From Pseudomonas poae (GTDB lineage Bacteria > Pseudomonadota > Gammaproteobacteria > Pseudomonadales > Pseudomonadaceae), in contig CP034537.1 of NCBI GenBank assembly GCA_004000515.1, positions 3,858,001 to 3,922,000 on the forward strand: a stretch of 64,000 nt of DNA, in the 5' to 3' direction. Every line of letters starts with the position of its first letter. Positions within the stretch are counted from its first letter, which is position 1. This document shows positions 1 through 64,000 of the stretch, piece by piece. The notes under the pieces were generated by a model. The model saw only the letters and a program-made list of their open reading frames with translations, was not told the DNA's origin and did not search any database. Position numbers and translations under genes: made by a program.

Positions 1-89
1 TGGCACGCTACATCGTCGCCAACCCCTTACGGGCCGGCCTGGTTGAGCGTATTGGCGATTACCCTCTATGGGATGCCACCTGGCTCTGA
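1..89 (+). CDS. rayT: REP-associated tyrosine transposase (RayT), C-terminal end only
   Basis: The frame starting at base 3 reads ARYIVANPLRAGLVERIGDY and ends WDATWL-stop at 87-89; the gene begins outside the window. The segment YIxxNPxRAGLV is the characteristic C-terminal block of Y1-type transposases associated with REP elements (IS200/IS605-like HUH enzymes). Immediately downstream lies an inverted pair of REP-like sequences (91-235), the usual arrangement of a RayT gene and its cognate REPs. The catalytic His-x-His and Tyr motifs are outside the window, so activity cannot be judged. Confidence 0.8.
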   Translation, partial: ARYIVANPLRAGLVERIGDYPLWDATWL

Positions 90-90
90 T

Positions 91-235
91 GTAGTGAGCG
101 GGCTTGTCGAATCGTCGCACCGCCCGCGCTGGGGGCGAAGCCGCCCTAAAACCAGGCACCTCGGTCTAACTGAAACACCGCGGCGGCTGGTTGGGGCGGC
201 TGCGCCTCCCAGCGCGGGGCAAGCCCGCTCACTAC
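91..235. repeat. REPIN flanking the rayT end
   Basis: GTAGTGAGCGGGCTTG at 91-106 is the exact reverse complement of CAAGCCCGCTCACTAC at 220-235, giving a 16-bp inverted repeat over about 145 bp. Inside are further GC-rich pairings (CCGCCC/GGGCGG types). The head GTAGTGAGCGGGCTTG differs from the TGTGGGAGC head of every other REPIN in this window, so it is probably the family mobilised by the adjacent RayT. Confidence 0.8.
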
Positions 236-240
236 ACGGG

Positions 241-1728
241 TCAGTACCGGATCATCACGGATTTGAGCTCGGTGTAGTCCTCGATAAAGGCGCTGCCAAA
301 CTCCCGGCCAACCCCCGAAGAGCGGTTGCCGCCAAACGGCACTGCGGGGTCGAGCAGGGTGTGCATGTTCACCCACAGGGTGCCTGCGTTGATCGCCGGG
401 ACCATGCGCAGCGCCTTGCCCAGGTCGTTGGTCCACAGGCTGGCGCTGAGGCCGTAGGGGCCGTGGTTCATCAGCGCCAACAACTCGTCTTCGCTGTCGT
501 AGGGCAGGAAGGTGGCGATGGGGCCGAAGGTTTCTTCGTTGAGCAGGGTGTCGTTGATGCTATTGGCCAGGATCACCGTGGGCTCGACGTAGCAGCCGGG
601 GCGGTCGAGGAGGGTGCCGCCGTGGATGATCGTATTGTTTTCGGCGCGGGCCTGGGTGAAGTAGCCGAGCAGTTTGAGCTGGTGCTGGTGGTGGGTGACC
701 GGGCCGAATTCGGTGCGTTCGTCCAGCGGCGAGCCGATGGCCAGGCGGCTGAGGCGAAGCTTGAGTTTTTCCAACACGGCATCGATCTGTGAGCGGTGTA
801 CGAAGAAGCGTTCGGCCGCCGCGCAGATCTGCCCGGAGTGCAGGAAGCCGGCTTCGATGATGCCGTCTACCGCTTTGTCCACGTCCACGTCGCGCAGGAA
901 ACCCGCGGCGTTCTTGCCGCCCAGTTCCAGGGTGGCGCGGGTGAGGCCTGCGCCCATGGCACTGCGGCCCACGGCGATACCGGTGGGCACGGAGCCGGTG
1001 AACGACACCTTGTGGGTGCCGGGATGTTCCACCAACCCCTTGCCGACCTGGCCGCCGCCGGTGAGTACGTTGAGCACCCCTGCCGGCAGCCCGGCTTCGA
1101 TGGCCAGTTCGGCGATGCGCAGGATCGTCAGCGGGGTGAATTCGCTGGGCTTGATGATGATGCTGCAACCGGTCACCAGTGCCGAGGCGAGTTTCCAGAT
1201 GGCGATCATGGTCGAGAAATTCCACGGCACGATGCCCACCACCACGCCCACCGGTTCACGCAAGGTGAAGGCGGTGTAGCGCTCGCCGTTGAACGAGGGC
1301 AGCGATGGGGTGATGGTCTGGCCCGTGAGTTTGCTCGCCCAGCCAGCGTAATAGCGCAGGAAGTGCGCGGCCTGGTCGACTTCGAATGCACGGGAAATCT
1401 GGATGATCTTGCCCGACTGGCACGTCTCGATCTGCGCCAGTTCCTCGCGGTTGCGCTCCAACAGGTCGGCAAGCTTGAGCAGCACATTGCCGCGCGTGGC
1501 TGGAGCCGTTTGCGACCACAGGGCAAAGCCACGATTGGCGGAATCTACCGCTGCGTCGATATCCGCAAGGTCAGCATCGGCAACCTCGGCGATGACCTGG
1601 CCGGTGGCCGGGTTGGTCACCGCCAGCGTCTGGCTGGAGTGGCTACGTACGTTGTCGCCGTCGATAAACAGCCCGTGGGGTCGACGCAAAAACGCTTCGA
1701 CTTGGGGCAGCAGCGGGATATCGCTCAT
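241..1728 (-). CDS. feaB: Phenylacetaldehyde dehydrogenase (FeaB/PeaE-like)
   Basis: NAD-dependent aldehyde dehydrogenase of 495 residues, the usual length for the family. Visible motifs are the cofactor-site block VGIVPWNFS, the substrate/cofactor turn FTGSVPTG, the general-base motif LELGGKN and the catalytic cysteine in GQIC near residue 300. The N-terminus and overall pattern match phenylacetaldehyde dehydrogenases, which oxidise the aldehyde from phenylethylamine deamination to phenylacetate. The start at 1728 follows an AGGA-type ribosome site (AGGAACCTGCC-ATG); an upstream in-frame extension would run into the porin end. A FeaR-type motif lies about 60 bp upstream. Linkage to a FAD amine oxidase, permease and FeaR-like activator supports an amine-catabolic role. 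Related aldehydes (4-hydroxyphenylacetaldehyde, indoleacetaldehyde) cannot be excluded. Confidence 0.85.
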   Translation of the reverse strand: MSDIPLLPQVEAFLRRPHGLFIDGDNVRSHSSQTLAVTNPATGQVIAEVADADLADIDAAVDSANRGFALWSQTAPATRGNVLLKLADLLERNREELAQIETCQSGKIIQISRAFEVDQAAHFLRYYAGWASKLTGQTITPSLPSFNGERYTAFTLREPVGVVVGIVPWNFSTMIAIWKLASALVTGCSIIIKPSEFTPLTILRIAELAIEAGLPAGVLNVLTGGGQVGKGLVEHPGTHKVSFTGSVPTGIAVGRSAMGAGLTRATLELGGKNAAGFLRDVDVDKAVDGIIEAGFLHSGQICAAAERFFVHRSQIDAVLEKLKLRLSRLAIGSPLDERTEFGPVTHHQHQLKLLGYFTQARAENNTIIHGGTLLDRPGCYVEPTVILANSINDTLLNEETFGPIATFLPYDSEDELLALMNHGPYGLSASLWTNDLGKALRMVPAINAGTLWVNMHTLLDPAVPFGGNRSSGVGREFGSAFIEDYTELKSVMIRY

Positions 1729-1788
1729 GGCAGGTTCCTGGCAGTTCACAAAGAAAAAACCGAGGGTAACCAACGGGTCACCCTGTGG

Positions 1789-1807
1789 CTTGACTGTGCC
1801 TGCCAGG
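1789..1807 (-). promoter_or_regulatory. Candidate FeaR-type activator site upstream of feaB
   Basis: Read toward feaB the site is CCTGGCA-N7-TCAAG. The same core, CCTGGCG-N7-TCAAA, occurs at 3233-3262 and 10677-10708 before the porin/permease and the amine oxidase. It starts about 61 bp upstream of the start codon. The assignment to the neighbouring AraC-family regulator is inference. Confidence 0.5.
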
Positions 1808-1834
1808 TTTTCTGCCTGTGACTGCCCAGACGCC

Positions 1835-3157
1835 TCAGAACGGCACGGCCACCACCAGTTGGCTGTAGACGTTGGTGCCTTTGCCGCCGACTTGGTTGCC
1901 GCCGGTTTCGGCATCTTTGTCGGGTTTGTAGAGGCCGATCAGCGGCGTGATGATCAGGTGTTCGTTCACCGCCCATTCGGCGTACAGGTCGAGTTCGCGA
2001 CCGTCCAGGTTCAACTGGCCACGGGTGCTGACGGTGTTGTAGTCGAAAAACAGCGCGCCGAGGGTGAGGTTCTCCAGCGGCTTGACCTTGAGGGCCACGT
2101 GCTGCACCGAAGTGTTGGTGTTGTAGGGCCCGGAATAGTTGCCGGCCACTTCGCCCTGGACCCACGTGCCGTAGCCACGGTTGAAACCGGCGAACATCGC
2201 ATCCCAATCCTTTGAATAGCGGGCGTAGCGGTAGGTCAGGTCCGGTGACCAGGGCAGGTTGGCGAAGGTGTAGCCGGCTTCGGCGTAACCGGCGTTTTCC
2301 TGGCCGTCGCGGCGGTCCTGGCGCGCCAGTTCGAAGGCAAAGTGGGCGTTGTCGACGCCTGCGTTGCCGGCGCCGCGCACGCTGTAGAGGTTCATGCCTT
2401 TGCGTTGGCGCTGTACATCAGAGGCGTAGCGGTCGTCCACGTCGATGCCGCGCATATAGGTGAGCCCGAGGGTGCCGGGTGCGGCGGTGTATTCCAGGGT
2501 GCCGGCGGCCATTTCGGTCATGGCCTGTGCCGGGTTGTCGGACTTGAACCACAGCAGGCTGCCATGCACGCCGTCTTTGCCGCCGAGGCGGATCACCGCG
2601 GTCTTGTCGAACGCGTGACGTGCGGCGATGTAGTAGGCGCCGCCGCGATTGAACTCGCCGTCGCCCACGCCCTTGCCCAGGTTGGGGCCGTCGTCGTTGA
2701 GGATGAAACCGTCGCCGAGGGTGAGCACCTGGCGGCCGAACGACAGGTCGACGCCGTCCTTGCCCAAGGCCGGGAACAGGTCACCGGAACGCCAGCCGGC
2801 GAAGGCTTCGTCAAACTTGGTGGTGCGCTCCTTGCCGGTAGTGACCCCGGACGCATCGCCATCGCCCCAGGTGCCGGAACTCACCAGGTTGGCCGTGCCG
2901 TACACGCCACCGAAATTGCCCAGGCTTTGTTCCACACTCAGGCCGTACTTGATAAATGCCTCGCGCCAGGTGGACCCACCCGTGCGGCCGTCATAGTTCT
3001 TCGGGCTGTTGAACATGCCGTACACGGCAAGGAAGTTGCCGGTGACTTTGGTGTCGGCATCGGCGTACAACTCGACCGCCTGGGCCTGGCCCACCAGTAA
3101 CGCGGTAGCCAGGCCGACCGCCTGGCCCAGGCGGCGATTTTTCAGTGTGTGCTCCAT
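1835..3157 (-). CDS. Outer-membrane porin, alginate-export-like beta-barrel
   Basis: A 440-residue protein with a Sec signal peptide (cleavage after ...LLVGQAQA) and a mature chain of alternating hydrophobic/aromatic strands ending in aromatic residues (VVAVPF), as in outer-membrane barrels. The internal pattern (LSFGRQVLTLGDGFILNDDG, SLLWFKSD) resembles the alginate-export/DUF1302-like porins that pseudomonads place beside catabolic gene sets. Start at 3157 follows GGGGAC. It shares a divergent 216-bp promoter region with the APC permease and carries the FeaR-type motif about 76 bp upstream. The likely role is outer-membrane uptake of the compound degraded by this cluster; the substrate is not readable from sequence. 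Confidence 0.7.
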   Translation of the reverse strand: MEHTLKNRRLGQAVGLATALLVGQAQAVELYADADTKVTGNFLAVYGMFNSPKNYDGRTGGSTWREAFIKYGLSVEQSLGNFGGVYGTANLVSSGTWGDGDASGVTTGKERTTKFDEAFAGWRSGDLFPALGKDGVDLSFGRQVLTLGDGFILNDDGPNLGKGVGDGEFNRGGAYYIAARHAFDKTAVIRLGGKDGVHGSLLWFKSDNPAQAMTEMAAGTLEYTAAPGTLGLTYMRGIDVDDRYASDVQRQRKGMNLYSVRGAGNAGVDNAHFAFELARQDRRDGQENAGYAEAGYTFANLPWSPDLTYRYARYSKDWDAMFAGFNRGYGTWVQGEVAGNYSGPYNTNTSVQHVALKVKPLENLTLGALFFDYNTVSTRGQLNLDGRELDLYAEWAVNEHLIITPLIGLYKPDKDAETGGNQVGGKGTNVYSQLVVAVPF

Positions 3158-3232
3158 TGTTATTGTCCCCAGCTTGGTTAAGAGTGAGGGCGCATTAGGG
3201 CGAGCGCTGGGGGCCCAAGTCTTTCCTCTGCG

Positions 3233-3262
3233 TGCCAGGGATTTGACCCTGGCCGCCAGGCA
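3233..3262. promoter_or_regulatory. Candidate FeaR-type activator site in the divergent porin/permease promoter
   Basis: Contains the inverted repeat GCCAGGG-N6-CCCTGGC (3234-3253) followed by gCCAGG-CA. On the minus strand the core is CCTGGCG-N7-TCAAA. Nearly the same 30-base block occurs at 10677-10708, at a similar distance from its minus-strand gene (76 versus 83 bp). Confidence 0.55.
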
Positions 3263-3373
3263 CCGGGCCGTGGCAGGGAGCAACAAAACCGGCGGCAGAC
3301 AGGGGCAAGACGACTAACACGGGTGGGGCGCAGAGTGCCGATACATTAAAAAACCGCTTTCGAGGACCCCACC

Positions 3374-4872
3374 ATGTCGAGCAACGACCGACTCACCGCG
3401 CACCTCAACCGAGGCACGGTAGGTTTCCCCACCGCACTGGCCAGCACCATTGGCCTGATCATGGCCAGCCCGGTGATTCTCACCGCCACCATGGGCTTCG
3501 GTATCGGCGGCAGCGCCTTTGCCCTGGCGATGCTGATCGCAGTAGTGATGATGCTGGCCCAGGCCACAACGTTTGCCGAGGCCGCGGCGATCCTGCCCAC
3601 CACCGGCTCGGTGTACGACTACATCAACTGCGGCATGGGGCGCTTTTTCGCGATCACCGGCACCTTGTCGGCCTACCTGATCGTGCATGTGTTTGCCGGC
3701 ACCGCCGAGACCATCCTGTCCGGGGTGATGGCGCTGGTGAACTTCGAACACCTCAATACCCTGGCCGAGTCGGCCGGTGGTTCGTGGTTGCTGGGGTGGG
3801 CTTCGTGATCGTGTTCGGCGTGCTGAATGCCTTTGGTGTCAGCGCATTCGGGCGGGCGGAAATCATCCTCACGTTCGGCATGTGGACCACGCTGATGGTA
3901 TTCGGCGTGCTGGGCTTGATCGCCGCACCCGCGGTGCAATTGGATGGCTGGTTCGGCGAGTCGCTGGTGGGCACCGACCTGATCACCGTGCTGTCGCTGG
4001 TGGGCATGGCGATGTTCATGTTTGTCGGCTGTGAGTTCGTCACGCCACTGGCACCGGACCTGCGCCAATCGGCCAAGGTGATGCCGCGCGCGATGATGCT
4101 CGGGCTGGTGGGCGTGGCCACGTGCATGTTCATCTACGGCGCCGCGATGAAGCGCCAGGTGGAAAACGTGGTGCTGGACGCCGCCTCGGGCCTGCACCTG
4201 CTGGACACACCCATGGCGATTCCGAAATTCGCCGAGCAGGTGATGGGGCAGTTCGGCCCGATGTGGCTGGGCATCGGCTTTCTGTTTGCCGGCGCGGCGA
4301 CCATCAACACCTTGATGGCCGGTGTGCCACGCATTCTCTACGGCATGGCGGTGGATGGCGCGTTGCCCAAGGTCTTCACTTATCTGCACCCACGCTTCAA
4401 GACCCCGCTGCTGTGCATCTTGGTAGCGATGCTGATTCCCTGCCTGCACGCGCTGTATCTGGGCGGCAACACCGACAACATCATGCACCTGGTGCTGGCG
4501 GCGGTGTGCGCGTGGAGCTTTGCGTACCTGCTGGTGACGGTGTCGGTGGTGATCCTGCGCATTCGTCGGCCGGACTTGCCACGGGCGTATCGCTCGCCGT
4601 GGTTTCCGCTGCCGCAGATTGTGTCGAGCCTGGGCATCCTGCTGGGCATGTGGTTCATCACCCCGCCGGGCATGAACCCCTCGGACATCTACGTGCCGTT
4701 TGGCGTGATGCTGGGCGGGACGGCGGCGTATGCGTTGTTCTGGACCCTGGTGGTGCAGAAGGTCAATCCTTTCAAACCGGCCTCCGTGGAGGAGGTATTG
4801 GCAAAGGAGTTCAGTCATCAACCGGGGCATGCTGATCATGGTTATAGCGACTTTGCGCCAAAAACTGTTTGA
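3374..4872 (+). CDS. APC-family amino acid/amine permease (frame broken near 3799)
   Basis: Inner-membrane amino acid/polyamine/organocation permease, about 499 residues after restoring one G in the run at about 3797-3801. The N-terminal part runs from MSSNDRL to GGSWLLG; the rest continues one frame over with VGFVIVFGVLNAFGVSAFGR to the stop. About twelve hydrophobic segments are visible. Transcribed divergently from the porin and followed by an overlapping DUF3156 gene. In this context the cargo is probably the amine that is catabolised. The break sits in a G run and both halves are intact family sequence, so a real pseudogene is less likely than a base-calling error. Confidence 0.75.
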
Positions 4873-5401
4873 GTTGTTCCGTGCCGATCGTGCCCCGGCG
4901 GGCTATCGACCGGGGATCACCCTGGCGAAAGTGCGGCGCAACCTTGGGCCTGCTAACGCTGAGCTTGCCGGGTTGGCGGTTGATATCGTCGAGCGCGCCG
5001 AATCGCAGTTGTTGATGCACCTGGTGATGACCGAGTTCGTGCTGCGTGTACCTGCTGCAACAGGGGGCACAGCGAGTTTCGAGGTGCACCATGGCGGCGC
5101 GATTCGGCGCAACGGCATCCGTGTGCGCAGGCGTTCAGGCAACCAGGCGCTGGGCCGTGACTTGCAGGCGCGCTTGCTGGCAGACCCTGCGTTGTTACAA
5201 GCCTTGATGCCGCTGGATTTCAAGCGCCTGCGTATCGAGTTGCACAACCAGCAATGGTGCGTGCGCCTGGAGCATATGGGCGGCAGCGAGGTGGTCAATC
5301 GCATGCCGGCGTTCCGACGTTATATCGCCTTAAGCCCGGTGCAGCGTGATCACTTGCTCGCCAGCCTGGTGGGCTTGCAACGGCTGTTGTCGACCCTCTG
5401 A
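4829..5401 (+). CDS. DUF3156 family protein
   Basis: A 190-residue protein of unknown function whose start overlaps the end of the permease by 44 bases, implying translational coupling. The start could also be 4838 (two candidate ATGs, neither with a strong ribosome site). The sequence (RADRAPAGYRPGITLAKVRR, LHNQQWCVRLEHMGGSEVVN) matches what I know as DUF3156, usually found after amino acid permeases in Pseudomonas. No signal peptide or membrane segment is visible, so it is probably cytoplasmic. The role is unknown; association with the transporter is the only clue. Confidence 0.6.
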   Translation: MLIMVIATLRQKLFELFRADRAPAGYRPGITLAKVRRNLGPANAELAGLAVDIVERAESQLLMHLVMTEFVLRVPAATGGTASFEVHHGGAIRRNGIRVRRRSGNQALGRDLQARLLADPALLQALMPLDFKRLRIELHNQQWCVRLEHMGGSEVVNRMPAFRRYIALSPVQRDHLLASLVGLQRLLSTL

Positions 5402-5452
5402 TTGGCATCAATAGTGCAACCGCAATGGCAAGACAGGTAGTTGTTGCGTGCA

Positions 5453-5474
5453 AATAGCTAACATGTTAACTATT
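5453..5474. promoter_or_regulatory. 22-bp near-perfect palindrome upstream of feaR-like gene; candidate HpaR operator
   Basis: The centre is TAACA/TGTTA with arms AATAG and CTATT; only one base pair breaks symmetry. It lies 40 bp before the AraC-type gene. A related imperfect palindrome containing TGTTAACTA occurs at 12629-12646 before the MFS gene. A MarR-family HpaR homologue is encoded between the two sites. Confidence 0.55.
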
Positions 5475-5513
5475 GCATTAGAACAACAAAAGAAGCCATT
5501 GCGGAGGCACCCC

Positions 5514-6452
5514 ATGAGCATCCCACAGCATGCACACGACGGGCTGGACACCTGGAATCGGGAGCTGCGCGACGCGTGCGGTTATTTCGATACCGAACTG
5601 GCTTTCAACCGCTCGCTGTTCATCGGCGAGATCAGCAACTTGCCGCGCGGCCTGGCCATCCTGCGCACCAATGCCGGGCTGATCAAACGTCCGTCGCACC
5701 ATGCCGATCACGACAACGACCAGGATTGCTACCTGGTCAGCCAGCGCAGCGGTTATTCGCAGATCGTGCAGAACGGCCAGACCCTGCAACTGGCCCCTGG
5801 CGAGATGCTGCTGATGGACTCGGTGGGTTCCATCGAAATCATCCCCTTCGGCCTTATCGAACATGCCTCGCTCTCCCTGTCGCGCCCGCAGGTGTGCAAA
5901 CACCTGGGCGGCGATGGGCGCGTTTGGCAAGATCTCCTCGACCAAGGCCTGTGGGCGCATGCTGCATGTGCTGATGGACCAGTTGTGCAAGGACAACACC
6001 GAAGACGGTGACGGCGAGGTCGAGGCCTTGCAATCGGCATTCGTCTCGCTGCTGGGCTCGGCCCTGGAGCAGGGCGACGAGTGCCGCGAAGGCGTGGCGG
6101 CGCTGCAAGGGAATAACCTGCGCAGTTATGTGCAGAAAGTGATTGATGAGTCACTGAGCCAGCCCGGCTTGAGCCCGATCGGTTTGGCCAATCGGCTGAA
6201 TATCTCGGTGCGGCATTTGTATCGCCTGTTTGAGGAACAGGATGACAGCGTGTGCCGCTACATCCAGCGGGCACGGCTAAAGCGCAGCGCGGATGATTTG
6301 ACCAACCCGTTCCTGCGCAGCGAGTCGATTACCTCGATTGCCTACAAGTGGGGTTTACCGATTCGGCGCATTTCAGCCGGTCGTTCAAGAAGCAGTTTGA
6401 GGTGTCGCCCAAGGATTTCCGCTCAAGCCGGATGCAGGCGGTGGGGGCCTGA
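5514..6452 (+). CDS. feaR: FeaR-like AraC-family transcriptional activator (frame broken near 5910 and 6353)
   Basis: About 312 residues after repair. An N-terminal ligand-sensing domain (about residues 1-180; QDCYLVSQRSGYSQIVQNG, LAPGEMLLMDS) is followed by a C-terminal AraC double helix-turn-helix (LSPIGLANRLNISVRHLYRL, then after repair SIAYKWGFTDSAHFSRSFKK). Break 1 is an extra G near 5905-5915; break 2 is a missing T in the TTT run near 6350. A clear GCGGAGG site precedes the ATG. FeaR of enteric bacteria activates phenylacetaldehyde dehydrogenase and amine oxidase genes, and the linked feaB and amine oxidase suggest the same regulon here. Confidence 0.75.
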
Positions 6453-6480
6453 GCACTGTCTTTAGAACAAAGGCGATCTA

Positions 6481-6510
6481 ATGTGGGAGCTGGCTTGCCA
6501 GCTCCCACAT
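6481..6510. repeat. Compact REP palindrome between convergent genes; possible bidirectional terminator
   Basis: ATGTGGGAGCTGGC and its exact reverse complement are separated by only TT, giving a 14-bp perfect stem. It lies 28 bases after the feaR-like stop and 12 bases from the stop of the convergent dehydrogenase. This is the REP head of the ...GAGCTGGC family with its spacer removed. Confidence 0.75.
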
Positions 6511-6522
6511 TTAATTCGCATT

Positions 6523-7277
6523 TCAGACTTCTGGCAGCGTGGATCCGCCGTCCACCACTAATGTCTGCCCAGTGATGTAGCTCGCCAAACCCGACGCCAG
6601 GAACACCATCGCCCCAGCAATATCCGCCGCCGCCCCAGCCGCCCCAATGGCACGCGACTGGCAATGCTGTCATTCAACGCCGCATCCCCCAGGTTGCCCA
6701 TCGCCGGGGTGGCGATCATGCCCGGTTCCACACCATTCACCCGCACATTCAGCGGCGCCAGTTCCAACGCCGCATTGCGGATGAACCCGTTGACCCCGGC
6801 TTTGGACGCCGCGTAGTGACTGAGCCCCGGATACCCCACCCGGTTACCGGTGACCGAGGAGGTCACCAGCACACAGCCTCGGCCTTGCTGGCGAAACATC
6901 GGCAAGGCTGCCTGGGTCAGCCAGAACAACGCTGACAGGTTGACCGCCAGCGTGCGCTGCAGGATCGCCGGGGTGATGGCTTCAAAGGGAGTCAGCGGAA
7001 AGTACCCGGCGTTGTGCACCAGGGTATCCAGCTGCGGCAGCGCTTGAACGCAGGTGAATACTGCCTCGGCCTCTGCCAGGTCGACACCCACCGCTTCCAC
7101 GCTATAGCCCTGCGCGTTCAGTGCAGCAGCAACCTCTTGGGCCTGCTCCAACAGGCGGTCGGCAATCACCACCCGGGCGCCACGCTGGGCAAACGCTTCG
7201 ACGATTCCCAGGCCAATCCCCTGGGCGCCGCCGGTGACCAGCACCACCTGCCCGCTGAAATCCAGGTCATTGGGCAT
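6523..7277 (-). CDS. Short-chain dehydrogenase/reductase (frame broken near 6640)
   Basis: Classical SDR, about 251 residues after restoring one G in the run near 6640. The cofactor motif TGGAQGIG lies near residues 15-22, followed by NAG, the catalytic YAASK and the C-terminal TGQTLVVDGGS. Without the repair the last 36 residues are lost, including this conserved tail. Its start overlaps the end of the next SDR gene by 11 bases, so the two are co-transcribed with moaF, the cupin and the oxidase. The substrate is unknown; oxidation of a side-chain hydroxyl or reduction of an aldehyde in amine breakdown is plausible. Confidence 0.75.
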
Positions 7278-8070
7278 GGGCGGGCTCCAAACGGGTGAAG
7301 GCCAATGTCGGCACATCGACGATGCTCGACCCACCGTCCGCCACTAACGTCGCCCCGGTGATGATCGACGCGTCGCTGGAGGCCAGGAAGCGGCACACTT
7401 TGGCGATCTCGTCGGCCTGGGCGGCGCGGCGCAGTGGCACGTCGGCGCAAACCCGGTCGTAGGCTTGCTGCAGCGTGTCGCCGTAGGCGTCCATCAACGG
7501 CTGCATCTCCGCATCGGCCATAGGCGTGTGCACCCAGCCGGGGCACACGGCGTTGACCCGCACGCCGTGGGGGCCATAGTCCCGCGCCAACGAACGATTC
7601 AACCCGAGCAGCGCATGCTTGGCCGTGGTGTAGCCGCACACCTCGGGCCCTGCCGCCAACGAGGCGATGGAGCCGATCAGCACGATGTTGCCGGCGCTTG
7701 CCTGCAACAGCGGCAGGCAGGCGCGGGCGCTGTAGAACGCGCTGTCGAGGTTGCTGCGCAGAGCGCCTTCCCAGGTGGCGGGGCTGGTCTGGGTCGCACT
7801 GCCCAGGCCATGGCCTCCGGCGCAGGCCAGCAGCACATCGATTCGCCCAGCGTGCGCGTGGATCTGCCGGATGAACTCGCCCCAAGTGGTCGGGCAGGCG
7901 GCGTCGCCCACTAGGATCAGACCACCGGTGTCACGCGCCACCTGTTCCAAGGGTTCGCGGCGTCGTCCGATCAGCACCAGTTGCGCACCTTCCTCTGCGT
8001 ACAGCCGCGCACACGCCGCGCCGATGCCGGTACCCGCGCCGGTGATCACCACCGTGCGCGGCTCAGTCAT
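7267..8070 (-). CDS. Short-chain dehydrogenase/reductase
   Basis: Intact 267-residue SDR with the cofactor motif TGAGTGIG near residues 11-18, the active-site YTTAK and a C-terminal ITGATLVADGG. Start at 8070 overlaps the end of moaF by 8 bases; an upstream in-frame extension would lie entirely inside moaF. It is clearly diverged from its SDR neighbour, so the pair probably performs different steps. The monoamine regulon of Klebsiella is recalled to include a similar oxidoreductase next to moaF; the exact reaction is not known. Confidence 0.75.
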   Translation of the reverse strand: MTEPRTVVITGAGTGIGAACARLYAEEGAQLVLIGRRREPLEQVARDTGGLILVGDAACPTTWGEFIRQIHAHAGRIDVLLACAGGHGLGSATQTSPATWEGALRSNLDSAFYSARACLPLLQASAGNIVLIGSIASLAAGPEVCGYTTAKHALLGLNRSLARDYGPHGVRVNAVCPGWVHTPMADAEMQPLMDAYGDTLQQAYDRVCADVPLRRAAQADEIAKVCRFLASSDASIITGATLVADGGSSIVDVPTLAFTRLEPAHAQ

Positions 8071-8884
8071 GGGGGTATTCCGTGCGGTTGAGTACTCGGC
8101 AATACGAGCTGACCGGGAAGTTCGACAGTTCGTCGAACGACGCCCCGGCATAGCCGAAGATCTTGCCGTCGCTGCGGTGCTGTTGCAGGTCGATCAACAC
8201 CAGGCCGAGTGTGGGCACGATCTTCTCTTGCCACACAAACAGGTACAGCTGTTCGGCGATCTTGTAGTAGTGGCAGCGGTCGGTGTCGCACAAACCTTGC
8301 TCCACGCCCTGCAGGCATTGCCAGGCGTAGAAGCGATCGTTGAGGTAGATGTGCTCGTAGACCTCGCTGGGGCTGTAGCGGTACTGGTTGCGCAGGCCCA
8401 CCAGTTCGTCGGTGGGCGCGTGCGGGCAATGGCCGTCTTGCCATGGGCGGTCGAGGCTGCCGTGGAGGAAGTCGGCTTGCACCGAGGTCAGCGGCTTGCC
8501 GGCGAGGGCGCGGTGGTAGAGGCCTTCGTGGGTTTCCTGTTGATCCGGCAGGCTGCCGATCACCGCCGTGAACGAGGCACTGTGGGTATCCAGCACCAGG
8601 CTGATGGACCAGCTTTGTCCGGCCTCGTGCTTGATGAAATCCACCAGGTACAGCCCCGGACGGATTGAGGTGGCGCGGTACGGCGCGCTGCCGCTGGAGT
8701 GCCCATCGGCGGCATGCCAGGCCAGGCGGTCGCGCTCGAAACGGTGTTCGATCTGCCAGCCATTGGCGAAGTGCAGGGTGAAGGCCTGGCCGGCCAGGTC
8801 GGCACGGTTGGGCAGGATGAACGCTTCTGGGGCGAAACCGTCGGCGAGTGCGCCCACGGTGATCCAATTGGACGAACTCGTCAT
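8063..8884 (-). CDS. moaF: MoaF-like protein (monoamine regulon / MoaF family)
   Basis: A 273-residue soluble protein with the two-lobed MoaF layout: an N-terminal lobe (GFAPEAFILPNRADLAGQAF, FANGWQIEHRF) and a C-terminal lobe (RYSPSEVYEHIYLNDRFYAW, LCDTDRCHYYKIAEQLYLFV). MoaF belongs to the monoamine-inducible moa genes of Klebsiella and is also called a molybdenum cofactor protein F; its biochemical role is unsettled. The fold looks lipocalin-like, which would fit binding of a small ligand. It lies within an operon of two SDRs, a cupin and a FAD oxidase, supporting the amine connection rather than cofactor synthesis. Confidence 0.75.
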   Translation of the reverse strand: MTSSSNWITVGALADGFAPEAFILPNRADLAGQAFTLHFANGWQIEHRFERDRLAWHAADGHSSGSAPYRATSIRPGLYLVDFIKHEAGQSWSISLVLDTHSASFTAVIGSLPDQQETHEGLYHRALAGKPLTSVQADFLHGSLDRPWQDGHCPHAPTDELVGLRNQYRYSPSEVYEHIYLNDRFYAWQCLQGVEQGLCDTDRCHYYKIAEQLYLFVWQEKIVPTLGLVLIDLQQHRSDGKIFGYAGASFDELSNFPVSSYCRVLNRTEYPHD

Positions 8885-8897
8885 GGCAACGTCTCCC

Positions 8898-9263
8898 TTA
8901 GACGACGGCGAAGTAGTGTTTGACGAAGCTTTCGCTGAGCACTTCCCACAGCACAGGCGTGCCTTTGGTCACGAACCAGCTGTCGCCTGCCTTGTAGTGC
9001 GTGGACTGGCCGGTGGACTCATCGGTGAGTCGCACCTCGCCGGTCACCACGGTGGCTTGTTCGCTGAACGGGTAGACCATGCGGAACTTGCCCTGGGTCG
9101 TGCCGAAGTAGGCGCTGCTGACCGGGTCGGTTGGTGCACCGAAGGTCATTTTGCCGAAGGCACGCACTTCGCCTTCGAGGATCTCGGAGCCGAGGTCGGC
9201 CACGGTGCCCCAGGCGTCGAGTTCCGACAGCTGGATGTTGTGCTTGAGGGTGGTAAGGGTCAT
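8898..9263 (-). CDS. Cupin-domain protein (Cupin_3 type)
   Basis: A 121-residue single-domain cupin. The second cupin motif is visible as GDSWFVTKGTPVLWEVLSES, and EATVV-type strand repeats precede it. Small cupins of this kind are frequently encoded next to FAD-dependent amine/polyamine oxidases in Pseudomonas. Function is unknown; the conserved metal-binding histidines of enzymatic cupins are poorly represented, so a binding or folding role is as likely as catalysis. Start at 9263 follows an AGGAGCAACTGCC leader. Confidence 0.75.
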   Translation of the reverse strand: MTLTTLKHNIQLSELDAWGTVADLGSEILEGEVRAFGKMTFGAPTDPVSSAYFGTTQGKFRMVYPFSEQATVVTGEVRLTDESTGQSTHYKAGDSWFVTKGTPVLWEVLSESFVKHYFAVV

Positions 9264-9294
9264 GGCAGTTGCTCCTGATGAGTAAAAAAGTGGG

Positions 9295-10593
9295 TTAGCG
9301 GCGCCCGTTCCAGTAGCCGGAAAGTTGGTGCCAGGATTTGCCCGCCGTCAGCAGCAACGGGCGGATTGCGTCCTTGCCGATGATGGTCGGACGATGAATC
9401 GAGGAAACCAGGTCATAGCGCGCCGAGCCTTCGCTCATGCCTTCGGCGAGGACCTTGCAGATGATGTGGCTCGGGGTTACGCCAAAGCCTGAGTAGCCCT
9501 GTACGAAAAACGCATTGCTGCGCCCCGGCAATGTGCCGATCTGCGGGAACAGGTTGGGGCTGCATGCCATTGGGCCGCCCCAGGCCAGGTCGATTTTCAC
9601 GTCCTTGAGGTACGGGAAAATCTTCAGCATGAGGTTGCGGTTCCACGCCTTGAGGTCGCCGGGAATATGCTCCACCAAAGGGGTGGCGGCGCCGAACAGC
9701 AGGCGGTTCTCGTTGGTCACGCGGTAGTAGTCGATCACCGGGCGGATGTCGCTGTAGGCCCCACGGATCGGGCTGATGCGCTGGATCAACTCTTCGGACA
9801 ACGGCTCGGTCATCATCTGGAACGCGTAGGTGTTGACGGTCGAGCGGTGCAGTTCCGGCTCCAGCTTGTTGAGGAAACTGTCGCAGGCCCACAGCAACTT
9901 GCTGGCGCGCACCGAACCGCGCCCGGTGCGCACCGTGATGCGTTCGCCGTAGCTGACCTCCAGCGCCGGGCTGTTCTCGAAAATGCGCACGCCGTGACTG
10001 GCCAGTGCGGTGGCTTCACCCAGCAGCAGGTTCAACGAATGCACATGCCCGCCGCCCATGTGCAGCAGGGCGCTGGTGTAGGCCTTGGAGCCGATGATCT
10101 GCTGCACATCGGAGCCGCCGAGAAAGCGGATCTCGTGCTGGCTGTTGATCGACTTGAAGTCCTTCTCCCAGGCGCGCAGGGTTTTTTCCTGGCGGGCGTT
10201 GAAGCCCATGTAGCCGTAGCCGTGGCAGAAGTCGGCGTCGATGTTGTACTTGGCGATACGGTTCTTGATGATGTCGGCGCCCAGGTCGCTGATCTCGAAC
10301 ACCTGGCGCAGGCCGTCTTCACCGACGTCTTTCTTGATCTTCTCCAGGTCGTGGCCGATGCCCGCCATGATCTGCCCGCCATTGCGCCCAGTGCCGCCGA
10401 ACCCCAGGTAGCGCGCTTCGAGGACGACGATATTGGTGATGCCTTTTTCCGCCAGTTCCAAAGCGGTGTTGATGCCGGAGAAACCACCACCAATCACCAC
10501 CACATCGGCGTCGATGTCTTGCTCCAGGGTGGGAAAACTGAGGTTGTATTTCTTGGTGGCGGTGTAATACGTGGGGGTTTCGATGTTGATCAT
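9295..10593 (-). CDS. FAD-dependent amine oxidase (DAO/PuuB-like)
   Basis: A 432-residue flavoprotein of the DAO superfamily. The dinucleotide-binding motif VVVIGGGFSGINTALELAE lies near residues 29-47, followed by the FAD-contact segment LGFGGTGRNGGQI, which is typical of gamma-glutamylputrescine-oxidase-like enzymes. The C-terminal GYSGFGVTPSH block closes the FAD site. It is the first gene of the minus-strand operon oxidase-cupin-moaF-SDR-SDR. It most likely deaminates an amine to the aldehyde that FeaB oxidises. A FeaR-type motif sits 83 bp upstream. The substrate (phenylethylamine, tyramine, polyamine or a hydroxylated amine) cannot be decided from sequence. Confidence 0.75.
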   Translation of the reverse strand: MINIETPTYYTATKKYNLSFPTLEQDIDADVVVIGGGFSGINTALELAEKGITNIVVLEARYLGFGGTGRNGGQIMAGIGHDLEKIKKDVGEDGLRQVFEISDLGADIIKNRIAKYNIDADFCHGYGYMGFNARQEKTLRAWEKDFKSINSQHEIRFLGGSDVQQIIGSKAYTSALLHMGGGHVHSLNLLLGEATALASHGVRIFENSPALEVSYGERITVRTGRGSVRASKLLWACDSFLNKLEPELHRSTVNTYAFQMMTEPLSEELIQRISPIRGAYSDIRPVIDYYRVTNENRLLFGAATPLVEHIPGDLKAWNRNLMLKIFPYLKDVKIDLAWGGPMACSPNLFPQIGTLPGRSNAFFVQGYSGFGVTPSHIICKVLAEGMSEGSARYDLVSSIHRPTIIGKDAIRPLLLTAGKSWHQLSGYWNGRR

Positions 10594-10676
10594 GGGGCAG
10601 CCTGAAAGGTGAAGGAAGGCTCTAAAGCGGATGCCTCCATTAAGGGCCCTGACGGGATGGATGTCTTGATCCTGCC

Positions 10677-10708
10677 TGCCCAGGGTTTTGATTCTGGGCG
10701 CCAGGGCA
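10677..10708. promoter_or_regulatory. Candidate FeaR-type activator site upstream of the amine oxidase
   Basis: Contains GCCCAG...CTGGGC dyad and GCCAGGGCA. Toward the oxidase the core reads CCTGGCG-N7-TCAAA, identical in half-sites and spacing to the site at 3233-3262 and close to that at 1789-1807. Confidence 0.55.
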
Positions 10709-10801
10709 GACATGACCTACACGTTATAGCGCGCACTTGCTGGCACGGAATGCTAGAGTTTCGTTAAATTATTAATCAAATTCGTCGTGACCCTGATCCC
10801 T

Positions 10802-11223
10802 ATGCTTAAACCTCGCCAGTCCCTGACCTTGACCCTGTTGCAAGCCCGCGAAGCGGCTATGAGTTTTTTCGCCCGTCCCTCAACGAACACGGCCTCACCG
10901 AACAGCAGTGGCGCATCATCCGCATCCTGCAACAACACGGTGAACTGGAGATTTACCAACTGGCGGAACTGGCCTGCATCCTCAAGCCGAGCATGACCGG
11001 CGTGCTGGTGCGCATGGAGGCCGCAGGCATGGTGCACCGGCGCAAGGCCGAGCAAGACCAGCGCCGTGTGCTGGTGACCCTGGCCGACAAGGGCGTGGCC
11101 AGCTTCGAAGCCATGAGCCAGTGCATGGAAGCCAACTACCAGCGCTTGCAGGATGAGTTGGGCGACGAGAAGTTGCAGACCCTGTTGGGGCTGCTGGATG
11201 ACCTGAAAAACATCAAGCGCTAG
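10802..11223 (+). CDS. hpaR: HpaR-like MarR-family repressor (frame broken near 10872)
   Basis: About 140 residues after restoring one T in the T run at about 10865-10870 (MSFF then RPSLNEHGLTEQQWRIIRI). The winged-helix reads ELEIYQLAELACILKPSMTG, then VRMEAAGMVHRRKAEQDQRR. The block LTLLQAREAAMSFFRP and the rest resemble HpaR/HpcR, the repressor of 4-hydroxyphenylacetate (homoprotocatechuate) degradation, which responds to aromatic acids. An in-frame GTG at 10787 is an alternative start. No hpa catabolic genes are present in the window, so its targets here are probably the convergent MFS gene and perhaps the feaR-like gene (palindromes at 12629 and 5453). Its stop overlaps that of the MFS gene tail to tail. 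Confidence 0.75.
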
Positions 11224-12525
11224 CGCGGATTGACGATGCTCGCGTGGGTGCGCAACACCAATACACCGCCGAGGGCGATAAATAGCGCGAGCACGTAGAG
11301 CGCCAGGCTGGCGCTCTGGGTGGCGTCGCGCATCCAGCCGATCAGGTACGGCGCGAGGAACGCGGCGACGCTGCCGAACGAGCTGATCATGGCGATGCCG
11401 GCCGCCTGTGTAGTGTTGGACAGGAACGCTGGCGGCAGTTGCCAGAACATCGGCAATGCGGCACTTGCGCCCATGCCAGCGACGACCAGTCCACTCATCA
11501 CCAGCAACGGATTGCCCGGTGCCAGCCCCGCGACGGCGATGCCGACCGCCGCCATCAACAACGGCACACACAGGTGCCAGCGGCGCTCGCGGTGGCGGTC
11601 GGAAGAGCGTCCGCAACCGATCATGAACAAGCAACCGGCCAGGTACGGCACGGCGCTGAGCAGGCCGACCTGGCTGTCACGGCCGATACCGGCGCCGTGA
11701 ATCAGTGTCGGCATCCAGAACGCCAGGGTGTTCACCGCCAGCATCACCGCAAAGTACACCGCCACCAGTAGCCACACTTGCGGGTCACGCAGGATGCCGC
11801 CGAACGAGGTGATGGTTTTGCGTTGTTCCTCGCTGCGCAGTTGTGCCTGCAGTTGCTGTTTTTGCTCGTCCGTGAGCCAGTTCACCGAGGCGAAGCCATC
11901 CGGCAACCACTTGAGCACCACCAGCCCCAGCAATACCACCGGCAGGCCTTCGATCAGGAACATCCACTGCCAGCCGCGCAGGCTGCCGACATCGTGGAAG
12001 TTTTCCAGGATCGCACCCGACAACGGCCCGCCCAGCACCCCGGCCATGGGCACGGCAATCGCAAACAATGCAGTGACTTGTGCACGGCGACGGGCCGGGT
12101 ACCAACGGTTGAGAAACACCAGTATCCCCGGGAAAAAACCGGCCTCGGCCACCCCCAGCAAAAAAGCGCAGTACGTAGAAACCACGGGCGCTTTCCACCC
12201 ACAACATGCCGGTGGAAAGCAGGCCCCACACCACCATCAGGCTGGCAATCCAACGCCTCGGCCCGACGCGGTCCAGCGCCATATTGCTGGGCACGCCGAA
12301 CAGTGCATAGGCGATAAAGAACAGGCCGGCGCCAAAGCCGTAGACCGTGTCGCTAAAATGCAAATCGCTGCTCATCTGCATCTTGGCGAAGCCGATGTTG
12401 ATGCGGTCCAGATGCGCAAACAGGTAGCACACCAGCAGCAGCGGCATCAGGCGCCAGGTGACAATTCGATGGGTGCGATCGTGCTCGGCCAGCGCGAGGC
12501 TGGCAGTGGAATTGGCTGTGCTCAT
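11220..12525 (-). CDS. MFS transporter, anion:cation symporter (ACS) family (frame broken near 12165)
   Basis: About 434 residues and twelve membrane segments after removing one T from the T run near 12160-12166 (FYVLRFLLGVAEAGFFPG). The first-helix signature HLDRINIGFAKMQM is typical of ACS-family carriers for organic anions such as 4-hydroxyphenylacetate, phthalate and tartrate. The neighbouring HpaR-like repressor and its candidate operator in the promoter suggest uptake of an aromatic acid, for example the phenylacetate-type product or precursor of the amine pathway. The substrate remains inference. Confidence 0.75.
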
Positions 12526-12628
12526 AGTGTTGTACTTTTTTTTGAGTGGCCGTGAGGGTAGGGCGGGGGCACCCCGCCTCGAACGACTGCGCCCGTCATG
12601 CGGGAAAGTCGTTCAGTTGTTAACGTTA

Positions 12629-12646
12629 TATTTAATATGTTAACTA
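12629..12646. promoter_or_regulatory. Candidate HpaR operator upstream of MFS gene
   Basis: TATTTAATA/TGTTAACTA is an imperfect 18-bp palindrome (7 of 9 pairs) about 105 bp before the MFS start. The right half matches the half-site of the palindrome at 5453-5474. A further GTTAAC lies at about 12619. Confidence 0.45.
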
Positions 12647-12706
12647 CCGTCAAGCGCGGCAACACTCATCACCACTGTGCAGATTCCGCTGGCTGCGGGT
12701 GCGGGA

Positions 12707-13504
12707 TCAGTTGGCTCCTACCATCCACTTGGCCAAACCATGCCGACCACTCACGCCCAACTTGGCGGCAGCGCGCTTGAGGTAGGTCTCGATGGAGCTG
12801 TTTTTTACCCTGAGTTTTTCCGCGATCTGCTGCACGGTGCCCCCCGTCAACAGGCCGAGGCACACCGCCTGCTCGCGCGCCGAAAGGGTGACGTCGCCTA
12901 AGGACAGGCGCTTGTCGAACTCACGCTGCAATTGGGAGTGTTCCAGCAAGGTGCCTGCCGGTTCAGTCTCGGCGTACGGCGAGTGGCGCAGGCTCTGGGC
13001 GTGGTATTCGATCAGCGGTAGCAGGGCCTCCGACAAGCGTTTGAGAAAGGATAGTTCGGCCAGGGAAAACCCGCGCTGGGTGGGCGACCGGTACAGCGAA
13101 ATCACGCAACGCCGGTCGGCCTGGCGCGACACAAGGCTGCATTGGTGCGACGTGCCACGCGAGTGAGCGCTGTTGGCCCTGGCTTTGAGCTGGATCAGCA
13201 ACGGGTCCTGCATGCCGAGCATTTCGCGCAGCAGCGGATCTTCATCCATCGTCTGCAAGGCCGACGGCGCCGTCACGTCCTGTTGCCGGCCGGCACTGCC
13301 CAGCGACTTGATACCAAGCACGCGCTCGCGCAGGTCATCGAGGGTCCATTCACTGAGGTCCACCCGGTGGATCGGCACCCATTTGTCCACCAGGTGCAGC
13401 ATGTGGGCGGCAAAATCCACGTGGCCACTGTGAGCAATCAACTCGCCCATTTCGGTATAGAAATTCGGGTTTTCCGGGGTGCTTGATAGGTGCGTCAAAC
13501 TCAT
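12707..13504 (-). CDS. LuxR-family transcriptional regulator
   Basis: A 265-residue protein with a C-terminal LuxR/NarL-type helix-turn-helix (VTLSAREQAVCLGLLTGGTV, QQIAEKLRVKNSSIETYLKR, about residues 205-250). The N-terminal 190 residues carry no recognised receiver or autoinducer-binding motif; segments CVISLYRSPTQRGFSLAELS resemble GAF-like sensor folds of other catabolic LuxR regulators. Start at 13504 gives the MSLTHLSS N-terminus. It is followed downstream by the MFS gene on the same strand after 181 bp. A role in regulating this catabolic island is likely from position only. Confidence 0.7.
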   Translation of the reverse strand: MSLTHLSSTPENPNFYTEMGELIAHSGHVDFAAHMLHLVDKWVPIHRVDLSEWTLDDLRERVLGIKSLGSAGRQQDVTAPSALQTMDEDPLLREMLGMQDPLLIQLKARANSAHSRGTSHQCSLVSRQADRRCVISLYRSPTQRGFSLAELSFLKRLSEALLPLIEYHAQSLRHSPYAETEPAGTLLEHSQLQREFDKRLSLGDVTLSAREQAVCLGLLTGGTVQQIAEKLRVKNSSIETYLKRAAAKLGVSGRHGLAKWMVGAN

Positions 13505-14028
13505 AGCCCTTTCATCCTTGATGTCGAAAACCTGCAACCAGCGCCCTGGGCATCCGTGGGGCGATCCGTTCTCCATGAACGGAATTGTCTTTGCGCAGGG
13601 ATTACTCCTACGCATGTAGCGCCAACGTGGGACACAACGTGGCATAAAAACAACGTTATTAATTTGACGTTTTTGAGCGGTAAATCCGGCCGGCAATTAC
13701 TGAAAATAGTGTTTATAGGTATCCAACTATTTGATATTTAAAACAAATTATTTTTATAAAAGATCGAATCAAACAGCCATGTTGGCCGCATATAGCCAAT
13801 TTCCTACGTTTCTTTAATCGTTCCAGCAGTGAACCATCAGACAGTTCGGTTTCCCCCATTGGCACGCCCGTTCGTTGACGGGGATCGGCCTTAGCGCTGG
13901 CCAATCTCCCGGCCCCTCCCGTACCATGCGTGCCCCTCGCAGTGACGCGAGGTGCAGCGCCAGGAGGGCTATCGCGTGCTTGTCCTGGGTCGTCTGCCGC
14001 TCCTTACAGCCAGCACTCAGGATCACAC
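13505..14028. other. Gene-free region with AT-rich core
   Basis: No supported gene. Bases about 13640-13810 are strikingly AT-rich compared with the surroundings (runs such as TTTATAAAAGATC) and the rest is ordinary upstream sequence of two divergent genes (LuxR on minus, lipoprotein on plus). It presumably holds both promoters. Confidence 0.5.
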
Positions 14029-14660
14029 ATGTCTCGCTTTTCCAGGCCCCTGGCCTTGCTTCTATTGGCTGCCGCCTTGACCGGGTGCGGTACGCAACCG
14101 GCCTCGATGGTCAGCGCGCCGCTGCTGCCGGGTCCACAAGAGCCGGTGGCGTATCTGGTCGGTTCCATCGGCCCGCAAAGCCTCGTGGCTTCTCCTGCAC
14201 CCAACCAACGCCTGTTGTTCCGCAAGCGCGGCTCCGCGTATGGCGCGGCCGGCATATGGGTCGGCATGGGCAAGGAAACCCCCCAGGATGTGAAGGACTC
14301 GACCGGCGCCGCCAGTGTGTTCGTGCTGCCGCTCAAACCTGGGGATTATGAGTTTTATGATTTCCAGTTCTTCTCCAGCACCTATTCACCCTACATGGGC
14401 ACCACCTACACCTCGGTGCAGGCGCGCGAGAAGTTCAACCTGCCGCTGCGGCTACAAGCCGGCAAGGCTTACTACCTCGGTGAGTTTCGCTCGTTGTGCC
14501 TAGGCGGCTCGCTGTGCGCATTCCGGTGGCGCGACCAGTTGGCACGCGATGAGGCTATCGCCCGCCAGTCTGTGCCTGGCCTGCCAACGCTTGAGTTGAT
14601 GCCGCTGGATTACCGCAGTGCCGCCCCTACATCATCGTGCCGCAGGAGAAACGCCCATGA
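14029..14660 (+). CDS. Lipoprotein of unknown function, first of three (frame broken near 14633)
   Basis: About 210 residues after restoring one C in the CCCC run near 14630; the repaired tail reads AAPYIIVPQEKRP and the stop then overlaps the next start (ATGA at 14657). Signal peptide of type II with lipobox LTGC, Cys20. The mature part has beta-rich segments (VFVLPLKPGDYEFYDFQFFS, FNLPLRLQAGKAYYLGEFR) resembling small periplasmic domains that bind the envelope. No family recognised. Co-transcribed with the following two lipoprotein genes. Confidence 0.65.
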
Positions 14661-15175
14661 ATCGTTTTATCGCCCTGAGCGCGTTCGCGCTGCTGACGGG
14701 TTGCGCCATCACCAACACCTTGCCCGAACGCACGCTGCCCGATGGCCAGGACTACCTCCAGCCCATCCATGTGATGGTTGATGACCCACTTACCGCCGCG
14801 CAGATCCGCAATCAATTGCGCGAAACCGGGGTATTTCGCAGCGTCGAAACCGGCATGGGCAAGCCGGGGGATTATTCGGTGTTGATCCGCTACAACAGCC
14901 AGCGCGACCTGCCGCCGTTTCCGGTGATCCTGCTGAGCACGGCCACCTTGTTTCTGTTGCCGTTGTCCCAGAGCATCGACACCACCACTGAGTTTTCCCT
15001 GCAACACGACGGCAAACCGTTGAAGCAGTACAGCTACCGTAACGTCACCCACAAATACACCTGGTTGCTCGATGGCAGTGGCGGCATGCAGCAGGAGAAC
15101 GTCGGCCGTATTACTCGAGCCTTTGCCCAGGATGTGCAGCGCGACGGCCTGCTGCCCAAGGAGCCAGCGCAATGA
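14657..15175 (+). CDS. Lipoprotein of unknown function, second of three
   Basis: 172 residues with lipobox LTGC, Cys16. Its start overlaps the preceding stop (ATGA) and its own stop overlaps the next start in the same way, so the three genes form a tightly coupled operon. Visible pattern: QIRNQLRETGVFRSVETG, then a hydrophobic stretch FPVILLSTATLFLLPLSQS and PLKQYSYRNVTHKY. The same arrangement (LRETGxF, hydrophobic LLxxP stretch, KxYxY) appears in the third gene, so the two are probably diverged paralogues. Function unknown. Confidence 0.7.
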   Translation: MNRFIALSAFALLTGCAITNTLPERTLPDGQDYLQPIHVMVDDPLTAAQIRNQLRETGVFRSVETGMGKPGDYSVLIRYNSQRDLPPFPVILLSTATLFLLPLSQSIDTTTEFSLQHDGKPLKQYSYRNVTHKYTWLLDGSGGMQQENVGRITRAFAQDVQRDGLLPKEPAQ

Positions 15176-15678
15176 TCAGGACGACATTGCTGGCCGCCGT
15201 CCTGTTGCTCGGCGGCTGCAGCACGGCGCTCAAGCCGTTGGATTACAAGGCTGAGCGCGCGTATGTGCCGATGAGCGTGACTATGCCGCCGCCGGCCTCG
15301 CGCTTCGATCAGCAAAAGCAGCAGGAGGTTATCCAGCGTCTGCGTGAGACCGGTGCGTTCAGTTTCCTTGATGGTGGTTTCAGCAAGACCGGTTACAGCT
15401 TGTTGGTGGACCAGAGCGGCGGCAAGGGCGCCGGCGTGCTGCCCGCTGTGTTCGGTGCGTTGACGTTGTTGACTGTGCCGATTCCCTACACTTACGAGCG
15501 CCAACTGCATGGGTCGTTGTACAAGGACGGCCAACTGGTCAAGGCCTATGCCTATAAGCGTGGTGGCTGGACGGCTACCACCTGGTATATCCCCATGACT
15601 GAACCGCGCAGTGAAAGCGAAATGCTGGGCGAGTTGATGCGTGATTTGGACCGGGATCGCCTGATCCCTTACCAATAA
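15172..15678 (+). CDS. Lipoprotein of unknown function, third of three
   Basis: 168 residues with lipobox LGGC, Cys16. Shares with the preceding protein the pattern RLRETGAFSFLDGGFSKTGY, a hydrophobic segment FGALTLLTVPIPYTYE, and LVKAYAYKRGG. It ends in LIPYQ. A REP element follows 22 bp after the stop. No known family recognised; an outer-membrane or periplasmic location is expected. Confidence 0.7.
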   Translation: MIRTTLLAAVLLLGGCSTALKPLDYKAERAYVPMSVTMPPPASRFDQQKQQEVIQRLRETGAFSFLDGGFSKTGYSLLVDQSGGKGAGVLPAVFGALTLLTVPIPYTYERQLHGSLYKDGQLVKAYAYKRGGWTATTWYIPMTEPRSESEMLGELMRDLDRDRLIPYQ

Positions 15679-15700
15679 GTCACTGTGTGGTAGATACCTG

Positions 15701-15729
15701 TGTGGGAGCTGGCTTGCTCGCGAAGGCGG
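15701..15729. repeat. Solitary hybrid REP
   Basis: Begins TGTGGGAGCTGGC, as in the ctggc family, but continues TTGCTCGCGAAGGC, as in the cgggc family. It looks like a recombinant or intermediate of the two REP families present in the window. Confidence 0.7.
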
Positions 15730-15772
15730 CCTGGCAGGCGACTCGGATTTATTGGATGTACTGCGCTCTAAT

Positions 15773-16185
15773 GTGGGAGCTGGCTTGCCTGCGATATCGG
15801 TGTGTCAGGTTTTGGTGGTGTTTGGTCGGAGTACATATCCGTTATTTGGGTGAAGGCTGAAATGGGTTCCGCTCTTACAGCGGGTCACTTTTGGAAGAGC
15901 GCCAAAAGTAACCAAAAGCGCTTCGCCCCACCACTCGGCACCTCGCCTAGGCTCGGCGTTCCCTCACTCCGGCTTGAATCCGTGGGCCGCCGCGATGGGC
16001 CATCCTTGGCCCAGCGCGGCTAACCCGGCGTCCTGCCGGGTTACCCACGGATTCAAGCCTGCGTTCGGCCAGCGTGGTTTAACGGGGCGCTTAAGATCAA
16101 GATCAAAAACAGAGCCAGAGCAGACCGCTGTCTACCTGATAAATGGAGATCCAAATGTGGGAGCGGGCTTGCTCGCGAAGGCGGT
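15773..16185 (+). repeat. About 410-bp interspersed repeat, copy 1, REP-bounded
   Basis: Starts with a TGTGGGAGCTGGC REP and ends with a TGTGGGAGCGGGC REP (16156). The interior has TCCGCTCTTACAGCGG, CCACCACTCGG, CTCACTCCGGCTTGAATCCG, GGGTTACCCACGGATTCAAG and AAGATCAAGATCAAAA. A second, inverted copy lies at 26382-26766 with the same landmarks in the same order. The CGTGGG/CCCACG-ATTCAAG parts form a long internal dyad. No coding potential is supported. Together with flanking bases this accounts for the gene-free stretch 15679-16243. Confidence 0.8.
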
Positions 16186-16243
16186 GTAACAGTCTCCAAT
16201 CACTCACCTGATCCACCCCTATCGAAAGCAAATCACACCGCCC

Positions 16244-17371
16244 CTACCCACAGGCAACCGCCGCTGTGGCTGCGATTTTGCGCAACAACGGCAACACCTC
16301 CGCCCCCACATGTATCGACTCTTCCAGGTGGGGAAACCCGACAGGATAAAACTGTCCACCCCAACTGGTGATACTCCTCGATCCGCTCTGCTACACGGGC
16401 ATAACTGCCCACCAGCGCCGTGCCCGCGCCGCCGCGGACCAAACCCACCCGGCCCACAGGTTGGCTGAAACCTCCAGTTCCCGCGCTCCCCGGCCACGGC
16501 CTTGCATCAGTTGGGTCTGGCGGCTTTGCCCTACGGATTCATACGCGGCCAGGTGCCGTTGCGCCTGGTCGATGGCGTCCTGGGGATTTCTTGCAGCAGG
16601 CGTTCCACATGTGCCCACGCGGCTTCGTCGGTGGGGGCGGCGAACGATGCAGGCGCAGGCCGAAGCGCAGGGTGCGGCCCTGAGCGGCGGCGAGGTCGCG
16701 CATGCGCTGGATGCGTTCGGCGATCATGGCCGGCGGTTCGCACCACATCAGGTAGGTTTGCCCGTGGGCCGCGCCGACGCGTTCGGCGGCTTCGGAGGCG
16801 CCGCCGAAGTAGATCGGCGGTGCTTCGGCCCCGGTGCAATCGGGGTGTGGATGCCGCTGCGGTAGTAGCGACCGGGATGAGCCGGTGGTTGCTCGGCCCA
16901 GACGGCCTGGAATACTTGCAGGAACTCGGCGGTGCGCGCATAGCGTTCGTCGTGTTCGAGAAAGTCGCCCAGCGAGCGCTGTTCAAAGCGGCTGGAGCCA
17001 GTCACCACGTGCAGCGCCAGGCGGTTTTCGCTGAGCAGTTGCAAGGTTGCCGCACGGTGCGCGGTGTAGGCCGGCAGCTCGGTGCCCGGCCTGAGGGTGA
17101 GCAGGAATTTCAGGCGGCGGACTTCCTGGGCCAGCACGGCGGTGATCAGCCATGGGTCTTCGAAGCCGCTGGCGGTGGGCACCATGATGCCGTCAAAGCC
17201 GGCCTGTTCGGTGGCGCGGACGATCTGGCGGAGATAGTCCAGGGTCGGTGCGCGTTCGCCTTGCTGGAACAGCCCGACCTTGGGCAAGCCACTGCTGGTG
17301 AGGTGGCGACCGTCGCCGTTGGTGGGCAGGAACCAATCCAGTTGGATCGGCGGGCGAACATCAGTGCTCAT
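16244..17371 (-). CDS. SsuD-like alkanesulfonate monooxygenase (LLM class; six frame breaks)
   Basis: FMNH2-dependent luciferase-like monooxygenase, about 377 residues after repair, close to SsuD (381). Family blocks are all present but spread over three frames: LDWFLPTNGDGRHL at the N-terminus, LKFLLTLRPG, LALHVVTGSS, FLEHDERYARTAEF, then YFGGAS, TYLMWCEPP, NLWAGVGLVRGGAGTALVGS and SFILSGFP near the C-terminus. Breaks lie near 16825, 16645, 16600, 16450, 16372 and 16332; each shifts in the same direction, consistent with one missing base each. The enzyme would release sulfite from a sulfonate. Its start overlaps the end of the upstream LLM gene by 11 bases. Confidence 0.7.
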
Positions 17372-18337
17372 GGTGCAGGCGCTCCTTGCGCAAGAGGGCA
17401 GTACCTGTTCGCCAAAACGCAGCACTTCGCTGACGGCCGGGCCGCCTTCCACGATCAGGTGGTTCAAGCCCGCGCCGTGCAGTTCCTGCAGGCGCGTGGC
17501 GATCTGTTGTGGCGTACCCACCAGGATCAACGGTTGCCCGGGGGTAATTTGCAACAGGTTCGGATGCACTTCCCATTGGCGCAGCGGGTGGCGCGCACGG
17601 GGGACGGTCGCGAGGGACTCCGTGGGCAAGTCGGGTACAGGTAATAAGCTGGCGGCGGTTTCCCAGGCCAGGTCTTCGCTGTCGCCGAGGATCAGGCCGA
17701 AGGTGCAGGCAAACTTCAGTGACGGTTGAATCGCTCGCCAGCGTTGTACTTCCTTGGCCAACCATTGTGGAGGGCCAGGGGCGAGCAGGCAGGTCTGGGC
17801 ATGGGTGGCGACTAGCGCGTGGCTCTGACTGTCGTCCAGTACCAGCGTAGGTGCAGGCAATTCACGTCGGGCGACGCCGGCGTTTTCCAGTTGGAAATAC
17901 AGGCCTTGGTACTCCAGCCCACCTTCATTGGGCGCCAGCAGCTGTTGCAGGATTGCCAGGTACTCGCCGATGCGTTCGCTGCGCTGATCACGGTTGAGCC
18001 ATTCGCCAAACGCGCTGCGCTCGCTGTTGGGCAGGTGCAGTTGCACCCGGTGGCCGCTGATGGATTGCAGGCTTTGCAAGGTGGTGGCCAACGCCGCCGG
18101 CAGCATCACTTCCGGCGGCACGCTCACCGACAATCGCACCCGCCGCGTATGCGCGCACAGCGCTGCGGCCACACCCAGGCTGTCGGCACACAGGGCGCCG
18201 CCGGGAATCCACAGGCCTTCGAGGCCGGCGTATTCCACGGCTTGGGCCAGCTGGATCCATTGCCCTGGCCGCGCCGCCCAATCGGGGGTGCACAGCGGCA
18301 GTAACCAGCTGAATTCAAGGGGCGTGCTGTCAGTCAT
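17361..18337 (-). CDS. LLM-class flavin-dependent oxidoreductase (frame broken near 17390)
   Basis: About 325 residues after restoring one C near 17390, when the C-terminus reads VLPLLRKERLHHEH and stops at 17361; as given it would fuse with the following SsuD-like gene. N-terminal blocks WIQLAQAVEYAGLEGLWIPG and RVRLSVSVPPEVMLPAALAT show the bacterial luciferase (TIM-barrel) fold. Mid-protein it has diverged more than its neighbours. Overlaps the upstream LLM gene by four bases. Substrate unknown; likely cleavage of a C-S bond given the neighbours. Confidence 0.65.
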
Positions 18338-19309
18338 GGTCTTTTCCAACCCAGGGCCGGGGCAATGTCCAAGGCGAGGATCTCCAGGCGCTTGAGGATC
18401 TGCGCCTGGGTCGAGCTTTCGGCCTGGACCACGGCGATCACGTAGTCAGCATAAGGCAGCAGGGAGGGATCCTGTTGCAAGCTTTCGATCACTTCATCGG
18501 GATGGCCGTGGTGCACGTTCATCAGGCGCAGGTGTTCCTGCAAGTCCACCGCCTGGTCGATCAGGCCTTCGCGTTGCAGGCGTGGGATATGCCGTTCGAT
18601 GTCCACCGCCAGTTCAGCCTGCGCGCTGGCGCGGTCGGCGGCCGGGAAGATCGCGCGGACTACACCGATGCGTGGCTTGCGGTGCGGGTGCTGCCAGGCG
18701 TTCAGGTACGCATCGGCCAAGGGGTTTTGCACGGTCAGCGGATCGTGGGTGGCCGTGCCCAGCAGCAGCCCGTTGCCTTGTCGGGCGGTGTAAGCCGCGC
18801 CCTCGGTGCTGCCGTGTGAATGCCACAAGCGTTCGCCCAGGCTGTGGGCAGGCGGTTGCAAGGTCAGTTCGCCGGTCAGCGGCTGGCCTTGCAACAGGCT
18901 TTGCAAACGCTGCTGGTGTTCGGCGAAGTCGGCCTGGCGTCGGCTTGGGTCACGATCAAACGCGCTGAAATTGTCCAGGTTGGCGCCACCGCTGCCCAGG
19001 CCCAATTGCACCCGTCCACCGCTCAGGGCGTCCAGTACGCTGGCGTCTTCGGCCAGGCGGATCGGGTCTTCAAACGGCAGCACGATCACCCCGGTGCCCA
19101 GCTCGATACGCTGCGTGCGTTCGGCCACCGCCGCCAGCAACACCAGCGGCGAGGGCAGGCGACCAAAGCCGTTGCTCAGGTGGTGCTGGGCAATCCAACC
19201 GCCGTCGAAGCCCAGCGCTTCGGCGACTTCGAATTGTTCGATCAGGTCGCGGTATACCTGCTGCGGGTCGTCGCCAAAGGCGTGGCTGAAAGCCCAGTTT
19301 GAAGGTCAT
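18334..19309 (-). CDS. LLM-class flavin-dependent oxidoreductase (frame broken near 19285)
   Basis: About 324 residues after removing one T near 19285 (MTFKLGFSHAFGDDPQQVYR). Luciferase-like blocks: FEVAEALGFDGGWIAQHHLS, RTQRIELGTGVIVLPFEDPI, LDALSGGRVQLGLGSG. It is a close tandem paralogue of the next gene (GWIAQHH/GWVAQHH, VLLAAVAERT/VLLAAIAQRT). Start overlaps the preceding stop (ATGA). No flavin reductase is encoded nearby, so FMNH2 must come from elsewhere in the genome. Confidence 0.7.
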
Positions 19310-20286
19310 GACGCAGCTCCCGTAGGTTGCCAGCCGAGGGCCGGGGCGATGTGTTCGCGGATGATTTCCAGGGCGCGGATGGCCTCGCGCAGTGGGGTGC
19401 TGGTGGTCTGCACTTGCAGGATCAACTGATCATGGGCCGTCAGTGCCGGGCCTTGTTGCAACTGTTCGATGATCTGCTCCACCGGGCCATGCAGTACGCC
19501 GAGGCGCTTGAGGGTGGTGTCGAAGTCATCGTCCAGCGCACCTTTGAGCACGCCGATGCGTTGCTGGCGCTGCACATAGGCCTGGATATCGCGGCGGGTG
19601 GCGTCGTCCGGCGCCGGCAGCAGCGCTTGTACGCGCGCGATGCGGGCCGGCGTGCCGTTATCGCCGGTCCAGGCGTTGCGGTAGCGCTCCGCCAGCTCTA
19701 CACCCGCTTCGGGGGGCAGATGAGGGTTGGGCGCCATGATCAGGCCGTGGCCACGTTCGGCCACTAACTCCACTCGCGAAGTGGCTTCCCACAGCCGATG
19801 GCTCAAGCCGTTGGCCCGTGGCAGCAGGCGCGCATCGCTGGCGGTCAATGGCGCGTTGCCCAAGGCATTGAGCAACTGTTGCAGGTGCTGTTCGTAGTCT
19901 CGATGGCGTTGTGCAGGTTCACGGCCAAACGCCAGGAAAGTCTCGGGATCGAACCCCGCGCCGAGCCCCAGTTCCAGCCGGCCATTGCTCAGCAAGTCGA
20001 GCACGGCAGCATCTTCGGCCAGGCGCAGCGGCGTTTCCTGGGGCAGCACGATAATCCCGGTGCCCAGGCTGATACGCCGCGTGCGCTGGGCAATGGCGGC
20101 CAGCAACACCAGCGGCGCAGGCAGCCGGCCCTGCTCACTGGCGAAGTGGTGTTGTGCCACCCAGCCGCTGTCGAAGCCCAGCTCTTCGGCGACCTTGAAC
20201 AGCTCCAGGGTGTCGCGATACACCTTGGGATCAAAGCGCGGGCTGTAGACCCGGCTCAGGAATCCCAAGGAAAAACCCGCACTCAT
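19306..20286 (-). CDS. LLM-class flavin-dependent oxidoreductase
   Basis: Intact 326-residue luciferase-family protein: LFKVAEELGFDSGWVAQHHF near residues 28-47, RISLGTGIIVLPQETPLRLA, LLSNGRLELGLGAGFDPETF. Paralogue of the gene directly downstream. Its start at 20286 overlaps the SurE-like stop by four bases, so the operon is translationally coupled throughout. Function presumably oxidation of an organosulfur or related compound taken up by the TonB receptor; not demonstrable from sequence. Confidence 0.75.
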   Translation of the reverse strand: MSAGFSLGFLSRVYSPRFDPKVYRDTLELFKVAEELGFDSGWVAQHHFASEQGRLPAPLVLLAAIAQRTRRISLGTGIIVLPQETPLRLAEDAAVLDLLSNGRLELGLGAGFDPETFLAFGREPAQRHRDYEQHLQQLLNALGNAPLTASDARLLPRANGLSHRLWEATSRVELVAERGHGLIMAPNPHLPPEAGVELAERYRNAWTGDNGTPARIARVQALLPAPDDATRRDIQAYVQRQQRIGVLKGALDDDFDTTLKRLGVLHGPVEQIIEQLQQGPALTAHDQLILQVQTTSTPLREAIRALEIIREHIAPALGWQPTGAAS

Positions 20287-21195
20287 GGCTTTACCTCCTG
20301 GGCCAGTTGTTTTTGCAACGCGGGGCCGGCGCTGATCGACTCCGGCAGGCCGCTGAACGGGCTGATGGTCAGGTAACCCTTGTTCAGCCACACCGCCTCA
20401 TCGTTCTGTTGCGCGGCGGTGGCGGCGGGGCTGTATTGGAAGCCGATGCCGGGTTTGCCGGGCAGGTTGAACTGCTTGAGGTCGTCGGTGTACAGCGCCT
20501 CAAAGCCGACGTAGCTGCCAACCCGAGTCAGCTTTACGCCCTTGATCTGCGCGTCCTTGGGCAGGTTGATGTTCAAGCCCAAGCCCGGCGGCAGAAGTGC
20601 GCCATCGGGTTGACGATGCTGGTCAAGGGCGTGCACCAGTTTTGCCACCAGGACGGCGGCGCGCTGCGGATCTTTTTCCTTCAAGTCGGTGCTTACCGCC
20701 AGCGCCGGAACCCCGGACTGCAACGCCACGCTTGCGGCGTTGAAGGTGCCCGAGGCCATGTTGATCGCCCCAGGTTATTGCCGGGGTTGGGGCCGACGAT
20801 CACCAGGTCGGGATGGGGCAGTACTTTGTTCAGGCCCATCAGCAGCGCCATCACTGGCGTGCCGCTGATCTCGATCTGCACTTCCTTGCCGGCGCATTCG
20901 GCGCTCTGGCACACGCCTTTGTCGGTGGTGCTGATGTAGTAGCTGTCGGGGTAGGCCGGGTCGGTGTCATGGCCTACCGTGACTTCCCGCCCGAAAAAAA
21001 ACGAGCCGCCGCGTGCACTCTGGTCGCTTTGCGGCGCGGCAATTTCACGTTGTGCCCCTCGGCTTTGAGCTCGGTGTAGAGGGCGCGGATATTGGGGTGC
21101 TGATAACCGTCGTCGTTGCTCAGCAAGATATTCAAGGCAAAGGCTTTGGGGGCGATCACGCCTCCCAGCGCCAGCATCCATGCGCTGCGTTTCAT
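20283..21195 (-). CDS. surE: SurE-like 5'/3'-nucleotidase with signal peptide (frame broken near 21050 and 20775)
   Basis: About 304 residues after restoring one A (HNVKIAAPQSDQS) and one G (GPNPGNNLGAINMASGTFNA). Metal-binding SurE motif LLSNDDGYQHPNIRAL, SARGGS and the GPNPGNN loop are present. Unlike housekeeping SurE of about 250 residues, it begins with a Sec signal peptide (MKRSAWMLALGGVIAPKAFA), so it should act in the periplasm, hydrolysing phosphate monoesters. Coupled by ATGA overlaps to monooxygenase genes on both sides. An exported phosphatase in a monooxygenase operon suggests that the imported substrate carries a phosphate or nucleotide-like group, or that the enzyme has been recruited to another ester. 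Confidence 0.7.
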
Positions 21196-22529
21196 GCGGT
21201 GGCTCCTGTGGTAAAGCGGTTGACTGGGCGCGGTAAGCCGAGGCTTTCCCGCAAGGTGGTGCCTTCGTATTCCTTGCGAAACACGCCACGTGCCTGCAGC
21301 AGTGGGATCACTTGATCGACAAACACGTCGATGGCGCCCGGGAAGTACGGGAAGAACACGTTGAAACCGTCGCAGGCCCGAGCCTGGAACCACGCTTCAA
21401 AGTGGTCGGCCACATCTTCGGCGGTGCCGATCACCGGGTTGCCGCCGGCCAGGCGCTGGTACAGCTGGCGGATGCTCAGGTTTTCGCTGCGGGCCAGTTC
21501 CAGCACCTTGTCGCGTCGGCTGCCCCGTTGGCCTACGGGTGTCTCCGGCAGCGGGCCGTCCAGGTCGTAGCCGGACAAGTCGATGTCATCGCCCAGTGTG
21601 TCGGCCAGCAGGCGCAGGCCCAGCACCGGGTCGATCAGCGCCTGGAACGCTTCGAACAGCGCCTGGGCCTGTTCGCGGGTGTCGGCGATAAACGGCGTGA
21701 CGCCGGGCAGGATCTTGATGTGGTCCGGGTCGCGACCAAACGCGGCGGCGCGTTGCTTGATGTCCTGGTAGAACGCCTGGGCGCCTTCCAGGTTATGGGA
21801 ATGCGCGAAGATCAGCTCGGCTACGCGGGCGGCGAGGTTCTTGCCTGGCTCCGACGCGCCGGCCTGCACCAGCACCGGATGGCCCTGGGGCGGGCGCGCC
21901 ACGTTGAGCGGGCCGCGCACGGAAAAGTGTTCGCCGCGATGGTTGAGGGTGTGCAACTTGGCCGGGTCGAAGTATTCGCCGCTGGCCTTGTCGCGGGTGA
22001 AGGCGTCGTCGTCCCAGCTGTCCCACAGGTCCTTGACCACGTCGTGGAATTCTTCGGCGCGTTGGTAGCGGTCGCCGTGGTCCACGTGGTGTTCGCGGCC
22101 GAAATTCCAGGCTTCGTCTGAGACCACCGAGGTCACCAGGTTCCAGGCGGCACGGCCCTTGGACAGGTGGTCCAGGGACGCGAACTTGCGCGCGATATGG
22201 TAGGGCTCGTTGTAGGTAGTGGTGGCCGTGGCGATCAGGCCGATGTGGCTTGTGACGGCGGCCAGGGCCGACATCAACGTGAGGGGTTCGAAGTGCTCGG
22301 CGCGGGCAGTACGGCTCAGCGCATCGTGATGATGCCCCCACAGCGCGACCACATCGGCGATGAACAACGCATCGAACTTGCCGCGTTCGGCGGTCTGGGC
22401 AATGTGCTTGAAGTGGTCGAAATCCAGGCTGGCATCGGCCTGGGCCAGCGGGTGACGCCAGGCGGCAACGTGATGGCCGCTGTTGGCGAGGAAGGCGCCC
22501 AGTTTGAGTTGGTCGGTGCGGCGGGTCAT
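21192..22529 (-). CDS. NtaA/SnaA/DszA-family FMNH2-dependent monooxygenase
   Basis: A 445-residue member of the nitrilotriacetate/dibenzothiophene-sulfone monooxygenase group of the luciferase superfamily. Blocks include KLGAFLANSGHHVAAWRHP, AERGKFDALFIADV, EPLTLMSALAAVTSHIGLIA, GRAAWNLVTS and QAGASEPGKNLAARVAELIF. The expected length is about 440-460. Start at 22529 is preferred; an in-frame extension to 22556 exists. Members oxidise compounds such as nitrilotriacetate, EDTA or organosulfur substrates. It follows the TonB receptor gene by 57 bases on the same strand. Confidence 0.8.
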   Translation of the reverse strand: MTRRTDQLKLGAFLANSGHHVAAWRHPLAQADASLDFDHFKHIAQTAERGKFDALFIADVVALWGHHHDALSRTARAEHFEPLTLMSALAAVTSHIGLIATATTTYNEPYHIARKFASLDHLSKGRAAWNLVTSVVSDEAWNFGREHHVDHGDRYQRAEEFHDVVKDLWDSWDDDAFTRDKASGEYFDPAKLHTLNHRGEHFSVRGPLNVARPPQGHPVLVQAGASEPGKNLAARVAELIFAHSHNLEGAQAFYQDIKQRAAAFGRDPDHIKILPGVTPFIADTREQAQALFEAFQALIDPVLGLRLLADTLGDDIDLSGYDLDGPLPETPVGQRGSRRDKVLELARSENLSIRQLYQRLAGGNPVIGTAEDVADHFEAWFQARACDGFNVFFPYFPGAIDVFVDQVIPLLQARGVFRKEYEGTTLRESLGLPRPVNRFTTGATA

Positions 22530-22586
22530 GAACAGGCTCCCATGAACGTCACGCACGGAGCCGGCGAGCCGGCCCCGTGGTGTGGG

Positions 22587-25022
22587 TTAGAAGTTGTACG
22601 TCACGCCGGTGTACCAGTAGCCGCCGGTGGTGCCGTAAGGCGAGAAGTTGCCGTAGGGAAACGCGCCCGAGGTGCTGGCCAGGTTTGTGCGCTCCGGGTA
22701 CTTGTTGAACAGGTTGTTGGCGCCGGCATTCAGGGTGACGGCCTTGGTGAGGTGGTAGTCGATGTTCAGGTCGGTGATCCAGGCCGGCGAGAAGGTGCGG
22801 TCGTAGATCTCGGCGGTGCCGTACTGGGTGTATTCGCCGTAGCGGGTCAGGTTCAGGCCGACTTCCAGTTTGTCGAAGGTCCAGGTGGTGCCCAGCAGCA
22901 GCTTGGATTGCGGCAGGCCGTACTTGAGGTTGCCTTGACGTTGACGGTCATAACCACCGTCGGCACCAAGGGCTTGCTTGGCGATGGCCGAGGCGTGGAT
23001 GTCATCGATCTGCGTGGTGTTCCAGTTGAAGCCGGCGGTGTAGCGCAGGTTGCCCCAGGCACCGATGTCCTGGCGATAGTCACCCACCAGGTCGACGCCA
23101 CGGGTGGTGGTGTCCAGGGCGTTGGTGAAGTAGGTGACGGCCTGGTTCGGGTTAAGCCCGGCAGCGGCGAGGATCGCGCTGATCTGCGGTGTGCCGCCGA
23201 GGTAGCCGGTCTGGGCGATGCGGTCCTTGATTTTGATCTGGTAGGCATCGAGGGTGATGCTGGTGGCATCGGTGGGTTGCAGGGTGAGGCCGAGGCTGAA
23301 GTTGGTGGACTTCTCAGGCTTCAAGTTGCTCGCGCCGAGGGCCTTGGCCACGTCGGAGTTGACCGCCACGTTGCGGTAGTCGAACAGCTGGCCGTTGACG
23401 CTGGTTTGCGAGGTGGAGCTATAGATCTGCTGGGCCAGCGACGGCGCGCGGAAGCCGGTGCTGACGGTGCCGCGCACGGCGAGGATCGGGGTCAACTGGT
23501 AGCGAGTGGAGAGCTTGCCGTTGGTGGTGGTGCCCGAACCGTCGTCGTAGTGCTCGTAGCGGCCGGCCAAATCGACGTGCCACTTGTCGGTGAAGTCCTG
23601 GCCGATCTCGCCATAGCCGGCGAGGCTGGTGCGGCTTTTTTCGGCGGCGTCGGCAGGCGTGGTACCGGCGCCGGAGATGGTCCCCGGCGGAATCAGTGCA
23701 CCGTTGGCGCCGGTGGTGAACGGGCCGCTGGCGTAGGAGGCGAGGTCACCCTTGCCGATCTTGTAGTCTTCGTAGCGGTGTTCCAGGCCCCACGAAATCT
23801 GCGTCGGCTTGTACAGGCCGAGGTCGAAGGCGCGGGTCAGGTCGAGGTTGTTGGTCCACTGGCTGAAGGTTTTTACGCCGGTGTCCACCGAGGTCGGCGA
23901 CGTCGGGCCGTAGCTCAGGTTGTAGGTGTCGGTAAGGGTGGCGCGCGCGTGGTCCTGGCCATACGTGGTGGACAGGTCGTAGTCCCAGCCGGCGGCCTTG
24001 CCCTTGCCGCCGAAGGCCACTTGGAAGTCTTCTTCGATAAAACGCAGGTTGTCTTCGATACCTTGCGGGTACGGCGTCTGGATACCGTTGAAGCTCGGCG
24101 GCTGGTGGAAGGCCAGCGGTTTTTCCGAGTTGCGATGGGTGAAGGTGGAGAACGAATACAGCGTGAGGGCGTCATCCACCGGCAGCTCGGCGTTGTAGCC
24201 CAGGCTGAAGTTCTTCGCCTCCGGCAAGCCGGTGCCGTAGTAGGTGTGCTGCAGGCTGGTGTTGCCAGCGGCGTCGGTGTACGGCGCGTTGTCGGAACGG
24301 TCGGAGACGTTCTGCTTTTTCACGTCCAACGCCAGGTTGATAAACCCGTCATTGGGCAGCGCCAGGCCGACGTTGCCGGTTTGCCGCACGGTTTCCCCAT
24401 CGCCGTTTTCATAGTTCTGGCCGTAGCTGGTGGACAGGCTGCCACCGTGGTCGGTCTGCTTGAGTACCACGTTGACCACGCCGCCAATCGCGTCTGAGCC
24501 GTACTGGGCCGACGCGCCGTCACGCAGCACTTCGACGTGATCCACCAGCGCCGTGGGGATCATGTCCAGGTCCACCGGTTGCGAGCCGGAGTTCAGGTAG
24601 GTGCCGTTGTTGAGCAAGGCGCTGTTGTGGCGACGCTTGCCGTTGACCAGCACCAGCACCTGGTCGCCGTTGAGGCCGCGCAGGCTGATGGGGCGTACCA
24701 CCGAAGTGGAACCAAAGCCCGACGATGCCGGCTGGTTCAGCGACGGCAGCACCTTGCTCAGCGCACGGGTCAGGTCGCCCTGGCCGGTGGCGAGCAACTG
24801 CTTGGACGAGATTACATCCACCGGCGCCGGGCTCTCTGCCAGGGTGCGTGCCTGGCCCCGGTTGCCGATCACCACCACGGTGTCCAGCGGGTTATCGCTG
24901 GCCGGCGCGTCGGCGGCGAGGGTCAGGCTGCTGTAGCTGGCGGCTTCGCACAGGGCGATAAACAACAGCGTGTGGGCGAAGGCTTTACGGGGCCTGCGGC
25001 TGGCGGCGCGGGACGTATTCAT
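22587..25022 (-). CDS. TonB-dependent outer-membrane receptor
   Basis: 811 residues with a long signal peptide, a plug domain (LDTVVVIGNRGQARTLAESP as TonB-box region, VDVISSKQLLATGQGDLTRA, VLRDGASAQYGSDAIGGVVN) and a 22-strand-type barrel ending in the aromatic terminus YWYTGVTYNF. The plug pattern GLNGDQVLVLVNGKRRH is of the type found in receptors for carbohydrates and sulfur compounds rather than siderophores. First gene of the monooxygenase operon, so it probably imports the organosulfur substrate. Start 25022 chosen; 25034 is possible. Confidence 0.8.
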   Translation of the reverse strand: MNTSRAASRRPRKAFAHTLLFIALCEAASYSSLTLAADAPASDNPLDTVVVIGNRGQARTLAESPAPVDVISSKQLLATGQGDLTRALSKVLPSLNQPASSGFGSTSVVRPISLRGLNGDQVLVLVNGKRRHNSALLNNGTYLNSGSQPVDLDMIPTALVDHVEVLRDGASAQYGSDAIGGVVNVVLKQTDHGGSLSTSYGQNYENGDGETVRQTGNVGLALPNDGFINLALDVKKQNVSDRSDNAPYTDAAGNTSLQHTYYGTGLPEAKNFSLGYNAELPVDDALTLYSFSTFTHRNSEKPLAFHQPPSFNGIQTPYPQGIEDNLRFIEEDFQVAFGGKGKAAGWDYDLSTTYGQDHARATLTDTYNLSYGPTSPTSVDTGVKTFSQWTNNLDLTRAFDLGLYKPTQISWGLEHRYEDYKIGKGDLASYASGPFTTGANGALIPPGTISGAGTTPADAAEKSRTSLAGYGEIGQDFTDKWHVDLAGRYEHYDDGSGTTTNGKLSTRYQLTPILAVRGTVSTGFRAPSLAQQIYSSTSQTSVNGQLFDYRNVAVNSDVAKALGASNLKPEKSTNFSLGLTLQPTDATSITLDAYQIKIKDRIAQTGYLGGTPQISAILAAAGLNPNQAVTYFTNALDTTTRGVDLVGDYRQDIGAWGNLRYTAGFNWNTTQIDDIHASAIAKQALGADGGYDRQRQGNLKYGLPQSKLLLGTTWTFDKLEVGLNLTRYGEYTQYGTAEIYDRTFSPAWITDLNIDYHLTKAVTLNAGANNLFNKYPERTNLASTSGAFPYGNFSPYGTTGGYWYTGVTYNF

Positions 25023-25307
25023 GATGGGCAACACTCCAATGGGTAGGGTGGCTTGTTGAGTTCAAGCTCTGGTATGGGTGTGAGAGCAAGGGCTGTGCCA
25101 TCTGAAAAAAGTGTTTAAAAACAGTAAGTTGATTGTGGTTGTATGCCGGTGCTGGTGTTTTTCTAACAGGGCGCAGAGCAGGGTGTTGGTTTTTGTGCAG
25201 GGCTTTTCCCGGGGGGCGGGTTTCGAGCCGTGAGGCCGGGCGAGCTACGCTTGGCACACCCCTTGCTCACCCCACGCCATACCTAAACCCAAGGAAGCTT
25301 TTTCTGT

Positions 25308-26298
25308 ATGCCTAGACCCGGCCCGCGCAACGCCCTCACCGATATCCCAGGCCTCACGGTCGGCCACGCCACGGACCTGCACGTCGACACCGGCGTCACG
25401 GTGATCCGCCCCGATGGTTTCTGGACCGCCAGTATCGACATCCGTGGCGGCGGCCCCGGCGGGCGTGAAACCGCTGCGTTGGAACCCGAAAACATGGTCG
25501 GCCAACTCCACGCGCTGGTCTTCGCCGGCGGCTCGGTATTCGGCCTGGGGGCGGCGGATGCAGTGGCGGCCAAACTGTCCCAGGACCAGGTCGGCCTGCA
25601 CCTCAAGCCCGGTGCCCCGGCGATCCCCATCGTGCCCGCCGCCGTGTTGCACGACCTGGCCAACGGTGGCGACAAGGACTGGGGCCTGGAGCCGCCTTAC
25701 CGGCGCCTGGGTTTTGAAGCATTGGCCAATGCTGGCGAGGAGTTTGAACTGGGCTCGGTGGGCGCCGGCCGTGGTGCCATGGCTGGGGTGCTGAAAGGCG
25801 GGCTGGGCACGGCGTCCCTGGATTTGGGCGATGGCCTGATCGTTGCCGCGCTGGTGGTCGCCAACCCGATTGGCTCGGTGTACATGCCCGACGGCCAGAC
25901 CTTCTGGGCCTGGCCGTGGAAGTGGCGGGGAGTTCGGCGGCCAGCGCCCGCAAACAGAAATGGACTGCAGCGACCCGATGCCGGAGCTGTCACGGCTGGA
26001 CTCCATGGGCCGTTTGCAAGCCGGGGCGAATACCACGCTGGTGGTGGTTGCCAGCACCGCACGGCTCACCGTTGCAGAGTGCAAGCGCGTGGCGATCATG
26101 GCCCAGGACGGCATCGCCCGGGCAGTACGACCGGCGCACTTGCCGTTTGATGGGGACACAGTGTTCGCGTTGGCGTCGGCGGCAGTGGAGTTGACCGACG
26201 GGCCACGGCGGCAGGTGGAGATCGGGCGGATTGGCGCGGCAGCGGCCGATTGTGTGGCAAGGGGGATTGCGCGAGGGGTGTTCAGCGCACGGTCATAG
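25308..26298 (+). CDS. P1-family N-terminal-nucleophile peptidase (DmpA-like; frame broken near 25927)
   Basis: About 329 residues after removing one G near 25925. The DmpA/L-aminopeptidase D-Ala-esterase pattern is clear: ALTDIPGLTVGHATD at the start, ETAALEPENMVGQLHALVFA, GGSVFGLGAADAV, FELGSVGAGRGA and the autoproteolysis site in AGANTTLVVVAS, where the second residue of N-T becomes the nucleophile. These enzymes remove N-terminal residues from small peptides or amides. Transcribed divergently from the TonB receptor across a 285-bp intergenic region. It may release amino acids from peptide-linked substrates imported by the neighbouring systems. Confidence 0.8.
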
Positions 26299-26317
26299 TG
26301 TGTCAGACACAAAAAAA

Positions 26318-26407
26318 TGTGGGAGCGGGCTTGCTCGCGAATGCAGTGTGTCAGTCAACACATTCATTGGCTGATCCACCGCATTCGCGAGCAAGCCCGC
26401 TCCCACA
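26318..26407. repeat. REPIN, cgggc family
   Basis: TGTGGGAGCGGGCTTGCTCG at the left and its reverse complement at the right, about 90 bp apart end to end, 20 bases after the peptidase stop. The right half doubles as the boundary of repeat copy 2. Confidence 0.85.
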
Positions 26408-26766
26408 TTTGGATCTCCATTTGTCAGATAGACAGTGGTCTGCCCTGGCTTTTGATCTGGCTTTTGATCTTGATCTTAGGCGCCCCGTCAACCACGCTGG
26501 CCGAACGCAGGCTTGAATCCGTGGGTAACCCGGCAGGACGCAGCCGCGCTGGACAGGATGGCCCATCGCGGCGGCCCACGGATTCAAGCCGGAGTGAGGG
26601 CATGTCGAGCCTAGGCGAGACACCGAGTGGTGGGGCGAGAGCCTTTGCTTACTTTTGGGCTCTTCCAAAAGTGAGCCGCTGTAAGAGCGGAACCATAGGT
26701 TGCCGTTACCGCAGCAACGGATATGTACACCGACAGACCGCTATCGCAGGCAAGCCAGCTCCCACA
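26382..26766 (-). repeat. About 400-bp interspersed repeat, copy 2 (inverted relative to copy 1)
   Basis: The reverse complement carries the same landmarks as 15773-16185 (TCCGCTCTTACAGCGG, CTCACTCCGGCTTGAATCCG, GGGTTACCCACGGATTCAAG, AAGATCAAGATCAAAA) and is bounded by REPs of both families at the same ends. It fills the gene-free stretch 26299-26782. The two copies lie in inverted orientation about 10 kb apart. Confidence 0.8.
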
Positions 26767-26782
26767 GTTGAAACGCTATACA

Positions 26783-28144
26783 TCAGGTAAAACGTGCAAC
26801 CCGCTCTAACGCCTTACCCGCTTGCTCCGGCAACCCAAGCGCCTCATACACCCGCACCAAACTCCGATTCGTCGGCACATCCCACCCGTCATACCGACGC
26901 CGCAACTCAAGCGTTTGCTGCGCCCCCAACCAATCCCCAACCCTCAACCGCGCATCCAGCTCCACCTGGGCAAACAGATCACGCTGGGCATGGCTGCCGC
27001 CGATCTCATTCAATCGGGGCAGGGCAACACTCAGTTGCTCCAGCGCTTGCGGCGCATCCCCACGCGCATGCGCCAGCAGTCCGCGTGCCAACGGCAAAGT
27101 CACCTCGCCCCACACCGGTCGTGCTGCCAGACTATGCTCGCGCAACGCCGCCAACAGTTCATCCGCCTCGGGCTTGCCGGCCCGCGCCAGGCCGTACAGG
27201 TATTGCACGCTGAGAAACGGCTGCACCGTATCCGCCACCCGCCGTTGCAGGTACGGCGCCAACGCCTGCCAACGCTCGCCCACATCAATGCCGGCCAGCT
27301 CCAACCGTGCCAGCAACGACACCGCCCCCACCTGGTCCTGGGAGTACTCCGGCAGGATGCCCCACACGTGCTGGTCGTAGATCTCCAGCACCCGCTGATC
27401 CTCACCCCGCGCCAGGTAGAACAACGCCAGGTGCCACCAGTTATGGGTGTACATGAACGAGTTCAAGCCCGCCCAGTGATGGGCCACGTTTTCCAGGAAC
27501 TCAGTGCCTTCCTCGATACGCCCCTGGGTCAGCATTACATGGGCCAGGGCGTGCTGGGCCCAAGGCTCGGAAGGTTGCAGGCGCAGGGCTTCGCGGGCGC
27601 TGGCTTCGGCTTCGTCGAGCAGGTGGCATTGCTCGTAGGCGAAGGCCAGCAGGCCGTGACTGTGGGCGATGTCGGGCGCGCCTGCAGTGGCCTTGAGGCC
27701 GATGCGCAGCAGTGCGGGCCAGTTGCCGCGGTTGAATTCCAGGTATTGGTTGAGTTTGGCCGCGAACAGGTCGCGGGGGTAGCGCTCGAGCAGGTGTTCG
27801 CTCAGGTGCAGGACCTGGTCAAGGTCGTCGTTGATCCAGGCCTGCAGCGCGGCCACGTACAACTGGGCGCGTGGGTGGTCGCTGTTCACGGCGGCGGCGC
27901 GCTGGCGGTAGTGCTCGGCCAGGGAGGGGCCTTCGGGGGACTCGATGAACATCAGCAACACGCCGGCGAAGGCGTTGGCCAGAGCAGAGTCGGGGTCGGT
28001 ATCGGCGGTGGCCAGAATGCCTTCGGCACGGGGCTGGTAGCCGAGGAAGCCGCCGATGAAATCGTCCAGGCCCTGGCGGGTGGAAGGGTCGCGGGTGTCG
28101 ATGGGGTTGCCCAGGTAATCCAGTGACATGGGGTTAAGGCTCAT
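26783..28144 (-). CDS. TTC38-like tetratricopeptide repeat protein
   Basis: A 453-residue soluble helical protein with TPR-type repeats (ALANAFAGVLLMFIESPEGP, AHSHGLLAFAYEQCHLLDEA, PWAQHALAHVMLTQGRIEEG). The segment HHWAGLNSFMYTHNWWHLAL is characteristic of the TTC38 family, of unknown function. No signal peptide. Two methionines at 28144 and 28129 are possible starts. It is divergent from the peptide ABC importer, with a REPIN in between. Confidence 0.75.
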   Translation of the reverse strand: MSLNPMSLDYLGNPIDTRDPSTRQGLDDFIGGFLGYQPRAEGILATADTDPDSALANAFAGVLLMFIESPEGPSLAEHYRQRAAAVNSDHPRAQLYVAALQAWINDDLDQVLHLSEHLLERYPRDLFAAKLNQYLEFNRGNWPALLRIGLKATAGAPDIAHSHGLLAFAYEQCHLLDEAEASAREALRLQPSEPWAQHALAHVMLTQGRIEEGTEFLENVAHHWAGLNSFMYTHNWWHLALFYLARGEDQRVLEIYDQHVWGILPEYSQDQVGAVSLLARLELAGIDVGERWQALAPYLQRRVADTVQPFLSVQYLYGLARAGKPEADELLAALREHSLAARPVWGEVTLPLARGLLAHARGDAPQALEQLSVALPRLNEIGGSHAQRDLFAQVELDARLRVGDWLGAQQTLELRRRYDGWDVPTNRSLVRVYEALGLPEQAGKALERVARFT

Positions 28145-28201
28145 GGGTTCAGAGGGGGATTACAGGGCAAACCCTGTGCCACCTGAGCACCGCAGATTTA
28201 C

Positions 28202-28290
28202 TGTGGGAGCTGGCTTGCCTGCGATAGCGCTGGGCCATTGATCACATCACTGGCTGATACACCGCTATCGCAGGCAAGCCAGCTCCCACA
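28202..28290. repeat. REPIN, ctggc family, in a 303-bp divergent intergenic region
   Basis: TGTGGGAGCTGGCTTGCCTG and its reverse complement flank a spacer of about 48 bp. The rest of 28145-28447 should contain the divergent promoters of the TPR gene and the ABC importer; GAGGAG precedes the 28448 start. Confidence 0.85.
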
Positions 28291-28447
28291 TTTGAACAAC
28301 GTTGCTGCTGCTTTTTGCACACTCGCGTGAACCACTGTGGATTTTTCGTCACTGAAATCATCCCCGACTCCAGTAACCCTTGGTCAAACCCCCATGGCAC
28401 AGCCCTTGCAAAATCCCTCCTAGAACTTTTCCATTCGAGGAGCCTTC

Positions 28448-30029
28448 ATGCGCCCATTCTCTTTTCGCCGTGTCCTTTCATCCGTGGGATTGTGCACCGC
28501 GTTGCTGGCCGGCCAGGCCCTGGCGCAACCCCAGGAGGGCGGGGTTCTGAACCTGGTGGCCCAACCCGAGCCGCCGTCGTTGATGCACGGCGTGGTCAGC
28601 CACGTGTCCACCCAATACGTGAGCGGCAAGGTGCTGCAAGGCCTGCTGACTTTCGACACCGACCTCAAACCCAAACCGGTATTGGCCAAGTCGTGGACCA
28701 TCTCGCCGGACGGCCTCACCTACACCTTCGAGCTGCAAGACAACGTGCACTGGCACGATGGCCCGGCGTTCACCGCCGATGACGTGGTGTTCAGCTTCCA
28801 GACCTTCTACCCCGAAGTAGACAAGCGCCTGGGTGGGATCATCACCGAGTACGTCGCCAGCATCACCGCCAAGGGCCCGCAGCAGGTGGTCTTCACCTTG
28901 AAGAAACCCTTCGCCCCCTTGCTCTCGGCTCTGGGCAGCGGCCTGCGCCCGGTGGTGCCCAAGCACCTCTACGAGAACACCGATTTTCGCAATAACCCCT
29001 ACAACCTGAAGCCGGTCGGCACCGGGCCGTTCGTGTTTGTGGAGTGGAAACGCGGCGCCTACATCAAGCTGGCCAAAAATCCCAACTACTGGAAAAGGGC
29101 CTGCCGCACCTCGACAGCATCATCTTTCACGTGATCCCCGACGGCTCTTCCCGCGCCGCTGCTTTCGAGCGTAACGACGTGCAAGTGCTGCGCAGTGGCG
29201 ATGCCGACTACTCCGACCTCAAGCGCCTCAGCGCGTTGCCGGATGTAAAGGCGTCGGAGAAAGGTTGGGAGCTGTATGCCGGCCTGGCCTTCCTGCAGAT
29301 CAACACGCGCAAGCCGCCGCTGAACAACCCCAAGGTGCGCCAGGCGATCCTGTATGCGCTGAACCGCCAGTTCATCGTCGATAACATTTTCTTCGGCTCG
29401 GGCAAGGTCGCCGAGGGCGAGTTTGTCTCTACCACGCCGTACCACGACCCGCAGTTGCCGCAGTACACCTACGACGTGAAAAGGCCAAGGCGCTGATCGC
29501 CGAGTCCGGTGTGGACGTGGGCGCGGTGCGTATCCGCTTGCTCAACGGTGAGAAGGGTGGTGCCTGGGAGCGCCTGGCCGAGTACACCAAGCAAGCCCTG
29601 CAACCCCTGGGCTTCAAGGTGCAAGTGGTGACGTCCGACGCCGCGACCTGGTTCCAGCGTGTGAGCGACTGGGACTTCGACCTGACCTACAACTTCATCT
29701 TCCAGATTGGCGACCCGTACCTGACCAGCGCCTATCTGTTCCGCTCCGACTACATCCTCAAGACCTCACCGTTCGCCAACGTCAGCGGCTACAACAGCCC
29801 CGAGGCCGACGCCCTGTGGGCCAAGCTTGCCGATACGCCGGAAGGTCCGGCGCGCACCCAGCTTTATAGCCAACTGGAAAACGTACTGAACACCGACCTG
29901 CCCATCGCGCCGATCTTTGAAATGCGCAACCAGACACTGTTTCACACGCAAGTGAAAAACCTGCTGCAGACCGCTACCAGCCTTAACGAAGACTACGAAA
30001 GCGTGTACCTCGACGCGCCTGCACCATGA
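28448..30029 (+). CDS. Oligopeptide-type ABC transporter substrate-binding protein (frame broken near 29095 and 29480)
   Basis: About 527 residues after restoring one A (YWKKGLPHLDSIIF) and one G (DVEKAKALIAESG). Signal peptide ends ...LLAGQALA. SBP family 5 (DppA/OppA-like) features: LAKSWTISPDGLTYTFEL, HWHDGPAFTADDVVFSFQTF, GTGPFVFVEWKRGAYI, LNNPKVRQAILYALNR. It is the first gene of a five-gene importer operon with a four-base overlap to the first permease. Ligands of the family include peptides, nickel and glutathione-like or opine compounds; not resolvable here. Confidence 0.8.
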
Positions 30030-31003
30030 ACGGCATGCTGTATTTCGGCGGGCGCCTGGTCAAGGCGCTGCTGATGGTGGTGGCGGTGCTGGTGCTGAGT
30101 TTCCTGTTGATCCGCCTGGCGCCGGGTGACCCGGCGTTGCTGCTGGCCGGTGAAGCGGGGGTCGACGATGTGCAGTTTATCGAGCAACTGCGCCAGACCA
30201 TGGGCCTGGATAAACCGCTGCTGCAGCAGTTGCTGATTTACCTGGGCAACGTCGCGCACCTGGACCTGGGCTATTCCTATCGCAACCAGACGTCGGTGTG
30301 GTCGCTGATCAGCGAGCGCTTGCCGGCGACGCTGGCGTTGATGGGCTCGGCGTTTGTGGTGTCGTCGGTGCTGGGCGTGACGTTGGGCGTGCTGGCTGCG
30401 CGGGCGCGGCGCAAGGGACATTGGCTGGATGGGTTGATTTCCCAGGGCGCCTTGTTGCTGTACGCGATGCCGCCGTTCTGGCTGGCGATGCTGCTGATCT
30501 TGCTGTTTTCGGTCAGCCTGGACTGGCTGCCGGCCTTTGGCATGGAAACCGTCGGCCAGGACTTCTCGCTGCTCGATCGCCTGCAGCATTTGCTGCTGCC
30601 GTGCCTGTCGCTGAGCGTGTTGTTCCTGGCGTTGTATATCCACCTGACCCGTGCTGCGGTGCTCGACGCCTTCAGCCAGGAATACGTGCGCACCGCCCAG
30701 GCCAAGGGCCTGCACCCGCGCCGGATTTTGTACGGGCATGTACTGCGCAATGCGCTGCTGCCGTTGGTGACGTTTGCTGGCATGCAGCCGGGCCAGTTGG
30801 CCAGCAGCATGTTGTTGGTAGAGGTGGTGTATTCCTGGCCCGGCCTCGGCCGCTTGATGTACGAGTCCCTGGCCCAGCGCGACTACGGGGTGCTGATGGG
30901 AGGCTTTCTGGTGATCTCGATTCTGGTGGTGAGCTTTAACGTGTTGACCGATGTGATATGCCGGTTCATCGACCCGCGCATTGCCGCCGGAGGGCAGGGC
31001 TGA
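30026..31003 (+). CDS. Oligopeptide-type ABC transporter permease (DppB-like)
   Basis: A 325-residue inner-membrane protein with six hydrophobic segments. The N-terminal pattern FLLIRLAPGDPALLLAGEAG and the EAA loop (EYVRTAQAKGLHPRRILYGH) are those of the DppB/OppB group. ATGA overlap with the binding-protein gene and TGATG overlap with the second permease indicate one operon. Confidence 0.85.
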   Translation: MNGMLYFGGRLVKALLMVVAVLVLSFLLIRLAPGDPALLLAGEAGVDDVQFIEQLRQTMGLDKPLLQQLLIYLGNVAHLDLGYSYRNQTSVWSLISERLPATLALMGSAFVVSSVLGVTLGVLAARARRKGHWLDGLISQGALLLYAMPPFWLAMLLILLFSVSLDWLPAFGMETVGQDFSLLDRLQHLLLPCLSLSVLFLALYIHLTRAAVLDAFSQEYVRTAQAKGLHPRRILYGHVLRNALLPLVTFAGMQPGQLASSMLLVEVVYSWPGLGRLMYESLAQRDYGVLMGGFLVISILVVSFNVLTDVICRFIDPRIAAGGQG

Positions 31004-31830
31004 TGGCGGTGTTCAGACGGTTTGTACGCCAGCCCTCGGCGCTGGCCGGTGCGGTGTATTTGTTGCTGTTGACGGCGCTGGCGCTGGCCGCGCCTTGGCT
31101 GGTCAACAGTTCGCCCTGGGAGATGAATACCCAGCCGATGTTGGCGCCGTTTCATGACGCATCCCATTGGTTGGGCAGCGACCTGCTCGGGCGCGACCTA
31201 GGCAGCGGCTTGCTGTACGGCGCCCGCGTATCCCTGGCGGTGGCCACCTTGTCGACTTTGGCGACCGTACTGATGGGCTTGATAGTGGGCGCCATCGCCG
31301 GTTACTTCGGCGGCTGGCTCGACGGCGTGCTGATGCGCGTCGCGGAGTTCTTCCAGATCGTTCCGCAACTGGTGCTGGCGGTGATCCTGGTGGCGGTGCT
31401 GGAACCTTCCCTGGGCACGATCGTGCTGGCGATTGCATCGGTGGCCTGGCCGCCGGTGGCGCGCCTGGTGCGCAGCGAGTTCCTGACCTTGCGCCAGCGT
31501 GAGTTCGTGCAGGCGGCGCGGGTACTGGGGCAGTCGCCGCTGGGGATCATTACGCAACAGATCCTACCGAATGCCTTGTCGCCGTTGCTCGTGGTCATGA
31601 CGTTTGTGATGGCGATGTCGATCCTCACCGAAGCCGCATTGGCGTTTCTCGGTTTAAGCGACCCCGAAGCCATGAGCTGGGGCTACATGATCAACGCCTC
31701 CCGTGGCCTGCTGCGGGACGCCTGGTGGATGAGTTTCCTTCCGGGGCTGGCGATTGTGCTGTGTGTGCTGGCGGTGAATCGGGTGGGCGAAGGCCTGCGC
31801 GTGGCGTTCGAACCGGGGAGGTCGCTATGA
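31003..31830 (+). CDS. Oligopeptide-type ABC transporter permease (DppC-like)
   Basis: 275 residues, DppC/OppC type: [20 protein letters not shown] near the N-terminus, EAA loop [40 protein letters not shown]. Start at 31003 couples to the DppB-like stop (TGATG). Followed by the first ATPase with four-base overlap. Confidence 0.85.
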
Positions 31831-32649
31831 CGTTATTGAGTGTCGAACACCTGCGTATCGCCTTGCCGGCGGGTGCGGACCGCAGCCATGCGCTGTATGA
31901 CCTGTCGCTGCAACTGCGCAGCGGTGAATGTTTGTGTGTGGTGGGCGAGTCCGGTTCGGGCAAATCGATGTTGGCCAAGGCGCTGCTGCGCCAATTGCCC
32001 ACGCCGTTGACGGTGGAAAGCGGACGCCTGGTGTTTCGTGATGAAGACTTGGCCAACCGTAGCGAAGCAGCGATGCGCGAACTGCGCGGGCGCGATATCA
32101 GCATGGTGTTCCAGGAGCCGATGAGCGCGCTGAACCCGCTGTTGCGCGTCGGCGAGCAGATCGATGAGACCCTGCGTGCCCACGGGGTCAAATCCTCGCG
32201 CGAACGTCGCCAGCGCGTGGTGGACTTGCTCGGTTATGTCGGCCTGCCCGACCCCGAGCGCTTGCGTCTGGCGTATCCCTTTGAACTCTCCGGTGGCCAG
32301 CGCCAGCGGGTGGTGATCGCCATGGCCCTGGCGTTCGATCCGGCGCTGCTGATTGCCGACGAGCCCACCTCGGCGCTGGATGTGACCACACAGGCGCAGA
32401 TCCTCGACCTGTTGCGCAAAAATCCAACAGGACAAGGGCATGGCGTTGTTGTTTATCACCCATGACTTTGCCGTGGTCGAGGCGATTGCCGACCGCGTGC
32501 TGGTGCTGGAAAAAGGCGTGTCGGTGGAGCAAGGCAGTGCCCGGCAGGTATTGCGCGAGCCCAAGGCTGCGTACACCCGGCAACTGTTGGCGGCGGTGTC
32601 CGCCGAACCGTTGGCGCCGCGCGGTTTGGTCGAGGGCCGGTGGTGCTAA
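31827..32649 (+). CDS. Oligopeptide-type ABC transporter ATPase (DppD-like; frame broken near 32424)
   Basis: About 273 residues after deleting one A from the A run at 32419-32423 ([20 protein letters not shown]). Walker [10 protein letters not shown]-loop [12 protein letters not shown], signature LSGGQRQR, Walker [13 protein letters not shown] and the switch histidine are all present. Energises import with the next ATPase, whose GTG start overlaps its stop. Confidence 0.85.
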
Positions 32650-33410
32650 AGGCCGCGCAACTGGGCAAGGTGTTTCGCAGCCGCAACGGTTGGTGGGGCA
32701 AGCGCACCACCCAGGCGTTGGACGCGGTGCAGTTGGAGCTGCACGAAGGTGAAACTCTGGGCATTGTCGGCGAGTCGGGCTCGGGCAAGTCGACCTTGGG
32801 TCGCTGCCTGGTGCGCTTGCTGCGGGCCGACAGCGGGCACATCCACTGGCTGGGCCAGGACGTTGCCGAGTTGTCGGAAGCGCGGCTGCGGCCGTTGCGC
32901 AGCGCTGTGCAGATGATCTTCCAGGACCCGTTCGCCTCGCTCAATCCACGCCAGACCGTGGGCCGCATCATCATGACCGGGCCCTTGGTGCAAGGACATT
33001 CAAAGGGCGAAGCTGAGCAACGTGCGCGGGAATTGCTGACCTTGGTCGGCTTGCCGGCCACCGCGTTTGAGCGCTACCCCATGAGTTCTCCGGCGGCCAG
33101 CGCCAACGCATCGGCATCGCCCGCGCCTTGGCGGTGGAGCCCAAGGTGCTGATCGCCGATGAATGTGTGTCGGCGCTGGATGCGTTGATCCAGGTGCAGA
33201 TCCTGGAACTGCTGGAGTCGCTGCAACGGCGCTTGAAGTTGAGCATCGTGTTCATCACCCACGACCTGCGCGTTGCGGCGCGGCTGTGTGACCGCATTGC
33301 GGTGATGCAAAACGGGCGGGTGGTGGAGCAGGGCGAGACGGCGGTTGTTTGCGGATGCACGGCATCCTTACACCCGAACGCTCCTGCAATCCGTGATTGC
33401 CGAGGTGTAG
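32640..33410 (+). CDS. Oligopeptide-type ABC transporter ATPase (DppF-like; frame broken near 33080 and 33345)
   Basis: About 256 residues after restoring one C ([20 protein letters not shown]) and removing one T ([20 protein letters not shown]). Walker [11 protein letters not shown]-loop [16 protein letters not shown], Walker [13 protein letters not shown] (Cys in place of the common Pro, as in several DppF homologues). Start is GTG at 32640 or 32643. Completes the importer; a REPIN follows 10 bases after the stop. Confidence 0.8.
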
Positions 33411-33420
33411 GTGATCTAAA

Positions 33421-33509
33421 TGTGGGAGCGGGCTTGCTCGCGAATGCGGTGGGTCAGTGACCTATATTTTGATTGACACACCGTATTCGCGAGCAAGCCC
33501 GCTCCCACA
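33421..33509. repeat. REPIN, cgggc family
   Basis: TGTGGGAGCGGGCTTGCTCG and its reverse complement flank about 45 bp, directly after the ABC importer operon, where it may act as a transcript-end hairpin. Confidence 0.85.
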
Positions 33510-33547
33510 TTTTTGACCGAGTTTATTAATCGAGGTATGTGGTGTTT

Positions 33548-34385
33548 ATGAGTGCCCAATTTACAGACTTACCCATAGTGCGCGGCCAGCCTGTGGCAAT
33601 CCGCCCCCACCGCACCCTGAGCATCGCGCACCACCCAGGCACCACCCAACCCGACACCGTGGTGTTTTTCTGCCATGGCGCCGGCGGCAACAAGGACCAA
33701 TGGCGCCTGCAATGGCAAGCGCTCAAGGCCGAAGGCTACAGCCTGGTAGCGTGGGACTTGATGGGCCACGGTGACAGCCCCCGCCCACGTGACGATCAGG
33801 CCTACGCCTGGCCCGAATTGGTGGCGGACTACCTGGCGCTCCTGCAGCGTTATGCAGGAGCGCGAAACCTGATCGTCGCGCACTCCTTCGGCACGGGCCT
33901 GAGCCTCAGCGCGTTGCTGGCCAAGCCGACGATCACAATCAACGCGGCGTTGCTGCTTGGCACCCAGTTGCATCGGCCGGCGGTCAGTGGCGGGCTGATG
34001 TCGTTGCCCGCGTGGATCCTGGAGTGGCTGCGCCCGGTCCTGGCCAAGGGCTTTCGCGAACGCGCCTGGCATGCCACGGCCGACCCGGCGCTGGTGGCCT
34101 ACGAAGAAAAAACTCACCGAGCGCAATCGCCTGCACATGTTCAAGGCACTGACCAAAAACGCCGAATGGCCGGACGCCGACCTGATCCCCACGTTGGTGT
34201 TGCCGGTCAGCGTGTTGGCCGGTGACAGCGACGGCCTCACCCCTGCCAGCGGCGGTCAAGCCCTGGCTGGCCAGTTGCCGAATGCGGACTTTCAGGTGCT
34301 GGAAGCCTGTGGTCACCAGTTGATGTTGGAAAAACCGGACGCGGTGCTGAAAGCATTCAACAAACTGCTGGCAAAGGCCTTATAA
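33548..34385 (+). CDS. Alpha/beta hydrolase (frame broken near 34113)
   Basis: About 278 residues after removing one A from the A run at 34108-34113 (YEEKLTERNRLHMFKALTKN). Oxyanion block FFCHGAGGNKDQW, DLMGHGDSPRP, nucleophile elbow AHSFGTGLS with Ser near residue 118, acid AGDSDGLTP and catalytic His in EACGHQLMLEKP. The fold is that of cytosolic esterases/hydrolases acting on small substrates. No close functional partner nearby; substrate unknown. A GTG at 33539 is an alternative start. Confidence 0.75.
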
Positions 34386-34527
34386 CTCAAAAATTTTTGC
34401 TATTCGATTCAGCTATTGGATTGTTCATGAGGTAATGCATTTAATTCGGGACCTAACTCATTGTTGTTCGGAATAAATCAGTCCTTTCGGGCTGTAATGA
34501 GCCAGCGTTCCGCCTTAGAGATTAGCC

Positions 34528-35454
34528 ATGAGCAACCCCGTTGCCCCCGAGCCCCTGATCCGCCTGCGTGATCTGTGCAAGACCTTTGGTGCCCAGCGGG
34601 CGCTGGACGGGGTCAGCCTGGATATTTACCCCGGCGAAGGGGTGGCATTGCTGGGGGCAGCGGGCGCGGGCAAATCGACCCTGGTGAAGATTCTCAGTGG
34701 GACCTTGGCCCCGGATTCCGGTGAAGTCTGGGTCGATGGCCAACGGCAACGCTTTGTTTCGCCCTTGTCGGCGCGGCGAGTCGGCATTGTGGCGGTCCAT
34801 CAAAACCCTGATGACGCCATCGCCCCCGGCCTGAGCGTGGCCGAAAACCTGCTGCTCGACGAACTCGGCCAACCCGACGCCGACTTTCTGCTCAATCGCA
34901 AAAGCCTGCTGCAACGTGCCGAAACCATCGCTGCAGGGCTGGGCCTGGAGCTGCCGCTGCAACACCCGGTAGAGCGTCTCGGCCTGGCGGACCGCCAACT
35001 GCTGGTGCTGGCCCGGGCGTTCGTGCTGCAACCCAAGCTGCTGGTTCTCGACGAGCCCACCGCCGCCTTGTCGGAAGCCGACGCCGAACGCCTGCTCGGC
35101 CTGATCGACAGCCAACGTGCGCGAGGCGTGGCGATCCTGTACATCTCCCAACGCCTGTCCGACCTGCAACGAGTGACCAACCGCGCCATCGTGTTGCAGG
35201 AAGGCAGGCTGACCAGCGACCTCAATACCCGCCACTTGCCAACGGCGGCGTACACGCTATTTGGCGATGTGGCCGAACAGGCAGCGGTGACGCCGGACAA
35301 GGCCTTGCCGGTGCCGTTTCTGGAACGGTTTACCCGCGCCGGGTTTATCCGCAATCGGGCGGAGGGGAAGGCGGTGCAGGAGCAGGTGGCGGGGTTGGGA
35401 ACCGGCGTCGCGCCAGTCGAAGTCCTGGATCCGGCAAAGACCAAGCGCACTTGA
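34528..35454 (+). CDS. Orphan sugar-type ABC ATPase
   Basis: 308 residues with one ABC domain of the RbsA/MglA type: CKTFGAQRALDGVSLDIYPG, Walker A GAAGAGKST, VHQNPDDAIAPGLSVAENLL, Walker B LLVLDEPTAALSEADAERLL and switch region ILYISQRLSD. The signature is degenerate (RLGLADRQLL in place of LSVGQ). RbsA-type proteins normally carry two ABC domains (about 500 residues); here only one is followed by a tail of about 70 unrelated residues. No permease or binding protein is adjacent. It may serve a transporter elsewhere or be a relic. Confidence 0.7.
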   Translation: MSNPVAPEPLIRLRDLCKTFGAQRALDGVSLDIYPGEGVALLGAAGAGKSTLVKILSGTLAPDSGEVWVDGQRQRFVSPLSARRVGIVAVHQNPDDAIAPGLSVAENLLLDELGQPDADFLLNRKSLLQRAETIAAGLGLELPLQHPVERLGLADRQLLVLARAFVLQPKLLVLDEPTAALSEADAERLLGLIDSQRARGVAILYISQRLSDLQRVTNRAIVLQEGRLTSDLNTRHLPTAAYTLFGDVAEQAAVTPDKALPVPFLERFTRAGFIRNRAEGKAVQEQVAGLGTGVAPVEVLDPAKTKRT

Positions 35455-35455
35455 G

Positions 35456-36978
35456 TCAGTGTGCCGAGGGCACGAACGCCACACTCCCACCGTCACGCTT
35501 GTGAAACAACCGCTCGCCGTTGTCCGGCCGGGTGGTGATCACCTGATGATCCTTACCCAGGTAGGCCAGGGGCGTTGGGTCGTCCTTGGAGAACTGCGCG
35601 ACGATAATCGTGCGCTGCGGGTCAAAGGCCTTGCCGCTGGTTTTTTCCAGCCAGGCCATGAATGCAGCACTGTCGCCCTGGCGTGGGAAATCCAGGGCCT
35701 CGGGTACGTAGTAGAACGGTTTGCCGCCGTTCTGCAGGTACATCGGCACCTTGTTGTCCACTTCCACTAACACCATTTGCCATTGGTCCCACGGGGCGCT
35801 TTTAACTGCCTCTGCGTGCACGTCCTCGACGAAGCCCGTCACGCCGCCATTGCCGTTGCTCCACGGATAGGCCACGCCAAGGACCAGCAGCATCAATGCC
35901 GCAGCGATGGCAAAGCCCCTGTTCCAGCGTGGCCAACTGGCCGGTTGGGTGTGCAGGCGCTCACTGAGCCACCAGGCGCCGAGCAATTGGGCGAACGGCA
36001 CCAGGGGCAATACGTAGTAGCTGCGTCGGCTGCCGCTGGCGGTAAAGAACACGAACAACAGGCCCAGGCCCCACACCAGCCAACGTACGTTGGGGGTGTC
36101 TGGCGCCAGTGCCGCAGCGCCAGCCACAGGCCGAGCAACCAGCAGGGCACCCATGGCAGGGTGTAGGCCGGCAGGTAGATCAGGTAGGTGTAGATCGGGC
36201 CCATGTGGTCGAAAGGATCGAAGAAGCGCACCACGTTTTCACGGAACACCAGCGCCAATCCGCTCTGGCCATAGGTGGGCGTGCCGTACAGATGGGACAG
36301 CACGAACGGCACGGCGTACACCGCGCCGGCGATCAGCATCGCCAGCAGCAGGCGCAGGTTGAGGTGACGTTTGTAGCGCTGCTCGCCGAGCAGGTGCGGC
36401 AACAGCACCAGGGCAGGCAGCACGAAGCCGATCAGGCCCTTGAGCAACGAGGTCAACGACAGCAGCAGGAAGAACACCGTGTAGCGCCAAAGCCGCGTGT
36501 CATCGGGCCCGCGCCAATACCACCAGACCGCCGCCAGCACACCGCACACGGTGAGCACGTCCGCCGTGGCCACTCGGGCCCAGAACAGGAAGTAGAAGGT
36601 GGTGGCGAGCATCCAGCCGGCGATCAACCCGGTGCCTTTGCGAAACAACTGCTCGCCGATCAGGTACACCAGCCACACGCTCAGCCAGGCACCGATCACC
36701 GAAGGCAGGCGCAGCGACCACGGGCCGAGGCCACCCATCAGGTGCGCCGTGCCGGTGATCAGCCAGTAGGAGGGCAGGGGTTTGTCGTAATACGGGCCGC
36801 CCTTGAGGTACGGGTCGAAGTAGTCGCCGCTTTGCAGCATCTGCAAGGCGATGTTCGCCCAGCGGCTTTCCGGGCCCCACAGGTCGCGAGCGCCCAGGCC
36901 CGTCAGCAGGAGCAGGGCCGTGACACCCAGCAGCAAGAGCAGGGCGCCGCGTTCGGTCTTGCAGAAGGGCCGCATCAT
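35456..36978 (-). CDS. GT39/ArnT-like glycosyltransferase (frame broken near 36095)
   Basis: About 507 residues after restoring one C near 36095 (LRHWRPDTPNVRWLVWGLGL). Polytopic inner-membrane protein with the periplasmic catalytic loop signature DLWGPESRWANIALQMLQSG and YYDKPLPSYW typical of dolichyl/undecaprenyl-phosphate-sugar transferases. A soluble periplasmic C-terminal region follows. Overlaps the arnT stop-start junction by four bases, so the two are co-translated. Probably transfers a sugar from a lipid carrier to lipid A or another envelope acceptor. Confidence 0.75.
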
Positions 36979-38631
36979 GGCAACTGCGGGTAAATGATCA
37001 GTTGCAGGTACCCTTTGCTGTAGCGTTTGCCTCCCAGCGGCAGTTGCCCGGCCTCGCGCATTTCACTGGTGCTGCTGACCCGCAGCAGCACCCCGACCGA
37101 ACCGTGCTGGCGTGCTTCGTTCAGCCAGTCCTGCACCTGGTCCAATTCGACTTTGCGATGTACCGAACCTGCGTACTGCAAGCCGTAGCGCAACTCGCCT
37201 TCGGTGTCATACAGCGTCACCTCGGGGCGCTTCAGGCGCCATGACAACGCACTCGCGCTGCCCAGTTCATTGCTCAGCAGGGCATGGGTTGGCTGCAATT
37301 CGTCCAGGTGCTCGAGGACGAATTGGTCGGGCATTTCATTGTCTTCGATCTGCGCGGGCATGCCGGCTGGCAGCAACACCACCAGCAAGCCAATGCCCAA
37401 GGCCGGCATCGCCCACAGTGTCAGCGGACGGAACGCCTGCAGCAGGTTGGCCAGGATCCACACCAGCAACACGATAAACGCCAGCGACAGGCTGAACATC
37501 TCGGCGTGGCTGTTGCCGTACAGCGGCTTGGCGATTTGCAGGTAGATCAAACCGATCATCGCCGCCATGCCGATAACGAAGTTGAGCAGGCCATTGAGGC
37601 TGATGATTCGGATGCGGCCAGCGCCGATCAGGTCGATCAGGGTATGCCCCATCAACAAGGCCAGCGGCAGCAGGCACGGCATGATGTAGGTCGGCAGCTT
37701 GCCGTTGCTCAGGCTGAAAAAAGCCCAGTGGCAGTAGCAACCACAGCGCCAGGAAGGTGATCGCCGGTTGGCGTTTTTCCTGCCAGGTCTTGCGCAAGGT
37801 GCTTGGCAGCAGACCGGCCCAAGGCAGGCAAGCCACGGCGATGATCGGCAAGAAGAACCACCATGGCCGCACGTGTTGCGCGTTGTCGGCGCTGAAGCGG
37901 CGGATATGTTCGTTCCAGAAGAAGAACCGCCAGAAGTCCGGTTCCTGGATGTGGATCGCCAGTACCCAGGGCAAGCACACCAACACTGCCACCAGCACGG
38001 CCAGTGAGCCATAGCGCACCAGTTCACCCAGGCGTCGCTGCCAGAGCATGTACGGCACGGCAATCAGCACCGGTAGCGCCCCGGCCAGGAAACCCTTGGT
38101 CATGAAACCCATGGCGCAGGCCAGGCCCAACAGCGCCCAGGCGCCAAGGCGGCCACGCATTGTGCGGCTATCGAGGGCAAACCACAGGGCGACCAGGCTC
38201 AGGTTGACCCAGAAAGTGAATTGCGGATCGAGGTTGGAATACCCGGCTTGTCCGGCCACCAAGCCAAAACTCAGGTAGAGCAATGCGCAGGCGAAGCTTT
38301 TGCGCGGGTCGTTCCACAGGCGACGGGCAATCAGATAGGCCAGCAGCACGCTCAGGCCGGTAGTCAGGGCCGAGGCGATACGCACACCGAACAGGTTCTG
38401 GCCAAACACCGCTTGGCCCAGGGCAATCAGCCAATAGCCGGCGGCGGGTTTTTCGAAATAACGGATGCCCATGAAGTGCGGCGATACCCAGTTGCCAGTC
38501 AGCAGCATTTCCTGGCTGATCTGGCCGTAGCGGGTCTCGTCAGGTATCCATAAACCATGTAGGCCCAACGGTAATAAATAAAACGCAGCGAAAGCCAGCA
38601 ACAACACATGCAGGGGTTTTAAACGGGTCAT
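36975..38631 (-). CDS. arnT: ArnT: 4-amino-4-deoxy-L-arabinose lipid A transferase (frame broken near 37718)
   Basis: About 551 residues after removing one T from the T run near 37716 ([20 protein letters not shown]); ArnT is about 550. Signature segments [31 protein letters not shown] and [10 protein letters not shown] are diagnostic of ArnT, which moves L-Ara4N from undecaprenyl phosphate to lipid A and gives resistance to cationic peptides. The rest of the arn pathway is not in the window. The tandem GT39-like gene and the Ais-like phosphatase gene upstream make a small LPS-modification group. Confidence 0.8.
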
Positions 38632-38818
38632 TAAAACGTCGCTCCTTGACGTTCAGTTGCACGGTAGTGGTGTATTGAAGTCATAGCCCAAAACAATAAG
38701 ACTTTCACTAAGTCACTGAAAATATTCATGACGTCCTTAACTAACAGACACAACTAAACATGCCAGAAGATGGCTGTCGTTTTGCTGAACATGGGCCGTA
38801 GTGGCCGGTGGGGAAGTT

Positions 38819-39492
38819 CTAGAGTTGTTTTAGCGAGACCGGCCAGTCCTGGCTTTTGAGGATGCCCAAGGTCTTGAGTTTGCCGTTGGGCAGCACTTGC
38901 AGGAACAGTGCGCTGCCGTACTCGGGGAAGGCTGCATGGGGAAACCGAGGGTTTTTTCCAGGTCGGCGATGCAACCGCTGTGGGTCACGAACACCAGGTT
39001 GCGACCAGGGTTCTTGTGGCTGAGCAGTTCTTCGCCCATGGCCGCGCCGCAGATGGCGTACTGGCTGGCGGTCAGCTCGTTTTTACCAAACATGAAACGC
39101 AGGGTCTGCGCGGTGCGGATGGCTGGGCTTGCAAGTACGTCGCTGCCCTCCATGCCCAATAACTTAAACGACTTGCCGAGTCTTTCGGCGTGTTGGCTGC
39201 CGTTGATCGTCAGGCCTTCAATCGGCCCCAGGCAGGGATTGGCCGAGCGGTCGCAGCGCTCTTCGTGGCGCACCAGCACGATAATCTCGCCATCGCGCCA
39301 CAGCGGCAGCACCTGGGAATTAAGCAGGCGGTCGCCCACGCCGAGGTCCTTGGGTGACAGCGGCCACAACATGCTGCCGGCGAGCAGCATGCCGATCACG
39401 GCGAGTCCCAGCCAAAGCCGGGTCAGGCGCTTGAAAAAGGCCCGCGGCGAGCGCGCTTTGGTCAGGGTAAGGTCAACCACTTTATTCACCAT
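38819..39492 (-). CDS. Ais/PmrG-like histidine phosphatase, membrane-anchored (frame broken near 38941)
   Basis: About 224 residues after restoring one C (GFPHAAFPEYGSALFLQVLP). An N-terminal membrane anchor (LWLGLAVIGMLLAGSMLWPL) is followed by a histidine-phosphatase domain with the catalytic VLVRHEERCDRS and the second histidine in FVTHSGC. This matches Ais, the LPS core heptose(II)-phosphate phosphatase that sits beside arn genes in enteric bacteria. Start 39492 chosen over an upstream in-frame codon at 39528. Separated from arnT by 187 bp on the same strand. Confidence 0.7.
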
Positions 39493-39766
39493 GGGCACTG
39501 TTGAAAGTGTTGTTCTGATTTGGCGCAACGTGTCGGCGAATGCCCGCAGTGAAGCAGGAGACTGTCATAGGGCTGCTGTCTTTTCGCTGAACATGCTGCG
39601 GTTAAAAGTTGTCAGTCGTGACCCCTGAAAAGTTGCCGACGCGTGACACATGGCCGGCAATTTAAGATGTGGCGGGTGGGCAACCGGTGAAATCGATGTG
39701 AAAAATTTGCGTGACCGCGATCGGCAGCCGTTATTCTCGATGGCCAGCCATAAAACGAGAGTTGCC

Positions 39767-40435
39767 ATGTTGCAGGTGCAAGGGGTCTTCAAGAGCTATG
39801 CCACACCCCAGGGCCCGTTGCCGGTGTTGGCGGGTGTCGATTTGCACCTGGCCGCGCGTAGCAGCCTGGCGTTGATGGGCGAGTCAGGCAGCGGCAAGAG
39901 CACCCTGTTGCACCTGGTGGCCGGGCTCGACCGGGTGGACGGCGGCAGTATCCAGGTTGGCGAGCAGCGTCTCGACCAACTCAGCGAGTCTCAACTGGCG
40001 CACTGGCGCCGCACGGATATCGGCCTGGTGTTCCAGCAGTTCAACCTGATCGGCAGCTTGCGTGTCGAGGACAACCTGGCCTTCCAGGCGCGGCTGGCCG
40101 GTCGTTTTGATCCGCAGTGGCAGGCGCAATTGATCGAACGACTCGGCCTCGGTGATTTGCTCAAGCGTTACCCCGAACAACTCTCCGGCGGCCAGCAGCA
40201 ACGGGTAGCGGTGGGACGCGCGTTGGCGTCACGCCCGGGCCTGCTTCTGGCGGACGAACCTACCGGCAACCTTGACGAGTCCACCAGTGACGAAGTGTTG
40301 CAACTGCTGCTGGATCTGCTGCGTGACAGCCCCACCAGCCTGTTGATGGTCACCCACAGCCCCCGTATCGCGGCTCGGCTGGACCAGCAGGTGGTGCTGC
40401 ATCGGGGTCGTGTCGTGCCTGCGGACGCCGCTTGA
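39767..40435 (+). CDS. AttE/LolD-like ABC transporter ATPase
   Basis: 222-residue ATPase of the MacB/LolD class: Walker [30 protein letters not shown], signature [15 protein letters not shown], Walker B LLADEPTGNLD, switch LMVTHS. First gene of a three-gene operon with an FtsX-type permease and a CrtC/AttH lipoprotein, the arrangement known as AttEFGH in Agrobacterium. Expected to act mechanically on an envelope substrate rather than as a classic importer. Confidence 0.8.
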   Translation: MLQVQGVFKSYATPQGPLPVLAGVDLHLAARSSLALMGESGSGKSTLLHLVAGLDRVDGGSIQVGEQRLDQLSESQLAHWRRTDIGLVFQQFNLIGSLRVEDNLAFQARLAGRFDPQWQAQLIERLGLGDLLKRYPEQLSGGQQQRVAVGRALASRPGLLLADEPTGNLDESTSDEVLQLLLDLLRDSPTSLLMVTHSPRIAARLDQQVVLHRGRVVPADAA

Positions 40436-40436
40436 A

Positions 40437-42899
40437 ATGGCGGTGTTTTATTGGACATTGCGCGCGCTGCTGAGCCATTGGCGGCGTCATCCCGTGCAGT
40501 TTTTCAGTGTGCTGACCGGGTTGTGGCTGGCCACTGCGCTGTTGACCGGCGTGCAAGCGCTTAACAGCCAGGCGCGCGACAGCTATGCTCGTGCCAGCCA
40601 ACTGATCGGCGGTGAACCCCAGGCCAGCCTCAGCGCGCCGGACGGCGCCAGTTTCCCCTCAAGGGCTGTTCGCCCAATTGCGTCGCGACGGCTGGCCGGT
40701 GTCTCCCGTGGTGCAGGGGCGCGTGCAACTCAAGGGGCATGAAGAAGCGCGCCTGCAATTGATGGGCATCGACCCGGTGTCGTTACCCGGCAGTGGCGCG
40801 GTGGCAGGGCAACGCTTGAGCCAGGCGCAGATGCTGGCGTTTTTTGACCCGCCGGGGCGCACCTGGATCGCTGCGCAAACCTTGCAGGCCTTGGGGCTGC
40901 AAGAAGGGCAGCAGCCGACCACCGTGGACGGGCACACGCTGCCACCGTTGCAAGCCCAGCCGGGCATGGCGCCGGGGCTGTTGCTGACGGATATCGGTTT
41001 TGCCCAACCGCTGCTGGATATGCCCGGCCGGTTGTCACGCTTGCTGCTCGACAAGGCGTTCGCCGCTGGCCATCCCGCTCCACCGGCGGGCCTGCAACTC
41101 AAGCAAGGCGAGGACAACAACCTCTCACGCCTCACCGAAAGCTTTCACCTGAACCTCGATGCGTTGGGCTTTCTGTCTTTTGTGGTGGGGCTATTTATTG
41201 TGCACGCCGCCATCGGCTTGGCCCTGGAGCAACGGCGCGGGCTACTGCGGACCTTGCGCGCCTGCGGTGTCAGTGTGCGGCTATTGATCGTTAGCTTGGG
41301 CGTAGAGCTTGGAGTGTTGTCGTTGCTCGGGGGCGTGCTCGGCGTGGCCAGCGGATACCTGCTGGCCAGCCTGTTGTTGCCGGACGTGGCCGCCAGCCTG
41401 CGCGGCCTATATGGCGCCGAGGTGCCGGGGCAATTGAGCCTGAGCCCCTGGTGGTGGGGCGCGGGGTTGGGCTTGAGTTTGCTCGGCGCTTTGCTCGCCG
41501 GTGCCAGCAGCCTGTGGCGTGCGGCCCGCTTGCCATTGCTGGCATTGGCCAATGCCCAGGCCTGGCACGAAGCCCACGGGCGCTGGTTGCGGCGCCAGGG
41601 TTGGGTGGCGGCCACCGCGCTGCTGATTGCGTTGCTGGCGCTGGGGTTGGGCGACAGCCTGGCTGCCGGGTTTGTGTTGATGGCGACGTTGCTGCTGGGC
41701 GCCGCCCTCGGTTTACCGGTGCTGCTCAATGGCCTGCTCAAAGCGGTACTCGGGCGCAGCCGTTCGGTGCTGGGCCAATGGTTTCTCGCCGACTGCCGCC
41801 AACAACTGCCCGCCTTGAGCCTGGCGCTGATGGCGCTGTTGTTGGCACTGGCCGCGAATATCGGTGCGGGCTCGATGACCTCGGGCTTTCGTCACACCTT
41901 CAATAACTGGCTGGAGCAACGCCTCACGGCCGAGCTGTACCTCAACCCGCAAACCCCAGCCCAGGCCGAGCAACTTGGCGCGTGGCTGGCACAGCAAACA
42001 TTGGTGCAAACCGTGCTGCCCACCTGGCAGGTCGCGGTGCAACTGCAAGGCTGGCCGGCGGATCTGTTTGGCGTAGTCGACGACCCGACCTATCGCCAGC
42101 ACTGGCCGTTGCTGGACGCGGCGAGCCATCCCTGGGACCAACTGCAGCAGGCGACACGCTGATGCTCAGCGAACAACTGGCGCGTCGGCTGGCCGTCAGC
42201 CTGGGCGACACGGTAAGTATTCCCACGCCGCTGGGTGTGTGGGCACCCAAAGTGGTGGGCATCTATGCCGATTACGGCAACCCCAAGGGGCATGTGCTGG
42301 TCAATTCGCAGCACCTGTTGGCCCACTGGCCAACGCTGTCACCGGCGCGCTTCAACCTGCGGGTCGCACCGCAAGACGTGGCCCCGCTAGTGGGTGAGGT
42401 GCAGCGCGTCTTTGCTCTGGACGACAGCCGCATCGTCGATCAACAGCAACTCAAAGGGTGGTCAAGCCAGGTCTTCGAGCGCACCTTTGCCGCCACCGCT
42501 GCCTTGAACAGCCTGACGCTGGGCGTGGCCGGCGTGGCGTTGTTTATCAGCTTGTTGACCCAGAGTCAGAGCCGTCTCGGCCAACTTGCACCGCTGTGGG
42601 CGCTGGGCGTCACGCGTCGGCAATTGATGCTGCTCAATCTGGGGCAGACCTGGTTGCTGGCGGTGCTTACGCTGATCCTGGCCTTGCCGCTGGGCCTGCT
42701 GCTGGCGTGGTGCCTGGACGCGGTGATCAACGTACAGGCCTTTGGCTGGCGCCTGCCGTTGCAGGTATTCCCGTGGCAGCTCGCGCAGTTGTTGGGGCTG
42801 GCGATGCTGGCCACACTGTTGGCCTCGGCCTGGCCGTTATGGCAGTTGTACCGCAGTCGTCCTGCGGATTTGCTCCGGACATTTGCCCATGAAGATTAA
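40437..42899 (+). CDS. FtsX-like ABC permease, AttF+AttG type (frame broken near 40660 and 42148)
   Basis: About 820 residues after removing one C (GASFPQGLFAQL) and restoring one G (LQQGDTLMLSEQLARRLAVS). It has an N-terminal transmembrane segment, a large periplasmic domain, two FtsX cores (VVGLFIVHAAIGLALEQRRG and GVALFISLLTQSQSRLGQLA) and a C-terminal helix set, i.e. about ten membrane spans like a tandem-FtsX permease. One base separates it from the ATPase gene and it overlaps the next gene by 11 bases. Probably extracts or delivers a lipophilic cargo handled by the AttH-like lipoprotein. Confidence 0.8.
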
Positions 42900-43952
42900 G
42901 TCGCTGGGCTGGATGGTTTTGCTATTGCTGAGCGCCTGTGACAAGGCCCCGCACCGCAGGAAAGCTTTGCTGGCCTGGGCAGTGACGCGGCGGACTTTGC
43001 CCAAGTGGTGCCCGGCAAGGTTTTCAGCTTTCCCGAGGACCATGGCCCTCATCCTGGCTTTCGCATCGAGTGGTGGTACGTCACCGCCAACCTCAAGGAC
43101 GCCCAAGGCAATGTGTTCGGCGTGCAATGGACGCTGTTTCGCAATGCCCTCAAGGCGGGGCCGGCTCAAGCCGGCTGGCACGATTCCACGGTGTGGCTCG
43201 GGCACGCGGCCGTCACCTCCGCTACCCGGCACTACGCGGCTGAGCGTTTCGCCCGTGGCGGGGTCGGCCAGGCCGGCGCTCAGGCAGTGCCGTTCAATGC
43301 CTGGATCGACGATTGGAATTTTGCCACTCAACCCGGCGCAGCAAGCCCGCTGGCTGATATGCAACTCAAGGCCAGTGGTGCGCAGTTCGCCTACGACTTG
43401 CACCTGACCTCCAGCCGTCCCTTGGTGTTGCAAGGCGAGCAGGGCTACAGCCGCAAATCCGACCAGGGCCAGGCGTCCTACTACTACAGCCAGCCGTTTT
43501 TCAGCGCCAGTGGCAGTGTCAGCATCGACGGCAAGGCCTACCAGGTCAGCGGCCCCGCCTGGCTCGACCGCGAGTGGAGCAGCCAACCGCTGGGCGCCAG
43601 CCAAACCGGCTGGGACTGGTTCTCCCTGCACCTGGATCGTGGCGACCAGTTGATGGTGTTTCGTGTACGGCAAACCGATGGCCCTGGCTATCTCACTGGC
43701 ACGTGGATCGATGCGCAAGGCCAGACACAAATCCTGCACAACGCCGATATTCAACTCACACCGCTGGAGACAACGAGCCTCGACGGCCGCAGGATTCCCA
43801 CCCGCTGGTCGCTGAACATTCCCGGCAAGCAGCTGGAGATCATTCCCCAAGCGGTCAACCCAAAGGCTTGGATGAACCTGAGCATTCCGTACTGGGAAGG
43901 GCCGGTGGAGTTTGACGGTGGGGTGGGTTACCTGGAAATGACTGGGTACTAG
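42889..43952 (+). CDS. CrtC/AttH-like lipocalin-type lipoprotein (frame broken near 42955)
   Basis: About 354 residues after restoring one C near 42953 (DKAPPPQESFAGLGSDAADF). Lipobox LSAC with Cys17. Family hallmarks: GPHPGFRIEWWYVTANLKDA, VQWTLFRNAL, LDREWSSQPLG, GWDWFSLHLDRGDQLMVFRV and YWEGPVEFDG, as in AttH and hydroxyneurosporene-synthase-like proteins with a double lipocalin-like barrel. It is a periplasmic partner of the preceding ABC system; its ligand is unknown but the fold favours a hydrophobic molecule. Confidence 0.8.
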
Positions 43953-44080
43953 GTGAGGAAGTTCACTGCAGAATACTGGGGCGGCCAGGCCGGCGCGGTT
44001 GCGCTGGGTACCTCCAACAAACGAGTTCGCAAGCTTCGGTCACCTGTGCAAACAGACCATGCTGAGCAGCACCAAGACCA

Positions 44081-45178
44081 TCAGCGCGCCAATGCCAGCG
44101 ACAACGGCAAGCGCGCCATGCTCGTGTTCTTCAACGAGCCCAGGTACAGCCAGTCGCCATATTCCCGGGCGGTGGTGATGGGCGAGTAATTGCCCGCGCT
44201 GCCGTCCTGCAAATTGGCGATGACGTTGCCATCGGTATCCAGCCCCAGCACAAAGGCTTTGCGCTCGATGGGCTTGGGCACCACCATCAGTGCCCGCACC
44301 ATGACCTTGCGCAGCAACGGGTAACCGGCAAAACCATCCAGCAGCGGATTGCGCGGTGAATACAGCGCCACCCAGAAGCGGTCCTTGCCATTGAAACTGA
44401 GGTTGTCCGGCAGGCCGGGCAGGTTGTCGATAAACAGGTCGTGGCTGCCGGTACGTTCGCCTTTGAGCCAATAACGGCTGATGCGATAGGCGCCGGTTTC
44501 ATTTACCAGCACATAGTGTTCATCCGGGCCCAGGGCCACGCCGTTGGCGAACTGCAACTGATCCAGCAGCACCTCGGTGATGCCTGTGCTGAAGTCATAA
44601 CGCAACAGCCGACCGTCCCCGCCATGTTCGATCACCGCTTCCCCGTCCTGCCCATAGCCCCAGCGGCTCGATGCATCACTGAAGTACGCATAACGCCCGC
44701 TGGCGTCCACGGTCACATCGTCGGTAAAGCCGAACGGAACGTTGTTGGCACTGGTGCTCAAGACGGTGAGCTGGCGATTGCCATCCAGTGCCAGCAGGCC
44801 CTTGATGCCGTCGGCAATGATCAGGCGCCCATCCGGGTGCAGCGCCAGGCCCAACGGGCGCCCTCCGGTATTGGCCAATACCTCGAGGGCGTGGCTGTCG
44901 GGGAGGTACGGATGATGCGCCCGTCATGCAGGCCGCTGACCAGGTAGCCCTGGGCGTCCAACACCAAGGCTTCGGGCCCGTCGATGCCTTGGGCGCCAAT
45001 TCTTCTGCACGGCGTTGAGCCGCTGGTTTTCAGCAAAGAGCCCGTCCTTCATCGACGGCGCCTTGGGCGGTGCCCAGTTCACCGGTTGCACCTTGGTGGG
45101 CATCAACAGCAAAAAGGCGATCAGCGCAAGAAACAGCACGAACAGCAGATGACGCAGTTTTTTGGGACGGGTACTCAT
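44081..45178 (-). CDS. SMP-30/strictosidine-synthase-like beta-propeller (frame broken near 45000 and 44905)
   Basis: About 365 residues after removing one A (VQKIGAQGIDGPEALVLD) and restoring one C (IRTSPDSHALEVLANTGG). One N-terminal membrane anchor (HLLFVLFLALIAFLLLMPT), then a six-bladed propeller: GRPLGLALHPDGRLIIADGI, NVPFGFTDDVTVDASGRYAY, FANGVALGPDEHYVLVNETG, LPGLPDNLSFNGKDRFWVAL. It has the arylesterase/strictosidine synthase pattern; substrate unknown. Overlaps the fatty acid hydroxylase gene by four bases. Confidence 0.75.
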
Positions 45179-45852
45179 GACGATTCCTGGTTGTCGTGGG
45201 TGCCCGGCTCCCAGTGCAGGGTGCCGAACAGGTAATCCATCAAGGGAAGGACGATGTTGAAATTGCGCCCCTGCATCAGCTCACGGCGGTGATGCAAGGC
45301 GTGCAGCCGGTGCATCTGGCGCAGCCACGGCAGGCGTGCCACGGGGTGCTCGGCGGGCAGATGCTCGCACGCGTGGAACACTTCGTAGAGCAGGTAGCCG
45401 AGGATCATGCACCCGGCAAACAGTCCGGCGACGTTGGGGCTCAATTGCTTGAGGAGCCACCAGGCGGGCAGGGTGATCGCCAGGCTGTGCAGCACGATCA
45501 GCCAGGCAGGAAACAGGATCACCCGCCAATCGCGGGGGCTGTCGTAGGTCATGTGGCCGGGGGTGAAGAAACTGTGATGGTCGCCGGTGTGGCGCGCATA
45601 AAACAGCCGGCCAATGGCGTGTTTGTGGTGGCCGAGGTGACGGTGCACGATGTAGATGCAGAGGTTGAAGAACACCAGGGTCAGGGGCACGGTCAGCCAT
45701 TGCAGGGCGCTGATGTGTGCGGTGGAAGACCAGGCCACGGCGATACAGGCAACCCCATAGGCGAGTACGAAACCGGCGTGGAGCCAGGCGTTGTAGCGTG
45801 GGTGAACGTTGGCACGGTAACGCTCGCGGAAAGCCTCGGTGGGATGTTGCAT
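45175..45852 (-). CDS. Sterol desaturase/fatty acid hydroxylase family protein
   Basis: 225-residue integral membrane di-iron oxygenase. Histidine clusters are visible as HRHLGHH, HTGDHH and HRLHALHH, with four or five hydrophobic segments between. Such enzymes hydroxylate or desaturate lipid acyl chains. Translationally coupled to the SMP-30-like gene downstream, suggesting the two act on the same lipid-derived compound, possibly a lactone or hydroxy ester; this is inference. Confidence 0.75.
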   Translation of the reverse strand: MQHPTEAFRERYRANVHPRYNAWLHAGFVLAYGVACIAVAWSSTAHISALQWLTVPLTLVFFNLCIYIVHRHLGHHKHAIGRLFYARHTGDHHSFFTPGHMTYDSPRDWRVILFPAWLIVLHSLAITLPAWWLLKQLSPNVAGLFAGCMILGYLLYEVFHACEHLPAEHPVARLPWLRQMHRLHALHHRRELMQGRNFNIVLPLMDYLFGTLHWEPGTHDNQESS

Positions 45853-45966
45853 GGCAGGCTGCTCGACAATTTTTTATTGGAGGCAGAGCTTAGTTGGTGG
45901 CGGGAAAAGTGCGAGTTTTGCCCTGATGCCCATCGCGGCCACCTTTTGTAGTGAGCGAGCTGGGGC

Positions 45967-46830
45967 CTAAATCAGCGGGTCCCAGCGCTGCGACCAATCG
46001 CTTTCGGCCTTGACCACACCGCGCAGCAACTCTAGCGCGTGCTGCAACACCGCCGAATCCCGTGCCCGCGAATACACCAGGTAAGTGGGGAAGTTGAACT
46101 CTGGCGCCTTGGGCACACGCTGCATCACGCCGCTGTCCAGGTAGCTTTGCACCACACGGGTACGGAAATACCCCGCGCCGCCGTTCTCCAGGATGTACTG
46201 CAAGGCCAACGGCCCAAGGTTGAAACTCAACGCGGCGCGCGCCTTGTCGGGCAGGGCGGTGTCGTGTTGCTGGCGGAAGCCTTGGCCCCAGTCGATGTAC
46301 ACGTACGGCTCAGGCTTGCTCACCAGTTGTACCAGGATCAGCTTTTCTTCCAGCACCTGTTCCACCTGCAGCCCCGGCCAGTATTGCGGCTGGAACACCA
46401 GTGCGGCGTCGAGCACGCCCAGCTCCAGTTGGCGCAACAAGTAGTCACCTTCGCGTACTTCGGTACGCAACGCATGGCCGGGGATATGTTCGCGCAGGGC
46501 CTGGGCCCAGCCGAGCATCAGCGGGTTGCACAGGCTGACCTCGCCACCGATGTGCAACACATTGCGATAGCCATCGGGCAATGGCAGGTCGCGTTTCGCT
46601 GCTTCCCAGGTTTGCAGCAACTGGTTGGCGTACACCACGAACGCCTCGCCATCGGCAGTGAGTCGGGCGCCAGCGCGGTTGCGCACAAATAGCGTGCTGC
46701 CCAACTGGCTTTCCAGGCTTTTGACGCGGGCGGTGATGGCAGTCTGGGTAACGTGCAGTTTCTCGGCTGCCGCAGCCAGGCTGCCGCATCGGGTGATTTC
46801 CAGGAAAGTGCGTGCCAGTTCGATGTCCAT
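45967..46830 (-). CDS. LysR-family transcriptional regulator
   Basis: 287 residues with the N-terminal winged helix-turn-helix LARTFLEITRCGSLAAAAEK, LHVTQTAITARVKSLESQLG and a periplasmic-binding-like sensor domain. Encoded on the same strand as the hydroxylase operon 114 bp upstream of it, so it may regulate that operon, or the lipoprotein gene whose stop lies 5 bases before its start. Target and ligand not evident. Confidence 0.8.
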   Translation of the reverse strand: MDIELARTFLEITRCGSLAAAAEKLHVTQTAITARVKSLESQLGSTLFVRNRAGARLTADGEAFVVYANQLLQTWEAAKRDLPLPDGYRNVLHIGGEVSLCNPLMLGWAQALREHIPGHALRTEVREGDYLLRQLELGVLDAALVFQPQYWPGLQVEQVLEEKLILVQLVSKPEPYVYIDWGQGFRQQHDTALPDKARAALSFNLGPLALQYILENGGAGYFRTRVVQSYLDSGVMQRVPKAPEFNFPTYLVYSRARDSAVLQHALELLRGVVKAESDWSQRWDPLI

Positions 46831-46835
46831 GGTTG

Positions 46836-47356
46836 CTACTTCGCGTCAGCAGGCTTGGCCAGGCGGTATTTGGGCATGTATGGCACCACGGCGTCTTCGG
46901 GCAAGAGGGCCCAGCGGAAATAGTGCCTGGAACCGCGGTAGATATCGTTGCTCATTTCGCCCAGGGTCAGGCCGTCTTTCGGCTCGCTCCACAGGTCTTG
47001 GTCCACCACGAAGTAGTTTTGCCAGCGGCCACGGTGAGATCGAATTCCCGAGTGGCTTCGTCGGTGAGGATCGATGTCTTGTTTGAGCGTACGCGGTGCA
47101 CGCCCGCCGGCAAGTCGACCTTGAAGTAACCGCCAGTGGGCAGGCCGCCCAGGCTTTTGCCATCGACATGCACTTCGGTGATGAACTGCGGGCTCAATTG
47201 GCGATACTGGCGCACGAAGTAGACCGTGGCAGTATCAGGGGCGGTGTGGACGGGCTCGGCAAAAAACGGCTGGCCGGCGAGTGGGTCGGTGTGAGCGCAA
47301 CCTTGCAAACAGGCCAGCGCCAAGAAAAGACCTATCCATGTGTGGGTTCTCGGCAT
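46836..47356 (-). CDS. DUF2846-like lipoprotein (frame broken near 47018)
   Basis: About 173 residues after restoring one A (TVAAGKNYFVVDQDLWSEPK). Lipobox LQGC with Cys20. The beta-rich region ATVYFVRQYRQLSPQFITEV, DLPAGVHRVRSNKT resembles DUF2846 envelope lipoproteins. It lies five bases upstream of the LysR gene on the same strand. Function unknown. Confidence 0.65.
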
Positions 47357-47425
47357 TGCGAAACATCTCTGGAAACAATGAGGCCGCGAGGATAGCACCG
47401 AGTCGGCGCAAGGCGCAGCGCTGCG

Positions 47426-49046
47426 TCATTGCATGGCCTGGGCATCACTGCACACAGTAGAGCGCGGCGGTCGGGTGCCATGCGCGAGGTAGTCCCCCAC
47501 CATTGGTTGACGCAGGCACTCACCCCGCTGAACGAAACACCATGGGCATAGGCGTCCTTGAGTTGGACGCGACTGGCCGGGAAGGTGCGTTCGAAGGCCC
47601 ACGCTGCACCGGTGGAGGGGGCCAGGTCGTCGAACTCGGCCTGGATCATCAGCAAACTGTCGAGCCCGGCCAGTTCCTTGTGGGGCAGCGGTCTGGCGTT
47701 TTTTCGCGGCCAAGTAGTGCACTGGCGGGCCTCCAGGGCGCTGCCGGCGACGGGATGAGCTGGCGAGGGACTCGGCCTCCTTGCGTTGCCATGTCGCTTC
47801 GCTGGAGTAGACCGAGTCGTTGCACAGGATGGCGGTCCTGACCGAGTCGGCAGCCGACATCTGTAAGGGGCCGGGCTTCGGCGTTCTGGCCTGCAACGGT
47901 TCGCGAACACGTTGCAACAGCAAGCTGAACATCAGCTTGGCGCGTTCCTCGATCGCCGGGTTCGGGCTGAATTGATGGGCGCGGGCTCGCGCCTCCAGTG
48001 CCAGGTCATCGCTGTGGGGCGTTTCGCTGAGCCAGCGACTGAGTACCTGTGCACCCATCAGACCAGCAGGGTCGCTGTAGTAGCGATTGTTCGAACGCAG
48101 CGCCGTGCGCACGCTGGGCAGCAGCGTCATGAACACCTGGCGCACGGCGACCGGGCTGTCCCCCAGGTGATATACACCAGGGTCAAGGGCGGCGGGGTGG
48201 GCGACGAAGCGGTCAAAGATTTTCTCTTTTCGCCCGCCACGATGAAGCTGGCGTGTTCGAAGGTCGACGTCCAATTGATATTCGAGTCCAGCACCATGCG
48301 CCCTACATGGGCCGGGAACAGGCCGCCGTACCAGGCGCCGAGCCAGGTGCCGTAGGCATTGCCAAGGTAATTGAACTGCAACTCGCCCAGTTGTCTGCGC
48401 ACAAACTCCAGGTCACGTGCGGTTTGTTCAGTGGTGATGTAGGGCGTCAGTGGATGGCTGGCGCAGGCTTGGGCGATCAGGCGGGCGTTGTCACGAATAG
48501 CGAGCAGGTTGGCTTCGCTGCGATCTTCGCTGGCGTCATGTTGCGGCACGATCACATCGTCGGAGCGGCATTCAAGGCGCGACCCGGGCACGCTGCCGAG
48601 TCCGCGTGGGGTCACTTCAACCACGTCAAAGGTGTCGGCCAGCGTGCGGTACGTTCCTCCCCATTCGGGTTGCCGGGCGTAATGTTTCCACACGGTGGCC
48701 AAATGCACGGCGAACGCGCCGCCGGCGTCGAGGCCGGGGCCGCCGGGGTTGGTGAACAGTGCGCCCTGGCGTGACAGGGCAGCCGAGCACCCACGCGGGT
48801 GATGTCGAAGCTGATGCTGCCGCGCTCCGGCGCGGCGTGGTCGAGGGGCGCGGTGACGATGCCGCATTGGGTGCGTTCGATAACCTCGGGGTCGAGCCGT
48901 TCAAGTTCGGGTTGCGGGCAATCGAGGAACCACTCGATGCCTAAAGGCGGCGGTGGTGTTTCGGCGTGGCCGATGACGGGGGCCAGGGCGGCCAACATCA
49001 GCAGGTATCGCAAGGGCACGGCGCTTGCCGTTGGACGGGATTTCAT
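47426..49046 (-). CDS. Exported alpha/beta hydrolase, tripeptidyl-peptidase-like, apparently lacking the nucleophile serine (four frame breaks)
   Basis: About 540 residues after repair; breaks near 48785, 48222, 47750 and 47503. Signal peptide ends ...APVIGHA. Family blocks of tripeptidyl aminopeptidase-like hydrolases: GALFTNPGGPGLDAGGAFAV, VTPRGLGSVPGS, EFVRRQLGELQFNYLG, AYGTWLGAWYGGLFP, GRMVLDSNINWT, and a C-terminal TAP-like region with MIQAEFDDLAP and DAYAHGVSFSG. The elbow reads G-N-A-Y-G where relatives have G-x-S-Y-G, so the nucleophile would be Ala; a single base call could account for it. Either an inactive homologue or an error. Confidence 0.65.
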
Positions 49047-49184
49047 CTGCAATCCTGGTCAGTCGCGTGGGAAAAAGAAGCCACTGCTGTGGCTTCCTGT
49101 TCGAGGCGACTTTTTACCAAGGACCGCTGGGGGAAGAATGTAGGAGGACCAGACGGGGCGTGTACGAAATGCGACTTTTGTTTA

Positions 49185-50597
49185 TCAGATATCGGTTTTC
49201 CAGCCGCCTCCTAATGCTTTGTACAGCGCGATACTGGCCTGCAGGCGTGACAGCCGCAACTGCACGTTCAAGTCTTGGGCCGTGTACAGGGTGCGTTGGG
49301 TTTCCAGCACCGTGAGCAAGTCTTCGGCACCCGCCTGGTAACGGCTTTCGGCGATCTGGAACGCGGTCTGCGCCTGCTGTAGCTCTTCACTTTGCCACTG
49401 GCGTTGCTGGTCGAGACGCGTGATTCGGCTGAGGGATTTTTCCACATCGGCAAAGCCGTTGATGATCGCGCCGCGATAGGTGTGTAGCAGCTCATCTTGG
49501 CGTGCACGGGCCTTGTCACGTTCGGCGCTTAAACGCGCGTTGTTGAAAATCGGTGCCACCAGGCCGGAGGTCAAGGTGTAGAACGGGCTGCGCAGGATCT
49601 CATTGGCCTTATAGGCGCCAGAGCCGACGGTGGCACCAAGGGTCAGGGTGGGCAGCATGGCGGCGCGCGCCACTGTGACATCGGCACTGGCCGCCGCCAG
49701 TTGTGCCTCGGCCTGGGCGATATCCGGGCGCTGGCTCAACAGCTGGCTGGGTACGCCGACGCCAATGCTCGGCCAGGTCAGCGCCTGGAACGGCTCGACG
49801 CCCATGTCTACTGCTTGCACCGGCTGGCCGAGCAGGGCGGCGAGGGTGATCTGGGACTCTTCCGCCAGTTGCTGGATCAACGGCAGTTGCCGCTGCTGGC
49901 TGGCCACCAGGCTTTTCTGCTGGGCCAGTTCCAGGGCGGTGGCGGAACCTGCGTCGTAGCGGGTTTGCACCAGCCCCAGCACATTGCGTGCATTGGCCAG
50001 GTTCAACTCGGCGATCTGCTGGCGCTGGCGTGCGGCGAGGGTTTGCGCGTAGCGGTCGGCGACGTTGCTGAGCAGCGTCAGCTCCACGGTGGCCTGGTCA
50101 AACTGGCTGGCGCGCAGGCTCTGTACCGCGCTGTCGCGGGCGGCGGCACGGCCACCCCAGAAATCCACTTCGTAGCTGGCGGTGAAATTGGCGTCATAGC
50201 TGTTGACGGTGTTGTTGCTCTCTGTGGCGTCCAGGTCCGAATTGCCACTGCCGCGCAGCAGTCGCTGGCGGCTGGCGGCGAGGTTGAACTTCACCTCAGG
50301 CAACAACGGCGCGCCGGCAATCACCGCGCTGGCCTGGGCCTGGCGTACACGGGCCGTGGCGGCGGCCACGTCGAAACTGTCGCGCCGCGCCTGTTCGACC
50401 AGGCGGTTGAGTTGCGGGCTGCCAAATTGCGTCCACCACTGCTGGTTGGTGACCTGGGCCGCGTCCCGCTCGGCAAATTGCCAGGCGGCCGGTGGGGCAA
50501 TGCCGCTGTCGATGGCGGGCGGATTGCCGGTGCAGGCGTTCAGCAACAGGCACAGGGTGAGGACGGGCAGGTGCGAGGGCATGGATCGTTTATTCAC
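49185..50597 (-). CDS. opmQ: OpmQ: outer-membrane factor of pyoverdine efflux
   Basis: 470-residue outer-membrane lipoprotein of the NodT/TolC family; lipobox LLNAC with Cys22. Paired TolC repeats are visible ([40 protein letters not shown]). Start taken as GTG 50597, overlapping the pvdT stop; ATG 50582 would shorten the signal peptide. With PvdR and PvdT it forms the tripartite PvdRT-OpmQ pump that secretes or recycles pyoverdine. Gene order pvdR-pvdT-opmQ matches P. aeruginosa. Confidence 0.85.
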
Positions 50598-52558
50598 TGG
50601 TCAACGCCTTAACCGGATCGAGCCGGGCAGCTTTACGGGCCGGCATGAAGCCGAATACGACGCCGGTGACCAGCGCGCAACCAAACGCACCCAGCACCGC
50701 CACCAGAGAGAACTGCACCGCCACTTTAGCCAGCACCAGTACGCCGCCGACCAACAGGGCCAGGGCGATACCGCACAGGCCGCCGACCACCGAGAGCATC
50801 ACTGCTTCGGTGAGGAACTGGCGCAAAATGTCACGCTGGCGTGCGCCGGTGGCCATGCGGATGCCGATTTCACGGGTGCGCTCGCGCACGGTCATCAACA
50901 TGATGTTCATCACCCCGATGCCCCCCACCAGCAGCGAGATCGCGGCAATCGCGCCGAGCATCAGCGACAGGGTGTTTTGCGTATGGGCTTCGGCCTGGAT
51001 CATTGCCGCGTTGTTGGTCAACTCGTAGTCGCGCTTGCCGTTGTGCAGCTTCTGCATCAACTGGTCGATGGCCACTTCGGCCTCGTGCACCTTGCGTGCG
51101 TCGGCGGCGGCGATCACCACGTATTCGGGGTCGTAGCTGCCAAACAGGCGCACGCTGGCGGCGGTGTAGGGGATGGCGATACGGTCATCGCTGTCCTTGT
51201 CACCGGAGGCTGCGCCTTTTTCCGCCAGCACGCCGATCACCTGGAACGGCACGTTTTCGATCAGGATGTATTGGCCGATCGGGTTGACCTGGCCCTTGAA
51301 CAGCTTCTCGCGGATGCGATGCCCGATCACCGCGACGGTGGCGCCGGTACGTTCGTCAGCGGGGGTGAAATAGCTGCCCTCGACCACCGGCCAATTGAAG
51401 ATATCCGGGAAATTGGTGTCGTTGCCGCCCACATAGGCCATGTAGTCGACGTTGCCGTAACGCACACCCGCCTTGCTGCCATTGACCGGCATGATGCGCT
51501 TGACCTGGGGCAACGCCGCCAGCGCCGCGACGTCATTGAGGGTGACCACCCCCAACGGCGTGCGCGGGTTGGGCGAGAGCCGCTCAAATAGAGGATGTTC
51601 GAGCCGAATGCGCCCATCTGCGCCATCACCTGGCGCTTGCTGCCTTCGCCGACGGCCAGCATTACCACCACCGACGCCACGCCGATGATGATCCCCAGCA
51701 GCGTCAGCGCCGTGCGAAAACGGTTGATCCACATTACCCGCCAGGCGGCATGCACCGCGTCCACCAGTTCAGCCTTCCAGGCGCCGTTGTGCTCGGCGCC
51801 ATCGGCCAGGCGCTGGCGCAGGTCAACGGCTTGCAGCGCACCGGCATTGGCGGTGGGCGCTGGCTCGCTGGTATCGGCCGAGTCGCTGATGATCAGGCCA
51901 TCGCGAATCTCGATGATACGGTTGGCGCGCGCCGCCACTTCACGGTCGTGGGTGATCAGAATCACCACGTGGCCCTGGCTGGCCAATTCGTCCAGCAGGG
52001 CCATGACCTCTTGCCGCTGTGGCTGTCGAGGGCGCCGGTGGGTTCGTCGGCGAGGATGATATGCCCGCCGTTCATCAAGGCCCGGGCAATCGAGACCCGC
52101 TGCTGTTGGCCACCGGACAACTGGTGCGGACGGTTGCCGGTGCGCTCGGCCAGGCCCAGGCGGGTGAGCAGGGCTTTGGCGCGGGCATGGCGCTCGGCGG
52201 CGCTGATACCGGCATAGATCGCCGGCATCTCGACGTTTTCCTGGGCCGAGCCCGAAGGGATCAGGTGATAGCCCTGGAACACAAAGCCGAAGGCTTCGCG
52301 GCGCAACCAGGCCAGTGCGTCACTGTCGAGGTGGGCGACGTTTTCCCCGGCGAACAGGTAGTCGCCCTCGGAGGGGCGGTCGAGGCAGCCGAGGATATTC
52401 ATCAAGGTCGACTTGCCGGAGCCGGAGGCGCCCACGATGGCGACGAATTCCCCGGCATGGATCGACAGGTCGATGCCGCGCAACACGTCGACCTGAGGGC
52501 TGTCGCCGCCGCCATAGGATTTGCGGATGTGCTTGAGTTCGATCAGGGGCGTGGTCAA
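50590..52558 (-). CDS. pvdT: PvdT: MacB-type ABC efflux protein (TTG start; frame broken near 52010 and 51590)
   Basis: About 656 residues after restoring one A ([20 protein letters not shown]) and one base near 51590 (between NILYLSG and [13 protein letters not shown]). N-terminal ATPase: Walker [10 protein letters not shown], signature [15 protein letters not shown], Walker [12 protein letters not shown]. Then a MacB permease with one helix, a periplasmic domain and three C-terminal helices ([20 protein letters not shown]). Start codon appears to be TTG at 52558, directly after the pvdR stop. Exports pyoverdine-related substrates with PvdR and OpmQ. Confidence 0.85.
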
Positions 52559-52559
52559 C

Positions 52560-53732
52560 TCAACCCCCGTTGCCGTCGGCCGGGCCGATCAACAGGTGAT
52601 CGCCTTCGTTGAGACCGTCGAGTACCTGCACGCGCAGGCGGTCGCTGATACCCAGGCGCACTTCGCGTTCTTCGATACGGCCGTTTTCTGCCACCACTCG
52701 GGCGATCTGCTTGTCGGCACTGCTGGTGCCGAGCAGGGCAGCCACCGGGGCGGTGAGGGCGTCCTTGACGGCACCCGCGACGAAAAATACCTGGGTGGTC
52801 ATCTCGGCCATCAAGGCGTTGTCGCTGTTATCCACGTCGAGCAACACGGTGTACAGCACCACGCGACCGGTGCCGCTCTTGCTCGAACTGCTGGGGCTGC
52901 CGCTGCCCTGGCTTGTTTCATTGAGGGGCTTGGGCGGGATCGGCAGGATCTGGCGCACAGTGCTGGTCCAGCGCCGGTTGCCACCGCTCAAGGTGGTGAA
53001 GTACGCGGTCATGCCGGGTTTGACGTGCCCGATGTCAGCTTCCGACACCTCTGCCCATACGGTCATTGGCGACAGCTTGGCGATACGCAGGATCAACGGG
53101 GTCTGCTGCTGGGCGTTGAGGGTCTGGCCGACTCGCGCGTCCACCGCCACCACCGTTCCGGTCATGGGCGCATAAATACGCGTGTAGCCCAGCTCCGCTT
53201 CATCGCTGCGCAGGCTGGCCTGGGCCTGCAGGATTTGCGCCTGGAACATCTCGACCCGCGCCTGGGTGGCGCTCAGTTCGGCCTTGGCGGTTTGCACGTC
53301 TTCCTCACGGGTGGCATTGCCTGCCACCAGACGCTGCTGGCGCTGGTACTTCTGGCGGGCCAATTCATGCTGGGCCCTTTGTTCCTGCAACTGCGCCTTG
53401 AGGTTTTCGATGGCGTAGCGGCTGGCGTCGAGTTTGGCTTTCTGCGTGGACGGGTCGATTTCCACCAGCAACTGGCCTTCCTTGACCTGGTCACCCGCCT
53501 CGACGTGGATCTTCTGGATCTGCCCGGACGCCTGGGCGCCCACATCCACATAACGACGGGGTTGCAGGGTGCCCAGTGCGGTGACGCTGTTTTCGATATT
53601 GCCGCGGGTCACCGTGACCGTAGCCAGGGCGTCGCGGCCGGGTGGCAATACTTGCCAGGCGGCAACGGCGATGACGGGGATCAGGCATGCGACAACTAGC
53701 AGGGCACGTCGGGCAGGGCGAGGGCGTTTCAT
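52560..53732 (-). CDS. pvdR: PvdR: periplasmic adaptor of pyoverdine efflux
   Basis: 390-residue membrane fusion protein of the MacA type: N-terminal membrane anchor ([20 protein letters not shown]), lipoyl half-motifs [20 protein letters not shown] and [20 protein letters not shown] around a coiled-coil hairpin (about residues 100-165), then beta-barrel domains. First gene of pvdRT-opmQ. A PvdS-type promoter lies 56 bp upstream on the same strand. Confidence 0.9.
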
Positions 53733-53787
53733 GCTTAGGTTCCAGCCAGGAAAGTTCGGAGCGCAGTTGCGCAGAGCTGACAGTTAA

Positions 53788-53811
53788 ACGAGAGAATTGC
53801 CCGGGGATTTA
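53788..53811 (-). promoter_or_regulatory. PvdS (IS-box) promoter of pvdRT-opmQ
   Basis: On the minus strand: GCCTAAATCCC followed by CGT with exactly TAAAT-N16-CGT, the iron-starvation promoter recognised by the sigma factor PvdS. It sits 56 bp upstream of pvdR. Confidence 0.8.
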
Positions 53812-53813
53812 GG

Positions 53814-53834
53814 CTGTTACACACCGTGTAACAG
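53814..53834. promoter_or_regulatory. Perfect 9+9 palindrome in the pvdR/fpvI intergenic region
   Basis: CTGTTACAC-N3-GTGTAACAG, directly upstream of the PvdS box of pvdR. It has operator geometry. No matching regulator known to me at this locus. Confidence 0.6.
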
Positions 53835-53884
53835 CTCGCTTACGTAAAAAAATCGACCGTTGGCGCAAGACTTCTTTAAAACTA

Positions 53885-53903
53885 GATGAGAATTACTATA
53901 AAT
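53885..53903. promoter_or_regulatory. Fur-box-like site upstream of fpvI
   Basis: GATGAGAATTACTATAAAT resembles Pseudomonas Fur sites (ATGAGAATTATTAT-type half), 90 bp before the fpvI start. fpvI is iron-repressed through Fur in P. aeruginosa. Match to the 19-bp consensus is partial. Confidence 0.5.
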
Positions 53904-53991
53904 TGCACGAGCTCAAACTGCCATTACGTAATGAGCTGTCATCTTTAGTACTCAAGGAATTGATGCCGCCCCTCACAGGCGGTCGGGAGTC

Positions 53992-54474
53992 ATGTTGGAA
54001 AACTACTATCGCGAGCTGGTGTGTTTCCTTAACGCCAAGCTGGGCAACCGTCAGGTGGCCGAAGATGTGGTGCATGACGCTTACGTCCGGATACTGGAGC
54101 GTTCCAGCGACATTCCCATCGACCAGCCCCGCGCGTTTTTATACCGCACCGCACTCAACCTGGTGATCGACGGCCACCGACGCAATGCCCTGCGTCAGTC
54201 CGAGCCGCTGGAAGTGCTCGACACCGAAGAGCGCTTTTCACCCAACTCGCCCCATGCCAGCCACTACGAGAACCAGCGCCTTGAAATGCTGGAGCGTGCC
54301 TTGGCCGAGTTGCCCGCGCATTGCCGTGACAGCTTCTTGCTGCGCAAGCTGGATGGCCTGACCCACGTGCAAATCGCCGAACGCCTGAATATTTCCCGCG
54401 CCCTCGTGGAAAAACACATCGTCAATGCGATGAAGCACTGCCGGGTGCGCATGCGCGAGTGGGAAGCGCACTGA
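53992..54474 (+). CDS. fpvI: FpvI-like ECF sigma factor
   Basis: 160-residue iron-starvation ECF sigma factor: region 2 LGNRQVAEDVVHDAYVRILE and PRAFLYRTALNLVIDGHRR; region 4 LPAHCRDSFLLRKLDGLTHV and QIAERLNISRALVEKHIVNA. Position next to pvdA and divergent from pvdR matches fpvI of P. aeruginosa, which drives the ferripyoverdine receptor gene. The anti-sigma gene fpvR, found between fpvI and pvdR there, is absent: only 259 bp separate the two genes here. A different FecI-type sigma factor is possible but less likely. Confidence 0.8.
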   Translation: MLENYYRELVCFLNAKLGNRQVAEDVVHDAYVRILERSSDIPIDQPRAFLYRTALNLVIDGHRRNALRQSEPLEVLDTEERFSPNSPHASHYENQRLEMLERALAELPAHCRDSFLLRKLDGLTHVQIAERLNISRALVEKHIVNAMKHCRVRMREWEAH

Positions 54475-54486
54475 TCGCTGATCAGT

Positions 54487-54510
54487 TAAATTTTATTTCA
54501 CTGTCCTCGT
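54487..54510 (+). promoter_or_regulatory. PvdS (IS-box) promoter of pvdA
   Basis: TAAAT-N16-CGT beginning 13 bases after the fpvI stop and ending 91 bp before pvdA. Same elements and spacing as the box of pvdRT-opmQ. Confidence 0.8.
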
Positions 54511-54600
54511 TTCCTATCAACACACGACCTGTTGTTCAGCCTTCAGGTCTCGAAGGTTTTCCCGCCCCAACGCCACGGGGCTTATCCAGAGGACACTGGA

Positions 54601-55938
54601 ATGACACAGGCAATTGCTTCGCCCGCGGTTCACGACCTCATCGGTATCGGTTTCGGCCCATCGAACCTGGCGCTGGCCATCGCCCTGCAGGAACGAGAGA
54701 AAACCCAGGGCAAACTGGACGCGCTGTTTCTCGACAAGCAGGCCGACTATCGCTGGCACGGCAATACCCTGGTCACCCAGAGCGAATTGCAGATTTCGTT
54801 CCTCAAGGACCTGGTGACCCTGCGCAACCCCACTAGCCCGTACTCCTTCGTCAACTACCTCAAAGCCCACGACCGCCTGGTGGACTTCATCAACCTGGGT
54901 ACCTTTTACCCCTGCCGCATGGAGTACAACGACTACCTGCGTTGGGTCGCGGCGCAGTTCCAGGGGCAGGGCCGCTATGGCGAGGAAGTGCTGGCCATCG
55001 AGCCGATCCTGCATCAGCAGCAGGTCGAGGCGTTGCGCGTGATCTCCCGTGACGCGCTGGGTGAACAGCACGTGCGCACCACCCGTTCGGTGGTGGTCAG
55101 CGCCGGCGGGACGCCACGCGTGCCGGCGGCCTTCAAGGCGCTCAAGGACGATAGCCGCGTGTTCCACCATTCCCAATACCTGGCCCGTATGGCGCAGCAG
55201 CCGTGTGTAGAAGGCAAGGCGATGCGTATCGCGATCATCGGCGGTGGCCAGAGCGCAGCCGAAGCCTTTATCGACCTGAACGACAGCTACCCGTCGGTGC
55301 AGGTCGACATGATCCTGCGCGGTTCGGCGCTCAAGCCTGCCGATGACAGCCCGTTCGTCAACGAAGTGTTCTCGCCGGCCTTTACTGACCTGGTGTTCCA
55401 GCAGGTCGGTGCCGAGCGCGAGCGCCTCGTGGCCGAGTACCAGAACACCAACTATTCGGTGGTGGATCTGGACTTGATCGAACGTATCTACGGGATTTTC
55501 TACCGCCAGAAAGTTTCTGGCATCGCCCGTCACGCGTTCTGCACCATGACCGTGGTAGAGAAGGCGGTGGCCGGCCCGCTGGGTGTCGAGCTGACCTTGC
55601 GCAACAACGCCAACGGTGAGATCACCATCAACCATTACGATGCGGTCGTGCTGGCAACCGGTTACGAGCGCCAGATGCACCGCGAACTGCTGGCGCCGCT
55701 GGAAACCTACATGGGGGACTTTGAAGTGGCCCGTGACTACCGCATCGTTACCGACGAGCGCTGCAAGGCGGGTATCTACATCCAGGGTTTCAGCCAGGCC
55801 AGCCACGGTTTGAGCGACACCTTGTTGTCGATTTTGCCGATTCGCGCCGATGAAATTGCCGCGTCGCTGTATGAAAACGACCGTCACCGTGGCAAAGGTC
55901 GCTCGGTACAAGACCTGCTGCTGGCCACCGCCAGCTGA
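54601..55938 (+). CDS. pvdA: PvdA: L-ornithine N5-monooxygenase
   Basis: 445-residue FAD/NADPH enzyme that makes N5-hydroxyornithine for pyoverdine. FAD site GIGFGPSNLALAIAL near residue 16, LQISFLKDLVTLRNPTSPYS substrate region, NADPH motif IIGGGQSAAEAFIDL near residue 217 and the C-terminal ATGYERQ. Length and every block match PvdA of P. aeruginosa. The upstream PvdS box indicates iron-starvation expression. Confidence 0.95.
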   Translation: MTQAIASPAVHDLIGIGFGPSNLALAIALQEREKTQGKLDALFLDKQADYRWHGNTLVTQSELQISFLKDLVTLRNPTSPYSFVNYLKAHDRLVDFINLGTFYPCRMEYNDYLRWVAAQFQGQGRYGEEVLAIEPILHQQQVEALRVISRDALGEQHVRTTRSVVVSAGGTPRVPAAFKALKDDSRVFHHSQYLARMAQQPCVEGKAMRIAIIGGGQSAAEAFIDLNDSYPSVQVDMILRGSALKPADDSPFVNEVFSPAFTDLVFQQVGAERERLVAEYQNTNYSVVDLDLIERIYGIFYRQKVSGIARHAFCTMTVVEKAVAGPLGVELTLRNNANGEITINHYDAVVLATGYERQMHRELLAPLETYMGDFEVARDYRIVTDERCKAGIYIQGFSQASHGLSDTLLSILPIRADEIAASLYENDRHRGKGRSVQDLLLATAS

Positions 55939-56004
55939 TCAGCTGTACTTGTGACAAGGGGTTTCGACTGATACTGTACAAAAAACCAGTATCGGTAGAA
56001 CCCC

Positions 56005-57225
56005 ATGCAGTTGATCGAAAAACTCAGCATCCTCGCCGACGCCGCCAAATACGACGCCTCTTGCGCCAGCAGTGGCGCACCCAAGCGCAGTTCCGAGGGC
56101 AAGGCGGGGCTGGGTTCCACCGATGGCATGGGCATTTGCCATAGCTACACGCCGGATGGGCGCTGCGTTTCGCTGCTCAAGGTGCTGCTCACCAACTTCT
56201 GCCTCTACGACTGCCAATATTGCGTCAACCGCCGCTCCAGCGACGTGCCCCGCGCGCGTTTCAGCCCGGAGGAGGTGGTCACCCTGACCCTGGATTTCTA
56301 CCGGCGCAACTGCGTCAGCGGGCTGTTTCTCAGTTCCGGCATCATCCGCTCGTCCGACTACACCATGGAGCAGTTGGTGCGGGTTGCGAAACTGCTGCGC
56401 GAAGAGCACGACTTTCGCGGTTACATCCACCTCAAGACCATTCCCGATGCCGACCCGGCGCTGATCGCCGAGGCGGGGCGCTACGCCGACCGCTTGAGCG
56501 TGAACCTTGAACTGCCTACCGAGGCCAGCCTGCAAACCCTGGCGCCGGAAAAAACCAGCGTGTCGATCAAGCAGGCCATGCAGACCATCTACACCGGCGA
56601 GCAGACGGTACGCAACGAACCGCGCGCGCCGCGTTTCGCTCCGGCGGGGCAGAGCACGCAACTGATCGTCGGCGCCGACGACACCGACGACAGCACCATC
56701 CTCCACGGTGCCGAAGCGCTGTACGGCAACTTCAAGTTGCGCCGCGTGTATTACTCGGCGTTCAGCCCCATTCCCAACAGCCCCAAAAGCGTCCCGCTGG
56801 CCGCGCCGCCGCTGATGCGCGAGCACCGTTTGTATCAAGCGGATTTCCTGCTGCGCAGCTACGGGTACCGCGCCAATGAACTGTTCCAGGGGCCTGGTCA
56901 CCTGGCTTTGGATATCGACCCCAAGCTGGCCTGGGCACTGGAGAACCGCGACGTCTTCCCGCTAGACCTGAACCGCGCTGAACCCACGCTGATCGCACGT
57001 ATTCCGGGAATTGGCCTGCGCACCACTCAACGTTTGGTGGACCTGCGCCGCGAGCGCAAGATCCGTTTCGAAGACCTGGCGCGCATGCGCTGCGTGCTGG
57101 CCAAGGCCAAGCCGTTTTTCATCACCAGCGACTACCACCCGCAGCAGGCAGACAGCACCAGCGTGCTGCTGCGCGAGCAATTGCGCGACCGTCCGCAGCC
57201 GCAACAAATGGGGTTGTGGGGATGA
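56005..57225 (+). CDS. Putative DNA modification/repair radical SAM protein (TIGR03916-like)
   Basis: 406 residues. Radical SAM cluster motif CLYDCQYC (CxxxCxxC) near residue 71; C-terminal helix-hairpin-helix LNRAEPTLIARIPGIGLRTT, RLVDLRRERKI, suggesting nucleic-acid binding. Corresponds to the family described as linked to uracil-DNA-glycosylase-like proteins. The following gene overlaps by four bases and is its usual partner. Substrate unknown; a role in DNA repair is a database-level prediction. Confidence 0.8.
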   Translation: MQLIEKLSILADAAKYDASCASSGAPKRSSEGKAGLGSTDGMGICHSYTPDGRCVSLLKVLLTNFCLYDCQYCVNRRSSDVPRARFSPEEVVTLTLDFYRRNCVSGLFLSSGIIRSSDYTMEQLVRVAKLLREEHDFRGYIHLKTIPDADPALIAEAGRYADRLSVNLELPTEASLQTLAPEKTSVSIKQAMQTIYTGEQTVRNEPRAPRFAPAGQSTQLIVGADDTDDSTILHGAEALYGNFKLRRVYYSAFSPIPNSPKSVPLAAPPLMREHRLYQADFLLRSYGYRANELFQGPGHLALDIDPKLAWALENRDVFPLDLNRAEPTLIARIPGIGLRTTQRLVDLRRERKIRFEDLARMRCVLAKAKPFFITSDYHPQQADSTSVLLREQLRDRPQPQQMGLWG

Positions 57226-58103
57226 TAGGCCTGGAATGCGCCAACCTGTTCAGCACCTGGCGCGAGCAGGCGCGCTGGCTGCTCAGCCATCAAGTCGATC
57301 CCAGCCAAGTCAGTTGGGGCGAGGTGCAGGCCGCCGACCTGTTTGCCACGGATGAACCGATCCCCGAAGGGCTTGGGCCGTTTCAGACACGGGTGCCCAA
57401 GGCGCTGCTGGAATTGCTGGAGTCCGCCGCCTGTTACCACGGTGACCAGCGCTGGAGCCTGCTGTATGAAGTGTTGTGGCGCGTCAGCCATGGCGACCGC
57501 ACCGCGATGCTGGCGGGGGACAAGTTGGGCAGCGAGTTGCAGCGGCGCATCAAGCAAGTCAGCCGCGAAGCCCATCACCTGCACGCGTTTGTGCGGTTTA
57601 TCGCGCTGCCGGCCAAGGCGGGCCCCGAGTTGCCGGAATACGTGGCGTGGCACGAGCCGGCGCATGACATCTTGAAATCCGCCAGCCAACATTTTATCGG
57701 GCGCATGGGGCGCCACCGCTGGATGATCGCCACGCCCTTGGACGGGGTGTATTACGACGGCGAACAGTTGATCCACCAGCGCGAGTGCCCCGAGGCGTGG
57801 CGCCAGTTGGCGCAGAATGTCGAGGATCCCCACAGTGAAATGTGGTTGACCTACTACAGCCATATCTTCAACCCGGCACGGTTGAACCCCAAGGTGATGG
57901 AGGGGCATTTGCCTAGCCGTTTCTGGAAGAACCTGCCGGAGGGCAAGTTGATCCCGGGGCTGATCAGCGAGGCGCGGATGGGCAAGCAGAGGGATGGGCA
58001 GGCCAAATTGATTGGCAGCAAACCGGGCAAGAAAATTGCGAACCCGATCAATGTGGGAGCTGGCTTGCCTGCGATGGCGGTGGGTCAGTCAAATCAAGGC
58101 TGA
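57222..58103 (+). CDS. TIGR03915-type putative DNA repair protein with REPIN-encoded C-terminus
   Basis: 293 residues. Conserved body FQTRVPKALLELLESAACYH, WSLLYEVLWRVSHGDRTAML, HAFVRFIALP, HDILKSASQHFIGRMGRHRW, EMWLTYYSHIFNPARLNPKV. Partner of the radical SAM gene (ATGA overlap). In many relatives this domain is fused to a UdgX-like uracil-DNA-binding domain; here no such domain exists and the last 17 or so residues (NVGAGLPAMAVGQSNQG) are read from a REPIN. The ancestral stop or a fused domain may have been replaced when the REPIN arrived. Confidence 0.75.
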   Translation: MIGLECANLFSTWREQARWLLSHQVDPSQVSWGEVQAADLFATDEPIPEGLGPFQTRVPKALLELLESAACYHGDQRWSLLYEVLWRVSHGDRTAMLAGDKLGSELQRRIKQVSREAHHLHAFVRFIALPAKAGPELPEYVAWHEPAHDILKSASQHFIGRMGRHRWMIATPLDGVYYDGEQLIHQRECPEAWRQLAQNVEDPHSEMWLTYYSHIFNPARLNPKVMEGHLPSRFWKNLPEGKLIPGLISEARMGKQRDGQAKLIGSKPGKKIANPINVGAGLPAMAVGQSNQG

Positions 58104-58140
58104 CTGAGACATCGCCATCGCAGGCAAGCCAGCTCCCACA
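58052..58140. repeat. REPIN, ctggc family, overlapping the end of a gene
   Basis: TGTGGGAGCTGGCTTGCCTG and its reverse complement; the left REP lies inside the coding frame of the preceding gene, whose stop (58101-58103) is in the spacer. Confidence 0.85.
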
Positions 58141-58170
58141 GGGTTTTTTCGGTGTTTGGGGGAGCGGGTT

Positions 58171-58668
58171 TCAGGTCAGCTCGGTGGCGGTGTTTTTCAC
58201 CACGGCCAACTCCGGGTGCGCCACCAACTTATCAATGTGCAGTTCATCATTGTTCAACCAGGTCTCCGTCAGCACCCGGTAATGCTCCATGTCCCGGCAG
58301 CGCATGCGCAGGCTGTAGTCGAACGGCCCGCTGATGAGCTGGCACTCGAACACCTGCGGACAGTTTTTGACGCAAGCCTCGAAAGCCTTCTGCGCCGAGC
58401 GCCCGCTCTGATTGGATAAGGCCACCAAGACCAGCAAGGACAACCCCGGCGAGACCATCTGCACATCGATGATTGCGCCGTACCCACGGATCACCCCGCG
58501 TCGTTCCAGCTTGCGCACCCGTTCCAGGCAGGGCCTGGGCGTGAGGTGCACCAACGACGAAAGTTTCTCGTAGGTGATACGCCCCTGGTGCCGCAGCACG
58601 TCGATGATCGCTTCATCGATGCGGTCCAGCGCAGGGGAAGAATGGGGTCCGTTGGCCTTGGTATCCAT
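58171..58668 (-). CDS. Lrp/AsnC-family transcriptional regulator
   Basis: 165 residues: helix-turn-helix LDRIDEAIIDVLRHQGRITY, EKLSSLVHLTPRPCLERVRK, then the RAM ligand-binding domain (GLSLLVLVALSNQSGRSAQK, VFECQLISGPFDYSLRMRCR). Last gene of the importer operon, six bases from the ATPase gene. It is likely to sense ornithine, arginine or citrulline and to control the importer and the ctlX/cyclodeaminase genes; the palindrome at 61957-61971 is a candidate site. Confidence 0.8.
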   Translation of the reverse strand: MDTKANGPHSSPALDRIDEAIIDVLRHQGRITYEKLSSLVHLTPRPCLERVRKLERRGVIRGYGAIIDVQMVSPGLSLLVLVALSNQSGRSAQKAFEACVKNCPQVFECQLISGPFDYSLRMRCRDMEHYRVLTETWLNNDELHIDKLVAHPELAVVKNTATELT

Positions 58669-58673
58669 GGGTT

Positions 58674-59504
58674 TCACTTCAAACGATTGGAAAGAAATTG
58701 CTGCAAGCGCTCGCTGTTGGGGTGGTCGAGGATCTTGGCGTCGCCTTGTTCCTCGACCCGGCCCTGGTGCAAGAACAGCACTTGGCTGGACACCTGGCGG
58801 GCAAAGCCCATCTCGTGGGTGACCATCAGCATGGTACGACCTTCCTCGGCCAACGTCTGTATGACTTTGAGGACTTCTCCTACAAGTTCCGGGTCGAGCG
58901 CTGAGGTGGGTTCGTCGAACAGGATGATCTCCGGCTCCATGGCCAACGCGCGGGCAATCGCCACGCGTTGCTGCTGGCCACCCGACAAGAAGGCTGGGTA
59001 CTGATCGGCCACGCGGCCCGGCAGGCCGACCTTGTCCAGGTACATCCGCGCGCGTTTTTCCGCCTCGGCAGCGCTGACGCCCAGCACCCGGCGCGGGGCC
59101 ATGGTGATGTTTTCCAGCACGGTCATGTGGCTCCACAGGTTGAAGTGCTGGAACACCATGGCCAGGCGCGTGCGCAGGTTCTGCAGTTGGTCCTGGTGCG
59201 GTGCGCGGGTGCCGGCGCGGCCTTGCTGCATTTCGATGCTGATGCCGTCCAGGGTGATGACCCCGGCGTCGGGTTGTTCAAGGAAATTGATGCAGCGCAG
59301 CATCGTACTTTTGCCGGAGCCGCTGGCGCCGATCAGGCTGATCACATCGCCATTGCGTGCATTGACGGACACACCCTTGAGTACTTCGTGTTCGCCGTAG
59401 CGTTTGTGGATGCCTTCGACTTGCAGCTTGATGGCCGCGGTCGCGGTGTTGGCAACGGGGACATCAGCGGGATAAGCGGCCAGGGCCTGCGCGGACTGAT
59501 TCAT
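58674..59504 (-). CDS. Basic amino acid ABC importer ATPase (HisP/OccP-like)
   Basis: 276 residues: Walker [30 protein letters not shown], signature [18 protein letters not shown], Walker [21 protein letters not shown], switch LMVTHEMGFAR. This is the polar amino acid uptake family (arginine/ornithine/histidine/opine). An N-terminal extension of about 27 residues precedes the domain. Encoded three bases after the HisM-like permease. Confidence 0.85.
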   Translation of the reverse strand: MNQSAQALAAYPADVPVANTATAAIKLQVEGIHKRYGEHEVLKGVSVNARNGDVISLIGASGSGKSTMLRCINFLEQPDAGVITLDGISIEMQQGRAGTRAPHQDQLQNLRTRLAMVFQHFNLWSHMTVLENITMAPRRVLGVSAAEAEKRARMYLDKVGLPGRVADQYPAFLSGGQQQRVAIARALAMEPEIILFDEPTSALDPELVGEVLKVIQTLAEEGRTMLMVTHEMGFARQVSSQVLFLHQGRVEEQGDAKILDHPNSERLQQFLSNRLK

Positions 59505-59507
59505 GGG

Positions 59508-60221
59508 TTAGCCTCGGGTAGGAACAAGAAAACGCATCCAGCGACGTTCGGCCAGTCGGAACAGGCCCACCAGTGCAAAGGACAGCAGCATGTAGAGCAA
59601 CGCGGCGATACCGAAGGCCTGGAATGTCAGGAACGTCTCGGCGTTGGCATCGCGGGCCACCTTGAGGATGTCGGCGACGGTGGCGGTAAACGCCAGCGAG
59701 GTGGCGTGCAGCATCAGGATCATTTCATTGCTGTAGGCCGGCAATGCACGGCGCAAGGCCGCCGGTACCACTACAAACAGGTTCAAACGCCAGCCGTGCA
59801 GGCCGTAGGCGCGCGCCGCTTCGATCTCGCCATGGGGAATATTGCGGATCGCCCCGGCGAAGATTTCCACGGTGTACGCGCAGGTGTTCAGCACAAAGGC
59901 CAGCAGGGTGCAGTTCAGCGCATTGCGGAAAAACTGATTGAGCAGCGCGTTGTCCTGCACCACTTCCAGGCTGTACAGCCCGGTGTAGCAAATCAGCAAT
60001 TGGATATACAGCGGCGTGCCGCGAAACAGGTAGGTGTAGACCTCCACTGGCCAGCGCAACCAGAAGTGCTCTGACACGCGGGCCAGTGCCAGCGGAATCG
60101 ACAGCACAAAGCCGAGCACCACCGAGATAATGAACAGCCACAATGTCATGGCCACGCCGGACAAGCCCGCGCCATCGCTGAACAAGTAGGCCAGGCCGTA
60201 TTGCTGGAACAGTTCGATCAT
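59508..60221 (-). CDS. Basic amino acid ABC importer permease (HisM-like)
   Basis: 237 residues with five or so hydrophobic helices and the EAA loop IEAARAYGLHGWRLNLFVVV. LFRGTPLYIQLLICYTGLYS is typical of the His/Glu/Gln/Arg transporter family. Overlaps the other permease by four bases; the two form the heterodimeric channel. Confidence 0.85.
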   Translation of the reverse strand: MIELFQQYGLAYLFSDGAGLSGVAMTLWLFIISVVLGFVLSIPLALARVSEHFWLRWPVEVYTYLFRGTPLYIQLLICYTGLYSLEVVQDNALLNQFFRNALNCTLLAFVLNTCAYTVEIFAGAIRNIPHGEIEAARAYGLHGWRLNLFVVVPAALRRALPAYSNEMILMLHATSLAFTATVADILKVARDANAETFLTFQAFGIAALLYMLLSFALVGLFRLAERRWMRFLVPTRG

Positions 60222-60919
60222 CGCGCCATCCCCTTGATGCCGAGGTTGTAGCGCCGTTCGAGGCGCTTGAAGATGCGGTTGGAGAGGGTGGTGATCACCA
60301 GATAGACCAAGCCCGCGATGATCAGGAAATACAGCGGCTCGTTGGTGGTCTTGCCGGCGTTCTGCGCGGCCTTGACCAGGTCCGACAAGCCGATGATCGA
60401 CACCAGCGCGGTGGACTTGAGCAGCACCAGCCAGTTATTGCCCAACCCCGGCAGGGCAAAGCGCATCAGTTGCGGGAACAGCACCAGGTGAAACCGCTGC
60501 CAGCGGCTAAGGCCGTAGGCGGTGGCGGCTTCCAGTTGGCCGACGGGCACGCTGAGGATCGCACCACGAAAGTTTTCGGTGAAATACGCGCCGTAGATAA
60601 AGCCCAGGGTGACCACCCCGGCGGTGAAGGGATCGATTTCAAAGTAGTCCCAGCCAAACACTTCGCTGAGGTCGTTGAGCCACAGTTGCAGGCTGTAGAA
60701 GATCAACAGGATCAGCACCAGGTCTGGCACGCTGCGGATCAGCGTGGTGTACAGCGTGGCCGGCACTCGCAGCCATTTGGCGCTGGAAAGCTTGGCACCG
60801 GCGGCGATCAGGCCCAGGGCGAGGCTCAGGGCCAGGGCGAGGAACGACAGCTTGAGTGTCATCCACGCGCCTTGGGCGAGCATCGGGCCGTAGCCTTGCA
60901 GGTTGAGAAGTTCGTTCAT
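60218..60919 (-). CDS. Basic amino acid ABC importer permease (HisQ-like)
   Basis: 233 residues: TLYTTLIRSVPDLVLILLIF, EAA loop LEAATAYGLSRWQRFHLVLF. Start at 60919 gives MNELLNLQGYGPMLAQGAWM; a longer reading would run through the REPIN just upstream and is rejected. Confidence 0.85.
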   Translation of the reverse strand: MNELLNLQGYGPMLAQGAWMTLKLSFLALALSLALGLIAAGAKLSSAKWLRVPATLYTTLIRSVPDLVLILLIFYSLQLWLNDLSEVFGWDYFEIDPFTAGVVTLGFIYGAYFTENFRGAILSVPVGQLEAATAYGLSRWQRFHLVLFPQLMRFALPGLGNNWLVLLKSTALVSIIGLSDLVKAAQNAGKTTNEPLYFLIIAGLVYLVITTLSNRIFKRLERRYNLGIKGMAR

Positions 60920-60948
60920 GGGGAAGATCTCGAAGGAACGCACAGATT

Positions 60949-61043
60949 TCCTGTGGGAGCTGGCTTGCCTGCGATAGCAATGGGTCAGTTTGCACATCAC
61001 TGACTGATAGATCGCTATCGCAGGCAGGCCAGCTCCCACAGGA
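60949..61043. repeat. REPIN, ctggc family, between binding-protein and permease genes
   Basis: TCCTGTGGGAGCTGGC at the left and GCCAGCTCCCACAGGA at the right, lying in the 134-bp gap inside the importer operon. The position equals that of the classic REP between hisJ and hisQ in enteric bacteria, where it stabilises the upstream mRNA. Confidence 0.85.
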
Positions 61044-61053
61044 GGGCAAGGTG

Positions 61054-61832
61054 TTACTCGTTGTAGATGTCCTGATCGCCGAAGTACTTCTTCTGGATCT
61101 CGGCATACGTACCGTCAGCCTGCACGGCAGCGATGCCCTTGTTGATCAGCGCCCGCAGTTCCTGATCGTTCTTGCGCAAGCCCATGGCGATGTCCAACGG
61201 CAGGGTTGGGTCCTTGAAGGCCGGGCCGGTCTTGAAGTCGGCGCCTTCGGGCTTGGACAGGAAATTGAGCTGGGCTTCGAGCTTGTCGGTCAGGGTCGCG
61301 TCAAGACGGCCGTTCTGCAGGTCGGCGTAGTTCTGGTCCTGGGACTGGTACGCCTTGATCTGCGCGCCGAGCTTGGCCAGGTGCGCACGGGCATAGGCCT
61401 CTTGCAACGAACCTTGCAGCACGCCGACTTGCTTGCCCTTGAGGGATTCGGGGTGTCGCCGAAGTCGGCGCTCTTGCGGGTAATCACCGAGGTCGGGCTC
61501 AAGAACAAGCGGTCGGTGAAGTCGATGATTTTTTCGCGGGCCGGGGTCACGGCCATGGACGACATGATGGCGTCGAACTTGCGCGCGCGCAGGGCCGGGA
61601 TCATCCCGTCGAATTCGTTGTGCACCCAAGTGCATTTGACTTCGAGCTTGGCGCAGATGGCGTTGCCCAGTTCGATATCAAATCCTTGCAGGCTGCCATC
61701 GGCGGCGACGGACTCAAAGGGTGGGTATTCGGGGAATACGCCGAAGCGGATTTCTTTCCATTCTTGGGCGTGGACGGCGGTGGCGCACAGTGGCAATAGC
61801 AACGCAGCGAAGAGCGATCGCAATGGAGTCAT
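61054..61832 (-). CDS. Basic amino acid ABC importer binding protein (frame broken near 61452)
   Basis: About 259 residues after restoring one C (FGDTPESLKGKQVGVLQGSL). Signal peptide ends ...LLPLCATAVHA. SBP family 3 pattern: EIRFGVFPEYPPFESVAADG, LQGFDIELGNAICAKLEVKC, WVHNEFDGMIPALRARKFDA, ITRK and GTYAEIQKKYFGDQDIYNE. Related to the lysine/arginine/ornithine-binding proteins. Context suggests citrulline, ornithine or arginine as ligand. Confidence 0.85.
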
Positions 61833-61956
61833 GGTGTGGTCCCTATATTTTGTAATTGATGTCAGGGCAGTAAAAACGTTGAAACAATTCGTTCTTGTTG
61901 GGGGGAGAGAATGCTTCATGGTGGTGCGTTTTTTGTGTCGTTTACCCCTCGCCTAA

Positions 61957-61971
61957 AGCGCAAATTGCGCT
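61957..61971. promoter_or_regulatory. 15-bp palindrome, candidate Lrp-family operator
   Basis: AGCGCAAATTGCGCT is a perfect 7+1+7 palindrome with an AT centre, the geometry of Lrp/AsnC sites. It lies about 125 bp upstream of the binding-protein gene and the same operon encodes an Lrp-family regulator. Confidence 0.5.
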
Positions 61972-62040
61972 GTTAAAACGGGCAATGCAGCGGAATCGGC
62001 TGCAGCACCCGCTGAATCGGCTTTTCATCCCAGGGGATCT

Positions 62041-62069
62041 GGCCTGCCCGTGGCGCAAAGCGGCAGGCC
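62041..62069 (-). terminator. Stem-loop after ornithine cyclodeaminase gene
   Basis: GGCCTGCC and GGCAGGCC form a perfect 8-bp stem with a 13-base loop, ten bases past the stop codon. No T-run follows, so intrinsic termination is uncertain. Confidence 0.4.
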
Positions 62070-62078
62070 AGAGCGTTC

Positions 62079-63124
62079 TCAGGCGCGCTTTTTCTGCTGT
62101 GCCACCGGCTGTTGGGCCAGGCGCGCGAACAGGTCTTTGGGGTCGTCCAGGTCCGGGACCAGCTCCAGCGTGCTGCCCACGTCCAGCGCCTTGGCAACGT
62201 CCAGCACGTAGCGCAGGGCCGAGTAGTCTTCGATGGCGAAGCCCACCGAGTCGAACAGGGTGATTTGGCGGGCGTTTTCGCGGCCAGGCTGTTGGCCGTT
62301 GATCACTTGCCACAACTCGGTCACTGGCGAGTCTTCCGGCATGTGCTGGATTTCACCTTCAATACGGCTTTGTGGTTCGTACTCGACGATCACCCGGGCG
62401 CGCTCGACGATGCGTCGGTCCAGCTCGGTCTTGCCCGGGCAGTCGCCGCCGACGGCGTTGAGGTGCATGCCGGGTTCGATCATCTCGTCGGTCAAGATGG
62501 TCGCGTAGGCCTTGTCGGCGGTGACGGTGGTGACGATGTCCGCACCTTTCACCGCTTCGGCCACGCTGCCGGCCAGGATCACCTCTATCGCCGGGAACGC
62601 CTTGAGGTTGGCCGCCAATTTGGCGGTGGCCTTGGCGTCGATGTCGAACAGGCGGATTTCATTGATGCCGAGCATGGCGTGGAAGGCCAGCGCCTGGAAC
62701 TCACTCTGCGAGCCGTTGCCGATCAGCGCCATGCTGCGGCTGTTGTCGCGGGCCAGGTAGCGTGCCACCAGGGCTGAGGTGGCGGCAGTGCGGATCGCAG
62801 TGGTCAGGGTCATTTCTGCCAGCAGCACCGGCTTGCCAGTGTCCACATCGCCCAATGCACCGAAGGCCATCACGGTGAGCATGCCGGCCAGGGTGTTTTT
62901 CGGGTGGCCGTTGACGTACTTGAAGGCGTACAGCGAGGCGTCCGACACCGGCATCAACTCGATCACGCCATCCGGCGAATGGTTGGCCAGGCGGGCGCAT
63001 TTTTCGAAGTCCTGCCAGCGCAGGTAGTCGGCGCGGATGTACTCGGCCATCTCGGTGATGCAGGTTTGCAGGCCTTTTGCGAGACCAGGTAGCTGAGGTC
63101 GTTGACGTCGATATAGCGGGTCAT
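62079..63124 (-). CDS. Ornithine cyclodeaminase (frame broken near 63075)
   Basis: About 348 residues after restoring one G near 63073 (SYLVSQKGLQTCITEMAEYI); Pseudomonas ornithine cyclodeaminase is about 350. NAD-binding motif MALIGNGSQSEFQA near residue 137, active-site region VLLAEMTLTTAIRTAATSAL, and LNAVGGDCPGKTELD. Converts L-ornithine to L-proline and ammonia. Eleven bases downstream of ctlX on the same strand, so citrulline-derived ornithine can be passed on to proline. ArcB-type (catabolic) naming is used in Agrobacterium; not to be confused with ornithine carbamoyltransferase. Confidence 0.85.
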
Positions 63125-63135
63125 GGCAAGACTCC

Positions 63136-64000
63136 TTATTGAAAGGTGGGACGGGCGGGCAGATGAACTTCTGCCAGCATGCAGCGGGCGCTGCCGCCGC
63201 CGATGCGTTCGATGTTGTCGATGTTCACCACCACCGGCCGGGTGTGGCGTTCCACATGTTGGCGCTGCGCGGGTTGCAGGGCGTTCCAGGCGCTGGCAGA
63301 CATCACCAGCAGCGGCTGGCCGTCACGGTCGTGGACTTCGAGCATGTTGCCGGCGAAGGCTTCAAGCTGGTCGAAGTCGAGGCCGAGGATGTCCTTGCCG
63401 GTGTCACGCAGCGAGCGTTCAAGGGTGCGGCGTTCGCCTTCGTCGGGCAGGGCTTGCAGGCATACCACCGAGAGGTCGCGGCCGACGCTCATCATCACGT
63501 TGCTGTGGTAGATCGGCGCGTGGTGGCGGTCGACGGCGTGGAACACGCAGAGCTGGTAGTCGAGGCGTTCGGCGAACTGGCGCAGGGCGTCGTGGTGGGT
63601 GCGCCCGGAGTGGCAGGCGTAGCTGATGCGGTGCTGGCGGTCGAGCACCATGCTGCCGGTGCCTTCGAGGAAGATGTTCTGTTGTTCGAGGTGGCTCAGG
63701 TCAATGGTGCTGTTGATCGAAAAGCGTTGCTCCAGTACTTGCAGCACGCCCTTGTTGCGTTCCAATCGTCGGTTCTGGCCTTCCATCGGGTACAGCACCA
63801 GGCTGCCATCGGCGTGGCTGCTCCACCAATTGTTGGGGAAGATCGAGTCGGGGGTGTGGGGCGCCGGGGTGTCCTGCACCACCAGCACCTCCACGCCGTG
63901 CTGGCGCAAGGTATCGACATAACCGTCGAACTCTTCCAGCGCTTTCTGCTGCGCGCCGAGTGGGTCGAGGGGCTGGCGTTGGAAGCGGTTGTTGATCGCG
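63136..64000 (-). CDS. ctlX: CtlX-like citrulline hydrolase, N-terminus beyond window
   Basis: Guanidino-group-modifying superfamily (arginine deiminase/DDAH-like). 288 residues are visible and the frame runs off the right edge. Motifs: SIFPNNWWSSHADG, EGTGSMVLDRQHRISYACHS, catalytic His in IYHSNVMMSVG and Cys in GGSARCMLAEVHLP near the C-terminus. The pairing with ornithine cyclodeaminase matches the citrulline-utilisation hydrolase CtlX, which releases ornithine, ammonia and CO2. DDAH or arginine-deiminase activity is the main alternative. Confidence 0.8.
   Translation of the reverse strand, partial: AINNRFQRQPLDPLGAQQKALEEFDGYVDTLRQHGVEVLVVQDTPAPHTPDSIFPNNWWSSHADGSLVLYPMEGQNRRLERNKGVLQVLEQRFSINSTIDLSHLEQQNIFLEGTGSMVLDRQHRISYACHSGRTHHDALRQFAERLDYQLCVFHAVDRHHAPIYHSNVMMSVGRDLSVVCLQALPDEGERRTLERSLRDTGKDILGLDFDQLEAFAGNMLEVHDRDGQPLLVMSASAWNALQPAQRQHVERHTRPVVVNIDNIERIGGGSARCMLAEVHLPARPTFQ

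Follow-up and report, generated by a model that had tools for sequence, protein, structure and literature searches.

The window, a 64,000-nucleotide stretch of the Pseudomonas poae contig CP034537.1, contains an amine island with genes for a feaB-like aldehyde dehydrogenase, a porin, a permease, an AraC-family FeaR regulator and an FAD amine oxidase that heads a unit of five genes (Table 1). The genes downstream of the operators described here include those of the aldehyde dehydrogenase and the FAD oxidase. The feaR gene is split over three frame segments in this assembly, and its two pieces match NF007243 with 126.9 and 162.3 bits, the cut-off of 199 being set for the whole protein; in all 62 related loci with a match, feaR is a single HSP of at least 90% of the length. 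A divergent gene for a MarR-family regulator adjoins the FAD oxidase and its operator in the window. Our literature search for MoaF together with Pseudomonas, amine and aldehyde dehydrogenase found no paper that contains all four terms.

Table 1 Genes and operators of the amine island, in window positions
Feature	Positions	Strand	Remarks
feaB-like aldehyde dehydrogenase	241..1728	-	Best family phenylacetaldehyde dehydrogenase StyD, 531 bits, under cut-off 850
feaB operator	1787..1827	-	Distal 1827-1809, weak; proximal 1805-1787, strong; period 22 bp
Outer-membrane porin-like protein	1835..3157	-	Alginate_exp PF13372, weak, under cut-off
Porin operator	3219..3258	-	Distal 3258-3240; proximal 3237-3219; period 21 bp
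Centre between porin and permease operators	3259..3270	.	12 bp; length nearly fixed, sequence variable
Permease operator	3271..3311	+	Distal 3271-3289; proximal 3293-3311; period 22 bp
APC-type amino acid/amine permease	3374..4872	+	One apparent frameshift splits the gene
feaR, AraC-family regulator	5514..6452	+	NCBIfam NF007243 FeaR
SDR2, SDR1, MoaF, cupin (remainder of FAD oxidase unit)	6558..9263	-	Without operators of their own
FAD-dependent amine/amino acid oxidase (DAO family)	9295..10593	-	Heads the unit shared with cupin, MoaF and two SDRs
Operator of FAD amine oxidase-cupin-moaF-SDR-SDR unit	10663..10703	-	Distal 10703-10685; proximal 10681-10663; period 22 bp

A preliminary description had noted one motif, CCTGGCR-N7-TCAAR, at three promoters of the island. 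In the window this string is matched perfectly three times only (1789-1807, 3242-3260 and 10687-10705), each time on the minus strand, and the matches lie 5′ of feaB, the porin gene and the FAD oxidase gene (fad). The motif is real but is not the complete unit: it corresponds to one half-site of a larger element, the distal half-site at the porin and FAD oxidase promoters and the proximal one at feaB. The whole operator is a tandem AraC-type element of two direct half-sites, TGGCAnnCA-N4-CAAgac, with a period of 21–22 bp. The short motif alone is unspecific, because it has 37 perfect matches in the 7.52-Mb genome (4 for a reversed-pattern control) and, with up to two mismatches allowed, 55 matches in the window against 25.2 expected; as a stand-alone pattern it was dropped.

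We searched the window with a two-half-site matrix built from 157 regions; three of these are the window's own porin, fad and feaB regions, and its permease region is not among them. Four elements, and no others, score above 15: those of the porin (51.3), FAD oxidase (49.4), permease (38.6) and feaB (35.3) promoters. When the window was Markov-shuffled six times and one strand of each shuffle was scored, a single match exceeded 15, at 16.1. The three promoters first reported are thus confirmed and joined by a fourth, as the permease has an operator of its own; the porin/permease region does carry the motif, but in two operators rather than a single site. Measured from where the proximal half-site begins, the start codons lie at 77 bp (feaB), 80 bp (porin), 88 bp (fad) and, as calculated from coordinates, 81 bp (permease, 3293 to the ATG at 3374). 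In related loci, a TAAT-like element occurs 20–21 bp past AAGAC at 55/57 fad and 50/52 porin sites and at 17–18 bp in 33/39 feaB sites, and is absent in 48/53 permease sites.

Conservation 5′ of orthologues had been set as a test of the motif, and the motif is kept there. Among 80 related loci (1.53 Mb; feaB orthologues counted at ≥70% identity), operators occur 5′ of 57/60 fad genes (leaving out L108, in which fad starts at the contig end), 52/54 porin genes, 53/55 permease genes and 39/39 feaB genes; the promoters without an operator are those of fad in L100, L101 and L109, the porin gene in L090 and L106, and the permease gene in L108 and L110. The operator stays with the same genes even where gene order is rearranged, and the reversed sequence of these loci, searched on two strands, has 0 matches. 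Matrices trained on a single promoter class rank the other classes above every reversed control; the one trained on fad recovers 53/54 porin, 53/55 permease and 39/39 feaB promoters. Information per position is 1.24–1.74 bits in the half-sites, 0.18–0.84 in the flanks and 0.37–0.75 in the best-fitting half-sites of reversed regions.

At a score of 20 in the same 80 loci, no operator was found before moaF (0/79), feaR (0/59), sdr1 (0/79), sdr2 (0/77) or duf3156, and a FeaR site before any of these genes was rejected; the cupin gene is preceded by an operator in 1/61 cases. The idea of a regulon linking the units stands, with the moaF and SDR genes lacking operators of their own. Of 252 operator matches in these loci, 42 sit elsewhere than before the listed genes, including 18 chemoreceptor sites. 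In relatives, a PAS chemoreceptor gene often bears the operator.

The porin and permease operators are arranged head to head, and 34 of 35 divergent pairs have 12 bp between them, with 29 different spacer sequences. Similar operator pairs, with 9–11 bp between, separate feaB from a soluble PAS chemoreceptor gene in relatives. We tentatively suggest that the porin/permease region could be one 93-bp bidirectional FeaR switch, a module kept in a second FeaR locus (FeaR2, below). Its four half-sites would form two tandem pairs head to head, and the exact 12-bp centre may let two FeaR dimers touch, so that both promoters fire cooperatively. If this is true, the feaB/chemoreceptor pairs of relatives imply that a single amine signal would tie uptake and oxidation to chemotaxis.

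In its own genome, the full operator with up to two mismatches is found only at fad, the porin gene, the permease gene, one site in the tynA/FeaR2 locus and one stray position. At three mismatches there are 15 further matches (3 for reversed patterns); the feaB site of the window is in this class, and the feaB operator thus rests on conservation and not on genome-wide rarity. Random genomic matches, which had been named as a sign against the motif, are many for the short string, whereas the full operator has the one strong stray. The possibility that the likeness is due to chance or to a dispersed Pseudomonas intergenic repeat would draw on the 37 short-motif matches and the 15 strays at three mismatches. 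We give it practically no credence, because the operator leaves a single stray at up to two mismatches, precedes the same genes even where their order is shuffled, and is absent from reversed controls; the counts from the 80 related loci already argue against it.

The operator also tracks feaR. Across 149 Pseudomonas genomes, 68 of the 83 matches of the 22-bp type with 0–1 mismatch (41/47 perfect ones) lie within 15 kb of feaR, as do all 21 perfect matches of the 21-bp type within 4.5 kb, and the reversed 22-bp-type pattern has 0 matches at 0–1 mismatch. Perfect 22-bp-type matches are associated with FeaR presence (Fisher p = 3e-15, with the 149 genomes treated as independent although they are not). 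At 0–1 mismatch, the 22-bp motif occurs in 4 genomes that lack a FeaR over the cut-off, and 21 genomes with FeaR lack the motif; at up to two mismatches, among the matches listed and leaving out the two of the own genome, these numbers are 29 and 16. FeaR genes near operators in other genomes score 342–399 bits (NF007243). Thirteen regions around distant FeaR-like genes of other families (~113–198 bits) contained no convincing operator (best score, 17.8), a weak test because these are weak relatives, but one that gave our reading no support. On plasmids, the best FeaR match is under 60% identity in 796 of 802 records.

FeaR2 is encoded beside tynA at 5.877 Mb in the same genome, in a tynA-feaB2-porin2-FeaR2 locus. 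This locus resembles the island in operator layout, including a head-to-head pair with 12 bp between, which sits between feaB2 and porin2, 6.6 kb from FeaR2. It differs in encoding a copper amine oxidase (NF011285, 1438 bits) where the island has the FAD oxidase, in adjoining phenylacetate (paa-type) genes and in using another half-site dialect. Given the shared layout, the island sites might be bound mainly by FeaR2, or by both FeaRs, which would leave the two amine systems cross-wired; the island feaB operator, which ends CAAGCC rather than CAAGAC, is a point in favour. We nevertheless consider this unlikely, as the dialects are distinguishable (..CAAGAC/AAAGAC in the island versus ..TTTGGCAACCACACACAAGGC and similar beside FeaR2-type genes) and, of the 57 fad promoters with an operator, 53 share their locus with a FeaR and the remaining 4 are on short contigs. 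Among FeaR2-dialect matches, which were picked by eye, 14/15 are within 20 kb of a feaR. Far less probable still is repression by the divergent MarR regulator through the palindromic part of the sites. Its gene adjoins the FAD oxidase site, MarR relatives occur near fad in many loci and the porin site includes a short inverted repeat (CCAGGG-N6-CCCTGG), but no such MarR lies within 2.5 kb of 27 of the 57 fad promoters that carry an operator, and the conserved part is the direct half-sites; on these grounds the inverted-repeat or MarR reading was rejected.

As judged from sequence comparison, the two-part DNA switch that the four island promoters share is very probably read by the FeaR-type regulator of the island. 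The original proposal of a FeaR-like regulon is supported: the island regulator matches the FeaR family, the operator tracks FeaR and keeps to the same genes where their order differs, and E. coli FeaR targets have a related layout. We think it highly likely that the sites are FeaR-type operators, at which a FeaR dimer would act as a class II activator, switching four units together. An aromatic amine or its aldehyde would activate the FeaR dimer, a member of the AraC/XylS family, which would then bind both direct half-sites, 21–22 bp (two helical turns) apart. As the proximal half-site ends in AAGAC, with a TAAT −10-like element ~20 bp further downstream, it would overlap the −35 region, and the dimer could recruit RNA polymerase there. 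The predicted co-activated units are feaB; the porin gene; the permease gene, with the DUF3156 gene behind it; and a putative fad-cupin-moaF-sdr-sdr operon, with the porin and permease units sharing a bidirectional promoter that has two operators back to back.

The import, oxidation and aldehyde-clearing genes of the island could thus switch on jointly. Beyond its two E. coli targets, FeaR would then have a regulon, defined by sequence, in many Pseudomonas genomes, one that names partner genes of the uncharacterized FAD oxidase–MoaF–SDR unit. The operator motif can be used to locate amine-degradation genes, and two FeaR paralogues with two operator dialects offer a way to test how AraC-family duplicates separate their targets.

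In E. coli, FeaR is said to have been assigned the consensus TGNCA-N8-AAA by Zeng and Spiro in 2013. A relaxed tandem pattern, TGNCA-N8-NAA, which we defined after inspecting the feaB and tynA promoters, occurs only twice in the 13 kb surrounding feaR of E. coli, before those two genes (0.007 expected). According to PMC4640556, FeaR regulates tynA and activates feaB. The E. coli and island systems have in common a regulator named FeaR and tandem direct half-sites TGNCA-N8-(N)AA (period in E. coli, 21 bp), and the proximal half-site lies 76 bp from the feaB ATG in E. coli versus 77–88 bp at island promoters. The porin and permease sites fit this pattern either completely or with TGGCG in place of TGGCA, and fad fits with TGGCG and GGGCA; the distal half of feaB is degraded (GGGCA, CAG). 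The systems differ in core (TGGCA with CAAGAC in the island, TGTCA with AAA at E. coli feaB) and in content: E. coli has two sites in the 13 kb and a copper amine oxidase, the island four operators, a porin, a permease and the FAD oxidase–MoaF–SDR unit. The Pseudomonas matrix scores below 8 all along the E. coli feaR locus, and an orthologue of the island-type FeaR (from L031) has only 25% identity to the E. coli protein, to which FeaR2 is closer. Counted from the consensus strings given in PMC4514859, the operators of XylS (TGCA-N6-GGNTA, twice) and MekR (CACC-N5-CTTCAA, twice) are likewise consecutive AraC/XylS sites with a 21-bp period, with half-site sequences, as given there, that differ from those of the island. 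The kind of operator is already known, from E. coli FeaR, and it is the regulon that is newly defined.

The preliminary description placed the motif CCTGGC[GA]-N7-TCAA[AG] before feaB (an aldehyde dehydrogenase-like gene), the porin/permease pair and fad (an FAD-dependent amine oxidase gene, first of the fad-cupin-moaF-sdr1-sdr2 unit), and the window indeed contains three perfect matches, all at those three promoters. On its own the short motif is unspecific, with 37 perfect matches in the 7.52-Mb genome versus 4 for the reversed pattern, because the true unit is a half-site and the full site consists of two. Side-by-side comparison of sites in relatives gives the half-site TGGCAnnCA-N4-CAAgac, which is repeated directly with a period of 21 or 22 bp. 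The string first described is therefore not a complete site; aligned across relatives, it is one half of a larger operator, the distal half at porin and fad and the proximal half (nearer the start codon) at feaB. Information per position is 1.24–1.74 bits in the half-sites, 0.18–0.84 in the flanks and 0.37–0.75 in the best-fitting half-sites of reversed regions. A two-half-site matrix finds only four elements scoring above 15 in the 64-kb window (Table), including a permease operator that had been overlooked.

Table. Operators, apparent frameshifts and operator-bearing chemoreceptor genes (L-numbers are related loci; L142 and G000:C1 belong to the P. poae genome itself).
Feature	Position	Strand	Remark
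porin operator	in window		matrix score 51.3
fad operator	in window		matrix score 49.4
permease operator	3271-3311	+	matrix score 38.6
feaB operator	in window		matrix score 35.3
permease	3784-3808		apparent frameshift
feaR	5860-6360		apparent frameshift
FeaR2	G000:C1:5877303-5878201		apparent frameshift
porin2	L142:3545-3548		apparent frameshift
PAS+MCP chemoreceptor	L067:17457-18425; L091:2227-3201		FeaR-type operator; also L094, L105, others

We gathered related loci through MoaF orthologues (the 80 best of 271, with up to 10 kb of flank to either side; L107 is titled Pantoea and L092 Paucimonas, all others Pseudomonas) and counted operators scoring at least 20 within 250 bp upstream of a gene. 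Gene order varies widely. The share of loci with such an operator is 57/60 for fad, 52/54 for porin, 53/55 for permease and 39/39 for feaB. These counts leave out 3 fad, 3 permease and 25 feaB matches of low identity, with an unsure start or with less than 150 bp of upstream sequence; most of the 25 belong to different aldehyde dehydrogenases with less than 70% identity. At the same threshold, no operator precedes moaF (0/79), sdr1 (0/79), sdr2 (0/77), duf3156 (the gene behind permease; 0/57), marR (0/36) or feaR (0/59), and one precedes cupin (1/61). The loci hold 252 matches in all, 42 of them elsewhere than before these genes, versus none in their reversed sequence. Regions of fad, porin and feaB went into the matrix, which makes their counts partly circular; the permease count is free of this. 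When the matrix was trained on any one class, the others still beat every reversed control (at least 57/60 fad, 52/54 porin, 53/55 permease and 39/39 feaB); moaF, feaR, sdr1 and cupin regions did so in 0 to 9 of 59–79.

The proposal that FeaR, the AraC-family regulator of the island, binds here gains support for the larger operator, which is kept in relatives and goes with feaR genes; the sites themselves are predicted from sequence. FeaR scores above the cut-off in 58 of 149 genus genomes, or 59 with the P. poae genome, whose copies are split. With up to one mismatch, the 22-bp pattern has 83 matches in 42 of the 149 genomes (reversed pattern, 0), and 68 of the 83, including 41 of 47 perfect ones, have a feaR no more than 15 kb away; all 21 perfect 21-bp-type matches have one within 4.5 kb. 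Perfect 22-bp matches and FeaR occur together in 32 genomes, the motif only in 1, FeaR only in 27 and neither in 89 (p = 3e-15, treating genomes as independent, which they are not). The link weakens at up to two mismatches (43, 29, 16 and 61, respectively).

Within the P. poae genome, up to two mismatches yield fad, permease, porin, 5,870,694 and one stray at 494,477; three add feaB, a partner at 5,870,642 and 15 more, versus 3 for reversed patterns. Since feaB is matched only alongside those 15, its site cannot be called rare on this count. The 5.87-Mb site adjoins paralogues of feaB (52%) and porin (56–61% over two pieces), at a locus that also holds a copper amine oxidase and the second FeaR of the genome, FeaR2. 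A second half-site dialect, here TGGCAAGCACAGTCAAGGCTTTGGCAACCACACACAAGGC, lies within 20 kb of FeaR genes in 14 of 15 matches chosen by eye; near tynA its operator was seen in this genome only.

In 34 of the 35 divergent porin/permease pairs the distal ends of the two facing operators are separated by 12 bp, and in the remaining one by 13, across 29 different spacer sequences, intergenic lengths of 215–377 bp and operator-to-start distances of 77–133 and 80–187 bp. All 54 head-to-head pairs in the 80 loci, many from closely related genomes, show a gap of 12 in 34, 11 in 6 and another length in 14. The gap is likewise 12 at the FeaR2 locus, where operators of the other dialect stand head to head (L142:2643-2734; tynA, feaB2, porin2). 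The constant length suggests that predicted dimers touch across the gap, although some other constraint common to two abutting promoters may account for it. Novelty was judged against open-licence literature only, and that judgement does not extend to the head-to-head layout.

Apparent frameshifts split feaR, permease, FeaR2 and porin2 in this assembly. Assembly (indel) errors seem likelier than decay: almost every relative examined has an intact feaR and permease, found as a single HSP in 62/62 and 58/62 loci with a match, respectively, and FeaR2-type genes elsewhere are open frames. Upstream of feaR, a palindrome, TAACATGTTA, lies at 5457-5470; as feaR orthologues lack the FeaR operator, a different regulator may act there. 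A MarR-family-like gene (10801-11222, apparent frameshift near 10860), divergent from fad, occurs in just part of the relatives. Between cupin and moaF, L047:9253-9912 encodes a LuxR-type regulator that weakly matches an autoinducer-binding domain; gaps of like size occur there in many other loci. Between porin and feaB, L036:17089-18856 encodes a flavin reductase and acyl-CoA-dehydrogenase-like pair (two-component monooxygenase type), for which the window and L031 have no space.

A soluble PAS-MCP chemoreceptor in relatives carries an operator scoring at least 15 in 21 of 27 loci examined (one more was left out for short upstream sequence); in 5 of the 6 misses the match begins beyond residue 37, leaving the start unsure. 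Such a chemoreceptor would tie amine catabolism to taxis; the P. poae genome lacks a full-length match. Among the island products, porin and permease suit uptake, the FAD oxidase suits oxidation and the feaB product suits removal of the aldehyde. As to the inducer, phenylacetaldehyde has been given as a predicted effector of E. coli FeaR, and evidence in support is noted (PMC5540944). Most fad (55/57) and porin (50/52) sites have a TAAT-like element 20–21 bp after AAGAC; in feaB sites it mostly comes at 17–18 bp (33/39), and 48 of 53 permease sites lack it. Such spacing would suit class II activation, with the proximal monomer overlapping the -35 element.

In the E. coli MG1655 feaR/feaB/tynA stretch the Pseudomonas matrix finds no match. 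A relaxed tandem of TGNCA-N8-NAA, loosened after the E. coli promoters had been looked at, occurs there just twice, upstream of feaB and of tynA (0.007 expected from Markov shuffles). Both sites have a period of 21, and the proximal half at feaB lies 76 bp from the ATG. Zeng and Spiro (2013) reportedly gave the consensus TGNCA-N8-AAA. By identity, E. coli FeaR stands closer to FeaR2 (37% and 54% for its pieces) than to the island-type FeaR of L031 (25%). E. coli FeaR regulates tynA and activates feaB (PMC4640556). XylS and MekR sites also consist of consecutive half-sites, and the strings reported for them give a 21-bp period (PMC4514859), an arrangement that they share with the operators described here.
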